A DNA stretch of 64,000 nucleotides from Stenomitos rutilans HA7619-LM2 (GTDB lineage: Bacteria > Cyanobacteriota > Cyanobacteriia > Leptolyngbyales > Leptolyngbyaceae). Under the pieces are notes generated by a model, which did no database searches, was not told the DNA's origin, and saw only the letters and a list, made by a program, of their open reading frames with translations. The position numbers were made by a program, and so were the translations under genes. The DNA is taken from the NCBI GenBank assembly GCA_019358945.1, contig JAHHIE010000005.1:124001-188000 (forward strand), read 5' to 3'. The stretch's first letter is position 1. Every line of letters starts with the position of its first letter. Of the stretch, positions 1-64,000 are shown one piece after another.

Positions 1-83
1 AAGCGAAGCCTGAGGTCTAAGGTCTTGTTTGGTCTGGGATTGTCTGCGCTGATGGCAATTTCGTTATTGTTTGGAGTTAAAAG

Positions 84-122
84 AAAGGGCAAGGAGATCG
101 TTCAGACTCTCCTTGCCCTTTT
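84..122 (+). terminator. Stem-loop, likely rho-independent terminator of a gene left of the window
   Basis: An arm AAAGGGCAAGGAG (84-96) pairs with CTCCTTGCCCTTTT (109-122) across a 12-nt loop, and the 3' arm ends in four T. The gene it would end lies mostly outside the window: one + frame stops at 18-20, and another stays open to about 174 without resembling a known protein. On the minus strand the same hairpin lies 3' of the chorismate mutase gene and could serve it too. Confidence 0.7.
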
Positions 123-170
123 GCTCAGTCTACGATCGTGGAGTGTTCGCCACTCGGCACGAGCCGGAAT

Positions 171-575
171 CTAAGTGGTTGTTTTAGCGATTAAAGCTGC
201 TTGAGCCATCGTCCAGTCGGGTCGAAGACTTTTAGCCTGACGTAGATAGGGATGGTAGATTTCAAGCTCTGGATTGGGTGTATTGAAGTGAATGAGAAAG
301 CGGATACAGCGCTCCAAGCTACCTTCGACATGCATTTGCTGCACATCCAAAAGTGGCACGTTTGACCAATGAGGCCGTTCACGGGCGATCGAAGCAGGGA
401 AAGTGGCATCCAGATCACGGGTAGCGGAAAAGGTCGCACTCACGATTTCGTTTGGATCAAGCCGATTATAAGCTTCCAGCTCATCCAGCAGTTCGTGGAC
501 GGCTTCTCGAATCGCTTCAATTGAATTTTCTGAGACTGTTGTGGCCCCACGCACCGCCCGCACTCTCCAACCCAC
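171..575 (-). CDS. aroH: Chorismate mutase, AroH type
   Basis: This 134-residue protein matches the monofunctional AroH-class chorismate mutase, which turns chorismate into prephenate for phenylalanine and tyrosine synthesis in the cytosol. The N-terminal VRAVRGATTV motif, the internal SATFSATRDLDATFPA segment and the C-terminal LRPDW region fit the family, and the length is close to the usual 120-130. The open frame extends further upstream, but a GTG at 573-575 is preceded by GGAGG seven bases away and puts the conserved N-terminus where the family has it, so it is the preferred start. No linked aromatic gene is adjacent; trpD lies about 10 kb away. Confidence 0.9.
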   Translation of the reverse strand: MGWRVRAVRGATTVSENSIEAIREAVHELLDELEAYNRLDPNEIVSATFSATRDLDATFPASIARERPHWSNVPLLDVQQMHVEGSLERCIRFLIHFNTPNPELEIYHPYLRQAKSLRPDWTMAQAALIAKTTT

Positions 576-795
576 GCTTAATCCTCCACGCACTTTCGCT
601 AACACTTCTCTTGTATGAACAATTCTAATGATGTCTAACCCCAAGCTGCGTGCTGGTGATCAAACAGCTTGCATTCAATCGTGTCTGATCTTAATCATGG
701 CTGCAAATGCTAAGGATGGCAGCCAGAATGCCATCCTGCTTATTAATAATTAAGACGTTGCTGCCAGAAGCAAACTCTGTTTCGCTAGCTTGCTT

Positions 796-1635
796 CTAGG
801 GGCGATAGAGCCAGAGTGGTAAACCACTCGTTGTCAGCTCAAACTCCAGACATTCGACCCCTAGTGCCAGTCCGGGCAAAGATGCTAGTTGAACCAGCGC
901 ACTAGCATCCCTTGAAAACAGCCGATTCAAGAATGGTTTACGTTCTTCTAAGGTAAAGGTGCGGGTTTTCTCAGGGTCTAGCCCAACCAGTTCGGCGGCC
1001 CAGCAACGTGCATCCTCTTCGGTACCCAAACGATCGACCAGTCCCAAGGCTAATGCTTGCTGCCCAGTAAACACGCGACCATCGGCAAAGCTCCGGACGG
1101 TTTCGGCTGCCAACTTGCGACCATCGGCGACTGTTTGCACAAATTGCTGATAGCTGACATCAATGAGTTCTTGCAAGATCGTTTTTTCTGACTCGGTGAT
1201 TTCGCGATCGAACGCCAAAATATCTTTATATGGCCCGGACTTCACCACCTTAAATGAAACGCCAACTTTCTCCAGCAAGCGCTCCAGATTGTTGCCGCGC
1301 AAGATGACCCCAATACTGCCTGTGATCGTGCCAGGATTTGCCACGATATGCTCTGCACCCATGCCAATGTAAACTCCGCCAGATGCTGAGATGTTGCCAA
1401 AACTCGCGACGATTTTAGTCTTGCGTTGCAGTCGCTTTAGCGCCTCATAAATTTCCTGTGAATCGCCCACAGTGCCACCGGGGCTATCAATGCGCAGTAG
1501 CAACGCTGGAAACCGTCGTTCTTCCACTGTTTTAAGCGCTTCTAAAACACGTTTACGGGTTGCACCTGCGATCGCGCCGTTAATTTCAATACGGGCAATT
1601 TGTTTTTGAAAGCGAGGCTTAAGAGGCCAAATCAT
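796..1635 (-). CDS. sppA: Signal peptide peptidase SppA, short form
   Basis: This is a short single-domain SppA, a serine protease of the ClpP/crotonase fold that degrades cleaved signal peptides at the membrane. From the chosen ATG (1633-1635), the SASGGVYIG motif gives a probable nucleophile at Ser85, and KSGPYKD contains the probable general base Lys137. SPGGTVGDS near residue 51 forms the family's substrate groove. The frame also offers an upstream start that adds 23 mostly hydrophobic and Cys-rich residues. The inner start is preferred because it gives the family-like MIWPLKPRF N-terminus, but neither start has a clear ribosome site. The protein is 279 residues long, far below the duplicated E. 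coli form. A plant-like role in photosystem turnover is known for some homologs but is not shown here. Confidence 0.88.
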   Translation of the reverse strand: MIWPLKPRFQKQIARIEINGAIAGATRKRVLEALKTVEERRFPALLLRIDSPGGTVGDSQEIYEALKRLQRKTKIVASFGNISASGGVYIGMGAEHIVANPGTITGSIGVILRGNNLERLLEKVGVSFKVVKSGPYKDILAFDREITESEKTILQELIDVSYQQFVQTVADGRKLAAETVRSFADGRVFTGQQALALGLVDRLGTEEDARCWAAELVGLDPEKTRTFTLEERKPFLNRLFSRDASALVQLASLPGLALGVECLEFELTTSGLPLWLYRP

Positions 1636-2178
1636 AATCAACCAGCGATAAGTGAAACAGGGAGTGAAAAGGTGACACCAACGGCAGAGCAAGCGCGTAA
1701 ACAATTGACCTGTGAACCATTAAAAGCACCGTCTCACAGCAAGCATTTCAGGAAGCGGTCAAACTCGATGGGTCTAAATCTAGTGCATGCCCAAACTCTA
1801 GTGTGCCTTAATACATAGAGTTTCGACTAGGGCGCATCATCGATTAAGCTCAGAAACCTTGAGTATCAGCCTTACCGCGCCCGTCCTCACAAACCAGGCT
1901 AGGGGCTGGAACTCTTGCTGCAAGTATACGTATGAGTCGTTGGCGACAGCCCCTAGCCACAAGCCATGATTAGTTCGCGCTGTGAGTCCCTATCGTTGAA
2001 TACTATTGTCAAAACATGGGCGATCGCACCCAAGCAACGGCTCGTGTTTGCCCATGAGTAAGCCAAGATACAGCAAGATCCAGGCAATTGCTCTCTAATT
2101 TACTTAACATAAGTACAACATTAGCTACAATTGTCACAGTTTGTCCCAAGCCATTGGCTTGAAAGCCACGCCTGTCTC
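1636..2178. other. Intergenic stretch with one long inverted repeat
   Basis: This 540-bp gap separates the divergent sppA and DMT transporter genes. I see no convincing gene. Its one clear structure is the 12-bp perfect inverted repeat annotated at 1897-1958. The rest contains scattered HIP1-like sites and no recognisable operator. Confidence 0.6.
1897..1958. repeat. Perfect 12-bp inverted repeat with a 38-nt loop
   Basis: GGCTAGGGGCTG (1897-1908) is the exact reverse complement of CAGCCCCTAGCC (1947-1958). The loop contains the palindrome TATACGTATA-like core. There is no T-tract, so a terminator is unlikely. A remnant of a small inverted-repeat element or a protein-binding site are the alternatives. 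Confidence 0.6.
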
Positions 2179-3267
2179 ATGGATTCACATACACTTCCCA
2201 CACAGAAAGTACAGTCTTTCGGACGTTCACTCATTTCAGCGCTACTGCTCATTGCACCCTTCTTTTTTTGGGGCACCGCGATGGTTGCCATGAAAGGGGT
2301 CATTCCTAACACAACGCCGCTGTTTATGGCGGGCGTTAGGCTGGTGCCAGCAGGATTTCTGGTGCTGTTTGCGGGAATGCTAATGGGTCGGCCACAGCCC
2401 AAAGGTTGGACGGCATGGCTGTGGATTGCACTGTTTGCCCTGGTCGATGGGGCACTCTTTCAAGGCTTTTTGGCAGAAGGGTTGGTGAGAACAGGAGCGG
2501 GATTAGGCTCTGTAATGATTGACTCCCAACCGCTAGCGGTCGCGTTGATGGCACTCTGGCTTTTTGGCGAGCGCATTGGCCTTTGGGGGTGGCTGGGGTT
2601 GCTATTGGGTGTCGTAGGTATTAGTTTGCTGGGCCTACCGGAAGCATGGCTGCTGAGCGTTTTGCACCAGCGATCGCTACCAGGTGAATTGCAGCTCGGT
2701 GCGGCCCTGGTTCATGACCTCTTTCAAAATGGGCAATGGCTCATGCTACTGGCAGCGCTCTCGATGGCTGTGGGCACGGTGCTCATGCGTTACGTCAGTC
2801 GTCATGCTGACCCGGTGACAGCAACGGGCTGGCACATGATTATAGGTGGTTTGCCCCTCTTTGCCCTGTCGTCTCAGTTTGAGCATCAGCAATGGGCGGA
2901 GTTAGATCTATCCAGTTGGGTGGCAATGGGGTATGCAACCATCTTCGGTAGCGCGATCGCCTATGGCTTGTTTTTCTACTTTGCTGCTAGCGGCAGCCTC
3001 ACGAGCCTGAGTTCTCTTACCTTCTTAACGCCCATCTTTGCGTTATTGTTCGGGAACCTTTTCTTGTCTGAAATGCTGAGTCCACTTCAGTGGTTTGGCG
3101 TGAGTCTCACGCTGGTAAGTATTTATCTGATTAATCAGCGCGACAGTCTGGCAGCAAAGTTTCACCGCACTTCAGCCCCGCAAGCTGATGCTACTGGCTT
3201 ATCCCAAAACGCAGTCACAATGGAAGAGTTGGCCCCTATAGCAATGCCAGTAAGCAAACCAGAATGA
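2179..3267 (+). CDS. EamA/DMT-family membrane transporter
   Basis: The protein of 362 residues has about ten hydrophobic segments in two EamA-like halves, the layout of drug/metabolite transporters that export amino acids, sugars or other small metabolites across the plasma membrane. Typical signs are FFFWGTAMVAMKG at the start of helix 1, ALFQGFLAEGLVRTGAG, and the second-half motif with FYFAASGSLTSLSSLTFLTPIFALLFG written here only as a landmark region (near residues 275-300). A TTG 48 bases upstream could also start it; neither start has a clear Shine-Dalgarno, and the ATG at 2179 is chosen by codon. The stop overlaps the next gene's start (ATGA), so the two are very likely co-translated. 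The substrate is unknown. Confidence 0.85.
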   Translation: MDSHTLPTQKVQSFGRSLISALLLIAPFFFWGTAMVAMKGVIPNTTPLFMAGVRLVPAGFLVLFAGMLMGRPQPKGWTAWLWIALFALVDGALFQGFLAEGLVRTGAGLGSVMIDSQPLAVALMALWLFGERIGLWGWLGLLLGVVGISLLGLPEAWLLSVLHQRSLPGELQLGAALVHDLFQNGQWLMLLAALSMAVGTVLMRYVSRHADPVTATGWHMIIGGLPLFALSSQFEHQQWAELDLSSWVAMGYATIFGSAIAYGLFFYFAASGSLTSLSSLTFLTPIFALLFGNLFLSEMLSPLQWFGVSLTLVSIYLINQRDSLAAKFHRTSAPQADATGLSQNAVTMEELAPIAMPVSKPE

Positions 3268-4358
3268 GTGCCTCTTTAGATCGTCCACTTCGCCTCTTGC
3301 TTCTTTCTACCTCTGTGGGAGCTTTAGGCAGTGGCTTGGGCGGAGGGGTAGAACTGACGCTCCACAACATAGCGCAAGCACTCAGCTTGAGAGGGCACAG
3401 CGTCAAAATTGTGGCACCTTCAGGTTCAGTCACACCGTTTCCCCTGGTAGAAATTGAGGGCACACTGCAACCAACCGCGCAGAATGAAGGGCGAACGGCT
3501 GCGATCGCCATGCCTCCAAACGCCGTTCTCGCAAACATGTGGGCCTACGCATACCAGGTGCAAGCGCAGTTCGACATGCTGGTAAACTTTGCCTACGACT
3601 GGCTACCCTTTTATCTCACGCCCTTTTTCGATCGCCCGATCGCCCATCTCGTGAGCATGGGTTCCTTGACCGATACGATGGATACCATCATCGCGCAGAC
3701 GATCGCGCGGTTTCCAGACAGCATAGGCGTTCACAGCCAGGCTCAGGCAGATACTTTCTCGTTCGGCACCCAATGCCGTGTGTTGGGTAACGGGTTTGAT
3801 CTCTCGCTCTACCAATTTTGCCCTCAGCCAGAGCCTTGCCTTGCCTGGGTGGGACGCCTTGCTTCCGAAAAAGGATTGGAAGATGCAGTGGCAGTGGCTC
3901 AGATCGTTCAAAAACCGCTCAAAATCTGGGGAGTACTGCAAGACAAAGCCTACTGGCAGCAGATTCAGCAGCAATATCCGACTGCGCCAGTTACCTACGA
4001 AGGCTTTCTGCCCACAGAGCAACTTCAGAGCGCACTAGGCAAATGTCAGGCACTACTCATGACGCCTCGCTGGGTCGAAGCTTTTGGCAACGTGGCGATC
4101 GAGGCGCTGGCCTGTGGTGTACCCGTTATCGCCTATCATCGCGGTGGTCCCGCTGAAATTGTGCAAGATGGTAAAACAGGCTGGCTGGTAGAACCGGGTA
4201 GCATTTCTGGGCTGGTAGACGCGATCGCACGCCTAGAAGAGATCGATCGCTACACCTGTCGACGGCAAGCAGAGGCAGTCTACTCATTAGCTGCTATGGG
4301 CGATCGACTAGAGCAATGGTTTGCTGCCATCTTCAATCATGCGGATATACCAACTTAA
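3264..4358 (+). CDS. Glycosyltransferase family 4 (GT-B fold)
   Basis: The 364-residue protein is a retaining GT-B glycosyltransferase. It has a glycine-rich N-terminal acceptor-domain loop (GSGLGGGVE), the domain-linking WVGRLASEKG segment near residue 195, and the C-terminal EAFGNVAIE signature, in which two Glu residues separated by seven positions bind the nucleotide sugar. The GVPVIAYHRGGPAEIV segment is also typical. The start ATG overlaps the stop of the upstream transporter gene by four bases, so translation is probably coupled. A transporter paired with a glycosyltransferase suggests glycosylation of an exported or lipid-linked product, but donor and acceptor cannot be read from sequence. 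Confidence 0.88.
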   Translation: MSASLDRPLRLLLLSTSVGALGSGLGGGVELTLHNIAQALSLRGHSVKIVAPSGSVTPFPLVEIEGTLQPTAQNEGRTAAIAMPPNAVLANMWAYAYQVQAQFDMLVNFAYDWLPFYLTPFFDRPIAHLVSMGSLTDTMDTIIAQTIARFPDSIGVHSQAQADTFSFGTQCRVLGNGFDLSLYQFCPQPEPCLAWVGRLASEKGLEDAVAVAQIVQKPLKIWGVLQDKAYWQQIQQQYPTAPVTYEGFLPTEQLQSALGKCQALLMTPRWVEAFGNVAIEALACGVPVIAYHRGGPAEIVQDGKTGWLVEPGSISGLVDAIARLEEIDRYTCRRQAEAVYSLAAMGDRLEQWFAAIFNHADIPT

Positions 4359-4401
4359 CCAGAAGCGACTTCACAGTTTAAAGACTGCTACAGCGATTCG
4401 C

Positions 4402-4699
4402 TAGGACTACGCAAATTCTCGCAAAACTGGCCCCCAACCCCAAATTGGCAGGGCGGTTTCATGTATCAGAAGAAAAAAGGTTTGCAACGGCTTTTGGAGC
4501 GGCTGATACCGATTTAAAGAATGACGGCTACAGATCAATCGGTGGGTAGGGGCAAGGCAATGCCTTGCCCCTACAGGATGTGTCGCATTTTCAATTCAAA
4601 TTGGTATGAAACCACCGTGCCAGCCTCCAAATTTGGGGGAGAGGGCAACATCAAAGTCTCCCAGAATTGGGGGGGGTAGGGGGCGACTACGTAAGTCCT
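4402..4699. repeat. Interrupted MITE-like element with TAGGACTTACGCA-type ends
   Basis: The left end reads TAGGACTACGCA (4402-4413) and the right end TACGTAAGTCCT (4688-4699), close to the terminal repeats of the intact element at 36141-36252. Inner C-rich and G-rich tracts (near 4430 and 4665) are also roughly complementary. The middle is occupied by a different 102-bp palindromic element (4506-4607). The arrangement suggests one small element inserted into another. Confidence 0.5.
4506..4607. mobile_element. 102-bp MITE-like palindromic element, copy 1
   Basis: The element begins ATACCGATTTAAA and ends TTCAAATTGGTAT, giving imperfect terminal inverted repeats. The core is a palindrome around GGGGCAAGGCATTGCCTTGC-type sequence flanked by GTAGG and CCTAC. 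A second copy in the opposite orientation, the same length with only about three differences, lies at 32212-32313. TA lies at each tip, which would fit a TA target duplication as in IS630/Tc1 elements. It has no coding capacity. Confidence 0.75.
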
Positions 4700-4793
4700 G
4701 TTAGCTTTAAAGCTAAAGAATTAGACCTCGCATGCGCAAGGCCATAATCACTGGCGCGTGAAAGAGCGTTATACAGATTACTGAACTTGCCAA

Positions 4794-4809
4794 TGTGATT
4801 AAGATCACC
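4794..4809 (+). promoter_or_regulatory. CRP-type operator upstream of small RNA unit 1
   Basis: TGTGA-TTAAGA-TCACC matches the TGTGA-N6-TCACA half-site arrangement of CRP/SyCRP1 at nine of ten positions. It starts 59 bp before the CATACT -10-like hexamer of unit 1, the same distance as in unit 2. Its centre is about 62 bp upstream of the predicted transcript start, a classical class I activator position. No good -35 box is visible, as expected for an activator-dependent promoter. Confidence 0.65.
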
Positions 4810-4861
4810 AGCAAGGATGATCTTGATCGCATGTGAACAAGAGCGCTAACGACATACTTTA

Positions 4862-4941
4862 GAAGACTCAACTTTAGCCGAGTCATCAACAGGGAACACA
4901 CGACTGACCGACAGGTTTCTTTCGAGGACTGTCGGTTTTTT
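4862..4941 (+). ncRNA. Predicted small RNA, tandem unit 1
   Basis: The predicted 80-nt transcript has a 5' hairpin (GACTC 4865-4869 with GAGTC 4880-4884), a single-stranded stretch containing CAACAGGGAACACACGAC, and a terminator (ACCGACAG 4907-4914 with CTGTCGGT 4929-4936 followed by T). CATACT at 4853-4858 can serve as a -10 box. A nearly identical unit follows 165 bp downstream. The layout of hairpin, conserved open segment and terminator resembles cyanobacterial Yfr-type RNAs, and the open segment is loosely like the Yfr2 AGGAAACA motif, but I cannot assign it to a family. Confidence 0.65.
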
Positions 4942-4958
4942 ATTTGGCGCAATCACGA

Positions 4959-4974
4959 TGTGACGAAGATCACA
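4959..4974 (+). promoter_or_regulatory. Consensus CRP-type operator upstream of small RNA unit 2
   Basis: TGTGA-CGAAGA-TCACA is an exact match to the CRP consensus half-sites with the correct six-base spacer. It lies 59 bp before the CATACT hexamer (5018-5023), exactly as in unit 1. The spacer region is less conserved between the two units than the operator, which argues for selection on the site. Confidence 0.72.
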
Positions 4975-5026
4975 CCAAGGGCTGATCTAGATCGCATCGG
5001 TCATGATGCTGAAGCAACATACTTAA

Positions 5027-5106
5027 AAAGACTCAACTTTAGCCGAGTCATCAACAGGGAACACACGACTGACCGACAGATTTCTTGCGAAGACTGTCGG
5101 TTTTTT
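5027..5106 (+). ncRNA. Predicted small RNA, tandem unit 2
   Basis: This is the second copy of the unit at 4862-4941. GACTC begins at 5030, the open CAACAGGGAACACACGAC stretch is unchanged, and the terminator pairs CCGACAG (5073-5079) with CTGTCGG (5094-5100), followed by six T. Differences from unit 1 fall mainly in the terminator loop. The repeat period of 165 bp includes operator, promoter and terminator, so each copy looks like an independent gene. Confidence 0.68.
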
Positions 5107-5286
5107 ATTACTAAACTCCCTAGCAGTAAGTGACTACTACTTCCCGTAGCAGTAGTGTACAGGCTATGAGAAACGAGACAAGAGGTGCGTGACCCCCGAT
5201 CACAAGGCTACTTGCTGTAAAGAGGCTCAGCAGGCAGCATAAACTGAGCTAACGTTCCAGAATGTATTGCCGTTTGACCATGCCCA

Positions 5287-5889
5287 CTAGCTCATGGCAC
5301 CCATTGTGTCTTTCCATGATAACTCTTTGCAGAGAATATTCAAAGCACGTTGCTCATCGCCATCAAACAGTTGGCTATCAATCAATTCAGTTAACACTTG
5401 CTGGGTTAACTGAGTCGCAAACGTCCCGCCGCAGCGCAACAAATGGCTGTAATAGCAAAACTGCGGCTGCCCCTGACGGTTTCGGTGAAAGCGATGAATT
5501 TCAGCCTGTGTCATGGTTTCAACGGGTGTGTTAATTGGTACGACAACTTTAGGAATGCCGTGAATACCGTAGGATGAACCATTGTCTGCTTCGAGAGTGC
5601 CAATGAGTACCGTCCAGAGTAACGTTCGGGTCTCGCTAATCAAATCAGGTGCAAAGACGGGATCAGGTTCACTCGACAAACGGGGTCCCATATTCAAAAA
5701 CATAGGGTTAAAAAGCTGGGTATTGTAGACAAGTCCTACAGCCCAATGACGATCGCCACTGTCTAGCCGCACAAAACAGCCAAACCCGTAATCATCCGGT
5801 TTAGGAGGATCTGCTCGACTGCGTTCATCATGCAGTTCCACGACGTAGTCACAGTGCGAGTTGGATTTAACAACTTTGCCCAAACGCAT
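5287..5889 (-). CDS. Conserved protein with HAS-barrel-like N-terminus
   Basis: The 200-residue protein begins MRLGKVVKSNSHCDYVVEL and continues with a beta-rich segment (FGCFVRLDSGDRHWAVGLVYN, residues about 42-62 as landmark), which resembles the HAS-barrel seen at the N-terminus of HerA-type ATPases and ATP-synthase subunits. No ATPase domain follows; the C-terminal half is helical and unrecognised. The ATG at 5887-5889 is chosen over an upstream start because it gives the barrel-like N-terminus and has AGAGGA about ten bases upstream. Similar stand-alone proteins are, to my knowledge, common in cyanobacteria, but no function is assigned. Confidence 0.65.
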   Translation of the reverse strand: MRLGKVVKSNSHCDYVVELHDERSRADPPKPDDYGFGCFVRLDSGDRHWAVGLVYNTQLFNPMFLNMGPRLSSEPDPVFAPDLISETRTLLWTVLIGTLEADNGSSYGIHGIPKVVVPINTPVETMTQAEIHRFHRNRQGQPQFCYYSHLLRCGGTFATQLTQQVLTELIDSQLFDGDEQRALNILCKELSWKDTMGAMS

Positions 5890-6127
5890 AGCGAACCATC
5901 CTCTTGCCAACACCAATACAATGCTTCCAGCATACGCAGGAATGCCCAAAAGGGAACATTTGTACCGAATGTTTAGCGATTCGCTTTGACAGAAGGTTGT
6001 GAAAGGAGAAACTGCTGTCTATACAAACGATCTGCCTAGCAGCGTTAAGCAGGTCTAGATAAGGAGGTAATGGCAAAAGAGCAGTGTCCCGATGGAAGTG
6101 CCTATCCTTTAGTCGTTGGGCAGCGCT

Positions 6128-6574
6128 TCATTTTGCCAATGCATTGATTTTGCGAGCAAGCTCAACGTCTTTCGTGGTGATCCCCCCCGCGTCATGGGTG
6201 GTTAGATCGATTGTGACGCGATTGTAGACATTAAACCACTCTGGATGATGGCCTGCTGACTCTGCAACCAAAGCGACGCTAGACATAAAGCCAAATGCTT
6301 CAACAAACGATGCAAACTGTAGCTGACGATGAAGTTTGCCGTCTTTAACGCTCCAACCGCTCAGTTGGCTGAGTGCTGCGTTCAACTCTTCTTTAGAAAG
6401 CGGGGCGAGAGTACTCATAGCGTAATGTCTAGACGATACGTTTTCAGCCGTTGGATGGGCACTAACCGCAGTTAACTGACCTACTAGCAGCAAAATAGCT
6501 ATGGTAACTCCCATCATGAAGGAAGCAAACCGATACGAGTGGTTCTGCCAAGCCCAACGAATATATTGACTCAT
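6128..6574 (-). CDS. Pterin-4a-carbinolamine dehydratase with an export signal
   Basis: Residues 53-148 form a pterin-4a-carbinolamine dehydratase (PCD/DCoH) domain. The family signature is visible as E-x3-H-H-P-x5-Y-x9-H-x8-D in the [15 protein letters not shown] region. The enzyme dehydrates 4a-hydroxy-tetrahydropterin during pterin recycling. Unusually, the open frame carries 52 extra residues: a basic N-terminus, a long hydrophobic core (about 17-38) and an AVSA-type signal peptidase site. A start at the internal ATG of MSTLAPLS (6416-6418) would give a plain cytosolic enzyme of usual length. Neither start has a strong ribosome site. The signal-like extension is too well formed to dismiss. 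Confidence 0.82.
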
Positions 6575-6666
6575 AAGTCCAAGATTATTGGTGCATCGCA
6601 GCCTCAGATTAAAGGCTACTGTTAACCAGTACGCTACAAACTGAGCAGCAACAGGACTTAGGCATT

Positions 6667-6700
6667 AGATGGCAAACGAAACATCATTGTTTGACCATCT
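6667..6700. terminator. Possible terminator stem-loop downstream of the STAS gene
   Basis: AGATGGCAAAC (6667-6677) pairs with GTTTG-A-CCATCT (6689-6700) with one bulged base. It lies about 150 bp past the stop of the minus-strand STAS gene and lacks a strong T-run, so the role is tentative. Confidence 0.35.
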
Positions 6701-6848
6701 GGCAACAAGGTGCGAGTGGCTCAGCGTGAGGTAGGATGCAGCACAAGCAGTCTATGGCCTCAGAAACAGCGAGACGTATTAAATATCTCGCTTAACCCAG
6801 TATTTTCAGGTGTAAAAATGCCACTATGCCACAATCTCAATCCTGCAC

Positions 6849-7217
6849 TTAGGCAGATTTAACGTTCTCGATCGCCACGTCAACTGATGTTTGCAGCGCG
6901 AGAAATTGCTCTAAACGAACCAGTTTGACTGTCTGGGTGACACGAGGATTCGTCACAATTTGCAAAGTGCCCTCAGCAGTCTGGGCTTTCTTCGCAAGCT
7001 GCACTAGCGCACCCAAACCAGAACTATCCACAAAATCAATTTTGGATAGATCTAGAATGACGTGCTTGGGTCCCTCCTCTATACATTTAGTAAGCACCTT
7101 ACGAAACGTAGGTTCTGAGAAAGCATCCAAGAGACCTGTGAGGCGAAATAACTGGTAATTGTCCCTAACTTCGCGCGTGCCTCTTAAGCTGACTGTCAGG
7201 GTTAGTTGTTCAGGAAT
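6849..7217 (-). CDS. STAS-domain anti-sigma factor antagonist with apparent ATT start
   Basis: This is a STAS-domain protein of the SpoIIAA type, which binds a partner-switching kinase. The phosphorylation-site motif is clear in DFVDSSGLGALVQL (the DSSG serines). Standard start codons give at most 93 residues from a TTG (7130), which removes the first beta strands. Reading upstream in frame gives 29 more family-like residues (LTLTVSLRGTREVRDNYQLF as landmark) up to ATT at 7215-7217. That ATT is preceded by AGGAGG with a five-base spacer, and an in-frame stop lies just beyond. ATT is therefore the most likely start, giving 122 residues. An unusual start or a sequencing error in an ATG are the alternatives. 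Confidence 0.82.
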   Translation of the reverse strand: MPEQLTLTVSLRGTREVRDNYQLFRLTGLLDAFSEPTFRKVLTKCIEEGPKHVILDLSKIDFVDSSGLGALVQLAKKAQTAEGTLQIVTNPRVTQTVKLVRLEQFLALQTSVDVAIENVKSA

Positions 7218-7222
7218 AAAAC

Positions 7223-7228
7223 CCTCCT
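7223..7228 (-). promoter_or_regulatory. Strong Shine-Dalgarno deciding the ATT start of the STAS gene
   Basis: The minus strand reads AGGAGG here, five bases before ATT (7215-7217). No ATG, GTG or TTG lies at a workable distance downstream in the frame of the STAS protein. Confidence 0.7.
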
Positions 7229-7443
7229 AGCTGTTCAATCCTTAGATTCGACGTTCAAGTATACATCTTGGTCAGCGCGTTTGCTACCAAAGCCTGTCCT
7301 TAAATGACAATATCTTAGCGGATCGTTAAAAAACTGGGGGAAAGACGGCGTTCGATCTGAATAATTGCCAGGAAGACGTCTTGCAATTACGTCGCCAAAA
7401 GCAGAAGGCTTCTTTCTCTGAGCGACAGTACTGTCAATAAGGA

Positions 7444-8598
7444 TTACTTAAGGACAGCGCGTTGCTCGCGCATCGTTTGCACAAAGCGATCGAACAGATA
7501 GTCGGCATCGTGAGGGCCAGGGCTAGCCTCAGGATGGTACTGCACCGAAAACAGGGGCAGCGATTTGTGTCGTAAGCCTGCTACGGTACGATCGTTTAAG
7601 TTGAGGTGCGTGATTTCGACATCAGCCGCCGCCAACGATTCGGCAGCGATCGCAAAGCCGTGATTCTGGCTCGTAATTTCTACCTGCTGCTGTAAGCCAC
7701 AGGGTTGATTTAGCCCCCGGTGCCCAAACTTGAGCTTAAAGGTCTCTGCACCTAACGAGAGTCCTAAAATTTGATGCCCCATACAAATGCCAAAAATGGG
7801 CTTTTGGCTAGTTAGCAGTGTTTTGGTCGTAGCAATGCCTTCGCTGACCGTTGCTGGATCACCCGGCCCATTAGAAAGAAAAATCCCATCTGGGTTGTGC
7901 TTGAGAATTTCCTCTGGCGGCGTGTCTGCTGGTACGACGATGACGCGGCAGCCATAGCTAGCAAGACGACGTAGAATGTTGCGCTTGATGCCGAAGTCGA
8001 TCGCGACCACCGTAAGAGGTTCGGCAGCCGCAGACTTTGCCACAGGGCCAAACTCCCAGGTCTCATTCGTGGTATCCGACCACTCATAGCTGGCTTTCGT
8101 ACTTACCTCACGGACAAGATTAAGCCCAGCCATACTGGGTGCATCTTGGACATGCGACAACAACTCTGCAGGATCGAGAATTTCAGTAGAGATTGCCCCG
8201 TTCATCGCTCCGACCGACCGCAGCTTACGCGTTAGAGCACGCGTATCGATGCCATAAATGGCTAGAATATTGTGCTGCTTTAAGTACTCAGGAAAGGATT
8301 GAGTGGAGCGCCAGTTGCTGGGTTTAAAGCAAACATTGCGGGCGATCGTCCCTCGCACTTGGGGCTGGGCTGACTCTTCATCTTCAGGATTCACCCCAGT
8401 GTTGCCCAACTCTGGATACGTAAAGGTTACGATCTGACCACGATAACTAGGGTCGGTTAAAACTTCCTGGTACCCGGTCATACCCGTGTTAAACACAACC
8501 TCACCGATCGCAGTGCCTGTTGCACCAAAGGATAAGCCCTGATACGACGTACCATCTGCTAAAACTAACAACGCTGGCTGAGTAGACGGGAGAACCAT
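7444..8598 (-). CDS. carA: Carbamoyl-phosphate synthase small (glutaminase) subunit
   Basis: CarA releases ammonia from glutamine for the large subunit CarB, supplying carbamoyl phosphate to arginine and pyrimidine synthesis. The N-terminal half has [16 protein letters not shown] and [17 protein letters not shown]. The C-terminal class I glutaminase has the nucleophile Cys in [11 protein letters not shown] and the His-Glu pair in [12 protein letters not shown]. From the ATG at 8596-8598 it has 384 residues, as expected for CarA; an upstream start would add 16 unlike residues. carB is not in the window. Confidence 0.95.
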
Positions 8599-9084
8599 AG
8601 TGATTGCTATCAGACGTAGACGCTTTATTATGCCATGCCTCAACAAAGCTCAGGAGTTCAGCATAAGCATGTGAAGGGGCAGTCCTTGAGAGCCAAACAT
8701 CAAGCACCATCGCTGCGGGTACGAGTTCCATTTGTTATTTTCGTAGAATGGATTGATTATTAATCCAGCAGTGTTGATTTAGACCTTTGGCAACTTCACG
8801 CTGCGGTCGTAGGTGAGGCATCGCTATCACGCACACTTAAGCTTGATTTTGGTGCGTGACGCTGTCGCTTTTCTTGAATGCCGAAGGCTATACGGCACCC
8901 TACAACTCATGTCAGATCTTTAATTGTCAGGTTAATAAGCGTCATGAGTGCGGCACTCTATAAGTTAAGGGGAAATTCGTCACGCAGTTAAAGGGAAAAC
9001 GTGCCAAGCATAACATTGCACCTTAGATTCGACCCCAGATCTCGTACTCTAAATTCGCTACTTTACGTGTGAGTTTCTTAGCCC
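8599..9084. other. Intergenic stretch with a weak inverted-repeat element
   Basis: The gap between the divergent carA and retropepsin genes holds no convincing gene. From about 8809 to 8905 the ends GTAGGTG and CACCCTAC are inverted copies, and repeated GCGTGA/CGCTGTCGC words lie between, like a decayed MITE. Nothing else stands out. Confidence 0.4.
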
Positions 9085-9984
9085 ATGCTAAAACGCCCTT
9101 GTTTTAATGTTCTTCTGCTCATACTGTCGGGTGCGGTATTTCTGGGGAGCACCGCCTGTAGCCGCAACACCAGCGTCAAAACGGCTGTAACCAGTCCCGA
9201 AACACCTCCGGTGACGGTATCAAGCCCTGCTGTTACGTCGTTACGACCAGTACCTCCGCCAGTCGCTGCGGCTAATCAAGATGCTTACAAACTTGCGTTA
9301 GAAAAAGCTGATAGCGCCAGCAACATTACCATATCAGCGCAATCTCGAGACGACTGGAATTTAGTTGTTAGTCGTTGGCAGCAAGCGATTCAATCGATGC
9401 GATCGGTGCCAAACTCCAGCCCGTATCGATCGCTGGCAAAAGCAAAGTTAGCCGAATATCAGCGCAATCTTGCTTACGCCAGAAAGCAAGCAACGCGAGC
9501 AGACTCCAGTGAGATCGCATCTGAACCTGCTCTTTTACCGATCGTGCCTCGCACCGACACGGCGTCTACCAGCAACCCCGAAATTGTCAGCTCTAACGCA
9601 TCTTCCCGTTCTGGTCGGGTTTATATCGCCAGAATTAAGCGTCGTGCTGGCGGCACACCTGTCATTGATGTCACTTTCAATGGCAACCGAACGTTTGAAA
9701 TGATTGTAGATACGGGAGCCAGCGGTACGGTAATCACCAGCGCGATGGCCTCGAACCTGGGGGTAAAGGTGGTTGGTAAAGCGAAGGTTGATACAGCTAG
9801 TGACAAGAGTGTGGAAGTACCGCTCGCGTATGTGAACTCGATCGCGGTTGGTGGAGCGGTTATCAAGGGGGTCGTTGTCGCGATCGGCAATTCAGCCTTG
9901 GATACAGGCTTGTTAGGTCATGATTTCTTTAGTGACTATGATGTGACCATCAAGCGCAATGTGGTCGAATTCAAGCAACGGTAG
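9085..9984 (+). CDS. Retropepsin-like aspartic protease, probable lipoprotein
   Basis: The C-terminal 125 residues are a clan AA retropepsin-like domain with the catalytic motif DTGAS (Asp209) and a late hydrophobic-hydrophobic-GHDFF segment matching the second conserved Gly-His/Asp turn. Such domains work as dimers. The N-terminus has two basic residues, a hydrophobic run and GSTAC, a plausible lipobox with Cys25, so the protein probably sits in a membrane facing the periplasm or lumen. A Ser/Thr/Pro-rich linker (30-70) and a helical segment (70-140) separate the anchor from the protease domain. The gene is alone and converges on trpD. The target is unknown. Confidence 0.82.
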   Translation: MLKRPCFNVLLLILSGAVFLGSTACSRNTSVKTAVTSPETPPVTVSSPAVTSLRPVPPPVAAANQDAYKLALEKADSASNITISAQSRDDWNLVVSRWQQAIQSMRSVPNSSPYRSLAKAKLAEYQRNLAYARKQATRADSSEIASEPALLPIVPRTDTASTSNPEIVSSNASSRSGRVYIARIKRRAGGTPVIDVTFNGNRTFEMIVDTGASGTVITSAMASNLGVKVVGKAKVDTASDKSVEVPLAYVNSIAVGGAVIKGVVVAIGNSALDTGLLGHDFFSDYDVTIKRNVVEFKQR

Positions 9985-9992
9985 TCTAAATT

Positions 9993-10038
9993 GCAGTTAA
10001 CGCCGCCATTGAGCAAACAGGCTCAATGAAGAAACTGC
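9993..10038. terminator. Bidirectional stem-loop between convergent genes
   Basis: An outer stem GCAGTT (9993-9998) with AACTGC (10033-10038) encloses an inner stem CATTGAGC (10007-10014) with GCTCAATG (10021-10028). It sits between the convergent retropepsin and trpD genes and overlaps the last codons of trpD. T-runs are weak on both strands. Confidence 0.5.
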
Positions 10039-11120
10039 ACTAGCTGCTCAAATTTATCCCAAGCAGCACCGCTACGTAAAATCTCTTGTGCGAGTCGCAC
10101 ACCTTCAGCGTATGGTTCCGCTGTTTGAGGCAACACTTCACCCACCTGTAGCGCCAACGCCGCATTGAGGGCTACAACATCCTGTTGCGCCTGTGTGCCT
10201 TTGCCTTGCAGCACGGAGCGCAAAATGTCTGCATTATGTTGTACATCGCCTCCCGCGATCGCGCTTAGAGGAGCCAATGTAAGGCCCATTTCAGCAGGGT
10301 TCAAGCTAGTAAGGTTGACCGTTTGTTTGGATAACACCGCTAAGTCTGTCAGATCTCCAATGCCGGCTTCATCCAACTTTTCTCGACCATGCAGCACGAT
10401 CGCACGCCGTATGCCTAACTGATTTAGAGCTTCCGCAACCGTTTGAATCAAACTGGGGGCATAAACTCCTACGACCTGACCGGTTGGATACATAGGATTG
10501 ACCAGTGGGCCTAAAAGATTGAACACCGTCCGTACTTTCAAAGCGCGCCGCATTGGTGCAACGACTTTTAGCGCTGGGTGCCAACCAGGAGCAAACAAGA
10601 ATGTAATACCAACAGCATGGAGTGCCGCCTGGATCTTTTCTGGAGGGGCAGCCAGATTCACACCCAATGCTTCCAAGACATCAGCAGACCCGACACGACT
10701 GGAAGCCGAGCGATTGCCATGCTTAGCCACTGAAACGCCTGCCGCTGCTGTAACAAAAGCAACAGCGGTAGAAATGTTAAAGGTGCTAGTGCCATCTCCG
10801 CCTGTCCCACATGTATCAACAACAGTAGCGAGAGGTGGATAGTCAGACGCAACGGAGCGAGACATCAAACCACGCAGGACTTGAGCCATTCCAACCAACT
10901 CTTCTGCAGATACGCCTTTCGCTTGAATTGCGACCAGAATCGCACCAGACAGAAGCGGCGGAATTGTTTCGCTCAACCAACCTTGCATTAAAGTGGCAGC
11001 TTGCCCAGTCGATAATGACTGGCGATCGAGCAGCTGTTGTAGCAACTCAGTCCATTCTGCTACGGGAGTGGAGCTATCAATGGGTGTAAGTAAAGTTGAG
11101 TCGCTAGAACTTTGTGCCAC
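10023..11120 (-). CDS. trpD: Anthranilate phosphoribosyltransferase
   Basis: TrpD transfers phosphoribose from PRPP to anthranilate in tryptophan synthesis. The PRPP-binding [15 protein letters not shown] motif, KHGNRSASS and the GPLVNP segment are all present, and the 365-residue length is near normal for the cyanobacterial form. The start is a GTG (11118-11120) giving [11 protein letters not shown]; no strong Shine-Dalgarno is seen, and the first 20 residues may be non-conserved. The gene is not in a trp operon. Confidence 0.95.
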
Positions 11121-11537
11121 GGTAGTTAGAGAATGCTAAATTACTAACCAGCATCGTACTAAAGATCAGCTCGATCACAATAGCTTCTAACTACCTAAGA
11201 ATAATTTCTTCACGATGGCAGCTTTGGCAAGTAAAGTATGGTGACTTAAGGAGTTTTCATGAACTCGAAATTACTAAGTGAGAGAAGTCTCATGCTAAGT
11301 CTCGGCTCGTGATGCTCAATTTAGGAAAACGTCGAACTTAAGTAAGAATTGTTACACCTTCAAAGCACTAATACTCAGTCAATATTAATGGGTCCTAGCA
11401 CAGTAGATGTAGCTTTAATCTCTACAGTTAACCATTCCCATTTAAATGAAACGGGGTTCGGCTTGAGAAGCTAAGATTTTGAGCACACTTCATAAGTACA
11501 ACCGCTACTGTGACCCGCGTTGTCTAGTCAAACACTC
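11121..11537. other. Intergenic stretch with one candidate micro-ORF
   Basis: Apart from the 17-codon ORF at 11259-11312, this stretch shows no gene, repeat or recognisable operator. It is A/T-richer than its neighbours. Confidence 0.5.
11259..11312 (+). CDS. Candidate micro-ORF of 17 residues
   Basis: An ATG lies seven bases after AAGGAG, a stronger ribosome site than most genes here have, and opens a 17-residue frame (MNSKLLSERSLMLSLGS). No homology can be judged at this length. It could be a leader peptide, a small protein or chance. Confidence 0.25.
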   Translation: MNSKLLSERSLMLSLGS

Positions 11538-11568
11538 AAAGAGGGCACTGATGACCAGTGCCCTCTTT
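11538..11568 (-). terminator. Strong terminator of the CsbD-like gene
   Basis: AAAGAGGGCACTG (11538-11550) pairs perfectly with CAGTGCCCTCTTT (11556-11568) around a five-base loop. It lies 33 bp past the stop of the minus-strand CsbD-like gene and ends in TTT. Confidence 0.75.
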
Positions 11569-11601
11569 AACAGCTTATCCGTACTTAATCATCAGATGTG
11601 A

Positions 11602-11790
11602 TTACGCGTTGTCAACAGTACGCTTGGCGCTATCTTTCAGATCTTCTTTAGCATTGCGTGCATTAGCTTCTACTTGCTTCGCTTTGCCTTCAGCTTGATC
11701 TGCAGGATCACCTGTTACTCTGCCAGCTGCGTCTTGAACCTTGCCTTCGACATTTTTAGCAGCGGCTTTTGCTCTTTCTTCTAAACTCAT
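11602..11790 (-). CDS. CsbD-like stress-response protein
   Basis: The 62-residue, highly charged, Ala/Lys-rich protein matches the CsbD family, small proteins induced by general stress. The landmarks are ERAKAAAKNVEGKVQDAAG and TGDPADQAEGKAKQ. It is predicted to be helical and poorly ordered. GGAG lies eight bases upstream of the ATG and a strong terminator follows, so it is a single-gene unit. Confidence 0.88.
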   Translation of the reverse strand: MSLEERAKAAAKNVEGKVQDAAGRVTGDPADQAEGKAKQVEANARNAKEDLKDSAKRTVDNA

Positions 11791-12027
11791 TGTCGTACTC
11801 CGTTTCTAAAGAACTATCTGAAGCGAATAGGAACACGTTGGCTGTTTCTATCCACTCTTTAAAGGTACTTAATGCGCTGTTTAGAAGCCTCCCTCACAAG
11901 TTGTATTCAAAGCAACAGTTAGTCTTAGCCAACTATGCTGAAAGAGCTATTCATGATTGTAGATTATAGAGAACTGGCAACACATTAGCGTCCGAGTTTA
12001 AGGATCGGGATCTGAAAGTATGACTAG

Positions 12028-13233
12028 CTAAAGCTCCTGAGATTTTGTCAGATCTCGTTCGGTACGTACCCATTTAGTCTGAGGTTTACGCAAGAACGCG
12101 AAGTAAAGGGGTATTTTCCAAAGAACATAAAGTGGTACTGACAATAGCGTTACCAACGGTAATCTATGGCGAGCAAACTTTGCCCAAGCTACAGTCACCG
12201 CAGTGAAAAGCAGCAAGCCTTCCAGAGCCAGTAGGAGCATAGGCAGATGCAGCCCTAGTGCCAAGCTTGTAATCCCCGCCGCAATCAAAGCCGCGCTCCA
12301 CAGCATGACCAAAAGCGACAGTGGTGGAACGCATAAATCAAGCGCGATCGCCAATAAGCTGAAACGCTTCTGGCTTATCCACGCTTTGAGCAGACGTGGC
12401 ACCTGACTAAAGAGCGTTTGTAAATGTCCGTGCTCCCATCGAGTCCGTTGACTTACAGCCGCCTGTGTTTGCTGTGGCAACGCACCAGTTACACTAGCCT
12501 CTGCGCAAAAAACCGTGGGGTATCCTGCAAGTAAAAGATCGAGGGAGAGCTGCATATCTTCAACAATGTTGCCACTCGCCCAGCAAACCTGATGAATCAC
12601 AGACCACGGGAACGCCATCCCAGTTCCAGTTAAAAGGCAAGGTTGCCTTAATTGGGTTAAGCCAAAGGGGCGTACTAAATTTTTAACGGTAAAAGCAAGG
12701 ATTGATACAGCCGCTGCTGGGCTAGGCTTTGGTGGCTGTGTGAGGAGGTAACTTGCCTGCACTGGACGCTGACTGGTAGCTGCTAAACACGAAATTTGGG
12801 CGATCGCACCGTCTGCAACCAGGCAATCGGCATCCACTACAACGACCACATCTGGTGGGGCTGAGGCAAGAAACTTCAACCCAAAATCCAGCGCGTAGCC
12901 CTTCCCTCGGTGCTCAAGATCATGGCGCTCAATGACTGTCGCACCTGCTTCCCGTGCAACAGTGGCTGTCTCGTCCGTACAGTTGTCAGCAATGACAATC
13001 AAGCGATCTTGATGGGTTAGCTGTGGTAACACGGTACGTAGCGTTGTGTTGATACCGCCTGCTTCATCGTGCGCTGGCACCAGTACTGCGATCGCTGGGC
13101 GATTCATGCACAGTTCTTGACCCGTTTGACGTTTTGGCAAAGCGGCGGCAAGACATTCCACCCAAAGCACTCCGATGGGGATGAGTAGAAAGAGCGCGAT
13201 CGCCACCAAGAGGAAGTTGAGCAGTTGATTCAT
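12028..13233 (-). CDS. Membrane glycosyltransferase family 2
   Basis: This is a processive-type GT2 enzyme. It has an N-terminal membrane helix (about 5-25), a cytosolic GT-A domain with VPAHDEAGG, the metal-binding DAD in VVDADCLV, the catalytic-base region VEDMQLS and an R-W motif in SQRTRWEHGH, then three or four C-terminal membrane helices. It probably adds sugars to an exported polysaccharide. It is the third gene of a minus-strand run with the export protein and the Wzc-like protein. The ATG at 13231-13233 is preferred; a GTG seven codons upstream is also possible. Confidence 0.88.
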   Translation of the reverse strand: MNQLLNFLLVAIALFLLIPIGVLWVECLAAALPKRQTGQELCMNRPAIAVLVPAHDEAGGINTTLRTVLPQLTHQDRLIVIADNCTDETATVAREAGATVIERHDLEHRGKGYALDFGLKFLASAPPDVVVVVDADCLVADGAIAQISCLAATSQRPVQASYLLTQPPKPSPAAAVSILAFTVKNLVRPFGLTQLRQPCLLTGTGMAFPWSVIHQVCWASGNIVEDMQLSLDLLLAGYPTVFCAEASVTGALPQQTQAAVSQRTRWEHGHLQTLFSQVPRLLKAWISQKRFSLLAIALDLCVPPLSLLVMLWSAALIAAGITSLALGLHLPMLLLALEGLLLFTAVTVAWAKFARHRLPLVTLLSVPLYVLWKIPLYFAFLRKPQTKWVRTERDLTKSQEL

Positions 13234-13416
13234 CACAGATATGGTAAGTCCCACCTTTGCAAGTTCGCTCTGTTCTATCTATCAGCTCCTCTCTATCTGC
13301 GTTATCTGACAGAATTTGAGTAGAAAGCAAGTCCATAAACAATCGAGATCGCTCAATTGAATAGCTTAAGTACAAAGGGGCTATTTTCCGCGTGCTACTA
13401 ATAATTCAAGAATTGC

Positions 13417-15747
13417 TTACTCGTTTGGCTTCAGTAGCTTAAAGTTTCCCAGCAATGTAGGCTTTCCACCATAATTCTGTCCGAACTGACCCGATTGGCT
13501 GAAAGAGTTAGCGGTACCTCTGCCTGGATGGTTCGGCACAAAGCCGAGTATGGGCAACCGAAAGCGATTCAGTTCAGCGAGAATTTGGGTCAACACGGAA
13601 CGTTTTGTCTTTGAAACCCCTGCAACCATCAGCATCCCACTAGACTGAGCCGCTACAAAATTGGCATCAGAAAATTCTGAAAGTGCAGCTGTATCATAAA
13701 TGACCAAATCGAATTTGTCCTGTAGTGCCTGCATTAAGCCCTGCATCTCATTAGAGGCCAGCAGTTTGCCTGAATCGGGCGATGTTTGCCCGGACGTCAG
13801 CACTGAAAGGTTGTGATCGACTGGAGCACGTTGAATGGCCTGCTCTATTTCTGCCTTGTTTGTTATGAGTTCACTCAACCCGATCGTATTAGGTAGGCTA
13901 AACATTGAATGGAGTTGAGGGGCGCGCAGATTAGTATCAACCAAGAGCACACGCTGTCCCATCGACGCCGCTTCTAGTGCCAGATGTAAAGCGATCGTGG
14001 TTTTGCCATCACCCGATTCTGCGGAACCAATCACCAGAGAGCGGACAGATCCTTTAGGACTGAGAAAGCGAATATTTGTATAGAGAGAACTGAATGCTTT
14101 TGCAAACGCATCTGAGCGAGCAGTGGGAAGGGAAACGGTCGGTTGATTCAGGCCACTCTTAAACGGAATCGTGCCTAGAAGCGGTAGCTTTAGTGCACCC
14201 TCCATGTCTTCTGCACTATAGAATCGGTCGCGGGCTTTTTCTTTCAGTAAGGCGGCGGCCAGTCCTAGCAGCAAGCAAGCTCCCAAACCTGCAATCAAAA
14301 ACTTCGGCTCAATGCTTGCGGATGGAATCGGGTTGTTTTTGCCATCTCGGTCGATCGTTGGGGCAGAAACAATTTCCCAAGGAACTTCTTTCTGCGCTGC
14401 TTCAATCCGCAGCGTTTCACGTTGGGTCAAAAATTGATTCAGCGTTGTTCTGGCAAGGTCTAAACGCTGACTCAACCCAGTGTATTGACGCACAACAACC
14501 GGGAATTCCTGAAGCTTTTGGTTTAGGAACGCTTGAGATTCAGCGATCGCCTGTCCGCGAACTCTCAACTGCTGAGCCGTGTTAGCAGCCGTCACCAACT
14601 GTCTAATCAAGTCCACTCGAAGGGCATTTTGAAAGGCAAGAACGCGAGCGTCGATGGGTGCATTGGGGTCGGTTAAGCCCAAGCTCTTGCGTGCTTCTCT
14701 GTTCAGCAATTGCTCTAGCTTGGCTTCCTGCTGCTTCAAGCTCACAATCACTGGGCTTTCACTGCTGTAGCGTGCAGATTTTTCTGCAATTGCCGTTTGT
14801 ACTTTTTTCAGCTCAGCAACTTGAGTCTGGTAGCTGGTATTTTCGCTCAAAGAAGCTGCGGCCAGAGCTTGTTCTGGGCTGATACCAAGCTGCGCCTGTA
14901 AACGACCAAACAATGCCTGCTGTTCTTTAAAGTTGCGCTGTGTCTCTAGCTGCTGAGCTTGAACATTTTGCGCCTGCGTGGAAAGCTGAGTGCCTTCTGT
15001 CGTTGGGTCAGCAATCCGATAGCGTTGTCTGAGCGCTTGTAGTTCTCCTTCCAGGTCATTCACGCGGCGCTGAAGACTAGGAAGCTGATCCTCAATAAAC
15101 TGAACGCCACCACCAATGCGGGTCTTTCGATCCTCAAGACTATATCTCAAGTAGCCTCTAGCAAGCTCTTGCAAGATAAACTCTACTTTCTGTGGGTCTT
15201 GCCCTTTGTACGACACATCGATCACTTTGGTTGGATCGGAGGCATCAGAACCAAAGCGCTGTGCCAGCACTTCATAACGTTTGATTACCAGCGTTTTGTT
15301 GCTGGCTGCTGCTGCTAACGAACTCGCGGTGACATCGGGGTAACGACGCTGAATTTCTGTCGCAATTTTAGACAATAGTTCAGGGCTTTGCAAAATCTGG
15401 AGTAACGTTGGGTAATCAATGACATCAGGCTGTTGCGCACCTGGTCGAGAAATTGCAGCCGGATCGGATAGACGCGCCTGAGTCGTGATCGGCTCAACCA
15501 AAAGCTGAAAATGTCCTTTGTAAGTACGGGGACCACTCAAGCTAGAGTAAGCAACTAAGGCAGCACCAGCGGCTGTGACGCCTGCAATAAGGAGAGCATT
15601 GCGCTGAATCATCCTGACGATCGGCGACAAATCTAATCCCGCTGGTCGGGCAGACAAATCTGCTGTGTCTTCACTCAGCGCTCCGTTTGTGTACCCTCGC
15701 TCTTGATCGTTGAACGATGAACCGTGAGTGTATTGTTCAGCCTTCAT
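13417..15747 (-). CDS. Wzc-like polysaccharide co-polymerase / BY-kinase family protein
   Basis: The 776-residue protein has an N-terminal Wzz domain bounded by membrane helices (about 51-69 and 483-501), a long coiled-coil periplasmic part, and a cytosolic P-loop domain. The latter shows Walker A (GSAESGDGKTT, 574-584), Walker A' (LLVDTN, 601-606) and a Walker B-like LVIYDTA (681-687). It should set polysaccharide chain length together with the SLBB protein encoded just upstream. The Tyr cluster that BY-kinases phosphorylate is missing: the last 30 residues contain a single Tyr. The ATG at 15745-15747 follows AGAGGAAA, which settles the start. Confidence 0.9.
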   Translation of the reverse strand: MKAEQYTHGSSFNDQERGYTNGALSEDTADLSARPAGLDLSPIVRMIQRNALLIAGVTAAGAALVAYSSLSGPRTYKGHFQLLVEPITTQARLSDPAAISRPGAQQPDVIDYPTLLQILQSPELLSKIATEIQRRYPDVTASSLAAAASNKTLVIKRYEVLAQRFGSDASDPTKVIDVSYKGQDPQKVEFILQELARGYLRYSLEDRKTRIGGGVQFIEDQLPSLQRRVNDLEGELQALRQRYRIADPTTEGTQLSTQAQNVQAQQLETQRNFKEQQALFGRLQAQLGISPEQALAAASLSENTSYQTQVAELKKVQTAIAEKSARYSSESPVIVSLKQQEAKLEQLLNREARKSLGLTDPNAPIDARVLAFQNALRVDLIRQLVTAANTAQQLRVRGQAIAESQAFLNQKLQEFPVVVRQYTGLSQRLDLARTTLNQFLTQRETLRIEAAQKEVPWEIVSAPTIDRDGKNNPIPSASIEPKFLIAGLGACLLLGLAAALLKEKARDRFYSAEDMEGALKLPLLGTIPFKSGLNQPTVSLPTARSDAFAKAFSSLYTNIRFLSPKGSVRSLVIGSAESGDGKTTIALHLALEAASMGQRVLLVDTNLRAPQLHSMFSLPNTIGLSELITNKAEIEQAIQRAPVDHNLSVLTSGQTSPDSGKLLASNEMQGLMQALQDKFDLVIYDTAALSEFSDANFVAAQSSGMLMVAGVSKTKRSVLTQILAELNRFRLPILGFVPNHPGRGTANSFSQSGQFGQNYGGKPTLLGNFKLLKPNE

Positions 15748-15819
15748 GATTTTCCTCTTTACCTGGTTGACTCTGAGCACCAAACCTTTTGCACTTATCT
15801 GGAAGGGATATGCCAGCCA

Positions 15820-16977
15820 TTATTTGAAGATGCCGTATAGCCCTAAGATCCCGCCCAGCGGCCCCAAGAAAGTGCCCACAGTATCGCCAATCTTAGCAAT
15901 GCCATTCCGATTGACTACCACTACATCGTTATTGCGCAAGGGTGGATTATTCTTCTCATCAAGCTTTTGTGAGAAATCAACATTAATCGTTCGTCGATCG
16001 ACTGTGCCATTTGGGTTAAGACGAATCAACTCCACATCCTTCTTCGCCCGACCTGCCTTGAATCCACCAGCCGCTAAAATGGCCTGATTCAGAGTCGTAT
16101 TGGGTCTTACGGCAACCGAGCCAGGGGTGGTAACCTCACCAACCACGTTGACCCTGATCGCCTCTGGAGAAAAGCTGCTGATAGCAATTTGAAGAGCCTC
16201 TGTCGTGTCTACACTGGTTGCTTTAGGAACAACTAACGTATCGCCGTCTCGCACCTGGACATCTTGAGTTAAATCACCTTCACTTAAAAACTTCCAAAGG
16301 TTAATTGTGCGCGCCTTTTCACCATTAAAACCTTGGGGGCGGCGAATCTGAATCTGACGGATATCTGCCTGTTCGGTGATGCCGCCAGCCGCCTGAATGG
16401 CCTTACTCACCGTGGGCCACTGGCTACCGCTTTCGTTTCCGCCGCCCTGCTGCTGCCCACCCAACCCGTTTTGATTGGCATCTGTAGTGCCCACCGCAGA
16501 GCTACTGACAAGATTACTGGCAATAATGTAGGAGCCAGGACGAGTGACTTCACCAATGACGCCGATCTTCAGAGTACGAGCGGCAACCAGGCTAACTGTA
16601 ATTCTTGGCTCGTTGACATAGCGACTGTATCGTTCTTCCAGCCGTTCAGAAGCTTCTCTAAGTGTTAGCCCTTTGACATCGACACTCTTGACCCACGGTA
16701 AGTTGACTGAACCATCGGGTAGTACAGGGTAGCGTAGCTCCAGCACAAGTTCGGGTGTATCAAAGCTATCAATCTTGAGGATGTCGCCTGCGCCAAGAAT
16801 GTAGGCAGATTCTGCTTCTTGCACAGCCGTGCTTGGCATTGAAGGGCTAAGCTCTCTCTGATACGGAGTACTTTGAACAGGTGATAGCTGAACCTGCGCC
16901 ATTGTAGGCAGAGAATAGCTGGCTCCTACCAGAATTGATAAAGAAAAGCCTGTAATTGAGCGATTGATTCCCTTCAT
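15820..16977 (-). CDS. Polysaccharide export protein, Wza-like with SLBB domains
   Basis: The protein carries a polysaccharide-export (poly_export) domain near residues 60-140 (YILGAGDILKIDSFD as landmark) followed by two SLBB domains (IGVIGEVTRPGSY and VNVVGEVTTPGSV). It would form or attach to the outer-membrane export channel. From the ATG at 16975-16977 the N-terminus is a normal signal peptide ending MAQ near residue 28; the open frame upstream adds 68 unrelated residues and is rejected. It is the first gene of the export operon and is followed after 72 bp by the Wzc-like gene. Confidence 0.9.
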   Translation of the reverse strand: MKGINRSITGFSLSILVGASYSLPTMAQVQLSPVQSTPYQRELSPSMPSTAVQEAESAYILGAGDILKIDSFDTPELVLELRYPVLPDGSVNLPWVKSVDVKGLTLREASERLEERYSRYVNEPRITVSLVAARTLKIGVIGEVTRPGSYIIASNLVSSSAVGTTDANQNGLGGQQQGGGNESGSQWPTVSKAIQAAGGITEQADIRQIQIRRPQGFNGEKARTINLWKFLSEGDLTQDVQVRDGDTLVVPKATSVDTTEALQIAISSFSPEAIRVNVVGEVTTPGSVAVRPNTTLNQAILAAGGFKAGRAKKDVELIRLNPNGTVDRRTINVDFSQKLDEKNNPPLRNNDVVVVNRNGIAKIGDTVGTFLGPLGGILGLYGIFK

Positions 16978-17425
16978 CGTGACATCTCTTAGTGATAGGG
17001 GAAATTGAAGATGCAATAGATTACAAAATCTGTACAAGCGTGAGTAGTTGATCGGTAAAGCAGTGAGTAATGGGCTTAACGTATCCCCAAAGACCTCACT
17101 ATAACCGCGCAACCATGACTCACAAGGCTGGTTAATCATTGAAGCGGCGGACGATAAGTCGTTCCAGACTTTTTTAAGCATTTGCCGCTGGCTAACAAAT
17201 CACCGCTCCTAACCGATAGAAATAGCTGATAGTAGATTGCTTTGAGGGAACACACCGTATACACCCTGAGCAAGTAGCTCACTGTAATTATGAAGGGTTT
17301 ACTGACCTCCCCTCCGTCCGTTATCGGCTGCTTTACCCAATATTTATAACTTTCCTCAGTAAAGAGATGCAAATAAAAGAGTAAATAAAGTTTCCTTTGT
17401 TAAGGAACAATATTCGTTCCTGCTT

Positions 17426-17521
17426 TATAGCGGTTCTCTGTCGGATGAGGTACAGATGGGACGTTACAGGGCAAGGGTTTGAGCCTCTAGTTTGTACCTC
17501 ACGGGAGCCGGAAACGCTATA
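17426..17521. mobile_element. 96-bp MITE-like element with TATAGCG ends
   Basis: The ends TATAGCGGTTCTC and GGAAACGCTATA are imperfect inverted repeats, and inner GAGGTACA and TGTACCTC are also inverted. TA at both tips would fit a TA target duplication. Elements with these ends are, from memory, common in filamentous cyanobacteria. No coding capacity. Confidence 0.6.
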
Positions 17522-17533
17522 TACGGAGGACGC

Positions 17534-17570
17534 TTGTACAAACTGAGTTTGTACAGAGAAAGCTTGTACA
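17534..17570. repeat. TTGTACA repeat cluster with a perfect hairpin
   Basis: TGTACAAAC (17535-17543) and GTTTGTACA (17547-17555) form a nine-bp perfect stem with a three-base loop, and a third TTGTACA follows at 17564-17570. It lies directly past the stop of the minus-strand gene at 17577 but has no T-run. Confidence 0.5.
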
Positions 17571-17576
17571 GATAGA

Positions 17577-18275
17577 TCAATCCAGCTGATCGATCACGAG
17601 ATCCACGATCGGCTGACTACTGAGACAGGCCCAATGACAGGCAAGCAGATCGGGCGTTTGAACCTTTAGGCTGGCGATCGCGGGTGCGGCTGGAAAGGGA
17701 AACAGTCGATCAAAACAAAGTGTGTTTCCCTGCCAGCCAAACTGCATCAGGTAAACGGCTGGTGGTGCTGACAGTGATCGCAGGAGCCGTTGTCCTAAGG
17801 CGTAAAGCGGTTGACGCTGAGCATCGTTTAAATGAACTGGTTGAGTGTAGCGTCGTTTTGATAGGTCAGCTGATGCTGCTATCTCAGATGCAAGACCAAT
17901 GACTTCGGCATAAAGTGGGCCTTTAGCCGTGAGGGCGATCGGTAGCCAAAAGTTGCCTGATCCGATCGCATATTGCCATGCGGCTAGCTGCTGGCGTAAA
18001 CCAGCCACATCACGGCAGGCTGAGTAAATTGCTTGCGCTGGAAACGAAAGTGCGGGAGGTAAATGCAGCGTTAGAGGGCAAAGCAGATGGTCACTGCTTG
18101 CCCACTTGCCCCCACTTAGAACATCCGCAGCGAGATCAGCGGATGAAATGACATCAACACGAATGCATGCTGTCTCAGATTGATGCTTGCTAAGCATGGC
18201 AGCTTTAAGCACAGAAATCATCTGAGCCGTCACCTCAGAGTGTACGGACTCTACAACAATAAGTACATCAGGCAT
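17577..18275 (-). CDS. Unrecognised 232-residue protein
   Basis: I do not recognise this protein. It begins with a Rossmann-like beta strand (MPDVLIVVESVHSE), has no membrane segment and no obvious catalytic motif. It starts six bases after the stop of the coiled-coil gene and so belongs to a tight three-gene minus-strand operon headed by the thioredoxin-reductase-like flavoprotein. Codon use looks like that of its neighbours. Confidence 0.7.
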   Translation of the reverse strand: MPDVLIVVESVHSEVTAQMISVLKAAMLSKHQSETACIRVDVISSADLAADVLSGGKWASSDHLLCPLTLHLPPALSFPAQAIYSACRDVAGLRQQLAAWQYAIGSGNFWLPIALTAKGPLYAEVIGLASEIAASADLSKRRYTQPVHLNDAQRQPLYALGQRLLRSLSAPPAVYLMQFGWQGNTLCFDRLFPFPAAPAIASLKVQTPDLLACHWACLSSQPIVDLVIDQLD

Positions 18276-18281
18276 TGAAAC

Positions 18282-18830
18282 TTAGGCGTTGCCAAAACTG
18301 GGGAGAGAGGCACCCATTCCTTTGCCAAAACTGGGCAAATCTAGATGGGTTTGGCGACGGGTTCTCACCGCCAGACGATAACTAACGCTTTGCAGTTCAG
18401 CATGAAGCTGACGATTCTCGCGCTGAATTTGGGTGACTTTTTCGCGGATTGGCACCATGCGTTCTGCAAACTTTTGGCGGTAGATCTTGGGCAACTCCTG
18501 CACGACTTGCTCAAGCATGCGCGAACGATCGGTCAGTTCCTGCACCGATTGTCGCAGTTGGTAAATTTCGGTATCGCGATCGGTAATCTGTTCTTGATAA
18601 AAGGTTACCTGTTGCTCTACGCCCTGTAGCTGCTCTCTCAAGGCACGCACTTCAGCCAAGTGCCGCTCAGACACTTCCGGGCTAGGCATGAAGCTGGCAT
18701 TGCCTTTTACCAGGCGAAATAATTCCTGGGATAGTTGCTGCACCAGGTTATCGCGCATCTGTAGCTCTTCGCGGAGGCGCGCGGCTTCGGTTTGTAAATC
18801 AGTCAGGGTATGGCTCTCGGAATAGGTCAC
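18282..18830 (-). CDS. Coiled-coil protein coupled to the flavoprotein gene
   Basis: The 182-residue protein is mostly heptad-repeat coiled coil (residues about 8-150, for example LREQLQGVEQQVTFYQEQI) with a short basic segment and a Ser/Gly-rich tail. The start is a GTG (18828-18830) whose last bases form the TGA stop of the upstream gene (GTGA overlap), with GGAG about eleven bases upstream. This overlap settles the start against a longer open frame. The role is unknown; a scaffold or oligomerising partner of the flavoprotein is an inference from coupling only. Confidence 0.8.
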   Translation of the reverse strand: MTYSESHTLTDLQTEAARLREELQMRDNLVQQLSQELFRLVKGNASFMPSPEVSERHLAEVRALREQLQGVEQQVTFYQEQITDRDTEIYQLRQSVQELTDRSRMLEQVVQELPKIYRQKFAERMVPIREKVTQIQRENRQLHAELQSVSYRLAVRTRRQTHLDLPSFGKGMGASLPSFGNA

Positions 18831-19864
18831 GTCTTTAGAACTCCATTTTTGATGGCATCTGTTTCTATAGCATCCGGTTGGCTGAGGTGAGATTCCCAGA
18901 GGCGAGGGGCAGACGCGCGGCGAATCTCCCGCCAAATTGCGGTTGCAGCTAATGTACCATCTGCAACCGCAATTGATACCTGATTTAGTCCTTCTTTTAA
19001 ATCACCGATCGCAAAAAGGCGTGGATGGGAGGTGCGGCACATCGAATCTGTCACCAAGTTCTCGCCGTTCCACTGCAAATCCAGCCCTTTCAGATATTCG
19101 TTGAAGTAATGTGAACCCATCGCAACTAGCCCGGTTTCTAACGTGATCGTGGAACCATCCGTTAGCTCCACGCCAGTCATTTCATGGTCATGTCCCAGAA
19201 ATTTTGCAATCGGGGTTTCTACCAGCGGGTAGCCATGCTCTTTCAGCTTTTGGCGCATTGCATCATCCACCTCACATAGCCCTTGCGTAAAAACGGTGAT
19301 GTAAGGCGTAAACCAGTTCAACACAAAGGCTGTATTGATAGCGGACTCAGTTTCCACAAAGAGACCGCACTGCTGATCGGCAATTTCGTAGCCATCGCAG
19401 ATCATGCAGACGTGTAGGTTGAAGCCTGCGTAGTCATAAACGTTCTGCATGTCGTCAAGTTGGGGAAGACGATCAATAATGCCGCTCGCCGCCACCACAT
19501 ACTTACCGCGAAACACAGGATAAATGCTGTCTTGCTTGCCAACCTTGACCTTGACGGCAAAGGTGTCGCCCTCATCGTGTATGGCTTCTACAAAGCCAGC
19601 CAGATAATCGCCATTCAGGGACAACAAGTGTTGCTGCCCCTGCTGCAAGAGCGTTCGCCCTGGGGTGTTGGGTGGTAACCCCAGGTAATTCCGCAGGTCT
19701 TGCATCCAGAACGATCGCCCTCGACCTTTTTCAATCACCAGGCACGAGAGTCGGTAGCGCTGTAAGTAAATGGCAGCAGCCAATCCACCCGCACCACCAC
19801 CCACAATGATGACATCGTAAACGTGCTCTAAACGTTGATCGAGGGTTTTCTTGGAGAGCTTCAT
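18827..19864 (-). CDS. Thioredoxin-reductase-like flavoprotein without an NADPH motif
   Basis: The protein has the FAD-binding GGGAGG (22-27) and the redox-active CMIC-DGYE (Cys153, Cys156) of low-molecular-weight thioredoxin reductases, plus a C-terminal FAD-contact IGDLKEGLNQVSIAVADG region. Where true reductases have GGGDSA and the HRR motif for NADPH, this one reads LFVETESAINTAF followed by no basic cluster. It therefore probably does not use NADPH. Cyanobacterial relatives with this loss have been described as flavin-linked disulfide oxidoreductases (DDOR type). The ATG at 19862-19864 is used; a GTG six codons earlier is possible. It overlaps the coiled-coil gene by four bases. Confidence 0.82.
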   Translation of the reverse strand: MKLSKKTLDQRLEHVYDVIIVGGGAGGLAAAIYLQRYRLSCLVIEKGRGRSFWMQDLRNYLGLPPNTPGRTLLQQGQQHLLSLNGDYLAGFVEAIHDEGDTFAVKVKVGKQDSIYPVFRGKYVVAASGIIDRLPQLDDMQNVYDYAGFNLHVCMICDGYEIADQQCGLFVETESAINTAFVLNWFTPYITVFTQGLCEVDDAMRQKLKEHGYPLVETPIAKFLGHDHEMTGVELTDGSTITLETGLVAMGSHYFNEYLKGLDLQWNGENLVTDSMCRTSHPRLFAIGDLKEGLNQVSIAVADGTLAATAIWREIRRASAPRLWESHLSQPDAIETDAIKNGVLKT

Positions 19865-19958
19865 AGATTTGCTGTAGCGCACTCAACGCAATGAACGGCA
19901 AGAGCGATCTCTTAACCCTTTCAGTGTAAGCAGTTTGCAGAGGCTATGGGGTGAAATG

Positions 19959-20279
19959 TCAGGCTTCTACGGCTTCTTTTTCGGCTTCTGGCACTTCTTG
20001 CTTAATGGTCAAAAAGCGAAGCACTTCTTCACTGAGACGCATTGATCGTTCCAACGCCGCTACCTGGCTACCATCGCATTGATAGTTGATCTGAATGTAG
20101 ATACCTTCGCGGTGTTTTTGAATTTCGTAGGCTAGACGACGCTTGCCCCGGTGCTGTGTCTCTAAAACGTCTGCTCCATTTTCGCGCAGCAGCGTTTGAT
20201 ATTTCTCGATCGCTTGCTCGACCGCTTCTTCACCCAAATCAGGGCGAAGAATGTACATCGTTTCGTAAAAATATTCCAT
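19959..20279 (-). CDS. rpsF: 30S ribosomal protein S6
   Basis: The 106-residue protein matches bacterial bS6, which binds the 16S rRNA platform with bS18. [25 protein letters not shown] and the acidic tail [10 protein letters not shown] are typical. AAGGAG lies about ten bases upstream of the ATG. It stands without rpsR or ssb next to it. Confidence 0.96.
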
Positions 20280-20648
20280 GTCGTGAGGTCTCCTTGTGGA
20301 CTAATGGCTTCCTGAGTTAGCGCAATAAAGGGACTGCTGATACGCGATCGTCATTCAGCCCTTTAGGCGCTTAAGAAGCAAGGACTCATCATTCTATCGC
20401 GTTTAGGTTCCAAGTCGCTAGAGAATGGCAACACCGCATTAATCAGCTTTTATGATGCGTTGCCAGTGCTGCTATGCCTAAAGCTGTAGAAGGCATTACC
20501 AATACCGTTATGTCCAGAGTTGTGATGATAGGTTTAAATCACGGATTTGTCCTTGATCGATTTGAGCATTCAGCCCACATCTCAGTGGATTAGTCTTTGA
20601 AGTTGGATGTTTCAAGTTCTTCTTGAGCCGTGAGGAATCGGTTGAGTT
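20280..20648. other. rpsF leader and spacer
   Basis: On the minus strand this is the leader of rpsF. An AAAGGG/CCCTTT stem extended by CTGA/TCAG with a four-base bulge (20327-20364) lies about 50 bp upstream of the start, and a second bulged stem TGGCAAC-GCAT lies at 20426-20465. Either could take part in ribosomal-protein feedback, but the CCG-bulge motif known for S6:S18 was not seen. No gene is visible. Confidence 0.4.
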
Positions 20649-21518
20649 ATGGCACAGCGCTATGTCCGGGTTCAAGCCGCAGACGGACAAATTTACTACG
20701 GGTTGCTCCAGCTTGGGCGAGAGGTTAGTGTGCTCGATGCACCTCCCTGGTTAAACGGACAACCTATAGAATTAGAGTTGCCAGCAGAGAGCTACCAACT
20801 TCTGGCTCCATGTGCGCCCTCTAAAATCATTGCTGTCGGCAAGAACTACTCGGATCATGCCGCCGAAATGGGAACCCCTGTGCCAGAAGAACCGCTGCTG
20901 TTTATGAAACCGCCAACGGCTGTGATTGCGACAGATGGAGTCATTTTGGCTCCCGTGCAGTCGCAGCGGGTTGACTATGAGGGTGAGCTGGCTCTAATTA
21001 TTGGCGATCGCTGTGTGGACTGCACTCCAGAGCAGGCGCAGGCCAAAATTTGGGGCTACACGATCGCCAATGATGTTACCGCCCGTGATTTGCAGCGCAA
21101 AGATGGGCAATGGACTCGCGCGAAAGGGTTCGATACGTTCTGTCCACTAGGGCCGTGGATTGTACGGGATGTTAGCCCAGGCGCACGGCTACAAACGTTT
21201 ATCAACGACAACCCCAAACCTGTTCAGTCTGCCTACATTGATCAAATGGTGTTTTCACCTGATGTGTTGGTGTCTTACATCAGTCAGGCCATCACATTAC
21301 TGCCAGGTGATGTTGTGCTAACTGGCACGCCTGAAGGGGTTGGAGCACTACAAGTGGGCGATCGCGTCCGGGTCGAGATTGAAGGGATTGGTGACCTCAA
21401 CAATAGCGTAGCCGCGCGATCGCACAGGCCATCGCAACCAGAAATAGCACCAAAAGCATCAGAACGAACGAGAATAGCCCAAGCTGACGACGATGAAAAT
21501 CACAGCTTGGGCAGTTAA
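20649..21518 (+). CDS. Fumarylacetoacetate hydrolase family protein
   Basis: The protein belongs to the FAH family, metal-dependent hydrolases or decarboxylases of beta-keto acids, possibly acting on acylpyruvates or oxaloacetate. The metal site is visible in DYEGELALIIG (two Glu) and ANDVTARDLQ (Asp), and KNYSDHAAEMG carries the family His. The catalytic domain ends at about residue 255 (EIEGIGDLNN). The remaining 34 residues (SHRPSQPEIAPKASE and an acidic end) are unlike the family and cover a hairpin (CCCAAGCTG with CAGCTTGGG, 21479-21512), so the stop may have been displaced by a frameshift. The substrate cannot be told. Confidence 0.88.
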   Translation: MAQRYVRVQAADGQIYYGLLQLGREVSVLDAPPWLNGQPIELELPAESYQLLAPCAPSKIIAVGKNYSDHAAEMGTPVPEEPLLFMKPPTAVIATDGVILAPVQSQRVDYEGELALIIGDRCVDCTPEQAQAKIWGYTIANDVTARDLQRKDGQWTRAKGFDTFCPLGPWIVRDVSPGARLQTFINDNPKPVQSAYIDQMVFSPDVLVSYISQAITLLPGDVVLTGTPEGVGALQVGDRVRVEIEGIGDLNNSVAARSHRPSQPEIAPKASERTRIAQADDDENHSLGS

Positions 21519-21550
21519 CCTGATCGTCGGTGAATCTAGCAAGACGATCG

Positions 21551-22027
21551 TTAGCGAACCTGGGTGTAAGCAGCATCCGAAATCGTCGGAATCTCGGCAT
21601 AGCGCCCTAGCGCTGACTGTACGATTGAATAGCCGACCGCTGCAATGGTTCCTAAAAAGACTGTGTTGAAGAGGGTCTGGGTTAGCAGGCTAACCCCTAA
21701 AATCGGGCCGAGAACATACTGCCAAACAATGCCAATCAGGCTTAAGACAATGCTGATCAAAATCGCTTGCATAGCATTGAAGCGAATGAAGTGAGCAATC
21801 CCTTCGTTGCGAACAACGAGTAAAAATAAGGCAAAGAAAACAATAAAAGGAACGAAGGGTATGTAGTAGAACTGAATTAAAGGAAAACGCAGCAGAGAAC
21901 TTAAGCTGATGCCTAAGAATTCATTCATGAATGACTGACCAAATGGCAATACATCCAAAAGAGGAACCAAATAAACCAGGGAAGCAAAAATTCTATCTTG
22001 AGCCGTGCTAGACCCGCGCCAAGTCAT
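21551..22027 (-). CDS. Tic20-like membrane protein
   Basis: The 158-residue protein has four hydrophobic helices and the GSSTAQDRIFASLVYLVPLL N-terminus and HFIRFNAMQAILI segment of the Tic20 family. In plastids Tic20 is part of the inner-envelope import channel; the cyanobacterial homologs' role is not settled. The ATG at 22025-22027 has GGAG nine bases upstream, so the 20 upstream residues in the open frame are left out. Confidence 0.88.
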   Translation of the reverse strand: MTWRGSSTAQDRIFASLVYLVPLLDVLPFGQSFMNEFLGISLSSLLRFPLIQFYYIPFVPFIVFFALFLLVVRNEGIAHFIRFNAMQAILISIVLSLIGIVWQYVLGPILGVSLLTQTLFNTVFLGTIAAVGYSIVQSALGRYAEIPTISDAAYTQVR

Positions 22028-22139
22028 GTTGCGTTCTCCAGAAGTGAAGTGGTTCTTGATGCTGTAATACTGCTCAGGATAGCGCAATAAGCGGGGGGAT
22101 GCCCAACTTTACAGTGGTGCCACTGAATCGCGCGATCGC

Positions 22140-22484
22140 TTATGCCGATCGATCTTGCAGCAGGCGATCGACAATGCCAACGAGTCGATCAATATTGCGC
22201 TCCTGCCGTTCTGCTGTTGCTGCCTGTCGCTCTGCTGCTGCTGCCTGCCGTTCAATCATCTCCCTAAGTTCTGTAAACCCTTCGGTCAGATGTCCCACCT
22301 GATCGGTAAGCGCATCAATTTTGTCGGTGAGACTATCCAGCTTGTGGTTTTGCTGGCTGGAAGACTGCATCAAAGCATCGGTGAGACTATCCAGCTTGTG
22401 GTTTTGCTGGCTGGAAGACTGCATCAAAGCAGTGGTTGCCTGAATGAGTTGATCGAACTGCTGCTGTGCTGTGAGGTTGGACAT
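22140..22484 (-). CDS. Small coiled-coil protein with an internal tandem repeat
   Basis: The 114-residue Gln/Ser-rich protein is predicted to be a coiled coil. An 18-residue unit (ALMQSSSQQNHKLDSLTD) occurs twice in tandem, encoded by a perfect 54-bp duplication. A further Ala/Glu/Arg-rich repeat (ERQAAAAERQAATAERQ) follows. Similar short coiled coils are common in cyanobacteria. No function is known. Confidence 0.6.
   Translation of the reverse strand: MSNLTAQQQFDQLIQATTALMQSSSQQNHKLDSLTDALMQSSSQQNHKLDSLTDKIDALTDQVGHLTEGFTELREMIERQAAAAERQAATAERQERNIDRLVGIVDRLLQDRSA
22324..22431. repeat. Perfect 54-bp tandem duplication
   Basis: The 54-bp unit at 22324-22377 is repeated without any mismatch at 22378-22431. 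It is in frame inside the coiled-coil gene and adds 18 residues. Identity at third codon positions points to a recent event or to ongoing copy-number change. Confidence 0.9.
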
Positions 22485-22610
22485 TTGGCGACGGTACGCA
22501 CTACTGCTGAAGGAGCATTATAGCTTTAGCGAGTGAAATTGGTCTCAGTAAACTTGCCTGACCTGGATTCTGGCTAAGATGCTTCTAATGCAAGGGCTGC
22601 GGCGATCGAC

Positions 22611-23228
22611 CTAGCAACAATCCAGTCGTGTTGCGCCTAAATATTTCGTCAGGTAGGGCGAGAAAACCTCGTAGATGAGGGTGAGGGGCTGCCCACGGTG
22701 CCAGAACAAGTAATGCCGTCCCCAAAGCGGCCCCGATTGCCCAAAGGCTTGCTCTAATGCTGCCGAATGACCGTAGTAAATGCCCTGCACATCTCGATAC
22801 AGTTCCGTTCGCAACCGGGCAAGGCTCGCCCAAATAGGGAGCGATCGATTTTGCAGATACTCATCCACATGGCTGGCTTCCCACCAGGAAGTAGCATATG
22901 CCAGACGCTGCCCGGATGCCGTGCGAAGCCAAACCTGCCGCCGTAAGCGTGGCCCTGGCACCACTTGCAATTGACTAGGTGCGTGATCAGCATCCATCCC
23001 GATCGCCGACATGTCAATCACATCCACTTCCGTTGGTTCACCTGTTAACAACTGAAGGTGGCGAGTCGGAGAACCATCACCTAGCATCAGCATTTGCCAG
23101 GTCGGCGCGAGTTTAGTGTGGGGAAGCCCTTGCTGTATGACCGTCTCATCACCTTGCCAAAGAGGGTTGAGCGGATGCCAGGTCGTTGGCAGCGTCGCGC
23201 GATCGTGGGGTGTAACAGCGATAGTCAA
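22611..23228 (-). CDS. Chorismate lyase, cyanobacterial DUF98 type
   Basis: The 205-residue protein matches the DUF98 chorismate-pyruvate lyase family, which makes 4-hydroxybenzoate, the head-group precursor of plastoquinone, in cyanobacteria. Landmarks are the LLTGEPTEVDVID segment, the RRQVWLRTASGQRLAYATSWW pair of strands and the C-terminal LIYEVFSPYL. The chosen start is TTG (23226-23228), because no ATG lies before conserved sequence. Residue-level catalysis could not be checked. Confidence 0.8.
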   Translation of the reverse strand: MTIAVTPHDRATLPTTWHPLNPLWQGDETVIQQGLPHTKLAPTWQMLMLGDGSPTRHLQLLTGEPTEVDVIDMSAIGMDADHAPSQLQVVPGPRLRRQVWLRTASGQRLAYATSWWEASHVDEYLQNRSLPIWASLARLRTELYRDVQGIYYGHSAALEQAFGQSGPLWGRHYLFWHRGQPLTLIYEVFSPYLTKYLGATRLDCC

Positions 23229-23339
23229 CTTTCTTTACACAACGTAACCTCAGTCCAATCATAGCGCTCTCGCTAAGAAAATTCTTGAGGACTGGAAAGA
23301 CGGGAAAAGCATGCGGCGGCAACCCCATTCAAAACTTTC

Positions 23340-23400
23340 GCTGTTGCTCTTCAGAGCACCGCCTTCATCCCTCATCCCTCACCCCTCATCCTTTCTTCCC
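23340..23400. repeat. Heptanucleotide repeats (ATCCCTC type)
   Basis: Tandem seven-base units of the form ATCCCTC lie at the end of the FAD-oxidase gene and run into its last codons, encoding the RMRGEG tail. The same type of repeat lies at 32920-32960. Confidence 0.5.
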
Positions 23401-24742
23401 ACCCCCGCATCTTACCTGGATTCAGCAGTCCATACGGATCAACCATTTCTTTAAAGCGCAACTGCTCTACATCCACCGTTTTGCGACCACCGTCTTCCAA
23501 TATATAGGTGTGAGGATTGGCAATAAACGCACCCTTTTCTTCGTGGTAGCGGATGATGTCTGCCAGTCTCTCTGGAGTGGTATAGCGGACGATTTGCAAA
23601 GCGGCGGGAACCGCTTCCCCACCAATGCGAATAAACTCCAGGTGCATCATCACTTCATCGCCAAAGTGCTCATACATATGCTCCACCAGCTTCAGTTCCT
23701 TATCGGGTGGAAACATGGTTTGAAGATAGGTGAGAGATGGATCGACGCTGCGGGCGTGTAAGGTCGTGTGGTTCCAGGAATATTCCACTAACGTGGTGCC
23801 TTTGCTTGCCTCCTGAGCGCTCTTCTGTAGACAAATAGTGCCGTTGTATGCCTTCACCAATTCAGCAAACGGTTCCAGTGCAGAGTCTGCCACCATCACC
23901 AGCGCGCAATGACTACCAGCAGGAATGGCATGACGGAAGGCTGCGAAATAAGTAGGAATGGGATCAGCACAGATGCAGACGAGCTTTTTGATGATGCCAT
24001 CGCTATCGCTGAAGGCTTGACCAAAGCGAGCCGCTGTCATGAAATCGGGAAACGCGACGATCGCCTCTGCCCACGCATAGGCAGGCGCAAGCGGAATTTC
24101 CAACTCGGTAATAATGCCGTTCGTGCCATATGCATGGGCGACTTTATACACATCGTCACCGCGTAGCTCGATGATGCGAGGCTCGTCTTCCATAGTGACG
24201 ACACGTACAGTGAGAAGATTGCCTCGATCGCGGATCTGCCCATAGGTAATGGAGCCAATGCCGCCGCTACCGCCGCCAATAAAACCGCCGATCGTCGCAG
24301 TGCGATACGTCGATGGCAGCATCCGAATTTCCCACCCACTGGTACGGGCTTGTTTGTCGAGCGCAGCTAGCTTGACGCCTGGTTCCACACACGCTAGCCC
24401 TGGCTTGATCCACTTCACGCCCTGCATCCGCGAAAGATCGAGAATGACACCCCCTTGAAGGGGAACACACTGCCCGTAATTACCCGTTCCAGCACCCCGT
24501 ACTGTCAGCGGCAGCTTATGTTTGACACACGAAGCCGCGACTTGCACAACCTCTGCTTCATTCGCTGGACGCACGACTAAATCACCTCGTTTGTCGCCTA
24601 GCAATGGTTGCAGAATGGGGCTAAAGGTGTAGTAATCCTGAGACAGCTTGGCGATTTGTATCAGGTCGGTAATGATTTCTAGCCCAGCTAGCTCAGCAAC
24701 AAAGGGGTTCAGGTCAGTAGGCTGTGTTGTAGTGGAAGTCAT
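23372..24742 (-). CDS. FAD-linked oxidase, GlcD-like
   Basis: The 456-residue protein has an N-terminal PCMH-type FAD-binding domain (VVRPANEAEVVQVA, RGAGTGNYGQ, GGGSGGIGSITYG) and a C-terminal FAD-oxidase domain ending LLNPGKM. This architecture is that of glycolate or D-lactate dehydrogenase subunits, which oxidise alpha-hydroxy acids. The substrate is not evident. The last residues (EERMRGEG) are encoded by heptamer repeats. The gene stands alone, with no iron-sulfur partner subunit next to it. Confidence 0.85.
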   Translation of the reverse strand: MTSTTTQPTDLNPFVAELAGLEIITDLIQIAKLSQDYYTFSPILQPLLGDKRGDLVVRPANEAEVVQVAASCVKHKLPLTVRGAGTGNYGQCVPLQGGVILDLSRMQGVKWIKPGLACVEPGVKLAALDKQARTSGWEIRMLPSTYRTATIGGFIGGGSGGIGSITYGQIRDRGNLLTVRVVTMEDEPRIIELRGDDVYKVAHAYGTNGIITELEIPLAPAYAWAEAIVAFPDFMTAARFGQAFSDSDGIIKKLVCICADPIPTYFAAFRHAIPAGSHCALVMVADSALEPFAELVKAYNGTICLQKSAQEASKGTTLVEYSWNHTTLHARSVDPSLTYLQTMFPPDKELKLVEHMYEHFGDEVMMHLEFIRIGGEAVPAALQIVRYTTPERLADIIRYHEEKGAFIANPHTYILEDGGRKTVDVEQLRFKEMVDPYGLLNPGKMRGWEERMRGEG

Positions 24743-24935
24743 GGGCTAAAGAGGCAAGTAGTAAAGAACGCCAAAAGCGCAGTCGTGGTTAGACTACGCC
24801 AGCACTTAGCATGACACAGATTCTTTGGGCCAAGCGGTAGTGATAGTAGCGGAATTCTGCTGCCCCTATCGCTTCTGCCCTTCTGCCGCCGCCACTCCTT
24901 GCCTTCTCTACTGCAACAAAATGATCAACAGAAAG

Positions 24936-25346
24936 CTACCGTCCTTGAAGAAACCGGACGAGACTAATGGCGATCCAGCCTAAGAGCGCGTAAACCACGA
25001 TCGCCACCAGCACATTCAGGTCAAAAATACTGCCAGCATCCCTGGTTGTAGGACTAATAAAGAGGGTAGAAAACGGAGCAATAAAAGGGTCTGAGATATC
25101 GTAAATAACCCGAGCAAACGTATTTTGAGTGTTCGCTCCAGCAACGCGTAGAACAAACCTCAACACTAAAAGAATTTCTAATAGCCCCACTAAAAACGAA
25201 ATACCATTAATAATCCACGCAAACGTTGTGCTCTTTCTAGCCGCTTCTAATCGCCCCTGCTCTTGCTGCAACCGAAAGGCTTCTTCCTCACGTAACAGTT
25301 CGCGTCGGCGCTCCAAATTCGCTTGTTCGTCTGGATCTCTGGTCAT
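24936..25346 (-). CDS. YggT-family membrane protein
   Basis: The protein has a charged coiled N-terminal segment (about 1-40) and two or three membrane helices with the YggT landmarks LRFVLRVAGANTQNTF, ISDPFIAPF and a C-terminal VYALLGWIAISL. Relatives in plastids (CCB3) and cyanobacteria take part in cytochrome b6f assembly or septum-related functions. The ATG at 25344-25346 has GGAG nine bases upstream; an ATG five codons earlier also exists. Confidence 0.8.
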   Translation of the reverse strand: MTRDPDEQANLERRRELLREEEAFRLQQEQGRLEAARKSTTFAWIINGISFLVGLLEILLVLRFVLRVAGANTQNTFARVIYDISDPFIAPFSTLFISPTTRDAGSIFDLNVLVAIVVYALLGWIAISLVRFLQGR

Positions 25347-25446
25347 AGCAATTGACTCCATACTGTGATCTCTTAAGCGCTCACAGCTTAGTTTTTTTGC
25401 CTCTCATTGTCGTCTGCTATTAGGCAGATCTTGCCTGGAGAATAGA

Positions 25447-25959
25447 TTAAAGCCATTGCAAAATTGCTAAGAAATCTTTCACAATCAGCCGATGATTTAC
25501 CGCGTTCAAAATAGGAACGTGGACAAAGAGGCACTGACAGGCCAAAGAACGATCGGCTATGTATTGCAAGACCGAATAATAAAGAGCGTTACAAACAAAC
25601 GCTCCTGCATCATGGCTAACGTGAGTCATGGCTAACCCTTCAACTAGACGATCGACATCAACAGTCGTTCTCAATACGGTTGCCTGATGCTTGCCATTCG
25701 CTTCAACAGTGAGGTGCGATCGTCGCTCTGCCATACCACAGCAAATAACGACATCAGGCTGCAAGGTCTCTATCTGAGCAGTGACGTGTTGAGGCGCTAG
25801 CTGAAAATCAACGGGCAACTTTCGCAGCAGTGTAATTTCTGCCGCTAAAGACGCTAGCAAATTTTGTTCAAGCAAGACATTCAGTAGATCATCTGAAGCG
25901 TTTGAACGGTGGTGGGGCTTCCAAATATCAAACGAGGTCAGCAAAAGCCTGGTTGTCAT
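25447..25959 (-). CDS. Peptidase C15-like (pyroglutamyl peptidase) paralog
   Basis: The 170-residue protein keeps the Cys (DAGAFVCNALYYS) and His (FVHVPIL) of the pyroglutamyl-peptidase triad and a Glu near the RSHLTVEANGK segment, in place of the usual ERVAIN. It is shorter than a normal 200-215-residue enzyme and its N-terminal part has diverged (LTSFDIWKPH for the usual TGFEPF). It may cut pyroglutamyl peptides or have a changed specificity. It follows the carotenoid-domain gene after 24 bp on the same strand. A conventional Pcp is encoded at 58703-59353. Confidence 0.78.
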   Translation of the reverse strand: MTTRLLLTSFDIWKPHHRSNASDDLLNVLLEQNLLASLAAEITLLRKLPVDFQLAPQHVTAQIETLQPDVVICCGMAERRSHLTVEANGKHQATVLRTTVDVDRLVEGLAMTHVSHDAGAFVCNALYYSVLQYIADRSLACQCLFVHVPILNAVNHRLIVKDFLAILQWL

Positions 25960-25983
25960 CGTTGATCGAAGCCGAAAAGGGTA

Positions 25984-26421
25984 TCAACCACGCAGGCGAA
26001 GCAATTCTTGCGGCGATGCCAAAAGCTTGATCTTTGCCAGCAGAAGCTTGTTTTCAGTATTCAGAATAAACTGCCAGGAGACATTAACTGAAAAAAGCGG
26101 CGTTTGCACCTTACCTGTCACGTTCACTTCCTTACAGCCGTCGTTTAGTAATTGCACAACACCCTGCTGCGGTTGAAGCGTAAAATCTTTTGCTTCGGTT
26201 TGTAGAAAAGCTACGATCGCGTCTGCTCCCACCACAGGCCGTTCGAAAGGCGGCTGCATGGCTCCATCAGTCGCAAAAAGCTGACCCGTGGCCTCAAAAT
26301 CCCCTTGGTTAAGTGTTTCAAAATAACGCAAAACGATCGGTTCGCTCATACCCACGATCGCTAACGTGGCAGACATCGGTTGTGCTGAAGCACTGGGTGA
26401 AATCACACTTTCTATGGTCAT
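25984..26421 (-). CDS. OCP C-terminal-domain homolog (CTDH), NTF2-like fold
   Basis: The 145-residue protein matches the NTF2-like C-terminal domain of the orange carotenoid protein. Landmarks are MQPPFERPVVGADAIVAFL, VTGKVQTPLFSVNVSWQF and the C-terminal LLASPQELL. Stand-alone homologs bind a ketocarotenoid as dimers and pass it to helical carotenoid proteins or scavenge singlet oxygen. A Cys (96) is present in the DGCKEV loop. No full OCP and no helical carotenoid protein gene is in the window. It probably shares a transcript with the peptidase C15-like gene. Confidence 0.85.
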   Translation of the reverse strand: MTIESVISPSASAQPMSATLAIVGMSEPIVLRYFETLNQGDFEATGQLFATDGAMQPPFERPVVGADAIVAFLQTEAKDFTLQPQQGVVQLLNDGCKEVNVTGKVQTPLFSVNVSWQFILNTENKLLLAKIKLLASPQELLRLRG

Positions 26422-26770
26422 GACAGGTAGGGCGATCGCGGCAGAAGATTGATCGTCAGCATACGCAGAAAACCAACGAGGAGCATGTCTCTTCAGAAAG
26501 ATTCCACCGTTAATGGCAGAAACTTCCGCTGTTCAGAAAGCGATCGCTTAAGGAGATTGGTTCAGTCATAAGGTTGGTATTGATGTCGTTCACTCACCTT
26601 AACTGAAGGAGATATTAGTTCGGGGACAGCGGTTTATTTTGCAGCAAAGTGTTTTATTCAGCTTGATTGGGAATATTCAACAAAGCCAGCCGTGCGGTAG
26701 GCAAAGGCATTTCTGGTCAAAATATTACTCGATACCAGCGATCGGGCTTTTTCATTAGGGACAGATTGGT
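26422..26770. other. Intergenic stretch, nothing recognised
   Basis: This gap lies between the divergent CTDH gene and a small membrane-protein gene. I see a few HIP1-like sites and A/T-rich runs, and no repeat, operator or RNA structure. Confidence 0.5.
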
Positions 26771-27004
26771 ATGGCGAAAAAGCAGGGGTCGTCGGTTCTG
26801 CTCACCTTACTAGGACTGGCTGGAGGCTTCATCGCAGGCCCAATACTAGTTCTTTCAATGATGTCGTCAGCCTCAAGGTCTGGTCATCCAGTCGGATACG
26901 AAGGCATTTTTTACTTGATGGTCAGTCCTTTTGCCGGAGCGGTAGCAGGCGGTGTCCTCAGCAATCTTTTGCAAAAGGGCAGAGACTTTGAAGATCTTGA
27001 GTAA
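26771..27004 (+). CDS. Small membrane protein of unknown function
   Basis: The 77-residue protein has two hydrophobic segments (about 9-32 and 44-65), a basic N-terminus and an acidic end. No family is recognised. The open frame is bounded closely by neighbours (ten bases before the converging SLH gene), which mildly supports it being real. Confidence 0.5.
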   Translation: MAKKQGSSVLLTLLGLAGGFIAGPILVLSMMSSASRSGHPVGYEGIFYLMVSPFAGAVAGGVLSNLLQKGRDFEDLE

Positions 27005-27014
27005 ATAGCAAATG

Positions 27015-28460
27015 CTACGGGTTAACAGGCGCTGTAGGGACGACAAAGGAACCGTTATTCGGCGATGGCGAAGGTGTTGGGGTCGGAGAAGGCAGCGGAG
27101 TCGGTGATGGGGTCGGAGTTGGTTCTGGCGTGGGAGTTGGGGTTGGGGTCGGCGATGGGGTTGGCGTTGGGGTCGGGGAGGGTATTGGCGTCGGACTTGG
27201 CGATGGGGTTGGAGTCGGAGTCGGACTCGGAGAAGGTATCAGAGAAGGGGATGGCGTTGGCGATGGAGTGGATGAGGGTGAGGGTGCTTGAGAATCGCTA
27301 ACCACAACATAGGGCGATGGAATGGCTGGCAGTTGTCCAGCATCTACCAATGCCTGATAAACAAAAGCAGCGACCTCAGCCCTTGTAGCTGGGCGGGTTG
27401 GGTTTAAAATTTTCACGCGTGGGTAATTGATTACTAGCCGACGATCGGTTGCCGCCGCGATCGCCCCACTGGCCCAATCAGGAATTTGCGCCGCATCTTG
27501 ATAAAACGATAGCGAATCGGTGCTGGTGCTGCTAAGCTTTAGCCCACTAGCCAGCGAAACCAGCGCTTCCAAGCGAGGAATTTGTTGATTCGGTTTAAAG
27601 GTGGTATCTGGGTAGCCTGACATAAAGCCTTTTTGATAGGCCGTTTGAATGGCCTCAGCCCCCCAGAAGCTGGGTTGGATATCCTTAAACGTGAGACTTT
27701 CACGCTGGGCAGATAACGACGCAAAGGCTTTGCTCACGATCGCGGCAAACTGAACGCGCGTCACAGGGTCATCTGGGCGAAAGGTGCCATCTTCAAAACC
27801 GCTAATGATTTTTTGAGCAGCCAGCGCATCAATATAATTCTTGGCCCAATTGGACTGAGTATCGACAAATGCCGTTAGTTGAATGCTGGGGGGTGCTGCA
27901 TCGTTGGTCAGGTAAACCATCCCCAACTCCTTTTGACCATCAGTTCGTTTGGTTAAGCGCCAACCAGGAGACAAGTTAATTTTGATGAACTGCCCAGCAG
28001 GAGGCAGCCCATTTGCTCTCCCGACCTCAATGCGAAGCGCATCACGATCGGCCAGGTTAGGGGAGGCAATCAGAACCAAGTCATTAGCTTGTTTGACAAG
28101 GCTGAGTTGCAGCAGCAGCCCAAAGTCTCGATTCGCCATGCGGACAGAATAGCCATTGCTGTCTGTACTGCGTCCGCAAACGCCTGTAAAGTCGAACTTC
28201 AGCAGGAGTGGATCGACAATTGTGGGATTAGAGCCGCTCTCGCTCCAGCAAGGGCGCTGATCAGAAATTTGCTCCAGAATGAGCAGTTGATAGTCACTGG
28301 CATTAAACGGCGATGCAACCACAACAAATCTGCTTTGATCAACCTCTTTGGCGCTAAAGACCGCCGCGATCGCATTCTTTGTAAGAGGCAATAGGCTCAC
28401 TGAGGCGATGCCTAAAGCGGCGGCTAGAGATGCGAGGCGAAATGGTACAAACGCTGTCAT
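27015..28460 (-). CDS. Secreted DUF3747/SLH-domain protein with a Pro-Thr-rich tail
   Basis: The protein of 481 residues has a signal peptide (about 1-32), a DUF3747 domain ([20 protein letters not shown] to the region near GWRLTKRT), three S-layer-homology domains ([56 protein letters not shown] as landmarks), and a C-terminal tail of about 120 residues made of SPTPTP repeats. SLH domains tether proteins to the cell wall or outer envelope. The tail probably forms an extended, possibly glycosylated spacer. The ATG at 28458-28460 gives the signal peptide; the upstream 37 residues are rejected. Confidence 0.88.
27066..27275. repeat. Pro-Thr/Ser codon repeat tract
   Basis: Short in-frame repeats of GGCGTTGGGGTCGGA-like words encode the SPTPTP tail on the minus strand. 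They also create an artificial open frame on the plus strand. Copy number probably varies between strains. Confidence 0.7.
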
Positions 28461-29235
28461 ATAAGTAACCCTGTGTGCGTAAACGTATGAGAGGCAAGAA
28501 CGATTCGATCGCTTAACAGCATACCAATCGATGCCCTTAACGAACGTATTTTTAAGAGATAAGCTCAACAAAAAATCACTTCTTACTAAGCATAGAAGTA
28601 TGGGTCTTTAGCTCTTTTTCCTACAAGACTAGTCACGGATTTTTCCCTCTATCTAATGATAGAAAAAAGTAATTTAGAGTTAAGACACTATACATCGATT
28701 GACACAATTTCAAACACTAGATTAATGCTAATAAGAAGCTTGTCTTTCCAGGTACAGCAGTATGACTGCTAAACACTTAGAACAGTTCCAGCCGTTCCAA
28801 AACTCGCATAGGTTCTACGCGGCTAGTCGTTTTAGAGGCTGTTTTAAAGGGGATGGCTCAGAGCTAAAAGCTGTCAAGGCTTAGCAGACCCTACAGGAAG
28901 CAAGCTGTTGACGCAGGAAACCCACCGTCCATTTGGGTACCCGATCGCGAACCCATCCTGTAAACCATTAGGGCTATCAACTCAACAACCTTTTTAGCAT
29001 CAACAAAAGATTAAGAAATAAAACGAAAATTAAGGGATGTTAAAGAGGGCCTTGTGGTTGATGAATCGAGGTTAAACAAATTTTCTTCGTCTGGTGGTTT
29101 TAGATTAAGAAGTCGTTATGGCTCCCGCATTACCAACGTAAATTTTTCTACCAACTGCCGTAACTAGTGCTATGACCTGATGTAGTGATGTGCTCATACC
29201 AGTTTTGCGTCCAGTCCTGCATCAGAAGTTGCCCC
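28461..29235. other. Long intergenic stretch with possible RNA structure
   Basis: This 775-bp gap separates the divergent SLH and EndoU genes. Between about 28760 and 28960 there are several short pairings (GCAGT/ACTGC, AGCCG/CGGCT, GACG/CGTC, GGGTACCC) and a GCAGGAAACCC motif. I could not match it to 6S, RNase P, SRP or tmRNA signatures. No gene is evident. Confidence 0.35.
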
Positions 29236-30375
29236 ATGACTTTTTTCTCCAATCGAGTGACGATCGGATTCACAGGGTTAGCGATCGGGCTAACAACCGT
29301 TTGGCTCGTCAAAAATACTCAGGCCCAGGTACCGCCCGCTGGTACTTTTACAGCGACTCAAGCTTGCCCAGCGACTCAAGCCATCAACGGTAGAAATCCC
29401 GGCAACGTCAATTTAACCGTGGGCGTTCTCTATACGGCTGAAGGCTTTAATACACCACAACGACAGTTTGTGCGGTTAGAGGTGCCTGGAGCAACACCCG
29501 ATCGACGCTGGGTGCGTGCAACCTGTGGTGAGTTTCAGGCCAGCGACGGCAGCACAGTAACACCAACCGTGTCGCCCGTTGCATCGCCAACTCCAGAAAC
29601 CACCAACCAGGCCAACTCATCTCTACTACCGTTTTTTGATACAGAAAATAATCCTGTTGCAGTAGATTTTCCCCCAAATGCTCAGAAGGATATTTCGCCA
29701 CCGCCACCCGCGTTGGAAGAGTTCGATCAACGCATTCTAGCCTTATGCGGAGCCGAGTTTGATGCACCTGTGAGTAGCAGCAAGTTTCGGCAATTAATGA
29801 CGTTTTACCCCGATGTGGTTCGCAAGCTCAAACAGGTGACTGACGGTGAACTGAAACCCAATCGTCGTTCCGACAACGAGTTTTTAGATGATTTAACCGC
29901 CATTTGGTTTGAGCAGAAGGGCTTTAAGCACATTTTCTGCGGAGAAAAGGATGGCAAGAGCATCGGTGGGTTGCATTTTGTCGGTCGCTATCTGGAGTTG
30001 CAGCAAAAGGGCATGGCAGGCCGCATTCTTCGCGCTGGCAATGGCAGAAAGGCAACGCAAGAAGTGGTCGATGGAGAAATCTACACCTTTGGGGTCGCGA
30101 TCGTGCAAAACAATCGAGTGATTGCAGACAATCCTGTCAAAGGCTACCCCTACACCCTCAATGCCCAAGAAACGCTACTGGAAGGCACACGCGGGTTCAA
30201 ACTGTTTAAGTCTACGTCCAGTGAATCCAGGGGCTGTTTGCTGACAGTCGCAATACCAGGTACCACCCCATATCAGGCTGTGTTCGTCAAAAAAGCGGGC
30301 GCGATTCGCACGTTTTACCCCGATGCTACGCCCGACAATGACCGTAATGGGCCATGTGACCAACCCTCTCTATAA
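29236..30375 (+). CDS. Exported EndoU-family nuclease
   Basis: The 379-residue protein has an N-terminal signal sequence (TIGFTGLAIGLTTVWLV, site near TQAQ), a Thr/Pro-rich region, and a C-terminal EndoU (XendoU) domain. The catalytic His residues are seen in KHIFCGE (His232) and GGLHFVGRYLE (His247), and a later Thr/Lys region (RGFKLFK) could supply the third catalytic residue. EndoU domains cleave RNA at uridylates and often occur as bacterial toxins. Export without an immunity gene beside it suggests an extracellular or periplasmic nuclease rather than a contact toxin. The PLD-family gene follows after five bases. Confidence 0.8.
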   Translation: MTFFSNRVTIGFTGLAIGLTTVWLVKNTQAQVPPAGTFTATQACPATQAINGRNPGNVNLTVGVLYTAEGFNTPQRQFVRLEVPGATPDRRWVRATCGEFQASDGSTVTPTVSPVASPTPETTNQANSSLLPFFDTENNPVAVDFPPNAQKDISPPPPALEEFDQRILALCGAEFDAPVSSSKFRQLMTFYPDVVRKLKQVTDGELKPNRRSDNEFLDDLTAIWFEQKGFKHIFCGEKDGKSIGGLHFVGRYLELQQKGMAGRILRAGNGRKATQEVVDGEIYTFGVAIVQNNRVIADNPVKGYPYTLNAQETLLEGTRGFKLFKSTSSESRGCLLTVAIPGTTPYQAVFVKKAGAIRTFYPDATPDNDRNGPCDQPSL

Positions 30376-30380
30376 AAGCC

Positions 30381-32015
30381 ATGCGAAAAAAAGAGACCAA
30401 TGGCGCGATCGCTGTCCAGGCGATCGCAGGCTCCTATGTTGTCCTTCTCGGTATTGATCTGGCAGAAGCGAGTAGTGCCGGGGCGCTGGGGTTTGCGATC
30501 GAGCGCATTGACCACACCGAAGATGAACGCTACTGGCTCAAAGGCTTCCGTACCTTTGAAGAAACCGATCCTAGCTTGCCTCCGGGCAGCCTTGTTTCAA
30601 CATTGGAACATCCCATTCAAGCGTTTCTCTGGGGCGATTTTACCGCCAAGCCGAACCATGACTACACGTATCGCGTGGTCGCGCTGCGCGGCAAACCCAA
30701 AAAGCTAGCACAAGGCGAAACGGTAACCGTCAGAATTGCCACAGAAGACGAGGCCGTGGGCAGTCATACGGTGTACTTTAATCGGGGTGTGGCAGGTTCG
30801 CAGGCGTATGCCCGCAAGTTCAACAATTTGCCACCTGACAAGGTGCCCAAAGGTCGAGCGTGGGCATGGCTATCGCGTGGACTAGTGGAAGCACTGCTGG
30901 CATTTATCAAGCAGGCGCAGGGAAGCCAGTACGAATTGCGGGCAGCGCTGTATGAGTTTCAGTACTTGCCTGTGCTGGAGGCTTTTGAAACTGCTCAAAA
31001 AACGGGAGCCGCCGTTAAAATCATTTTCGATGCCAAGCCGAACGGACAGAACTATCCCAATCAGGCCAACCGGGAGGCGATCGCCACTGCCAAAATTGAA
31101 TCCCTTACCCTTCCTCGCGAAACCAACCCCAGTTACATCGCTCACAACAAATTCATTGTATTGCTCAAAGACGGTGAGCCCATTCAAGTTTGGACAGGCT
31201 CCACCAACATTACAGATGGCGGTATTTTTGGGCATTCCAACGTAGGCCATATTGTGCGTGATCCGGCAGTTGCAGCCAGTTACCTCGACTATTGGGAGCA
31301 ACTGAGCCACGATCCGACGGCAGCCAAACTCCGTCCCTTCAATGAACAACACACGCCTGTTCCAACCGACGTACCACTAGCGGGAACAACGACTATCTTC
31401 AGTCCCCGTCCTTCGCTGAAAGCACTGGAGTGGTACGTCGATCGCATGGAAGCAACCCATACGGCGGTGTTTCTCACCGCTGCCTTTGGTGTCAATGATC
31501 TGCTAGCAGCGGTCTTAGCCAAGGATAATGATTACCTGCGCTACGTATTGCTAGAGAAAGAAGGCGGCAACATTGAAACGCTACGACGCGATCCAGATAC
31601 ACGCATTGCCGTCGGTGCGGTCAAAAAAGGCGGTACCTTCGATCGCTTCTTGCAAGAAAAGACGACTAATCTCAACACCCATGTTCGGTACATTCATACC
31701 AAGTACATGCTGATTGATCCCCTGAGTGACGATCCGATCGTCATCACAGGTTCCGCCAACTTCAGCGATGCTTCGACCAAAAACAACGACGAAAATATGC
31801 TGGTCATCCGGGGCGATCGACGCGTGGCCGATATTTATCTAGGCGAATTCATGCGGCTGTTTAACCACTACTACGCCCGCTACGTCACCACTCTCCAAAA
31901 TGCAGCACCCAACGAGGCGCGATCGGTGTTCCTCAAACCCGATGATTCCTGGCTCAAGGGCTATTACGAAGCAGGCTCACCCAAGCAAAAAGAGCGTCTT
32001 TATTTTGCGAATTGA
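30381..32015 (+). CDS. Phospholipase D-family protein with two HKD motifs
   Basis: The 544-residue protein has two PLD motifs: HNKFIVLLKDG with downstream GSTNIT (His255, residues 255-285) and HTKYMLIDP with GSANFS (His439, residues 439-465). Two HKD halves make one active site that can hydrolyse phospholipids or nucleic acids. The N-terminal 120 residues are fibronectin-like beta strands. No signal peptide is visible. It begins five bases after the EndoU gene and so shares its transcript. The GSxN partner motifs suggest the nuclease/endonuclease branch, but the substrate is unproven. Confidence 0.85.
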   Translation: MRKKETNGAIAVQAIAGSYVVLLGIDLAEASSAGALGFAIERIDHTEDERYWLKGFRTFEETDPSLPPGSLVSTLEHPIQAFLWGDFTAKPNHDYTYRVVALRGKPKKLAQGETVTVRIATEDEAVGSHTVYFNRGVAGSQAYARKFNNLPPDKVPKGRAWAWLSRGLVEALLAFIKQAQGSQYELRAALYEFQYLPVLEAFETAQKTGAAVKIIFDAKPNGQNYPNQANREAIATAKIESLTLPRETNPSYIAHNKFIVLLKDGEPIQVWTGSTNITDGGIFGHSNVGHIVRDPAVAASYLDYWEQLSHDPTAAKLRPFNEQHTPVPTDVPLAGTTTIFSPRPSLKALEWYVDRMEATHTAVFLTAAFGVNDLLAAVLAKDNDYLRYVLLEKEGGNIETLRRDPDTRIAVGAVKKGGTFDRFLQEKTTNLNTHVRYIHTKYMLIDPLSDDPIVITGSANFSDASTKNNDENMLVIRGDRRVADIYLGEFMRLFNHYYARYVTTLQNAAPNEARSVFLKPDDSWLKGYYEAGSPKQKERLYFAN

Positions 32016-32030
32016 GGCAGTTCTATAAGA

Positions 32031-32120
32031 AGGCAGGGAAGCAGAGGAAGCAGGGGAGGCAGGAGGAGCAAGGGAAGCAAGGGAAGCAGGAGGCAGGGGA
32101 AGCAGAGGAGGCAGGGGGGC
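32031..32120. repeat. G/A-rich minisatellite (GGCAGG/GAAGCAG)
   Basis: Irregular repeats of GCAGGGGAAGCAGAGGAGGCA-like words, about 90 bp long, follow the PLD gene. The period varies between seven and nine bases. They lie outside any gene. Confidence 0.7.
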
Positions 32121-32145
32121 AATTCGCAACTCAAAACCTCTACGC

Positions 32146-32173
32146 TGACGGCTGATAGCTGAGCGCTAACCGC
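32146..32173. repeat. Heptanucleotide repeats (TGAYVGC type)
   Basis: Four tandem heptamers (TGACGGC, TGATAGC, TGAGCGC, TAACCGC) belong to the same family as the arrays at 38981-39035 and 39074-39110. AAAACTC heptamers follow near 32183-32198. Confidence 0.7.
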
Positions 32174-32211
32174 TTAATCACCTCAAAACTCAAAACTCTC
32201 CTTCGCCCCTC

Positions 32212-32313
32212 ATACCAATTTGAATTGAAAATACGACACATCCTGTAGGGGCAAGGCATTGCCTTGCCCCTACCCACCGATTGATCTGTAACCGTCATTC
32301 TTTAAATCGATAT
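32212..32313. mobile_element. 102-bp MITE-like palindromic element, copy 2
   Basis: This copy is inverted relative to 4506-4607 and matches it over the whole 102 bp with about three substitutions. It begins ATACCAATTTGAA and ends TTTAAATCGATAT, with the same GGGGCAAGGCATTGCC core. It lies in an intergenic patch already rich in tandem repeats. Confidence 0.75.
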
Positions 32314-32410
32314 CACTCCTCATTCCTCACTCCTTCCCCCTCCCCTAAGTTTGCTACGCTAATTAAGTTTGCTACGCTAATAAACATCGGCAGTAGACCA
32401 GGTGTTTGTC

Positions 32411-32905
32411 ATGTCTTCTGTTCAAGAGCCAGTCATTGCTTTACCAGACGCAGACGTGCTGCTGCCACCCTGCGATTTATACAGCGACGAGCCACCGTTG
32501 AAAGAAGACAGTAAAACACCTAACGTCATTATTGAAGTGCTTTCAGAAAGTAAAGCAGCGGTCGATCGAGGCTTAAAAAAACAGCTTTATCAGAATGTAC
32601 TTAAAATCTACGATTACTTTTGGTTCGATCCCGATAGCCTGGAATTTGCAGGCTTCTCACTGGTGAGCGGTCAATATTAATCGCTTCAGCCCAATGCTCA
32701 GGGGCAGCTTTGGAGCCAACAGCTACAATTGTTTCTGGGCCTTTACAATGATAAATTACGGTACTCCACGCCTGAGGGTCAACTGGTTCCCTCCCCGACT
32801 GAGGCCGCTTTGTCATCCCAGCAGCGCGCCGATCAAGAGTCTCAACGTACCGATCGCTTGGCCGCTAAATTGCGCGAACTCAACATTGATCCAGAGACTC
32901 TCTAA
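32411..32905 (+). pseudogene. Broken Uma2-family gene
   Basis: The frame encodes pieces of a Uma2 (DUF820) endonuclease-like protein, a family abundant in cyanobacteria. The segments NVIIEVLSESKAAVDRG and IYDYFWFDPDSLEFAGF are clear, and the family C-terminus (AAKLRELNIDPETL) is intact. A TAA at 32678-32680 stops the frame after SGQY, and homologous sequence continues in the same frame beyond it. The middle of the N-terminal domain, normally about 60 residues ahead of the VIIEVLSES strand, is also missing. Two lesions mark it as a pseudogene. No other transposon-like feature explains the deletion. Confidence 0.8.
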
Positions 32906-32919
32906 GCCTTCCTGCGATC

Positions 32920-32960
32920 GCCTCTATCCCTTATCCTTCATCCCTCATCCTTTACCCTTT
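32920..32960. repeat. Heptanucleotide repeats (ATCCTTC type)
   Basis: Tandem heptamers (ATCCCTT, ATCCTTC, ATCCCTC, ATCCTTT) fill the space just before the SWIM gene start, where a ribosome site would lie. Confidence 0.6.
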
Positions 32961-32962
32961 CC

Positions 32963-33826
32963 ATGTCCGACCCCTACTCTCAACCAAACCGCGAATGGTG
33001 GGCACAGCGCTGGATTGACGTGTTGGAATCCTTCGGCTGGGTACGGCGCTTGGCACGTGCTCGCACGTATGCTCGCGAAGGCAACGTCCTCAATATTGAC
33101 TTTAAAGGTTCAAAAGTTACGGCTAGAGTGCAAGGCACGGCACCAGACCCTTATAAGGTGTCTCTTTCGCTTGACCCGTTTGGGGATGATCAATGGAGCT
33201 ATGTCATTGAATCGATGGCGCAACAGGCGATTTTTTCAGCAAAGTTGCTGGCGGGGGAGATGCCCCAAAACATTGAAGAGGTCTTTACTGCAAACGGGTT
33301 GAGTCTGTTTCCGTTTACCAAGTTTGATATTCACAGCAAATGTTCCTGCCCCGATCCAGCAAACCCGTGTAAGCACATTGGGGCTGTGTATTATTTGTTG
33401 GGCGATCGCTTTAGCGAAGATCCCTTTGTACTGTTTCAGCTCAGGGGGCGCACAAAAGAACAAATCATCGAAGCGTTACGCCAGATTCGAAGCGCAGGCA
33501 ATGCAGACAACGGCAGCACTCAGGATGAAAGCCTAACCACCTCAAGAGCGACCGAGCAAAGCCAAACTACCGCGCCTTTAGCTATTGATCGCTTCTGGGA
33601 CTACTCAGAGCAGCTTGAGTCGTCGCTGGTTGTCATCGCGCCTCCACCCAGCAGCGAGACAGTGCTGGATGTGCTTGGACCCATACTGCTGAAGATTGAA
33701 GCCAATGCAGAGGCCGCGATCGCGCAAGCTGAAACTCAGGCAACAGCAGCATACCTTAAAACCGTTTACCAAGCTGTCAGTCAACAAGCGCTTCTGACTG
33801 CCATGAATACAGAAGGCGCAACCTGA
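32963..33826 (+). CDS. SWIM zinc-finger protein
   Basis: The 287-residue protein has the SWIM motif CxCx(n)CxH in CSCPDPANPCKHIGAVYY (about residues 127-144). SWIM proteins of this type are usually encoded with or act alongside SNF2-family helicases and bind DNA or protein. The N-terminal part (WWAQRWIDVLESFGW) is the usual leader of this family. The C-terminal third is acidic and helical. No helicase gene is adjacent in the window. The start ATG lies directly after a heptamer array. Confidence 0.88.
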   Translation: MSDPYSQPNREWWAQRWIDVLESFGWVRRLARARTYAREGNVLNIDFKGSKVTARVQGTAPDPYKVSLSLDPFGDDQWSYVIESMAQQAIFSAKLLAGEMPQNIEEVFTANGLSLFPFTKFDIHSKCSCPDPANPCKHIGAVYYLLGDRFSEDPFVLFQLRGRTKEQIIEALRQIRSAGNADNGSTQDESLTTSRATEQSQTTAPLAIDRFWDYSEQLESSLVVIAPPPSSETVLDVLGPILLKIEANAEAAIAQAETQATAAYLKTVYQAVSQQALLTAMNTEGAT

Positions 33827-33869
33827 AGACCGTACAATCCAGAGCATTCCCAAACGCATCAATCGCGCG

Positions 33870-34562
33870 TCAGGTACGAGTCAGCGTTGAGTCTGTTGGA
33901 ATACAAAGCAAGTTGTCTCCCTGGGTACGAATCATGCCACGCTGGCGAAGTTTACCCATGAGACGAGTCACGGTGACACGGGTAGAGCCGATCGCGCTAC
34001 CAATCTGAGCGTGGGTGAGTGGAAATGGCAAGCAATAGCCTTGCTCCGTTGGTTCGCCATACTCTTCGATGAGCAGCGTCAGAAAACCAAGTAAGCGATC
34101 GATCGTTCGCCGCTGCCCTAGTGTGCTGAGCCAGAGAAGCTTACGCTGATGCTGGTAGCGAAACGCATCCAAAACCTCTCGACGAAAATGGGGCCAGTTA
34201 TCCAAATCATGCCAGTACATCCAAAGCACAGAGGTCTGATCGACGTGGGCATAACTTTGCAGGGTAAAGGGCGACTGAGCCACAATTTCAAAGGGTTGCC
34301 CTGCGCCAACAAATCCTAAGAAAGCTTCTTCGGGGCTAATGCGTGGCAAACGCGATGAACTGCTGCCAGTAGCATTCACCTGTGCGCTACCGACTAAGCG
34401 AACAGCACCACGTTGAACCAAATAGACAAGCCCAGGTCTAGTGGGCAGCTTTTCGTCTTTAGCAAACGTGCGAACACGGTAATGCTCCTGAGACCAATCA
34501 ATAATTCGTTGCCAGGTTAGGAAAGGACGAGATGCCTCTGAATTAGATGTTACTGAGTACAT
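33870..34562 (-). CDS. Crp/Fnr-family regulator, NtcA/SyCRP2-like
   Basis: The protein of 230 residues has a cyclic-nucleotide-binding-fold domain (about 20-120), a long dimer helix and a winged helix whose recognition segment IGSTRVTVTRLMG is nearly that of NtcA and SyCRP1/2. The ATG at 34560-34562 gives the MYSVTSNSEASRPFLTW N-terminus I associate with cyanobacterial SyCRP2-like proteins; an upstream GTG would add 19 residues. The cyclic-nucleotide pocket lacks a clear arginine-containing PBC motif, so cAMP binding is doubtful. It is encoded 29 kb from the CRP-type operators of the small RNA units. Confidence 0.85.
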   Translation of the reverse strand: MYSVTSNSEASRPFLTWQRIIDWSQEHYRVRTFAKDEKLPTRPGLVYLVQRGAVRLVGSAQVNATGSSSSRLPRISPEEAFLGFVGAGQPFEIVAQSPFTLQSYAHVDQTSVLWMYWHDLDNWPHFRREVLDAFRYQHQRKLLWLSTLGQRRTIDRLLGFLTLLIEEYGEPTEQGYCLPFPLTHAQIGSAIGSTRVTVTRLMGKLRQRGMIRTQGDNLLCIPTDSTLTRT

Positions 34563-34934
34563 AGGCTGGAGGCTATAGGATTTGCTAGGGACAGCAGGGA
34601 AAACATGAAAAGCACTCACTGCGACTAGAACGCCAGACTCTAATCCTTAAGCTGAGATCTGAGCACTACGACAGAACGGTATGATTTAGTTTACCTTCAC
34701 ATCTCTCTCATGATCGTAGCAAGTACATTAGATACATTAATTAAACTAATCACGCTAGCTTTAGCGTTGCCGTAGTGAAGACGTTTCTGTGACGAACAGT
34801 ACCTCTAACAAAGCAACGTATCAACGCGCTCAATTTAAGTGTTCAACAGTCTACAGAACCGTCAGATGCGAATAGTGGCGACTTTAAGGAACAAAGCTTG
34901 ATCAGAACTGGCACAAAATAGGCCAGCTTTTGCA
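34563..34934. other. Divergent promoter region
   Basis: This gap between the Crp-like gene and the DALR gene is A/T-rich near 34690-34750 and should hold both promoters. I see no GTA-N8-TAC or TGTGA-N6-TCACA site and no repeat. Confidence 0.45.
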
Positions 34935-35852
34935 ATGCTATCACTGTTACGAATAAGACTGCATCATGCGATCGACTTGTGGAAAGCATCCCAGGCAGTT
35001 ACAACAGCTAACGATGCTTCCTCTACCTGCAAGGAGCATGGAGCAAGTGCTTTGACGGCTCAAGCCATACCGATCAAGCGTGTCGGAAATGCTACGTCCT
35101 TGCGTTACGCTTGCGCGATCGCGCACCAACTTGCCACCTCTCCCGATCAAGCATCAACGATCGCGGCTCAACTGGTCGATACTCTGCGGCACGCTTTAGC
35201 AAAGGATCCAGACGCATCGTTCCAAGAGGCATTGTTCCAAGAGATAGGCATCGACGCTACGGCTACCGGGTTTATTCAGTTTGAGGTAGGCGATCGCGCG
35301 ATCGCCACCTGGCTGAACTTACGGCTTGCCCACGCACAACCGCTGCCCCCATTGCCAACCATTCCATTAGGTGAAGCCGAGCGGCAACGCATGCTGCAAT
35401 CCCCAGCCGTGTTTGACGCACAGCACGCCCACGCCCGTTGTTGCTCACTTTTACGCCTTGCCCACTATGAGGCACTCATTCACTTAGACCGACTGGCAGC
35501 ATCGCCACAAGACTGGCAGTTTCGCAGCCCAGCAACGGTTCCCTGGCTCAAACACACCGAGGAACTGAACGTCCTCTATCCGGTCGATCGCGCTTTAATT
35601 GCTCAATTGCTGGATGCCCACGATCATCTGTTCGATGCATCCCGCCCTCGTACCCAGTCATCCGTGCTGCGATCGACACAACTCGTTGCACATGCTTTTC
35701 AAGCGTTTCATCGTGCTTATCCTCTATACGGAGGCAGGCCTGAAGATGCCGCTATCGTCGTAGTGAGATTAGGATTACTAATGATTACTCAGCGCGTTTT
35801 GCACCTGCTTTTGCATGATGGACTTAAGCTGTACCCTGCCGCAGAACTCTAG
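34935..35852 (+). CDS. Orphan DALR anticodon-binding-domain protein, ArgRS-derived
   Basis: The 305-residue protein has an arginyl-tRNA-synthetase-like C-terminal DALR domain (HARCCSLLRLAHYEALI, then helices through ITQRVLHLLLHDGLKL) and an N-terminal segment similar to the start of ArgRS (LRYACAIAHQLA, VGDRAIATWLNLRL). The catalytic Rossmann domain with HIGH and KMSKS is absent. It cannot charge tRNA; tRNA binding or a regulatory role is possible. Similar proteins seem common in cyanobacteria. It stands alone and is transcribed away from the Crp-like gene. Confidence 0.75.
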   Translation: MLSLLRIRLHHAIDLWKASQAVTTANDASSTCKEHGASALTAQAIPIKRVGNATSLRYACAIAHQLATSPDQASTIAAQLVDTLRHALAKDPDASFQEALFQEIGIDATATGFIQFEVGDRAIATWLNLRLAHAQPLPPLPTIPLGEAERQRMLQSPAVFDAQHAHARCCSLLRLAHYEALIHLDRLAASPQDWQFRSPATVPWLKHTEELNVLYPVDRALIAQLLDAHDHLFDASRPRTQSSVLRSTQLVAHAFQAFHRAYPLYGGRPEDAAIVVVRLGLLMITQRVLHLLLHDGLKLYPAAEL

Positions 35853-35984
35853 GCGGCTGCCTGCCCGCACCATCAAGAACTGTCAATGCTAGAACGCGCT
35901 TATATAGATTTTCTTGCTCAATAAAGGCGTAGACAAACAGGTTGCCTTCAGCTATAGTCTTAAGTGTGTGAGGAGCGAACCAGC

Positions 35985-36025
35985 AAGGGCACCGAGACGA
36001 AACACGGTCAGTCGTCGGTGCCCTT
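35985..36025 (+). terminator. Terminator-like stem-loop after the DALR gene
   Basis: AAGGGCACCGA (35985-35995) pairs with TCGGTGCCCTT (36015-36025). It lies 130 bp after the DALR stop and ends in a short T-containing run. Confidence 0.6.
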
Positions 36026-36140
36026 CCTGATTTTAAAGTGTCGCTTAAGCGTGTCGCTCGTTCCCACAAAGATTTTTACAGTCAGAGATTTTCATAGTCA
36101 AAGGTTTTCATAGAGCATTCAGCCTGATGCAACACAGGAT

Positions 36141-36252
36141 TAGGACTTACGCAAAAGCGATTATCTTTCGCCCCCTAGCCCCCAATGCTGGGGGAACCGA
36201 GCTAATTAAAGCCCCCAGCATTGGAGGTTTGGGGGCAAATGCGTAAGTCCTA
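36141..36252. mobile_element. 112-bp MITE with TAGGACTTACGCA ends and AGGAT target duplication
   Basis: The ends TAGGACTTACGCA and TGCGTAAGTCCTA are perfect 13-bp inverted repeats, and C-rich and G-rich inner arms (CCCCCAATGCTGGGGG, CCCCCAGCATTGGAGG) form further pairings. AGGAT lies immediately outside both ends (36136-36140, 36253-36257), a likely target-site duplication. A relative with the same ends, interrupted by another element, is at 4402-4699. It lies just upstream of folP and may carry part of its promoter. Confidence 0.8.
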
Positions 36253-36275
36253 AGGATGAATTGAAACGACTCAGG

Positions 36276-37136
36276 ATGTCTCCAACAGTTTCACCACTTT
36301 TACCCTGGACAATCAGATCTCGTTCTTTTGACTGGGGCGATCGCACCTATTTGATGGGTGTACTCAACGTGACACCGGATAGTTTCAGTGATGGCGGTTT
36401 ATTCAACAGTCTGGAAACAGCGATCGTCCACGCGCGTACCCTTGTAGCCGCTGGTGCAGATATTCTCGATGTTGGTGGACAGTCCACACGACCGAATGCG
36501 GTTGAGGTTTCGCTCGACGAAGAGCTTCATCGTGTAGTGCCTATTATTGAGCAGATACGGCAAGAAACAGATATTCCCCTTTCAATTGATACGACACGGG
36601 CAGCGGTTGCTCAAGCGGCGATCGCGGCGGGTGCAGATATTGTGAACGATATTTCTGGCGCAACCTATGATGCTGACATGTTACCAGCCGTTGCAGCCCT
36701 GAATGTGCCCCTGATCTTGATGCATCTGCGCGGTACGCCTCAAACCATGCAGCAACTCACAGAGTATGGCGACGTAGTTGAGGACATCCGTGCCTTTTTG
36801 AACGCACGCCTTGAGGCTGCGATCGCCTGTGGTGTTGACCGTGCAAGTATTGCGATCGATCCAGGCATCGGCTTTGCTAAAACCTATCAGCAAAATTTAG
36901 AAATCTTGCGTCGCTTGCCTGAGTTGCGTTCTCTAACGTGCCCCCTTTTGGTAGGAGCATCGCGCAAAAGCTTTATTGGGCACATCCTAAACCAACCCAG
37001 CCCGAAAGAGCGAGTGTGGGGCACAGCCGCCGCCTGTAGTGCCGCGATCGCAGGTGGTGCTGATATTCTCCGCGTTCACGATGTGCGTGAGCTAAAGGAC
37101 GTTTGTCAAGTTGCTGATGCTATCTTCAGGTTTTAA
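36276..37136 (+). CDS. folP: Dihydropteroate synthase
   Basis: FolP condenses p-aminobenzoate with hydroxymethyl-dihydropterin pyrophosphate in folate synthesis. All family motifs are present: MGVLNVTPDSFSDGG, DVGGQSTRPNA, VNDISGA, LMHLRG, DPGIGFAKT and GASRKSFIG. The 286-residue length is normal. The ATG at 36276 is preferred over a TTG five codons upstream. A MITE ends 24 bp before the start. Confidence 0.95.
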   Translation: MSPTVSPLLPWTIRSRSFDWGDRTYLMGVLNVTPDSFSDGGLFNSLETAIVHARTLVAAGADILDVGGQSTRPNAVEVSLDEELHRVVPIIEQIRQETDIPLSIDTTRAAVAQAAIAAGADIVNDISGATYDADMLPAVAALNVPLILMHLRGTPQTMQQLTEYGDVVEDIRAFLNARLEAAIACGVDRASIAIDPGIGFAKTYQQNLEILRRLPELRSLTCPLLVGASRKSFIGHILNQPSPKERVWGTAAACSAAIAGGADILRVHDVRELKDVCQVADAIFRF

Positions 37137-37155
37137 TCAAAACGTTTCAAACACG

Positions 37156-37884
37156 TCATCCATCTGATGAAGACCGAGAAAGTTGCTGCACTTCGTGTTG
37201 AACGCTCATGCCAATTTTTAAGGCTTCGTTGAGTAATTCAACATACTCACTGGCCTGATTGTTTACCTCCAATGTTCTCAAGCTGATCAAGTTTGCCTCA
37301 ATATTTGCCAGGAGATCGGCGCGACGTGCTAGAAGGCTACGATGTTGCCGCAAGATTTTTTCCGTCATAAGACCGCAAACCAAACTGTTGCGCGCGATCG
37401 TGAGGGCTTCGATCGCCTGCTGACGCTCCATCGTATGGGTGTGTAAATGGTCGATCGCATCCAGTCGATCGACCACAACAACAGCTTGCAGCACTTCGTT
37501 GTATTGATCAACTTCATCCAATAGCCTTGCCAATGGCAAAAAGGCTTTGCTGCGCCAGATCATAGCCACATTCCAGCCAATCACCAGAACCACTGTAAGG
37601 CTTAAAGTGATGGATAAAAACCTTGAAATGGTTGGCAAATCGCTAACAGTATTGGCATGATTCCGAATGATGAGTAGACCAACTGGCAGCGTCAAAATCA
37701 GCGTCAAGATGAGTACGAATACTTGCATCAGGCCAAACGAAAGCCAACGTTTAGGAGCGTTGAAGAGGCCAGGACGAAAGCCACCACCAATCATACTGCC
37801 GATGAAGAGATCATTGACTTCAAGGCCAGTGAGACGTTCTAGCTCTTTGGTTGTAATCGCTAAAGCATTCAATTCGGAGTTCAT
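37156..37884 (-). CDS. Two-helix membrane protein of unknown function
   Basis: The 242-residue protein has two strong hydrophobic helices (about 49-73 and 85-108) and a long helical cytosolic C-terminal region (120-240). No family is recognised. It converges on folP. Start and frame look sound because codon use is like its neighbours. Confidence 0.6.
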   Translation of the reverse strand: MNSELNALAITTKELERLTGLEVNDLFIGSMIGGGFRPGLFNAPKRWLSFGLMQVFVLILTLILTLPVGLLIIRNHANTVSDLPTISRFLSITLSLTVVLVIGWNVAMIWRSKAFLPLARLLDEVDQYNEVLQAVVVVDRLDAIDHLHTHTMERQQAIEALTIARNSLVCGLMTEKILRQHRSLLARRADLLANIEANLISLRTLEVNNQASEYVELLNEALKIGMSVQHEVQQLSRSSSDG

Positions 37885-37931
37885 CTCGTGCAGCGCTAAT
37901 ATCTGGAATGTTTGAAATTCTGGAATGCCTG

Positions 37932-38073
37932 AGAGGATGTCTTAAAAGCAACAAAGCAGCGAGCAACGGATAAAGAACGGATGAATCGGATGGTAAATTT
38001 CGAGCGAGAGCCATTATCTATCCGTTTCATTCGGTATAAATCCGCTGATAATCATACTTCTCAGACATCCTCT
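37932..38073. mobile_element. 142-bp MITE-like element with AGAGGATGTCT ends
   Basis: AGAGGATGTCT (37932-37942) and AGACATCCTCT (38063-38073) are perfect 11-bp inverted ends. Inner words CGGATGAATCGGATGG and CTATCCGTTTCATTCGG are partly complementary. The outer flanks share an imperfect 18-bp direct repeat (GAAATTCTGGAATGCCTG, GAAACTCTGGAAAGTCTG), which may predate the insertion. No coding capacity. Confidence 0.65.
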
Positions 38074-38127
38074 GAAACTCTGGAAAGTCTGAATTTAAAT
38101 GATTGAGGTTTTAGAAAGGCATAATAT

Positions 38128-38802
38128 TCAGGTTAAAAGGCTGATGAGAGCATTCCAGACACCTGAAAAGAAACTTCCTTCTCTAGCGCGAAATAATTCA
38201 AACTGACCTGGAGAACCAAAGAAAGGGCGCAACGTCCACCCAAGCTGACTGCCAACAAAGCCATAAAGCACTAACCAAAAGCGAAGAATGTTTCTGCGTA
38301 CTTTTATGCTTTGACTAGCACCATCCTCTTCGATCGGTTTCATCACCTGGTACAGAAAGGACACACCCAGCACACCCGTTAACGCAAAGATCGCTACATT
38401 TAGTAATAGGAAGAACGAGTAATCGTTCACAGTAATTAAGAAAAAGAGCGTTACTGGAGCAAAACCACACAAGAGGATGGCAATGACAGAAACGGCTGTC
38501 AATAAATAGGTGAAGTGTTGCCCGATCGTCTGCTTTGAACCAAAAAGCGCATTAAAAATATAGAGCGTCGGCAGACAAATCAACAGTGTTAGCAAGTACA
38601 AAGCTGGTAGTTTGATCGCTGAGGATGCCACTTGCGGCAAACTATGAAAGGCTCCAATAATGGCACCATAAAGGGCGAAAAAACAAGAGCTGGAAATGAG
38701 GAGCGCTGTGATTTTACTTTTGAGTCCAATCCCGTCGTAGATTTCGGCTAAGAAATCTTTGCGATCGCGTAGTAGCGCAATCACCGTAGAAAAATAGTTC
38801 AT
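38128..38802 (-). CDS. Multi-pass membrane protein of unknown function
   Basis: The 224-residue protein has about five membrane helices (near 33-53, 65-85, 97-117, 125-145, and 180-200). The ATG at 38800-38802 has GGAGA nine bases upstream, which rejects a longer frame. I associate similar proteins with an uncharacterised family sometimes labelled actin-binding WH2, a name that does not reveal its function. Confidence 0.6.
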   Translation of the reverse strand: MNYFSTVIALLRDRKDFLAEIYDGIGLKSKITALLISSSCFFALYGAIIGAFHSLPQVASSAIKLPALYLLTLLICLPTLYIFNALFGSKQTIGQHFTYLLTAVSVIAILLCGFAPVTLFFLITVNDYSFFLLLNVAIFALTGVLGVSFLYQVMKPIEEDGASQSIKVRRNILRFWLVLYGFVGSQLGWTLRPFFGSPGQFELFRAREGSFFSGVWNALISLLT

Positions 38803-38980
38803 GGGTGAATCTCCTATATGCAGTAGGGTGAACCGGGAGCGATCAAACCGGGGACGCATCGTTACATACAGGTCAGTTCGGGTTATTACAGATGCTTTAT
38901 AGAAACCTTATGGTTTGAGGCAAAAGGTAGAAGGTAAAAGGCTAAAGAAGTTGTTGGTTTTTAGAAGGAGGCTGGATGGT

Positions 38981-39035
38981 TGACGGCTGATCGCTGATCG
39001 CTAATGCCTGATGGCTGATCGCTGACCGCTGATAG
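38981..39035. repeat. Heptanucleotide array (TGATCGC type)
   Basis: Eight tandem units vary from TGATCGC (TGACGGC, TGATCGC, TGATCGC, TAATGCC, TGATGGC, TGATCGC, TGACCGC, TGATAG). Confidence 0.85.
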
Positions 39036-39041
39036 TTCTTC

Positions 39042-39067
39042 AACTCAAAACCCAAAACTCAAAACTT
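39042..39067. repeat. Heptanucleotide array (AACTCAA type)
   Basis: Four units of AACTCAA, AACCCAA, AACTCAA and AACTTC stand between the two TGATCGC-type arrays. The reverse complement TTTGAGTT also occurs in trmJ. Confidence 0.8.
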
Positions 39068-39073
39068 CTACGC

Positions 39074-39110
39074 TGACGGTTGACGGCTGAGCGCTGATGG
39101 CTGAGCGCTA
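39074..39110. repeat. Heptanucleotide array (TGACGGY type)
   Basis: Units TGACGGT, TGACGGC, TGAGCGC, TGATGGC and TGAGCGC run directly before the obg region. Confidence 0.8.
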
Positions 39111-39203
39111 TTTGATCAAGAATCAAGTCAAAGAACTAACGGGTTGTCGATTGCATTCGTCGCAATTGCCTATGATGAAGAGTGAAGGCGTTAGTTTCGT
39201 GAC

Positions 39204-40331
39204 ATGCAATTTATCGATCAGGCCGAGGTTCAGGTACAGGCAGGGAACGGAGGCGATGGGTTAGTGGCCTTTCGGCGTGAGAAGTATGTACCCGCTGGTG
39301 GCCCTTCTGGCGGTAATGGGGGCCGGGGTGGTTCCGTATTGTTTCGCGCGGTCGAAAATTTGCAAACGCTTTTAGATTTTCGCTACAACCACTTATTTAA
39401 GGCGGATGATGGACAGCGGGGTGGGCCAAACAACCGGACTGGCGCATCAGGGCACGATCGCATCATTGATGTTCCTTGCGGCACGATGATCTACGATGCG
39501 GAAACAGAAGCGTTGCTCTGCGATCTTGTCAGCCCGAATCAAACGTTTTGTGTGGCGACGGGGGGCAAGGGTGGCCTGGGCAACCAGCATTTTCTCAGTA
39601 ATCGCAACCGTGCGCCGGAACGAGCTTTACCCGGCTTACCTGGAGAAGCTCGCTTTCTGCGGTTGGAACTCAAGCTGTTAGCAGAGGTGGGTATCATCGG
39701 GTTGCCAAATGCAGGCAAATCAACGTTAATTGCAGCCCTCTCGTCTGCCAGACCGAAAATTGCCGATTATCCTTTTACAACGCTGGTGCCCAATTTGGGG
39801 GTGGTGCGTAAGCCAACGGGCGATGGCACGGTCTTTGCTGACATTCCAGGATTGATTGAAGGCGCACATACAGGGACAGGTTTAGGCCACGACTTTTTGC
39901 GTCATGTCGAGCGCACGCGCCTGCTCTTACATCTCATTGATGTCACCAGTCCCGATGCGATCGCCGACTACCACACGATTCAACAAGAGCTGCATGCCTA
40001 TGGACGTGGATTGCCCGATCGTCCTCAGCTATTGGCACTCAGCAAGCTTGATGCGATGAGCCAAGACGCTGAAACTGTTAATGAACTTGCGGCTCAACTG
40101 CATACCTTAAGTCAGGTGCCTGTATTTCAAATCTCAGCCGTAGCACGCACAGGGCTAGAACCATTGCTCAATCAGGTTTGGCAATCACTTGAGGTCTTGC
40201 AGGCAGAGGCATTAGAGGCAGAAGCGCTGCTGAAGGCTACGGCAGCAGAACCGGAGACAGCTTTGCCACTAGACGCGATCGCCTCTAATCAGGCAATACT
40301 GGATGCCGATCTGACCGCTCCGCTTTCCTGA
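39204..40331 (+). CDS. obg: GTPase Obg
   Basis: Obg/CgtA is a ribosome-associated GTPase needed for large-subunit maturation and stress control. The glycine-rich Obg fold is seen at residues 1-158 ([28 protein letters not shown]), and the G domain has [10 protein letters not shown] (G1), [10 protein letters not shown] (G3) and LSKLD (G4). The C-terminal region after residue 330 is short and Ala/Glu-rich rather than a full OCT domain. The start is the ATG at 39204. Confidence 0.95.
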
Positions 40332-40357
40332 GTCACGACACCAGAGACCTCTAGCCG

Positions 40358-42289
40358 CTATGGAGACGAAGTAACGGCTGTCTTTATCGGCACAGTAGAA
40401 CCAAGGCTTGAAACATCACTATCAGCGACGGGAATTGACTGGCCCGATGATTCAGGCATTAGCGCCTGACTGCTTGGTGCCGTTGGTGTACGGTTGAGGT
40501 ATTGATAGACGGTGCGAGATGCCTTTTGTACCAAGTCATACGCCTGATCGTCGTTGTACGATCGCTTCACTAGAACTGTGAGCGCATAACGCTTGCCGTT
40601 TGGCATATCGATCAGCCCTACATCTCCAATCATGCCGCCAATGTCGCCTGTTTTATGAGCAATGGTGGCCCCTTTCTCTAAGCCCTGTGGTAATTGGCTG
40701 TGATTGACCGTTCGCTGCATAATGTCTAACAGCCGATCGCGCGATCGCATGGAAACAAGCTCTCCCTGACTGATGCGGGTCATCAGCAGTGACATATCTT
40801 TGGGGCTTGTAGTATTTGTGCCACTTAAGTCAGGCAGCAAGCTGTTGATCGCCGTTGACATCAACCCCCAAGACTGAAAGCGTTGGTCTAACGCAGCCAT
40901 ACCGCCTAAACGAGCAATCACCATATTAGTAGCGGTGTTATCGCTAATGGTGATCATTTTAGTCACGGTTTCCAGCGCGGTAAACTGGCTACCAACAGGC
41001 ATCCCCTGCATCTCGCCCGATCCACCCGCTACCAATTCTTTTCGCATGGTGAGCAATTCATCCAAGCGAATCTTACCTGCATCAACATCCTGAAAAAAAG
41101 CAACCAGAATTGGCACTTTGATGGTGCTGGCAGCAGCAAAGGAGGCACCACCATTTAGATCTAGATAGGAACTGGTATCGAGGTCAAATAAAAAGATGCC
41201 TGGCGTTAGTCGAGGGTTTTGCAACGCCAGAGTTTGGAGAGCCGCTTTCAGGGATGTTAGTTCCTGCCCCATTTTAGGTAGTTGCGTAGCAGAGGCGCTT
41301 TCTCCGCTGAGACCGCTTCCACCAAGATTGCTCTGAGAGGCTGTTGCAGATCGATCGCCCCTAGTGCTTTCAGTAGCATCCGCTTTCTTTGTCGCCTGTT
41401 GGGAAGCGCCTGCGGACAATCGAGCCGCAGGGTCTAGCACAGACAATATCGTACCGACCAAAACGCCAATGCCAACGCTCAAAATCAGCATTCGGGCTGC
41501 ATAGAGACCTGCCGAGAAACCCCGCGATCGCGGCTGAGAAGCCGCATCTCGCCTACGACTTTGCATCCCTGGACGAGACTTCAGTCGCTCTGTGATTGTC
41601 CGCTCTAAAAGGTCTGAAGTTGTCTGCTGCTGGGCCGCATCCCCACGACGTGAACGTTCCCGCACCTCTCGTTTCAGCGCTAAGCCCCTGGCCTGAGCAC
41701 GCCGATCGGTAGGAGAAGGCTGCAAAACTGTCAGTGCATGAGAGCCAAAACTTTGTAGGGTGGTTGGTTGCTTCATGCCGCGTCGCCAACCATCCTGTCG
41801 AGCTAGCTGTTTTCCTTTTGGTGGTGCAGCGTTGCTGGAGGCAGGCGACCAGCTACTCACCTGGCGCGATCGTCCATCAACCGCCTGCCGCAGTTGGGCT
41901 TCTGCCAGCTTAGAAGCCGCTTGTTCACGAGATACTGGTTTAGATGGCTGCCTCAACCGTTGCAAAAAATTGGGCGATGGAGTAGCGCCATTGGCAGGAA
42001 TATCTTTTCGCCTTGCCTGCTGCCGTGCTGATCGACGCAAGGCACGCTTGTTGGCCTGCCCAAACACTATTTGCCAGAGTGTCTGACGCGGTTGTCGTGC
42101 CGCAACGTTTTTCACCCCAGAGTTTTTCACCTCAGATAATGGCGCTGTTCCTAAGCGTCTTTGTTCTGATGGCAACTGCCGCTCAGAGTTAGCATAATCG
42201 TGCGCCCCTCGCTCTGGTTTCGCCGCGCGAGCGGACGTTGACGAATCATGGCTGCGTGACCTGCGTGACAGACCGCCCGTTTCTGGCAT
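40358..42289 (-). CDS. Serine hydrolase with class A beta-lactamase-like domain and long basic N-terminus
   Basis: The 643-residue protein has a C-terminal serine-hydrolase domain with the class A motifs SxxK (Ser388, STIK), SDN (near 446) and KTG (near 543). A single membrane helix (about 266-286) anchors it with the hydrolase outside. The first 265 residues are highly basic and low in complexity (many Arg, Gln, Ser), an unusual cytosolic extension. The canonical Glu166 omega-loop was not clearly identified, so it may be a peptidase rather than a true beta-lactamase. The ATG at 42287-42289 has GGAG six bases upstream, which settles the start. Confidence 0.85.
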   Translation of the reverse strand: MPETGGLSRRSRSHDSSTSARAAKPERGAHDYANSERQLPSEQRRLGTAPLSEVKNSGVKNVAARQPRQTLWQIVFGQANKRALRRSARQQARRKDIPANGATPSPNFLQRLRQPSKPVSREQAASKLAEAQLRQAVDGRSRQVSSWSPASSNAAPPKGKQLARQDGWRRGMKQPTTLQSFGSHALTVLQPSPTDRRAQARGLALKREVRERSRRGDAAQQQTTSDLLERTITERLKSRPGMQSRRRDAASQPRSRGFSAGLYAARMLILSVGIGVLVGTILSVLDPAARLSAGASQQATKKADATESTRGDRSATASQSNLGGSGLSGESASATQLPKMGQELTSLKAALQTLALQNPRLTPGIFLFDLDTSSYLDLNGGASFAAASTIKVPILVAFFQDVDAGKIRLDELLTMRKELVAGGSGEMQGMPVGSQFTALETVTKMITISDNTATNMVIARLGGMAALDQRFQSWGLMSTAINSLLPDLSGTNTTSPKDMSLLMTRISQGELVSMRSRDRLLDIMQRTVNHSQLPQGLEKGATIAHKTGDIGGMIGDVGLIDMPNGKRYALTVLVKRSYNDDQAYDLVQKASRTVYQYLNRTPTAPSSQALMPESSGQSIPVADSDVSSLGSTVPIKTAVTSSP

Positions 42290-42491
42290 AGCACACTCCG
42301 ACAAAAGCTGAGGGACGAATCAGGATTGACGCAATAGTTTTCGCACACTTCTCGACAATGGGCAAGAGGCAAAACGGGCAAGAGGCAAAATCTTAAGCCC
42401 TACTTGCAATCGACGTACCCTGTCAACCAAGAGCTATCAGAATTGTAGACCAACCATTTCTAAAACGAACGTGGTTTCTTTAACCGCTAGC

Positions 42492-43499
42492 CTAGCTCCC
42501 TAATATATTTTCACCTCGATCGTTCTCTGCATCTGCCAGCACAGAACCACCTGAAGGACTACTTTTCCTTTCGTTAATTTTTTGTATCGCCCACTCAACC
42601 TGGCTTAAAATGCCGCGTAACATTGCGACTTCTTCACTAGAAAGCAGTGCGCGATTATACAACCGACGAAATTTTTGCATGCGGCTGGCAGCAGTATGTG
42701 GGTGGAGATAGCCGATCGCCAGTAGCAAGGCTTCGAGTTGGTGGTAATAGCCCTCCAGGACATCAAGAGGGGCGGGCGGGGAGTGGGGAGTAGGGAGTGG
42801 ATGGGTTGAGTTTTGAGTTTTGAGTTTTGAGTTTTGAGTTTCAAGGGTTGAATCGAGATGTTCTTGTTCCCTCGCTCTCCCTACCACCTCTAACTCATCT
42901 ACCCCTTCTACCCCCTGCCCTCTGCCTTCTGCCCCCTCCCCCCTGCCTTCTACCTCCCGCCCCCTGCCCCCTTTGCTCCCCTTACCCCCTCTGCCCTCTA
43001 CCTCCTGCTCCCACTGATAGAGTTCATAGCAGCAAATAGCGACCGCTTGTGCGAGATTCAAAGACGCATAGGCAGGGCTAGAAGGAATGGCGACAAACCG
43101 CTGGGCATAGTTGAGTTCCTCGTTGCTCAACCCGCGATCTTCGGGGCCAAAGATGATCGCACTCCGTTCTTGAGACACTGCTTCGAGTAACCAGGGCAAG
43201 GCAGTTCTAGGAGGCTCTAACACAGTGGATACTCTGGGTCGAGCCGTTGTGGCGATCGCCCGCTGACATCCCTGCAACGCTTCTGGCAACGTAGAAACCA
43301 CGATCGCCGCTTCCAAAACATCGGCAGCATGAACCGCCATCAACCGGGCTTCTTCTCCCACTGGATCGCACTTTGGCTTGACTAACACTAAATGCTGTAA
43401 GCCCATGTTTTTCATCACACGGGCGATCGCGCCTACATTTAGTGCCCCGGCAGGCTCAACCAAGACGATGCGGATCGCTGCCAATCCCAACTCAGTCAT
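42492..43499 (-). CDS. trmJ: tRNA 2'-O-methyltransferase TrmJ-like, with a repeat-encoded insertion
   Basis: The N-terminal 160 residues are a SPOUT/TrmH-class methyltransferase (LVEPAGALNVGAIARVMKNM, FGPEDRGLSNEEL, IPSSPAYASLNLAQAV), which 2'-O-methylates position 32 of tRNAs. Residues about 166-245 are a low-complexity insertion (EVEGRG, KGGRG, ETQNSKLKTQN, THPLPTPHSPP) encoded by heptanucleotide repeats. The normal C-terminal helical part (EGYYHQLEALLLAIGYL) then resumes in frame. The ATG at 43497-43499 is chosen; one five codons earlier exists. Confidence 0.85.
   Translation of the reverse strand: MTELGLAAIRIVLVEPAGALNVGAIARVMKNMGLQHLVLVKPKCDPVGEEARLMAVHAADVLEAAIVVSTLPEALQGCQRAIATTARPRVSTVLEPPRTALPWLLEAVSQERSAIIFGPEDRGLSNEELNYAQRFVAIPSSPAYASLNLAQAVAICCYELYQWEQEVEGRGGKGSKGGRGREVEGRGEGAEGRGQGVEGVDELEVVGRAREQEHLDSTLETQNSKLKTQNSTHPLPTPHSPPAPLDVLEGYYHQLEALLLAIGYLHPHTAASRMQKFRRLYNRALLSSEEVAMLRGILSQVEWAIQKINERKSSPSGGSVLADAENDRGENILGS
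42807..42842. repeat. TTTTGAG heptamer array inside trmJ
   Basis: Five tandem TTTTGAG units, read on the minus strand as CTCAAAA, encode LETQNSKLKTQN-type residues inside the trmJ insertion. Confidence 0.85.
42890..43012. repeat. C/T-rich heptamer array inside trmJ
   Basis: About 17 seven-base units (CCCTGCC, CTCTGCC, TTCTACC and variants) encode the Glu/Gly/Arg-rich part of the insertion on the minus strand. Three units make 21 bases, so only copy changes in threes keep the frame. Confidence 0.8.
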
Positions 43500-43634
43500 A
43501 ATGTTAGAAGGCATGCTAGAAGGTAAAAGGCAAAAGGTAGAAAGACCGTGAAAGCCTAACCTCCAATGTACAAGCTGCGATCGCCATATTCGCCTTCTTT
43601 AGCCTTCATCCTTTATCCTTCACTCCTTACTCTC

Positions 43635-43787
43635 ATGGCACGCGCCCGCTCCAAAGCTGATCTGCCAACCAAAGTTTGTCCTGTATGCGATCGACCCTTT
43701 ACCTGGCGCAAAAAGTGGGAAGCCTGCTGGGATGACGTGAAATATTGCTCAGAGCGCTGTCGCCGACATCGGTCTAAGAGCGATTAG
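43635..43787 (+). CDS. DUF2256-domain small protein
   Basis: The 50-residue protein is a zinc-ribbon-like DUF2256 protein with four Cys in CPVCDRPF and YCSERCRRH. It is basic and probably binds nucleic acid. The ATG at 43635 is used because the upstream 23 residues of the open frame are translated heptamer-like repeats. Its function is unknown. Confidence 0.8.
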
Positions 43788-44068
43788 TTTTTGGTTTTTA
43801 GTTGTTAGCCATTAGCAGTTTCGATCGGCTCACCGTTGCTTAATGGTGTTGAAGGATGAGCTAGAGAGTAGTTTAAGCAGATTGCTGTACTGAGCCTTGC
43901 AATTTTAGAGCCATAGAGAATGCTAAGCTTTGTTTCCCCAGTCTTTTGGTGAAGGGGCTAAAGCACTTAGCTGCACTATTTTCTTACGTCAAGACCAGCA
44001 ACTTTTCTGACATGCCCATAGGGCTTTAAACCAATCACTCAACACGTCTACAGCACAGAGGTTCAGTC

Positions 44069-45028
44069 ATGTCAGCATCACGGGTGCAACCCAAACTGAT
44101 TATTCACGGTGGAGCCGGAAGCTCCTTAAAGGGCAAGGGTGGTGTTGAGTCGGTGCGAAAATCGCTTTACCGGGTGATTGATGAAGTGTATGCCTTATTG
44201 CTCTCAGGAGCCGAGGCTCAAGCAGCGGTCATTCACGGCTGTCAGATGCTAGAAGATGATCCCCGCTTTAATGCAGGCACTGGCTCCGTCCTGCAATCAG
44301 ATGGGCAAATTCGCATGAGTGCAGCGTTGATGAATGGGCTAACCCAACGGTTTAGCGGAGTCATTAACGTTTCGCGGGTGCAGAATCCCATCCATCTTGC
44401 CAGGGCACTGCAAAACTCTCACGATCGCGTCCTCTCGGATTACGGAGCCGCCGAACTACTGCGCGAACTAGAGCTACCTGCCTACGATCCCCTGACCGAA
44501 ATTCGCTTACAGGAGTGGATATTGGAACGTCAGGGCAACTTTTCGCGCGAGATGGCAGGTGTGGTTGCAGAACGAGAATTGGTGGAAGAGACAGCGGGAC
44601 GCGGCACGATCGGGGTCGTTGTCCTAGATGATCAGGGACGCATTGCCGTTGGCACCTCTACAGGTGGTAAGGGGTTTGAACGCATTGGGCGAGTCAGTGA
44701 CTCTGCCATGCCCGCTGGGAACTACGCGACAGCACATGCTGCCGTAAGCTGTACTGGCATTGGTGAAGACATTATTGACGAATGTTTAGCCGCCCGTATC
44801 GTCGTGCGAGTGGATGATGGACAGTCGCTTGCTACTGCGTTTGAACGCTCCTTTCGAGAAGCACACCAACACCAGCGCGATCTGGGCGCGATCGGTCTGG
44901 ATGCTACAGGTACGATCGCCTGGGGCAAAACTAGCGAAGTCCTGCTTGCCGCCTATCATAATGGCAAAAAAGTCGGCGACACACTGGAATGGAACGACGG
45001 CTTATTAGTAGGATGCATACCGGGATGA
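44069..45028 (+). CDS. Isoaspartyl peptidase / plant-type L-asparaginase
   Basis: The 319-residue precursor belongs to the Ntn-hydrolase asparaginase family and should cut itself before the Thr of GRGTIGVVVLD to make alpha and beta chains. The beta chain's GTSTGGKGFERIGRVSDS and the alpha chain's LIIHGGAGS and NAGTGSV are typical. It removes isoaspartyl dipeptides, for instance those released in cyanophycin breakdown. AGAGG is eight bases upstream of the ATG. Confidence 0.93.
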   Translation: MSASRVQPKLIIHGGAGSSLKGKGGVESVRKSLYRVIDEVYALLLSGAEAQAAVIHGCQMLEDDPRFNAGTGSVLQSDGQIRMSAALMNGLTQRFSGVINVSRVQNPIHLARALQNSHDRVLSDYGAAELLRELELPAYDPLTEIRLQEWILERQGNFSREMAGVVAERELVEETAGRGTIGVVVLDDQGRIAVGTSTGGKGFERIGRVSDSAMPAGNYATAHAAVSCTGIGEDIIDECLAARIVVRVDDGQSLATAFERSFREAHQHQRDLGAIGLDATGTIAWGKTSEVLLAAYHNGKKVGDTLEWNDGLLVGCIPG

Positions 45029-45071
45029 CGTTTTGAGTGTTAAGCGGTCAGGGAGACGTTTTGAGTGAAAG

Positions 45072-45120
45072 AGCGGTCAGCGGTTAGCCATCAGCTATCA
45101 GCTTTTTAGCCTTTAGCCTT
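45072..45120. repeat. Heptanucleotide array (AGCNNTC type)
   Basis: Units AGCGGTC, AGCGGTT, AGCCATC, AGCTATC, AGCTTTT and TAGCCTT follow the asparaginase gene and form part of the 7-bp repeat family. Confidence 0.75.
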
Positions 45121-45141
45121 TTACCCCTTACCTTCTGCTCC

Positions 45142-46062
45142 CTAATTTCGATGATTGTTACTGTAATGAACTCTTGCACCCGCCCATTGCAGTTTCTCTC
45201 TCAGCGTTTGATAATACGAATAATTTTCTCGAAGAATGATAAACCTTGCCTGACAGTCGGCGGCGCGAATATCTACTCGCTGTCCAGGCCAGATGGAGGT
45301 CGCTAATACCCCATCCATCCACAGTTTTGTATTCAGTTCATAATCGGCTAGAGGCCAGATACTGATGACAGATCCAGGAGGCAGCACGATCGGGCGGCTC
45401 GAAAGACTTAGAGGGCAAATGGGCGTAACCACGATCGCATCCATACCGGGGTGAATAATGGGGCCATTGGCTGCTACGGTGTAGCACGTCGAACCTGTTG
45501 GTGTGGCGACAATTAAGCCATCCCCCTGGTATTGATCGACCACTTCACCATCAATTTCCATTTCCAAAATTGACGTGATCATGCGATCGGCAGAGGCAGG
45601 CTTGATGCACATCTCATTTAGTGCCAGATAGCGATCGCTCATCGGCTCCAAATTCGTGCGATTGCCTTCAAAAATACCTGCTTGCAGCATCATGCGCTGT
45701 TGCACCGCAAAGCGATCCTCTAGGAGGCGATCCCAGACTTGCTCAGAACGCTCAAAGTCATCAAGCGATTCGGTTAAAAAACCCAGATGCCCACCCACAT
45801 TCACTGCCAAAATTGGAATGCAGTCGGCGGCTAGATTGCGGGCGGCTGACAGCGCGGTGCCATCGCCCCCCAACACGATCGCCAGATCGATCGGATGCGT
45901 CACCGAAGCAAGAAACACAGGATAAGGATTATCTTTAGGGCCACTAGGCCCCATCAAAACCTTACAATCTCGACTTTCTAGCTGTTTGGCACACGTTTCT
46001 GCCCAGCGACGACTCATTAAATCGTCAGCCTTGTGAGCAATGATGACCTGCTTCAGTTGCAC
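45142..46062 (-). CDS. nadK: NAD(+) kinase
   Basis: NadK phosphorylates NAD to NADP. The GGDGTALSAAR motif (residues about 65-75), NVGGHLGFLTE, the DQYQGDGLIVATPTGSTCY segment and SSRPIVLPPGS identify it. The start is a GTG (46060-46062). It precedes no functionally linked gene on its strand apart from the downstream end of the ndh cluster. Cyanobacteria often have two nadK genes; which form this is was not determined. Confidence 0.94.
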   Translation of the reverse strand: MQLKQVIIAHKADDLMSRRWAETCAKQLESRDCKVLMGPSGPKDNPYPVFLASVTHPIDLAIVLGGDGTALSAARNLAADCIPILAVNVGGHLGFLTESLDDFERSEQVWDRLLEDRFAVQQRMMLQAGIFEGNRTNLEPMSDRYLALNEMCIKPASADRMITSILEMEIDGEVVDQYQGDGLIVATPTGSTCYTVAANGPIIHPGMDAIVVTPICPLSLSSRPIVLPPGSVISIWPLADYELNTKLWMDGVLATSIWPGQRVDIRAADCQARFIILRENYSYYQTLREKLQWAGARVHYSNNHRN

Positions 46063-46151
46063 GTTGGTATCGTTTTTAGTTTTTAGTCTTTAGCGTTCAG
46101 TTTATTACCAACCAACAACTAATCACTAACAACCAACAACTTCTATCAAAG

Positions 46152-46457
46152 CTACCACTTCAGCAGATTAAACTGCTCCATATCCACAGTGTCGCGGTTG
46201 CGATAAATGGCAAGCACGATCGCCAGACCAACCGCCGCTTCTGCCGCTGCGATCGCAATCACAAACGTGGTAAAGACCTGCCCTTTTACATCTTGCGCAT
46301 CCAGGTAGTTGGAGAACGCCATCAGGTTGAGATTAACGGCATTCAGCATCAATTCAACCGACATCAGCACCCTCACAGCGTTACGGCTGGTGATCAACCC
46401 AAAAATACCAATACAGAATAGAGCTGCCGCCAGAACCAGAAAATATTGAAGTTGCAT
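46152..46457 (-). CDS. ndhE: NAD(P)H-quinone oxidoreductase subunit 4L (NdhE)
   Basis: NdhE is a three-helix membrane subunit of the photosynthetic NDH-1 complex, equivalent to Nuo[31 protein letters not shown] is the characteristic first half, with the conserved Glu in the second helix. It is the last of the ndhA-I-G-E genes on the minus strand. AGGTAG lies close upstream of the ATG. Confidence 0.95.
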
Positions 46458-46484
46458 AGACTACCTGCCTCAAAGACTCTCAAC

Positions 46485-47129
46485 CTAGTTGTTCTGTTCA
46501 GAGGGTGTACGTGCGATCGTGGCCTCTGGCGCACCTGGTCCAACTGCAACCAACTCACGGGGGCGCTCCGGCAAAGTCAGTGCAGGCTGCTGAAGAGGCG
46601 TTACAGCATCGTCGGGCAATAATTCACGTCGCGCCAGCATAATGGCTCCAATGAGCGCCATCAACAGTAGTACCGATGCCAGTTCAAAGGGCAGCAAGAA
46701 GTCAGTAAAGAAATGCTTGCCAATCGCCACGATCGAACCATTACCCGCTGCAACCCCCGTGGAGAACGCCCAGGGCGTAGACACCACCATGACACTGAGC
46801 AGCGCAAACAGCCCTGCACAAACCAATGCTGTTGCCCCCCGTCGAATCCACGCCCTCGACACAGGCACAAAGTCCTGGCGCTTGTTCACCAGCATGATGG
46901 CAAACAAAATCAGCACGTTGACCGCACCCACGTAGATCAAAACCTGAGCTGTTGCCACAAAATCAGCATTTAGCAACAGGTACAGCCCAGCGATACTAAT
47001 AAACACGCCACCCAGCAAAAAGGCTGAATAGACGATATTTGACAGTAAAACAACGCCTAACGCTGCCCCGATCGCCATCAGAGACAACAGACCAAACGAA
47101 ACAATCTGAACACCTTCAGCTAAATTCAC
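46485..47129 (-). CDS. ndhG: NAD(P)H-quinone oxidoreductase subunit 6 (NdhG)
   Basis: NdhG is the NuoJ-like five-helix membrane subunit of NDH-1. Landmarks are the VQIVSFGLLSLMAIGAALGV helix 1 and VATAQVLIYVGAVNVLILFAIML in helix 3. The start is a GTG (47127-47129) with AAGGAGA about ten bases upstream. It sits 78 bp after ndhI and 27 bp before ndhE. Confidence 0.95.
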   Translation of the reverse strand: MNLAEGVQIVSFGLLSLMAIGAALGVVLLSNIVYSAFLLGGVFISIAGLYLLLNADFVATAQVLIYVGAVNVLILFAIMLVNKRQDFVPVSRAWIRRGATALVCAGLFALLSVMVVSTPWAFSTGVAAGNGSIVAIGKHFFTDFLLPFELASVLLLMALIGAIMLARRELLPDDAVTPLQQPALTLPERPRELVAVGPGAPEATIARTPSEQNN

Positions 47130-47207
47130 AGTGAACCGTCTCCTTACATAAAAGCGAGCAGCATTCAGTCAAGGGTGTTCCCAAGCCAAAGCCCTGACCT
47201 CTGACAG

Positions 47208-47789
47208 CTATTTTTCGGTTTCAACAATTTCTTCAGGACGCAGACCGGCCCGACGCGAACCTGGCGGCAAATCATGCGGTTCCACAACGCCCTTCGGCAG
47301 GTAAGCAAACTCTCTTAACGGAGTCACCATTGGGTCTCCGGTAACTTTGTAAGGCAAGCGACCAAGAGCAACGTTATCGTAGTTCAACTCGTGGCGATCG
47401 TAGGTCGAAAGCTCATATTCTTCTGTCATCGACAGGCAGTTTGTAGGGCAGTATTCCACACAGTTACCGCAGAAAATGCAAACTCCAAAATCGATGCTGT
47501 AGTGATTGAGTTTCTTCTTCTTCGTCTCAGCGTTAAACTCCCAGTCCACCACTGGCAGGTTAATTGGACAAACCCGCACACAGACTTCGCACGCAATGCA
47601 CTTATCAAACTCAAAATGAATGCGTCCACGAAAGCGTTCTGATGGAATCAGCTTTTCATAGGGATACTGCACCGTCACTGGACGGCGCTGCATGTGATCA
47701 AACGTCACTGCCAGCCCTTGACCAATATACTTCGCCGCCTGCACGGTCTCTTTGGTGTAGTCACTAACTTGCTTGAGAAACTTCAGCAT
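47208..47789 (-). CDS. ndhI: NAD(P)H-quinone oxidoreductase iron-sulfur subunit (NdhI)
   Basis: NdhI carries the two [4Fe-4S] clusters of the NDH-1 peripheral arm, which in cyanobacteria take electrons from ferredoxin. Both cluster motifs are intact: [12 protein letters not shown] and [12 protein letters not shown]. The 193-residue length is standard. AAGAAGAG precedes the ATG. Confidence 0.96.
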
Positions 47790-47878
47790 AAAACTCTTCT
47801 TTGAAGGATAAACGGTAAACGGTAAGGAGGCATTACTGATGTTTTAGCCTTGAGCCTTAAGTCTTTACCCTTTCGGAC

Positions 47879-48997
47879 TCAGCCACCGAAGGCAAATGGA
47901 AAGGCAAGTTTGAGTGCTGCCGTCAACAACAAGTTAACCAGCGAAATCGGCAACAAAAACTTCCAACCTAAATCTAATAATTGATCAATCCGCACGCGAG
48001 GCACCGTCCAGCGCAGCAAAATTGCCAGGAAGACAAGCAAGTAGGCTTTGAGCACCGTCATCGTAATACCCAACGAAGCCGTAACGACCTGGAAAATCGG
48101 ATTAAACTCGTCAATACCCAGCACATTCGCAACTAGCGTCAGCGGAATCGGGAAATCCCAACCACCTAGATAAAGTACAGCTACTAGCAGCGCTGACAGG
48201 ACAAGGTTGACGTAGGAACCCAGGTAAAAAAGTGCAAACTTCATGCCTGAGTATTCCGTCTGATAGCCTGCTACGAGTTCTTCTTCAGCCTCCGGCAAGT
48301 CAAACGGCATCCGCTCACACTCAGCCAGGGCCGCGATCCAGAAGATCACAAAGCCCACTGGTTGCCGCCAAATGTTCCAGCCCAGAATGCCATAGCCAGA
48401 CTGCTGCTGCACAATGTCGATCGTGCTGAGTGAATTGGACATCATCGCGATCGCTAACACCGACAGTGCTAACGGAATCTCATAGCTAATCGATTGAGCA
48501 GCAGCGCGTAATCCACCGAGCAGAGAGTATTTATTGTTGGAGGCATACCCCGACATTAGCAACCCGATCGGCGCAACGCTCGACAGCGCAATCCACAAAA
48601 ACACGCCCATACCAACATTGGTCACTAACAGGTTTTGACCAAACGGCACAATCAGGTAAGACAAAAAGACCGGAATCACCACAATCACCGGGCCAAGCGT
48701 AAACAGCAAAGCATCTGAATTCGCCGGCACCACATCTTCTTTAAAAACCAACTTTAAGCCGTCTGCGACCGGAGCTAATACGCCCAACGGGCCAATATAC
48801 TCAGGGCCGATCCGCTGCTGTGCTGCCGCTGAAATCTTTCGCTCCAGCCAAACAACCACTAGCACGCCGACCGTCGCACCAACCAACATCAGCAGCATCG
48901 GCAAGGGCATCCAAATCGCCTTTGCAGCACCGAGGGGGAGTCCCAGATCAGTCAGGGACTGGATAAAAACGTCCTGTAAGTCTATGCCTGAGTTCAT
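47879..48997 (-). CDS. ndhA: NAD(P)H-quinone oxidoreductase subunit 1 (NdhA)
   Basis: NdhA is the NuoH-like eight-helix subunit that forms part of the quinone-binding site. [23 protein letters not shown] and [29 protein letters not shown] regions are the classic conserved loops. The 372-residue length is standard. AGGTAAG precedes the ATG. It heads the ndhA-I-G-E operon. Confidence 0.96.
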
Positions 48998-49201
48998 CGC
49001 TTACCTGATTTGAGTCCTTATGCAGTAATCCATCGTTAACGATTAACCAACGCTGCGTACTCAGTTAGCCACAGCAGCCCACTGGTTTCCCGTAACAAGG
49101 CTGTTACATTGCCGTGCGTCCTCAGTATATCGCTGGATCGCTGCTGCACGATCGAAAACCGCTATAGATAAATACGAGGTTAGGGTATAGACGAATCGAC
49201 G

Positions 49202-49267
49202 GCAGGTTACTGCTGTGAAAGCAGGCATTGCAGACCCTGGCTCCAGGCAAACACCGCTCTAACCTGC
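49202..49267 (-). ncRNA. Candidate three-way-junction RNA upstream of ndhA
   Basis: Read on either strand, an eight-bp closing stem (GCAGGTTA 49202-49209 with TAACCTGC 49260-49267) encloses two further hairpins: CTGCT/AGCAG (49210-49214, 49220-49224) and CCTGG/CCAGG (49236-49240, 49243-49247). The fold resembles the compact junctions of riboswitches or leader RNAs. The minus strand is preferred because it leads into ndhA 205 bp away. I could not match it to a named motif. Confidence 0.45.
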
Positions 49268-49300
49268 AAGGTCGTACCGCACTTCCGCCGCTCAAGCAAA

Positions 49301-49332
49301 AAGAAGCCCTCAGACTCTTAGTTCTGAGGGCT
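49301..49332 (-). terminator. Terminator of gltA
   Basis: On the minus strand AGCCCTCAGA pairs with TCTGAGGGCT around a short loop, followed by TTCTTTTT. It lies about 130 bp after the gltA stop. Confidence 0.75.
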
Positions 49333-49460
49333 GGAGTTCCTGAAAATCGTCACTGACAATATGGTGACAAGAGTATCGTTATCAGGCAAGAGGGGTGCCG
49401 CCCATCATGCCTACACGCCTAAACGTGCTTTATCTGCAAAACCAAGCACAGTCGCCCACT

Positions 49461-50597
49461 TTAACGGTGCTCGATCGACACATAGGTCGCTTCATGTAAC
49501 CCCGTATAAATCTGGGTCGGGCGGAAAATTCGGTTCTCGTTGAGCTGCTCTTTCCAATGCGCCAGCCAACCAGCCGTACGAGAAATGGCAAACACAGGCG
49601 TAAACAGGTCAGACGGAATGCCTAACTTGCGGTAAACCAGACCGGAGTAAAAGTCCACATTGGGATAAATACCCTTATGTCCCAGACTCTCTTCGACCGC
49701 CTTTTCAAGCTCAACCGCCACATCGTAATACTCATCCCGCCCATACTTCTCAAACAGTTGTTCTGCTAAGTGCTGCAAAATCGTTGCACGAGGGTCTTTT
49801 ACTTTATAGACGCGGTGACCAAAGCCCATAATCTTACCCTTCTGGGCCAGTTGCTTCTCCAGCCAGGGACGCACATTTTCAACAGTGCCAATCTCTTCGA
49901 GCATGACAATCACTTCTTCGTTAGCGCCACCATGCAGCGGCCCCGCCAAGGTGCCAACGGCAGAAGCCACCACCGCATAAGGATCAGTCAATGTAGAAGC
50001 CGTTACTAAAGCCGAAAACGTAGACGCATTAATCGTATGCTCTGCGTGCAGCATCAGACACACATCAAAGATGTGAGCAGGAAAAGGGTCTGGTTCCCGT
50101 TCATTGAGCATGTAAAGGAAGTTCGCAGCATAACCCAGGTCGTCGCGAGGCTGCACAGGGTCATTCCCCTTACGCATCAGCTGAAACGCTGCCACCATCG
50201 TTGGAATCTTTGCCAGCAATCTGACGACTGCCGCACGAATATACGTGGGGTCATCCAGCGCACGGCGAGAGTAAAACAGCCCCAAAGCCGCAGCACAGGC
50301 TTGCAGAGCATCCATCGGATGACCGCTTTCAGGAAAGCACTTCATCATGTCGCGAATCCGGTACTTCAGCCGCCGATGATACGTAATTTCATGCTCAAAT
50401 AGCTCTAATTCTTCTTTCGTCGGCAAACCACCCCAAATGAGAAGGTAAGCCGTCTCCAGAAAATTGCCCTTTGCGGCTAATTCTTCAATGGCAATGCCAC
50501 GATACTCTAAAACCCCTCGCTGTCCATCTACAAAACTAATGCTGGACTGAGTTGCGGGAATACCTTCTAGACCTGCCCTATATTCGCAGACAGTCAT
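49461..50597 (-). CDS. gltA: Citrate synthase
   Basis: GltA makes citrate from oxaloacetate and acetyl-CoA. The active-site His motifs are seen in LHAEHTINASTF and GFGHRVYKVKDPR, and GPLHGGANE is the third conserved segment. The 378-residue length fits the short Gram-positive/cyanobacterial form. The ATG at 50595-50597 is used; the ribosome site is weak. A terminator follows. Confidence 0.96.
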   Translation of the reverse strand: MTVCEYRAGLEGIPATQSSISFVDGQRGVLEYRGIAIEELAAKGNFLETAYLLIWGGLPTKEELELFEHEITYHRRLKYRIRDMMKCFPESGHPMDALQACAAALGLFYSRRALDDPTYIRAAVVRLLAKIPTMVAAFQLMRKGNDPVQPRDDLGYAANFLYMLNEREPDPFPAHIFDVCLMLHAEHTINASTFSALVTASTLTDPYAVVASAVGTLAGPLHGGANEEVIVMLEEIGTVENVRPWLEKQLAQKGKIMGFGHRVYKVKDPRATILQHLAEQLFEKYGRDEYYDVAVELEKAVEESLGHKGIYPNVDFYSGLVYRKLGIPSDLFTPVFAISRTAGWLAHWKEQLNENRIFRPTQIYTGLHEATYVSIEHR

Positions 50598-51032
50598 AGT
50601 GCTACCGTTTACTTACAAAAATGGGATTACTCAAGCTAACTTATCAGAAACTAGAAAACTGTATCCTTCTGAGCTGACTGCATACCGAGCTGAAGCAGAC
50701 GGCAGTGCCAGTTTCTGTAGCTTGCAGACGTTTTTGTTTACAAGAATTAACAGGGTTCAGCGATTTCGTTTGCTCACAATCAGCGCATTTGAGCACTGTA
50801 AGGACGTGCAAAGTTTTAACGCTATAGCCATTTGCATTACCACAAAGCGAGCTTCCACAAGTGGAGTTTTACACACAAAGAATTGCCGCCTCAGTAAAAA
50901 ATAGTTACTATTTAAACAAGCGCATTGCTACGACAGCAAATAGCCTGTTAGTTTTTCCAGCCAATATTCTTCCTTACTCTCCAGCTCTACAGGAAGGTCT
51001 GGCTGCTTCGGCCCATTCAAACTAGGAGTTTT
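50598..51032. other. Divergent spacer, nothing recognised
   Basis: The gap between gltA and a small + strand gene contains A/T-rich stretches and open frames without family features. I see no operator, repeat or RNA structure. Confidence 0.5.
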
Positions 51033-51443
51033 ATGACCCAGAGACGAGCTCGTCGCCAATCAAATCAAGAATCAAATCAAGAGTACAGTGCATCCACAAC
51101 GCCACGCGAGATGACGAAAACGCTGCGAGCGCGCGTTAGCCGAGAGGACACTGAAGTACGAATGGCGAGTCAATCCCGTTCAACCCACTCAAGCTTAACC
51201 AACTTAATTGAACGCGATGCCCCCCTTCAAGCGCATAGCATGCTGGTCTTGATGTATGGTCCTTTTCAAGCCGAAATGATCCCGGAAGAAGGGCAGGGTG
51301 TTGCATCATGGTTAAAAGAATGCGTTCGTAAGCACGGCATTCCTAGCCTGCTGCGGTTCGATTACCGCCGCCGTGCGCAAGTGTTTCGTCGTGATCAGTT
51401 TCAGCCTTGGCTAGAGCCACTATTGACTCAGATTTCTGGCTAA
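51033..51443 (+). CDS. Unrecognised 136-residue protein
   Basis: The protein has a basic, disordered N-terminal half (residues 1-65) and a folded C-terminal half with LLRFDYRRRAQVFRRDQF and PWLEPLLTQIS. No family is recognised. A strong terminator 40 bp downstream supports a single-gene unit. Confidence 0.65.
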   Translation: MTQRRARRQSNQESNQEYSASTTPREMTKTLRARVSREDTEVRMASQSRSTHSSLTNLIERDAPLQAHSMLVLMYGPFQAEMIPEEGQGVASWLKECVRKHGIPSLLRFDYRRRAQVFRRDQFQPWLEPLLTQISG

Positions 51444-51481
51444 AGTCATCTTTTTGGCTAGAGAGTAGCACTTTTTTCAAG

Positions 51482-51518
51482 AAGGGTGGTGCGATCGCAT
51501 GTTCGCACCACCCTTTTT
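51482..51518 (+). terminator. Strong rho-independent terminator
   Basis: AAGGGTGGTGCGA (51482-51494) pairs with TCGCACCACCCTT (51503-51515) and is followed by T residues. It ends the small + strand gene at 51033-51443. Confidence 0.8.
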
Positions 51519-51521
51519 ACA

Positions 51522-51816
51522 GTCTTGTCATGAAGCCGTCTTGCTGCTTTGCACAGACAGTTGCGTATCATTACAGGTAATTCCACCCAGTCCTGACGCA
51601 TTCTCGCGGAGCAGCAAGCTGCTTGCATCGCTATTTCAACCTGTGTAAAGCGGCTTAAGTGAATTTTCGTAGCTTGCAATGCGTCTTTACTATAAATCTA
51701 AGAACAAGCTGGAACGGCTACGGATGATGGTGTGTCGTTGAAACTGTTACTAATGATGAAGAACTTTCTCTGAGTCTTATCGTGCTGTTTTCGACACTCT
51801 GAAGCTCTCGTAACCT
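51522..51816. other. Intergenic stretch before the kinase gene
   Basis: The 295-bp gap before the Ser/Thr kinase has no gene or repeat that I recognise. It should contain the kinase promoter. Confidence 0.45.
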
Positions 51817-54393
51817 ATGCTGAGCAAAATTCTTGGGGGACGTTACCAAATTGTTCGCCACTTAGGTGGGGGCGGCTTTGGGCAGACGTATTTGGCCAGC
51901 GATTTGCATCTTCCTGGCAAGCCTCACTGCGTGGTGAAACAGCTTAAGCCCAGAATGAGCGATCCAGAGGCGTTACAAGCCGCAAGGCGATTGTTTGATA
52001 CTGAAGCAGAAGTGCTATATGCCTTGGGAAGCCACGAACAAATTCCCAGGCTTTTTGCTCACTTTGAAGAAGGGCAAGATTTTTATCTTGTGCAAGAGTT
52101 TATCGAAGGGCAGGTGCTGAGTCAAGCCTTGAAGCTCCAACCACAGCTTGCTGAATTGGAAGTCATTCATCTGCTGCAAGATCTGTTGGCTGTTCTAGAG
52201 TTTGTGCATCAACAGCAGGTGGTGCATCGTGATATTAAGCCTTCCAATTTGATTCGGCAAACGAGCGATCGCCGTCTCTTTCTCATCGATTTTGGGGCAG
52301 TCAAGCAAATTGGCGCTCAGGTGCTAGACCCTCATGATGCCAGTATCACGATCGCCGTTGGGTCTTCCGGCTACATGCCGAACGAACAGTTGGCTGGCAA
52401 GCCTCGCTTTAGCAGTGATGTTTACGCGGTCGGCATGATGGGCATTCAGTGCCTGACGGGCATCTATCCTAAAAAGCTGCGAGAAGATCCAAAAACCAGC
52501 GAAATTATCTGGCGCGATCAGGTACAGGTGAGTTCAGAGTTTGCCAACATTTTGGATACGATGGTACGCTACGACTTTCGTCAACGCTACGAATCAGCAA
52601 CGGAAGCGTTAGAAGCACTACGATCGCTCACAAGGACGGCTCCGGTTGCTTCGGTACTGGCAGAGCCAACAGTGATCAGTTTTGATGGTCATCTCGCCTG
52701 GTTGGAACGAGGTGATGATTTGTTTCAACGCCAACGCTATAAGGAAGCTATCGTTGCTTACGATCGAGTTATTCAAGCCAAACCGGATGACGACATCGTG
52801 TGGTTTAAGCGCGGGATGGCGCTCGAAAATCTCAAGCGCTTTGATGATGCCGTTGCGTCTTACGATCGAGTGGTGCAACTTCACCCAGAGGATTATCTGG
52901 CGTGGTACAAACATGGTGCGGCTTGCGTCCAGCTTCAGCACTATCAGGAAGCCTTGAACTCGTTTGAGCGCGTGGTGCAACTTCAGCCCGACAACTATTG
53001 GGGATGGCACGATCGGGGTAAAGCGCTGGAACAGTTGCAGCAGTCAGAAGCCGCGATTGCCTCCTACGATCGCGCGGTACAGTTAAAGCCCGATTTCCAA
53101 TTGGCGGTTGAAAGCCGCAAGCAGCTTTTGAGCCAGTTGCGTCAGGTCGATGCTCTCTACCATCTCCAGCATTACGATGAAGCGTTGGCATCCTGCGATC
53201 GTGCTATTGAACTCAATCCTGATGACTCTCTGGCATGGTTTATGCGCGGGATGGCATTAGATAATTTGCAGCGTTATGAAGACGCGGTGCTGGCGTATGA
53301 CCGAGTGGTCGAAATCCAACCAGATGACCATGTGGTGTGGTTTAAGCGAGGAACTGTTCTGGAGAAGCTGCTGCGGTATGAAGAAGCGGTGGCTTCGTAC
53401 TACAAGGTCGTGCAACTCCAACCAGATAACTATTGGGCCTGGTACGATCGGGGACGCCTGCTAGAAGGCCTTCAGCAACAAGAAGCCGCGATCGCGTCTT
53501 ACGATCGCGCGATGCAGTTAAAGCCTGATTTTCAAGAAGCAGTGGAGGGGCGCAGGCGCGTGCTGCAACAGCTTAAATCTGGTGATATAGCATCAGACGA
53601 GGACGATGCTACAGTTGCGTCTACGGAGCAGTCTGGAGTGCCAGCGCTCGATCTTAACGCACACGATCTTCAGCATGTGCTTGAAGACTACAAGCGTCGC
53701 CTGCATGCAGACCCCACTCCAATGGCTGCACTATTGCCAAAGTCAGAAGCAACTGTCATCAGTAAGCCCAGGTTTGTAGAAGCGGTGGCTGCTGTCCTAG
53801 CTGATACACCAGAGGACACAATCATCAGCATGCCAAGAGCCGAAAATCGCTCTGAGGAGACGATGATTACGGTGCCCCTGGCTGAACCTAGCCAATCTGC
53901 TGAAAGAAGCCGCGATGATTACGATCGCCTGATCTGGGAAGGGCGCACATTGGAGAAGCAAAAGCGCCATGCAGAAGCCTTAAAAGTGTATGAACAAGCG
54001 CGTTTGTTGCGAGCAGATGATGCCAACCTTTGGCGGTGGCGAGGCAATGTTCTCTATGGCTTAGAACGGCATGAAGAGGCCATTTGGTCTTACCAGCAAG
54101 CGCTGCAACTCAAACCCGATGATGTTGATATTTGCTGCTGCTTGGGTGGTGTCTTTGTGCAGTTAAAGCGCTACCGGGAAGCAATCACCTGCTTTGAACA
54201 AGCCATTCAGCTTAAAGTAGACAGCCATACCGCCTGGTACTGGCGGGGGCGCGCACTCTATGAATTAAAGCAGTATACAGATGCCATTCATTCATTAGAG
54301 CGTGCGCTTACCATTAAGCCTGACTTTCAACCAGCCATCAACGATCGCAATCGCATTCAGAATCAGCTTAGAGCCTTGGAGCTACAGAAGTGA
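51817..54393 (+). CDS. Ser/Thr protein kinase with TPR repeats
   Basis: The 858-residue protein has an N-terminal Hanks-type kinase (about 8-270) with GGGGFGQTY, Lys41, HRDIKPSN (137-144) and DFG (158-160). About a dozen TPR units follow (for example AIVAYDRVIQAKPDDDIVWFK as landmark), split by a linker (about 600-700) rich in Ser, Thr and acidic residues. TPRs should recruit protein partners, and the kinase phosphorylates Ser/Thr. No membrane helix is seen. The 3' end converges on the SLATT gene with four bases between the stops. A functional link to that module is only suggested by position. Confidence 0.93.
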   Translation: MLSKILGGRYQIVRHLGGGGFGQTYLASDLHLPGKPHCVVKQLKPRMSDPEALQAARRLFDTEAEVLYALGSHEQIPRLFAHFEEGQDFYLVQEFIEGQVLSQALKLQPQLAELEVIHLLQDLLAVLEFVHQQQVVHRDIKPSNLIRQTSDRRLFLIDFGAVKQIGAQVLDPHDASITIAVGSSGYMPNEQLAGKPRFSSDVYAVGMMGIQCLTGIYPKKLREDPKTSEIIWRDQVQVSSEFANILDTMVRYDFRQRYESATEALEALRSLTRTAPVASVLAEPTVISFDGHLAWLERGDDLFQRQRYKEAIVAYDRVIQAKPDDDIVWFKRGMALENLKRFDDAVASYDRVVQLHPEDYLAWYKHGAACVQLQHYQEALNSFERVVQLQPDNYWGWHDRGKALEQLQQSEAAIASYDRAVQLKPDFQLAVESRKQLLSQLRQVDALYHLQHYDEALASCDRAIELNPDDSLAWFMRGMALDNLQRYEDAVLAYDRVVEIQPDDHVVWFKRGTVLEKLLRYEEAVASYYKVVQLQPDNYWAWYDRGRLLEGLQQQEAAIASYDRAMQLKPDFQEAVEGRRRVLQQLKSGDIASDEDDATVASTEQSGVPALDLNAHDLQHVLEDYKRRLHADPTPMAALLPKSEATVISKPRFVEAVAAVLADTPEDTIISMPRAENRSEETMITVPLAEPSQSAERSRDDYDRLIWEGRTLEKQKRHAEALKVYEQARLLRADDANLWRWRGNVLYGLERHEEAIWSYQQALQLKPDDVDICCCLGGVFVQLKRYREAITCFEQAIQLKVDSHTAWYWRGRALYELKQYTDAIHSLERALTIKPDFQPAINDRNRIQNQLRALELQK

Positions 54394-54397
54394 ATCC

Positions 54398-55696
54398 CTA
54401 GCGCACCGCTTCGGCAGCGGTAGGATCAGATACATCAACCCCAAGCTCGGGCTCCGCTGCTTTGCCAGGATTAACCGACTCGGCCTGAGAGGGTTTGAAT
54501 GCCTCTTCGGATTGCGGCAGGTCTGAAGAGGTTTTGGCGTTAACAGGTGGTGTTTCCGGCATTGTCTCTGCAAATGGGTTGGGAAGCTTAGGCACCTCTT
54601 GACCCGGAACACCCGCGATCGGACTGGGCTGAAGTGCTGGGCTTACCTCATCTAGCGGCTTACGGCTGTCGTGAGTCTCTTTATCCTTCTTGTCGCCATA
54701 GATTTCTGCCAGAGCTTCACGCATTTCTTGCAGCCAGCCTGCGTTCTCGGTTTGCAAGACGGCTTCGGTACTGGCAACCAGGGTTTCAATATTGACCCGT
54801 TGGGTTCTGGCTTCGGGAGAGAGGGCGTGCCACCACACTCGAATGTCGTACAGGTCAGCGGCTGAGATATTGCACGACACCACGTTTGTCTCAACGCGCC
54901 TAAACTCTAGAAAAGCCGTGACTGCTGCCGCCAGTGCACTACTGACGGCGATCCAAACATCGAGTCCCAACCCAGCGAGCAAGGTTCCCACAGCGCTTAG
55001 AAAAAAGATCACCTGTTGAAAGCGTCGCAACCCTTTACCCAGTCGAGCCGCTTTTTTTTGGTAATAGTTGAACTGGTCATCAACCCGCCACGCAAGGTAC
55101 TGCTCAGCGGTCAGGTCACTAAAACCATCATCTCCTTCAGGCGTACCGTCCTTGGGTGGAAGGGTTTGTTTTTCGTAGGCTAGCAGATCCGTTTGGTTGA
55201 CTGGGGTCTGCATCAGTCGCTTGCTAACTAGCTTGAGGGCACGTGCCAGGCGAATATCGCGTGATTCAGTTGGCGTTAGCTTTGCGGGGTTATATTCGCC
55301 AACCTGCATTCGATAGCGGTAAATCTCCTTTTTGATGGCTTCAGCGCTGCTGCGAAGCATGACCCAACTGATGCCCATGTTGAATTTCACGGAGATCGCG
55401 ACCAGTACACCGAGAATAATCGGCACGGCTAGAACTGGAAAATGCAGCAGGCGCAGAAATTGCTCCTTTCCCATCCCCTGCGGCACAAGCCAATCGGGTA
55501 TTTTTCTTTCAACAATAGAGTAGGTGACACCCAGCGTTGTGGCTACAACTCCCAAGATCAGGATCCAGCGTCGTTGATGGATGAAGCGCTTTTGAGCGAT
55601 GGATGCATTTTGGTCGTACTTGGCAAAGCGAAGCCAGGCATCTTCAAGAATCTGGTTCCGACTGGGAGGTGTTGGGTTGGGTGCGGTGTCCGACAT
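54398..55696 (-). CDS. SLATT/DUF4231-type membrane protein with two two-helix units
   Basis: The 432-residue protein contains two two-helix membrane units, at about 43-62 with 86-106, and 227-246 with 248-266, each followed by a helical cytosolic segment, the pattern of SLATT/DUF4231 domains. The C-terminal 90 residues are Pro/Ser/Glu-rich and likely disordered. SLATT proteins are predicted pore-forming effectors controlled by nucleotide sensors in bacterial conflict systems. It follows the LSDAT gene by 38 bp on the same strand, with AGGGA close upstream of the ATG. The domain call is by pattern and was not searched. Confidence 0.75.
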   Translation of the reverse strand: MSDTAPNPTPPSRNQILEDAWLRFAKYDQNASIAQKRFIHQRRWILILGVVATTLGVTYSIVERKIPDWLVPQGMGKEQFLRLLHFPVLAVPIILGVLVAISVKFNMGISWVMLRSSAEAIKKEIYRYRMQVGEYNPAKLTPTESRDIRLARALKLVSKRLMQTPVNQTDLLAYEKQTLPPKDGTPEGDDGFSDLTAEQYLAWRVDDQFNYYQKKAARLGKGLRRFQQVIFFLSAVGTLLAGLGLDVWIAVSSALAAAVTAFLEFRRVETNVVSCNISAADLYDIRVWWHALSPEARTQRVNIETLVASTEAVLQTENAGWLQEMREALAEIYGDKKDKETHDSRKPLDEVSPALQPSPIAGVPGQEVPKLPNPFAETMPETPPVNAKTSSDLPQSEEAFKPSQAESVNPGKAAEPELGVDVSDPTAAEAVR

Positions 55697-55734
55697 GTCA
55701 AATCCCTGCTAGCGATCGCCCGTCTGGGAGCATA

Positions 55735-56475
55735 TTAGCTTTTAGCCGCAAAAATGTCCTCAATAATGGCAGCAAGGGCATCGGCTTCCGTTTCGAGGTC
55801 GATCGCGCGCACCAAGCCAGAAGCCACCAATGGTTCTGCTCGCTCATCCGCAGAAGGGCCGTAGAGAGCCGATGCCAGTACATCCGCTGTACGCCCAGTG
55901 CCTGCGATCACGATAATTGAGCGATCAGCCTTCACACTTTGGGACGCATCTTTCCACGTAATCTCGCCGCCATTAATTAACACTGTAACTGAAGCGGCAT
56001 CGGCGATCGCGCTAGCAATTTTAGCAATCCACATTGATTCATCGCCCCAACTAGAGCCAGGTACCAGAATGAAGTGGGTATGGTGAGGTTCTAACGGTGC
56101 CGCTTCTAGCGCTGTCGCGGCCTTGGCAGGCAATGTCGCAAGCCCTAATGGTGTGACCCCAACGAGTGGAAAGCTGGCACCAATGGTTGATCGCGCCTGC
56201 CCCATCAAACGCATCACCCCCGCATCTGTGCCACCATCAATGACTACAGCCTGCCACTTTTGCGCCAGAGGTGCTAACACCTCAATGAACAGCCGTTGCA
56301 ACCGATAAAAATCCGCTTCACTGAGCTTACTAGCTCCACCGATCAACACTAATGCTGGGTGCCGTCCCTCTAACCCCAACTGATGCAGCCCAGACGTAAG
56401 TTCTGCTGGTGTTTTGAGCCGAATTGACTCTGCAACTAAACCGTTGGAGAAGCTGATTTTAGAGGATTTTGCCAT
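55735..56475 (-). CDS. LSDAT-type SLOG nucleotide-sensor protein
   Basis: The 246-residue Rossmannoid protein has the motifs of the LSDAT (LOG-Smf/DprA-TRPM) branch of the SLOG superfamily: VLIGGAS (43-49), VIDGGTDAGVMRLMG (78-92), INGGE (167-171) and AGTGRTADVLA (191-201). SLOG domains bind or process nucleotides and nucleotide derivatives. In animals an LSDAT domain is the N-terminus of TRPM channels. Here it is separate and is followed by the SLATT-type membrane gene, so the pair probably works as sensor and membrane effector. The ligand is unknown. Confidence 0.8.
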   Translation of the reverse strand: MAKSSKISFSNGLVAESIRLKTPAELTSGLHQLGLEGRHPALVLIGGASKLSEADFYRLQRLFIEVLAPLAQKWQAVVIDGGTDAGVMRLMGQARSTIGASFPLVGVTPLGLATLPAKAATALEAAPLEPHHTHFILVPGSSWGDESMWIAKIASAIADAASVTVLINGGEITWKDASQSVKADRSIIVIAGTGRTADVLASALYGPSADERAEPLVASGLVRAIDLETEADALAAIIEDIFAAKS

Positions 56476-56915
56476 AAGAAGGGCTTGCTTGGTAGAGAAA
56501 CCAATGAATCACAGCAGTAGGAGCACCCGCCCCTTTACAGATATTCTCACTCCCCACCCCTTGCCCGGATGAGGGATATTTGAAAAGGGGTAGAGAGGGA
56601 TAGCGTAGTCGAAGATGCCTGCAATGAATAAGCTCGCAGCTATACATGGAGCTATCTTCTTACACGAATGCTAGACCTCTCACTACGACAACGTGTGAGC
56701 AGCCAGCTTAACCAATTTCTACAACTGCACTCTGATGATCAATAGCAACTCTCAATTGCACTTAATATACCCGACACCGCATGCGAACGCTCATCTGAGG
56801 GTACCAGTCTTTCCGTAACAGGCGTCTGTTGGCTACAGGCAATGTCTCAGTACAGCCACCTAGAGTTGGATGCCATGAGCTAAATGGGGCTAGAAAGTTG
56901 CCTGGTGGGTGCTTA
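56476..56915. other. Spacer between nnr and the LSDAT gene
   Basis: The 440-bp gap lies upstream of the LSDAT gene on the minus strand and should contain its promoter. A C-rich stretch at 56540-56600 may be a decayed repeat. No gene or operator is recognised. Confidence 0.45.
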
Positions 56916-58526
56916 TTAACCCACGTACCTTACGTTTGATGTAATGCCTAGCTGTAGCGTTGGAATGAGATATTGCGACAGGGTGAGGGCATCAACGCCC
57001 AAGAGGGTTCGCTCTTGCATGGCGAGTATGCCTGCTTGAGCATGCCACCAAGCGCCAGATTGTACACAATCCAGTATCGAGTCTGTGGATGACGGGCCAG
57101 CAGCTACACATTGAGCCACCAACCCACCCAGTAACCCTGTCAAAACATCCCCACTACCGCCACGGGCAAGGGCAGCCGTACTGTCGGGATTGACCCAGAC
57201 AGCACCTTCGGGGCTGGCAATCGCCACTCGCGCCCCTTTGAGCAACACGATCGCTCCAGACGTAGCCGCAGCCCTTTGAGCAGCAGTGATCCGACAGGGC
57301 ATTGGATCGGCAAGATCAGGGAAGAGACGTTTAAATTCTCCCTGGTGTGGCGTGATGATGGTTGCCGCTTGTCGTGCCTTTAAGGTAGGAACAGAACCCA
57401 TTTCGGCCAGAATATTTAAACCATCTGCATCCAGGACGATCGGTTTTGTTTGACTCAAGACCTGTTGCACTACAGCACTTGCATCTTTCGTTAAGCCGGG
57501 GCCACAGGCGATCGTGTGATAGGCGCTTAGATCAATCTCATCCGGCAATTGGGCAATGGCACCCGTGTCTAATTCGGGGCAACCCCATACTAACGCTTCA
57601 GGTAGCTGCGCGGTGAGAGTGGCTTTCAGCGTTTGGGGTACGGCGATCGATAGCATACCAACACCACTGGCACGTGCACCAAGAGCCGTCAGCAAGGCAC
57701 CACCAGCATAGCGACGGGAGCCACAGATGAGCAGCGCGTGCCCCATCTTGTACTTATGCGTAGCAGCGGGACGGGTGAGCGGAAGGTGAGTGATCGCTTG
57801 CTGTGAGGTGATGCGTCTCACTGTTGGGGGGTTGCCCAGTACAGCCCACGCGTCTGACAGAGGCACATCAAAATCGACTAACTCAGCCTTACCGACATAA
57901 GCAAGCGCCTGATCTTGCAGCAATCCTTGCTTCCAAAGGCCAAGGCAAAGGGTATGAGTCGCGCGGATAGCTGTTCTCAGGACTGCACCTGTATCGGTGT
58001 GTAAGCCTGAAGGAAGGTCAATGCTCACAATGGGCTTTTGCCACTGGTTGATTTGGCTGACGGCATCCGCAATTTCGTCGCTAGGCGATCGCTCCAGCCC
58101 AAACCCAAACAAGCCGTCAAGCAAAACATCACAATCCTGTAGCGCCTCTAGGGTTTCAACCAAAGGCATTCCCAGACTTTGGCAGTAACGCTGATGCTGT
58201 GCTGTCAACTCTTTGAGCTTGGGAAACGGGTTATAAAGCGAAACAGCACAGCCTCTGAAATGCAGTTCTCGCGCAACCACTAGAGCATCGCCACCGTTGT
58301 GACCAGGGCCAACCAGCACGCCGAGATGCTGTCGATCCGGGTAGAGTGCTTCGACTCGGCGCGCAATGAGTCCCGCGACTTTTTCCATCAGGGCTTCGAT
58401 CGGCATCCCCGCTGCAAAGAGACGCGCTTCGATCGCTCGCATTTGAGCAGCTGTGACCACAATTTGCTGAATGGCTTGGGTTCTTGCTAGCGCTGTCAAG
58501 GCTTCAGTCCTCAGATGATGCAGCAC
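56916..58526 (-). CDS. nnr: Bifunctional NAD(P)H-hydrate repair enzyme
   Basis: Nnr repairs hydrated NAD(P)H. The N-terminal epimerase domain (about 20-230) has GPGHNGGDALVVAREL, and the C-terminal ADP-dependent dehydratase (about 250-530) has the GGALLTALGARASGVG, ACGPGLTKDA and GGSGDVLTGLLGGL landmarks. The 536-residue length suits the fusion. The start taken is a GTG (58524-58526); the first 20 residues are not conserved, and a start nearer VVTAAQMRAIE is possible. Confidence 0.93.
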   Translation of the reverse strand: MLHHLRTEALTALARTQAIQQIVVTAAQMRAIEARLFAAGMPIEALMEKVAGLIARRVEALYPDRQHLGVLVGPGHNGGDALVVARELHFRGCAVSLYNPFPKLKELTAQHQRYCQSLGMPLVETLEALQDCDVLLDGLFGFGLERSPSDEIADAVSQINQWQKPIVSIDLPSGLHTDTGAVLRTAIRATHTLCLGLWKQGLLQDQALAYVGKAELVDFDVPLSDAWAVLGNPPTVRRITSQQAITHLPLTRPAATHKYKMGHALLICGSRRYAGGALLTALGARASGVGMLSIAVPQTLKATLTAQLPEALVWGCPELDTGAIAQLPDEIDLSAYHTIACGPGLTKDASAVVQQVLSQTKPIVLDADGLNILAEMGSVPTLKARQAATIITPHQGEFKRLFPDLADPMPCRITAAQRAAATSGAIVLLKGARVAIASPEGAVWVNPDSTAALARGGSGDVLTGLLGGLVAQCVAAGPSSTDSILDCVQSGAWWHAQAGILAMQERTLLGVDALTLSQYLIPTLQLGITSNVRYVG

Positions 58527-58702
58527 GATGCATCGTGGATGTGCAACTCACCACGACTGTACAGTGCCTCCCTAAAGTGGACGCAACTGACCAGAGATAG
58601 AGGTATCGATCGCCCTCTGCTGTGACCATCGGTGCTGTTCAGCGGCTGTTAATAATCTGCTTTTCCACCAACTAAACCGACTATACCGCTGCAAAAGTAT
58701 TG

Positions 58703-59353
58703 CTAGACAGCGTATGGACTTGGAGTAACAGACTGAATTTGCCTATCGATAATTAGCGATAGAGCTTTACGGGTCATCTCCATCGGCATAAATGGTGATT
58801 CTGCCCAGTACTTGATGACTTGCTCCGGCAATGCTGGAATATGAACGAAACCAACCTTCATATTAGGTTTATAAGTTTCCTTCCAGTGAAGAGCGTGATA
58901 AAAAACTTGATTGCACAGATGAGTTCCACAGTCATTTGAAACTTTGGCTGGGATATTGTGGCTTTCTAGTAAAGTAACTAAATTATCTTGCTCCAGCAAA
59001 GAATGCCAGTAGGCTACAGGAGCATTGGAGACAATTGGTTCTCCCTTGGGTGCATTACCTGCTTTATCTAAGGTCACGAAGTATCTTAAATTCTTTGCCA
59101 TTCGCTCAAGAGCAATTTTGTTGTACCCTCGTGCTTGACCAACCCCAATGCAAATATCAGGTGCGACTGCTTTGAGAGTTTCATCTACTATTTTCCCAAG
59201 GATGTGTGTATTACCGGGCATAATCTTGAAGTCAACGTCATTGATGTACTGATTAAGCTCTTGAGTGGGGTTATCACGCAGCGAAAGGACAACCAACTCT
59301 GACGCATTTAAACCATCATCATTCGGCTCAAAGCCTGTGATTAACACTCTCAT
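58703..59353 (-). CDS. pcp: Pyroglutamyl peptidase I
   Basis: Pcp removes N-terminal pyroglutamate from peptides (peptidase family C15). TGFEPNDDG, the Glu of KIALERMAKN, Cys in GTHLCNQVFY and His in VGFVHIPALP give the full catalytic set. The 216-residue length is typical. The window also has a diverged paralog at 25447-25959. Confidence 0.92.
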   Translation of the reverse strand: MRVLITGFEPNDDGLNASELVVLSLRDNPTQELNQYINDVDFKIMPGNTHILGKIVDETLKAVAPDICIGVGQARGYNKIALERMAKNLRYFVTLDKAGNAPKGEPIVSNAPVAYWHSLLEQDNLVTLLESHNIPAKVSNDCGTHLCNQVFYHALHWKETYKPNMKVGFVHIPALPEQVIKYWAESPFMPMEMTRKALSLIIDRQIQSVTPSPYAV

Positions 59354-59475
59354 CTCAAAGCACCATCGCAGCAGCCTTAAAACTGAATTTAATCTTAAAC
59401 ATTTGCAGATAGCTTTTAGGCAACTGTCATCGCCAAGCTCTAGCGGTCTAACAACGCAACGATCTAACGAACGAC

Positions 59476-60249
59476 TTATCGATTGTAGTAAACCAGCGAA
59501 TCAAGCCCCCCACCGTTGAGGAACTGACTAATCTTCTTGGCGTCGCTGTGTTGTGCGAATGGGCCAATCTCAAGATGTGGCCCAAACGGTGCGCTTTTCT
59601 CTTGCACTGCTTCTTGACGAATACCCATCCGAATGACCCGGTCTGCCAAGCCAGGAAGGTCGTTTTGGCTACCTGGAATGACGACGACGTAACGGCTGGT
59701 TGGTGCTGAGCTGGAAGGAGTTGCATTGACGGCTGCATTGGTCGCTAGTTCGGCCATAATGCCTTGAGAGTTGAGGGCAGTAATTTGCCGTCGAGCGCTG
59801 GCTTCGTTATCAAAGGTGCCAGCTTGAATGACAGACTGCCCTTGATAGCGTTGCACCGAGGCGCTGGGTTCGATCGCCCGCACTTGCTGCAACAGGTAAG
59901 GGCTGTCTCCATTCACATAGACGGTGTATTGACCGAGCGTTGCTCCCGAACGGTTGACAGGGGCCAAAAATACCGTTTCGCTACCGGGTAGCGGTGTTGA
60001 GTTGAGACTGTTAGGAGATGACAACCCCGGCACTGATACGGTCGGTGGCGGTGGTAAGGGGACAACTTGCTGCGCCTGGCTTGAGGTGGCCGTGAGGGTG
60101 ACGATCGCCCAACCACCCAACCCCCAAGAGCCTGCAATGCCTGATCGCAGCACAGCACGGTAGTACGATGGCACGACGAGCGCTCGTAGCCAGGTGCTAC
60201 CTGAACTCTGTCCAAATTGTGTCCATCGATCCAACTGTCTCATTGCCAT
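59476..60249 (-). CDS. Exported SPOR-like repeat protein
   Basis: The protein has an N-terminal basic, hydrophobic segment (about 25-60) consistent with a signal or anchor, a Pro/Ser-rich region, and two SPOR-like units (YTVYVNGDSPYLLQQVR to VIQAGTFDNEASARRQITAL and YVVVIPG to LEIGPFAQHSDAKKISQFL). SPOR domains bind glycan strands stripped of peptides at division sites. The ATG at 60247-60249 has AAGG nine bases upstream; an ATG seven codons earlier exists. The role is inferred from fold alone. Confidence 0.72.
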   Translation of the reverse strand: MAMRQLDRWTQFGQSSGSTWLRALVVPSYYRAVLRSGIAGSWGLGGWAIVTLTATSSQAQQVVPLPPPPTVSVPGLSSPNSLNSTPLPGSETVFLAPVNRSGATLGQYTVYVNGDSPYLLQQVRAIEPSASVQRYQGQSVIQAGTFDNEASARRQITALNSQGIMAELATNAAVNATPSSSAPTSRYVVVIPGSQNDLPGLADRVIRMGIRQEAVQEKSAPFGPHLEIGPFAQHSDAKKISQFLNGGGLDSLVYYNR

Positions 60250-60365
60250 AGTGCAAAGCCTTCGCAGCATGATTTGATGTGAGCCATGTTATACGCAGAA
60301 TGCGTGAATGACACATAAAACGGTACAGGTAGCTGCAACAGCCTGTTTTTTAGCTGTCAGTCGTC

Positions 60366-60409
60366 AGCGTTCAGCTATCAGCTTGCTTTCAAGCTAATGG
60401 CTGAACGCT
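60366..60409 (-). terminator. Stem-loop downstream of the hybrid kinase
   Basis: AGCGTTCAGC (60366-60375) pairs with GCTGAACGCT (60400-60409), and AGCTT/AAGCT pair inside. It lies 25 bp after the stop of the minus-strand kinase and is built of AGCNNTC-type heptamers. The T-run is poor. Confidence 0.45.
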
Positions 60410-60434
60410 GCTAGCCAGCCCAAGCACAACCTGC

Positions 60435-63400
60435 TCAAAAGTATTGCAACAACAGTTCTTCAAGTTCCCGGAGCGCCACTGGTTTGCTGAGGTAATCGTT
60501 TGCACCAGCGGTAATGAATTTTTCGCGATCGCCTGCCATTACCATTGCCGTAACCATGATGACAGGAATGTGACACAACTTCGGCTGGGTACGAAGTTCA
60601 GCGAGCAACTCTAGCCCGGTGCGACCGCTGCCTAGCTGTACATCCATCAGGACGAGATGGGGCTGTAGGTGCTGAACCATTTCTAAAAAATGATCGCCAT
60701 CGGTCAAATGCTCGACCTGATGTCCAAAGGCGTGTAAGTAATCTTGCAACACGATCGCGCTACAGGGATCGTCTTCCACGATGAGGATACGACGAGAAGA
60801 CCAGGACTGAGCGTAGAGTTCTTTGGCTGTGGGTGAGGCGACTGGGGCTAAGGGCGAAGGCGTTTCTACCACTGGGGGATCGGGCAAGTAGAGCGTAAAC
60901 CGACTGCCTGATCCCAAAATCGACGTGACCGTGATGTCGCCATCGTGCAGTCGGGCAAGATTGCGGGAGAGTGCCAACCCCAGGCCCGTACCTGCATATT
61001 GACGATTTAGCTGGCTGTCTAGCTGTGAGAACGGCATGAACAAGAGCGGGAGCTGTTCGGCTGCAATGCCAATGCCAGTATCGGCGATCGTAAAGGCCGT
61101 ACCGTGAGAACGCTTCTCGACAATCAACGAGACGGTTCCTGCTGGTGTAAATTTGATGGCATTTGACAGTAAGTTGATCAAGATTTGCTTCAGTCGCCGT
61201 TCGTCGGCAATACAGGTGTTCACCGCGTGGTCAAACTGACTGTTAAGCTGCAAGCCGCGATCGTATGCCTGTTCGCGCACAAGGGTCAGGCAATAGCTAC
61301 AGAGGTCTAAAACATTAATGGAAATCAGGTTCAGGGTATCCTGTCCCGATTCAACTTTTGCCAGGTCTAGGATGTCGTTAATCAGCAGGAGTAGGTGTTC
61401 GCCGCTGGTGTGAATATGGTTAACGTATTCAGCCTGCTTAGCGTTTAACGCCCCAAAGATTTGCTGCTCTAGAAGTTGAGACAAGCCCAAGATGGCGTTG
61501 AGAGGCGTGCGTAGCTCATGGCTCATCGTCGCCAGAAACTCGCTCTTCGCCCGGTTGGCTGCTTCAGAGAGCAGTTTTTCATGCTCTAGTTCCTGCGTCC
61601 GTTCTTTGACAAGGTGTTCTAACCGTTCGTAGCTTTGAGCATTCGAGATGGCGATCGCGGCTTGATCTGCAATCCGTTGGAGCAATTGAATATCTTCATC
61701 GGTGAAGGTGCGATGAGATGTTGTCGTCTGTAGCGCGATCGACCCAAACAACTGACCATGAATCAAAATTGGCGATGCGAGCACAGAGACCGTTTGTCCC
61801 TGTTCCATCTGCTGCTGACGGACTTTAGTCCACTGTACCTGGCTGTAGTCGGGGGCATGGAACACCCGACGCTGGTAGAAGTCTGAGTTTGCATCCAGCA
61901 GGTCAGGCCATTCTGACAGCGGTGCCTTGAGACTGAGTTGAGAAATTACCTGGTCGTTGGCACGCCATTCGTTCCGCACATAAACTTCGTCTGCAATGGT
62001 CAGAATCAGTACGCGATCGACCTTGAAAGACGCGCCAGTCAGATTTGCGATTTCCTGCAAAATGTAGTCGGCATCAAAGCTGGAGTTGATGGTTTGACTA
62101 ATCTGGTTAAGCAGTTGTTCGCGCTGTGCCTGCTGCTGCACCTGGCTAAACAACTGTGCCTGCTGAATGGCGATCGCCACCTGGGTCGCCAAGGGTTCTA
62201 GCAACGCTATTTCAAAGGGCTGCCACTGGCGCGTGCTGGAGCATTGATGCACAGCCAGGATGCCCCACAGTTGATCGCTTTGCATGATCGGCACCACGAC
62301 CTTGGCCTTGATGTGTAACCGCTGCATGATCTCTAAATAATCAGCGGACAGTCCTAGCTGAGCTGTATCGTTCACGATGTGGGTTTTACCCTGGTTGTAG
62401 AGCGCGGTACGATCGTGATACCAGACGTAGTGCGGACTGTCTTCGGTATGAATATTCCACTCTGGTGCAACGGCATCGGCGACGAGCGCTCCTTCACAGC
62501 CAGTCGCAAAGTGGTAAATCAGCACTCGATCGATCTGTAGAAACTGACGGACTTCTGCCACTGTGCGCTGGAGTATTTCCTCCAGGTCAAGCGATTGGCG
62601 AATGTGGAGTGCGATCGTGCCAAGCAAGCGATCGCGCTCTGCTTGCTGCCAGAGTCGGGCTTCGGCTTGCTTGCGATCGGTAATGTTGCGCTCGATCGCA
62701 AGCACTTCATCCTTGCCACAAACCACCATGCGTGATTCTTGCTCGCGCCATTCGCCGTTGATTTCAATCTGGTATTCAAAGGTTTGGAGTTCGCCTGTTT
62801 CTAATGTGCGTTCGATGTATTTCAGGCGCTGTTGTGCCAACGCGGGAGGTAAGTATTCCTGAAATTTTCTACCAATGAGTTGATCGATCGGTAGCGCCAG
62901 TTCACTAGCTGTATCGGTCTTGCAATCTAGATTCGTGCCATCCCGGTGGTGTCGAATCCAGAAGTCGGGGATGACATGGAGTAGCGCACTATTTTTTGCC
63001 TCGCTTTCCCGAAGTGCCTGCTCGGCCTGCTTCTGCTCAGTGATGTCTCGTCCCGTCGCTTGAAACTCAATGACCTTTCCTTGTTCATCAAACAAGATGC
63101 GATCGGTCCACTGATGCCACCGGACTTCCCCATCTGGCGTGATGAATAATTGGTCTGACGTCACGGCTGGACAATCGCGATTCAGCGAGGCGATCTTGCG
63201 GCGAATGCCCTCTCGTGCATGCTCAGGTGACAGGAGAATAAAGTTTTGCCCAATGAGTTCTTCGCGCGTTTTACCATGACAGCGGCAGTATGCATCGTTC
63301 ACAAAGGTGATGGTGCCATCGGGCAGAAAGCGATCGATCATTTCTGTCTGGTCTTCAACCACCGCACGATAACGGGCTTCGCTCTGCTGCAAGGCAAGTT

Positions 63401-64000
63401 CTGCCTGCTTGCGCTCGGTAATGTCCTCACTCGTGCCTTCGTAATACAGCAGTTCGCCTTGTGGACTATAGACGGCGCGCGCATTCTCTGAAACCCAGAT
63501 GGTGCTCTGATCTCTGCGATACACTTGCGACTCAAATTTCGCGACTGTCCCATGCCTCTGTACAAGGCGGCTGAACTCAGCGCGTCGAGTGGGATCAACA
63601 TAAAGCTGATGCGCAATATCGGTCAAGGTTGCTATCAGTTCTTCTGGCGAGGCATAGCCATAGAGTTTTGCTAGCGCGGCATTGGCACTGAGATAGCGTC
63701 CATCAGGTGTGGATTGAAAGATGCCTTCGATCGCGTTTTCAAAGATGCTGCGATAGCGGGCTTCGGCTTGCTGCAAAGCTACCTCTGCTTGTCGTCGTTC
63801 TGCAATTTCTGCTTGCAACGTCACATTTGCCTGCGCCAATTCGGCTGTGCGTGCGATTACCTGTGCCTCTAGTTGCTCGTGGGTGGCTTTGAGCACGGCT
63901 TCAACCTGCTTACGCTGGGTAATGTCACGGCTCAGCTCCAAAATTGCCATTGGGTGACCGTGGTCGTCTCGCTGTAATGCCCATCGACTTTCCACCACGA
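60435..64000 (-). CDS. Hybrid sensor histidine kinase, PAS/GAF, 5' end beyond the window
   Basis: The gene enters from the right edge, so the N-terminus is missing. In order it has the end of a PAS domain, three further PAS/PAC units (about 85-200, 205-330, 330-450), two GAF domains (about 456-612 and 636-783), a HisKA domain with MSHELRTPLN (His near 826), a HATPase with N, G1 (DTGIGIA) and G2 (GTGLGLA) boxes, and a C-terminal receiver (phospho-Asp in VLMDVQL near 1117, Lys in LSKPV). The first GAF domain resembles phytochrome/CBCR GAFs but lacks the Cys-His bilin site. It signals through His-Asp phosphotransfer from unknown stimuli. Confidence 0.92.
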   Translation of the reverse strand, partial: VVESRWALQRDDHGHPMAILELSRDITQRKQVEAVLKATHEQLEAQVIARTAELAQANVTLQAEIAERRQAEVALQQAEARYRSIFENAIEGIFQSTPDGRYLSANAALAKLYGYASPEELIATLTDIAHQLYVDPTRRAEFSRLVQRHGTVAKFESQVYRRDQSTIWVSENARAVYSPQGELLYYEGTSEDITERKQAELALQQSEARYRAVVEDQTEMIDRFLPDGTITFVNDAYCRCHGKTREELIGQNFILLSPEHAREGIRRKIASLNRDCPAVTSDQLFITPDGEVRWHQWTDRILFDEQGKVIEFQATGRDITEQKQAEQALRESEAKNSALLHVIPDFWIRHHRDGTNLDCKTDTASELALPIDQLIGRKFQEYLPPALAQQRLKYIERTLETGELQTFEYQIEINGEWREQESRMVVCGKDEVLAIERNITDRKQAEARLWQQAERDRLLGTIALHIRQSLDLEEILQRTVAEVRQFLQIDRVLIYHFATGCEGALVADAVAPEWNIHTEDSPHYVWYHDRTALYNQGKTHIVNDTAQLGLSADYLEIMQRLHIKAKVVVPIMQSDQLWGILAVHQCSSTRQWQPFEIALLEPLATQVAIAIQQAQLFSQVQQQAQREQLLNQISQTINSSFDADYILQEIANLTGASFKVDRVLILTIADEVYVRNEWRANDQVISQLSLKAPLSEWPDLLDANSDFYQRRVFHAPDYSQVQWTKVRQQQMEQGQTVSVLASPILIHGQLFGSIALQTTTSHRTFTDEDIQLLQRIADQAAIAISNAQSYERLEHLVKERTQELEHEKLLSEAANRAKSEFLATMSHELRTPLNAILGLSQLLEQQIFGALNAKQAEYVNHIHTSGEHLLLLINDILDLAKVESGQDTLNLISINVLDLCSYCLTLVREQAYDRGLQLNSQFDHAVNTCIADERRLKQILINLLSNAIKFTPAGTVSLIVEKRSHGTAFTIADTGIGIAAEQLPLLFMPFSQLDSQLNRQYAGTGLGLALSRNLARLHDGDITVTSILGSGSRFTLYLPDPPVVETPSPLAPVASPTAKELYAQSWSSRRILIVEDDPCSAIVLQDYLHAFGHQVEHLTDGDHFLEMVQHLQPHLVLMDVQLGSGRTGLELLAELRTQPKLCHIPVIMVTAMVMAGDREKFITAGANDYLSKPVALRELEELLLQYF

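Follow-up and report, generated by a model that had tools for sequence, protein, structure and literature searches.

Tandem small RNA genes with phased CRP-type operators suggest a common output of cyclic-AMP signalling in cyanobacteria

INTRODUCTION

Several described small RNAs (sRNAs) share one or another feature with the genes analysed here. In Nostoc, NsiR1 is an RNA of about 60 nt encoded in a tandem array in which each copy has its own promoter and the copies are partly identical; the array is described as lying upstream of hetF, depending on HetR and being read from DIF1 promoters (PMC9045159). Yfr1 and Yfr2 are cyanobacterial sRNAs that are conserved widely and contain a conserved motif (PMC6778093), the open motif of Yfr1 being CACUCCUCACACC (PMC4734099). 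Control by Crp/Fnr-family proteins is represented by CyaR and other CRP-controlled sRNAs of enterobacteria, and by the NtcA-regulated NsrR1 and NsiR4, of which NsrR1 is described as having homologues in heterocystous genomes only (PMC6166021). The cyanobacterial CRP regulon, with its operator TGTGAN6TCACA, was surveyed in 12 genomes by Xu and Su in 2009; as described, that survey addressed transcription units of annotated genes and could not clearly make out any set of genes shared by most of the genomes, and the terms "small RNA" and "non-coding" are absent from its main text (PMC2633013).

The sRNA genes described here share the operator and the regulator type of that regulon. They resemble NsiR1 in being cyanobacterial, tandemly copied and equipped with a promoter each, and appear to be set apart from NsiR1, as the latter has been described, by adjoining purL-type or apcF-like genes in many Nostocaceae-type loci, by their CRP-type operators and by their occurrence also in Leptolyngbya and Thermosynechococcus. 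With CyaR and the related enterobacterial sRNAs, as these are described, they have the proposed cAMP-CRP control of the promoter in common; unlike in those sRNAs, the operators form a 22-bp phased array and the genes are often tandem, and no homology is claimed. Crp/Fnr-type control is likewise proposed here as for NsrR1 and NsiR4, but only two of 197 upstream regions contain an NtcA motif, and, unlike in Yfr1, the motif core CTCCTCACAC is found in none of the 197 RNAs. We propose that each unit is probably an independent gene for a cAMP-CRP-activated, trans-acting sRNA, amplified in tandem for dosage.

RESULTS

Tandem sRNA genes in the window

The window is the whole stretch of DNA that was analysed, 64,000 nucleotides in length (G000:C105:124001-188000), from a genome of 7.28 Mb in 119 contigs. 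The initial annotation had recognized tandem small RNA genes in it from the letters alone, and this observation is confirmed: a direct repeat of 93 nt (4852-4944 and 5017-5109) is 95% identical at a spacing of 165 bp, and in both copies, A and B, TGTGA-N6-TCAC stands 59 bp (start to start) ahead of CATACT. The locus extends beyond that description, which does not mention that each copy has a further CRP-like site, its position 22 bp downstream of site 1. The RNA, predicted to be about 77 nt long from a start site placed by the -10 element, comprises a 5′ hairpin, a near-invariant open segment AUCAACAGGGAACACACGAC and a terminator. The features are as follows.

4794..4809, + strand: site 1 of copy A, a CRP-type operator (TGTGATTAAGATCACC) centred on 4801.5, about -63.5 relative to the predicted transcription start site (TSS)
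4816..4831, + strand: site 2 of copy A, a CRP-like operator (GATGATCTTGATCGCA, 7/10) centred on 4823.5, -41.5 relative to the predicted TSS
4853..4858, + strand: -10 element CATACT of copy A
4865..4941, + strand: predicted sRNA of copy A, about 77 nt; TSS placed from the -10
4865..4884, + strand: 5′ hairpin GACUC...GAGUC of copy A (fold, alignment)
4885..4906, + strand: open near-invariant segment AUCAACAGGGAACACACGACUG of copy A; proposed target-pairing region
4907..4941, + strand: intrinsic terminator of copy A (fold, alignment)
4959..4974, + strand: CRP-type operator, site 1 of copy B, TGTGACGAAGATCACA
4981..4996, + strand: site 2 of copy B, a CRP-like operator (GCTGATCTAGATCGCA) at -41.5 relative to the predicted TSS
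5018..5023, + strand: -10 element CATACT of copy B
5030..5106, + strand: predicted sRNA of copy B; predicted TSS
5030..5049, + strand: 5′ hairpin of copy B (fold, alignment)
5050..5071, + strand: open segment of copy B, 22/22 identical to copy A
5072..5106, + strand: intrinsic terminator of copy B (fold, alignment)

When copies A and B were compared at the fixed 165-bp offset, the operator and the RNA proved better conserved than the spacer, as had been claimed. Site 1 was identical at 13/16 positions and the RNA at 74/77, against 7/21 for the spacer before the -10. Identity was 4/15 upstream of site 1, 2/6 in the gap between the sites, 14/16 in the second site, 6/6 in the -10 and 4/6 from the -10 to the TSS, and within the RNA the hairpin (20/20) and the open segment (22/22) were identical throughout and the terminator at 32/35 positions. 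The minimum free energies of the two RNA copies gave z values of -2.4 and -2.9 under shuffling. Each unit reads as a compact putative gene of promoter, structured RNA and terminator that is conserved across species.

A simple consensus scan of 4700-5200 listed no two-hexamer sigma-70 promoter, nor did it list the two plus-strand sRNA terminators, because their loops exceed the 3-8 nt limit of the scan; the terminators of copies A and B were assigned from the RNA folds and the alignment. On the minus strand the same scan scored 5049-5030, the reverse reading of the 5′ hairpin followed by a T run, as terminator-like. Upstream of the sRNA genes, the intergenic DNA at 4546-4574 contains a perfect 14-bp inverted repeat, GTAGGGGCAAGGCA/TGCCTTGCCCCTAC, which is possibly REP-like.

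Phased CRP-type operators in the promoter

The exact motif TGTGAN6TCAC occurs 50 times in the 7.28-Mb genome (both strands) against 39 times for the reversed control, and the motif alone therefore proves little; the window's two copies, moreover, are related by descent. The operator is more than chance because its position is fixed across 197 distinct copies, for each of which the 140 bases upstream of the core were scored against TGTGAN6TCACA at 10 positions. The sample retains L115, a record labelled Acidimicrobiaceae that has no operators and was treated as a chance match or contaminant, and excludes L071 (f26) and L223 (G339, f35), in which the core pattern was unmatched. In the rows for L011 and L065 the -10 was misplaced during site scoring, and the position profile used a narrower -10 search. 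The L115 match itself, at 7155-7176 on the minus strand of a metagenome-assembled genome record, may reflect chance or a mis-binned contig.

Counted from the first base of the -10, the best CRP match lay at -51.5/-52.5 in 174 of the 197 copies and at -29.5/-30.5 in 14. Site 1 scored at least 7/10 in 182/197 copies compared with 0.8% of background positions, and the downstream site 2 scored at least 6 in 129/197 compared with 4.5%. The position profile peaked at -51.5 (mean 7.39, part of the copies having the site at -52.5), at -29.5 (mean 5.66/10) and weakly at -73.5 (mean 3.17, against an overall mean of 2.61), so that the peaks are 22 bp apart; a shoulder at -49.5 (mean 4.02) lies two bases off the main peak. 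With the -10 set to -12 to -7, the operator centres fall at about -41.5, -63.5 and -85.5 from the predicted TSS. A third operator, at about -85.5, was found in 13 copies, of which 11 are convincing, L016 and L132 looking like noise. The mean majority-base frequency, which ignores the relatedness of the copies, was 0.74 in the half-sites of site 1 and 0.70 in those of site 2, against 0.43 in the spacer and 0.41 upstream.

When one copy per family was taken, the upstream site scored at least 7/10 in 15 of 16 families (among them f15, with a best match of 9/10 elsewhere, at -76.5), f35 having a 10/10 downstream site instead, and the downstream site reached at least 6 in 11/16. A 17th family, f26, was dropped from this sample because its core did not match the pattern; the sites of its locus L071 are readable separately. 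The two sites vary in relative strength. Some Leptolyngbyaceae have a downstream site that is nearly a full operator (L014 by eye; L020 and L023 at 9/10), and L019 and L024 combine a weakened upstream site (6/10) with a downstream site of 9/10. In L068-L070 and the named Thermosynechococcus L192 the downstream site stands alone, at 10/10 and -30.5 (about -42.5 from the TSS). Inspection by eye shows both positions occupied in the two divergent copies of G339 (f35), and family f35 therefore does not follow a single-site rule.

These positions modify the initial assignment of class I geometry. The CRP-type operator is present as described, and its centre, put at about -62 in that assignment, lies at about -63.5, not -61.5, when the hairpin's first G is counted as +1, which puts it 2 bp off the classical class I optimum; the second operator, at -41.5, occupies the class II position. 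A -35 box was not enriched, as TTGACA was matched at 4/6 or better in 22/197 copies at the -35 position and in 36/197 at control positions. A CRP-activated promoter would be expected to have, as here, an operator of the TGTGAN6TCACA type whose position ahead of the -10 is conserved, and cyanobacterial CRP-activated promoters are described with a -10 box about 22 bp after the CRP site (PMC2633013), with which the 21-bp gap between site 2 and the -10 fits.

Since site 2 covers the -35 region, bound CRP could also block the polymerase there and repress or merely modulate transcription; sRNAs repressed by CRP are described in E. coli, Spot 42 being one (PMC6166021). We consider this very unlikely. 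Most promoters activated by NtcA are described as having their site at -41.5, in the manner of class II activation by CRP (PMC6166021), a missing -35 box is expected of activator-dependent promoters, and the Thermosynechococcus-type promoters (L068-L070, L192) retain the downstream site only. Activation by cAMP-CRP remains the preferred reading of the array.

The CRP orthologue and its co-occurrence with the sRNA

A cAMP-receptor-type CRP is encoded in the genome that carries the sRNA genes. This orthologue (G000:C70:319214-319912, 233 aa) has cNMP-binding and HTH_Crp_2 domains and is similar to solved CRPs. Its recognition helix contains RETVTR and its cyclic-nucleotide domain a PRST segment, both of which we take to be counterparts of the E. 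coli contacts. Given this full orthologue, whose recognition helix is CRP-like, the sRNA may, as initially suggested, be cAMP-responsive.

Orthologues were defined in 386 genomes by a cut-off of at least 56% identity (E<1e-74). CRP and the RNA occurred together in 47 genomes, the RNA only in 2, CRP only in 62 and neither in 275, an association (Fisher p 2e-27) whose statistic ignores kinship and is confounded by phylogeny. Among the 62 CRP-bearing genomes (of 109) that lacked the RNA, all of which were searched with a second model, no match fell under E 0.05, and five weak matches had E values of 0.06-0.42; CRP therefore does not require the RNA, which is lineage-dependent. The two genomes with the RNA only are G338, with a weak, doubtful RNA match and no CRP hit, and G153, in which a CRP remnant (G153:C1:2550407-2550694, L399) keeps 76% identity over the C-terminal 96 residues and has two TAA codons inside. 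This loss is apparently recent.

The sRNA genes might instead be driven by another Crp/Fnr-family protein, either NtcA or a CRP-like paralogue of about 40% identity. Thirteen HTH_Crp_2 matches were found in G000, including L205, presumably NtcA-like, and the paralogue L215, and in G153 both operators look intact despite the broken CRP. Site 2 also deviates from the CRP consensus: it is degenerate in most copies (consensus TGATYNNGATCGY) and its right half favours TCG over TCA, so it could be read by another protein. Against this, a full CRP orthologue is present in 47/49 RNA-bearing genomes, the RETVTR helix is found in the CRP orthologue and not in L215, and NtcA was rejected as the regulator because GTAN8TAC was found in only 2/197 upstream regions, the sites fitting TGTGAN6TCACA. 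Control by another regulator is accordingly unlikely, and cAMP-bound CRP is the favoured candidate. The window itself also encodes, at 33900-34097 on the minus strand, a Crp/Fnr-type HTH protein (L209) in a 258-aa open frame.

Spread, conservation and novelty of the RNA family

Strong RNA matches (E<1e-9) were obtained by DNA search in 44 of 58 relatives; at E<=1 the number was 50, with short chance-level hits only in six. The genus g15 (G020, G029), of the same family as the window genome, gave no RNA match in the DNA search. A covariance model was then built from 44 sequences, and with stricter filters in the phylum search it placed the sRNA in 49 of 386 genomes of the cyanobacterial phylum (E<=0.01), which is probably a lower bound; the match in G338, one of these carriers, reached 33.6 bits and is doubtful. 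Named carriers among the matches listed are Leptolyngbya, Myxacorys, Nodosilinea, Nostoc, Anabaena, Calothrix, Fischerella and Thermosynechococcus.

No part of the RNA is more constant than the open segment, most of which is invariant across the 44 aligned sequences. In most of the f28 copies inspected it takes the form AUUAAUAGGGAACACAC, and f28 is called Nostocaceae-type because this form matches named Nostoc records. The f28 form usually retains the hairpin 3′ arm GAGUC with an altered 5′ arm, and in L072, the single such sequence that was folded, a weak hairpin was still formed. Both sides had changed in at least one aligned sequence for 5 of the 15 predicted pairs, all within the terminator, so that covariation bears on the terminator and not on the 5′ hairpin.

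No known family was matched: at the gathering score, none of the 4227 families of Rfam 15 matched the window or 8 other loci, and the best sub-threshold match over the RNA was Hrs13, at 12.8 bits of the 52 required. As to the suggested comparison with Yfr families, the Rfam matches to 4700-5200 at E<=5 included none of Yfr type; Yfr2 stands in Rfam as Cyano-1. Identity with a known family was rejected on the absence of anything relevant in both the gathering-score and E-value modes. As to phage origin, the exact 36-mer was found in 0 viral contigs, a result with little bearing on variants.

In the literature searched, with supplementary tables outside its scope, no published description of this RNA was found, and its exact core strings were absent from the texts searched. 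A set of 151 predicted Nostoc sRNAs has been mapped, with homologues given in a figure and supplement (PMC4734099), and it is quite possible that the RNA stands in Table S3 of that paper as an unnamed entry or start site. The CRP array, the breadth of lineages, the homogenized tandem copies and the connection with the common CRP target that earlier work had missed (PMC2633013) appear to be new.

Copy number and apparent homogenization of the RNA bodies

The sRNA is present in one to five copies per genome, with five in G016 and four in tandem in G022. Within the window genus, the promoter of the first copy in G000 differed from that of G001, G002 and G006 at 9-10 of 60 positions, from that of G004 at 16/60 and from that of G003 at 21/60, and the promoters of the first and second copies within one genome differed at 20-29/60. 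In this comparison the second and third copies of G001 are identical. The two RNA copies of G002 are identical to each other, although 4-12 of about 83 positions, gaps counted, separate them from copies elsewhere in the genus. The two RNA copies of G004 are likewise identical, and the copies within G000, G001 and G006 differ by 4-5, G003 being the exception with 8.

This is the pattern to be expected if gene conversion acted on the RNA bodies and the promoters evolved separately; strong constraint on the RNA accounts for part of the likeness of the copies. Duplication had been proposed either to raise dosage or to let the copies diverge. As the RNA bodies look homogenized in several relatives while the promoters keep their own ancestry, dosage is favoured; functional divergence is not supported, the open segments being identical.

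Some copies are atypical. In L010 (G004:C291, about 1619-1708) the middle tandem copy seems to have no -10; its CRP site almost abuts a different hairpin (GCCGG...GCCGGC), which is followed by the conserved open segment, and it looks like a deletion derivative. The second copy of G040 (L039, G040:C11, about 489-579) has an intact RNA body but neither a CRP site (3/10) nor a clear -10 ahead of it, and is possibly an orphan. In L052 (G048:C1, 496-586) the open segment and terminator are conserved, the 5′ end is different and a weak operator stands at the usual place.

Genomic neighbours

Among 171 locus entries, in which some genomes occur twice, an apcF-like phycobilisome gene lay convergently downstream in 67 and a purL-type gene upstream in 30, these being Nostocaceae-type; the names apcF and purL are our presumptive assignments. 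In 27 Leptolyngbyaceae-type entries the neighbours were relatives of the uncharacterized protein at 5287-5949 of the window. The apcF-like neighbour matched the Pfam Phycobilisome family, and the 5287-5949 protein gave no Pfam match. Since there is no universal neighbour, the sRNA is a free-standing gene.

Target searches

The 13-nt complement TGTGTTCCCTRTT was searched in 70 genomes. Many hits were the antisense strand of the sRNA itself; outside sRNA genes there were 36, by hand count from coordinates, against 24 for the reversed control, which is little excess. Three of the twelve complement loci inspected (L244, L263 and L270) belong to a single homologous region, which is the leader of a gene that we take to be HetP-like. 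Such leaders were found in six genomes (38 searched); L400, L409, L410, L411 and L414 carry the complement or a G-U-compatible variant, and in the sixth, L412, it is absent. In these five Nostocaceae-type genomes the sequence TGTGTTYCCTATT, complementary to the sRNA core, is part of a conserved block that precedes the HetP-like protein by several hundred bases. The five leaders are one shared block and not independent events, and thus provide a weak lead only. In the small genome G226, duplex energies of the open segment with 2586 predicted gene starts showed no excess over shuffles: the best was -23.1, and the best values of three shuffled controls (-23.8, -26.1 and -26.7) were all stronger. 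This screen had no accessibility term, and its start sites were mechanical. With no clear signal in either the complement or the energy screen, base-pairing has no support of its own.

Rather than being a trans-acting sRNA gene, the repeat might encode a peptide, act as a structured DNA element or yield a decoy RNA that binds a protein; the open segment is uniform enough for protein binding to be possible, and the lack of a target signal agrees with such readings. A peptide gene was rejected, since an internal ORF of at least 10 codons was present in 7/197 RNAs and none was conserved. The hairpin and terminator, moreover, are kept across families though the 5′ arm changes in the Nostoc form, and the C to T changes that separate the Leptolyngbya form from the Nostoc form would still pair with G. 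We regard these alternatives together as improbable, and a trans-acting sRNA remains the better account.

DISCUSSION

The anatomy and conservation of the units, their fixed operator positions, their co-occurrence with CRP and a pattern of homogenization among their copies, all read from genome sequences, point to the following mechanism. The promoter consists of a -10 element and, with no -35 box, a phased array of CRP-family operators. One site, at about -41.5, overlaps the -35 region in class II geometry, a usually stronger site lies 22 bp upstream at about -63.5, and some copies have a third at about -85.5. Cyclic-AMP-bound CRP of the SyCRP1/AnCrpA type would sit side by side on these operators and recruit RNA polymerase, so that the RNA would be transcribed from the predicted start when cAMP is high. 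The unpaired, near-invariant segment between the two hairpins would then most likely pair with mRNAs. Tandem copies with their own operators would raise dosage, and gene conversion would keep the RNA bodies alike as the promoters evolve separately.

More tentatively, and with somewhat less than even confidence, the sRNA could be an ancient core output of cAMP-CRP that was hidden from regulon surveys because it is non-coding. The two to three CRP dimers on a 22-bp array might then act as a cooperative switch, and the copy number of the whole promoter-RNA unit, the copies being held alike by gene conversion, might set the gain of the cAMP response in each lineage.

An sRNA with a CRP-type operator, whose position is fixed in 15 of 16 sampled families with the neighbouring site kept in the 16th, would be a common target and would give a handle on cAMP signalling in photosynthetic bacteria. 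With one, two or three phased operators and one to five copies, these genes also offer a natural series for the study of promoter logic and sRNA dosage. The findings thus suggest a long-missed common output of cyclic-AMP signalling in cyanobacteria.
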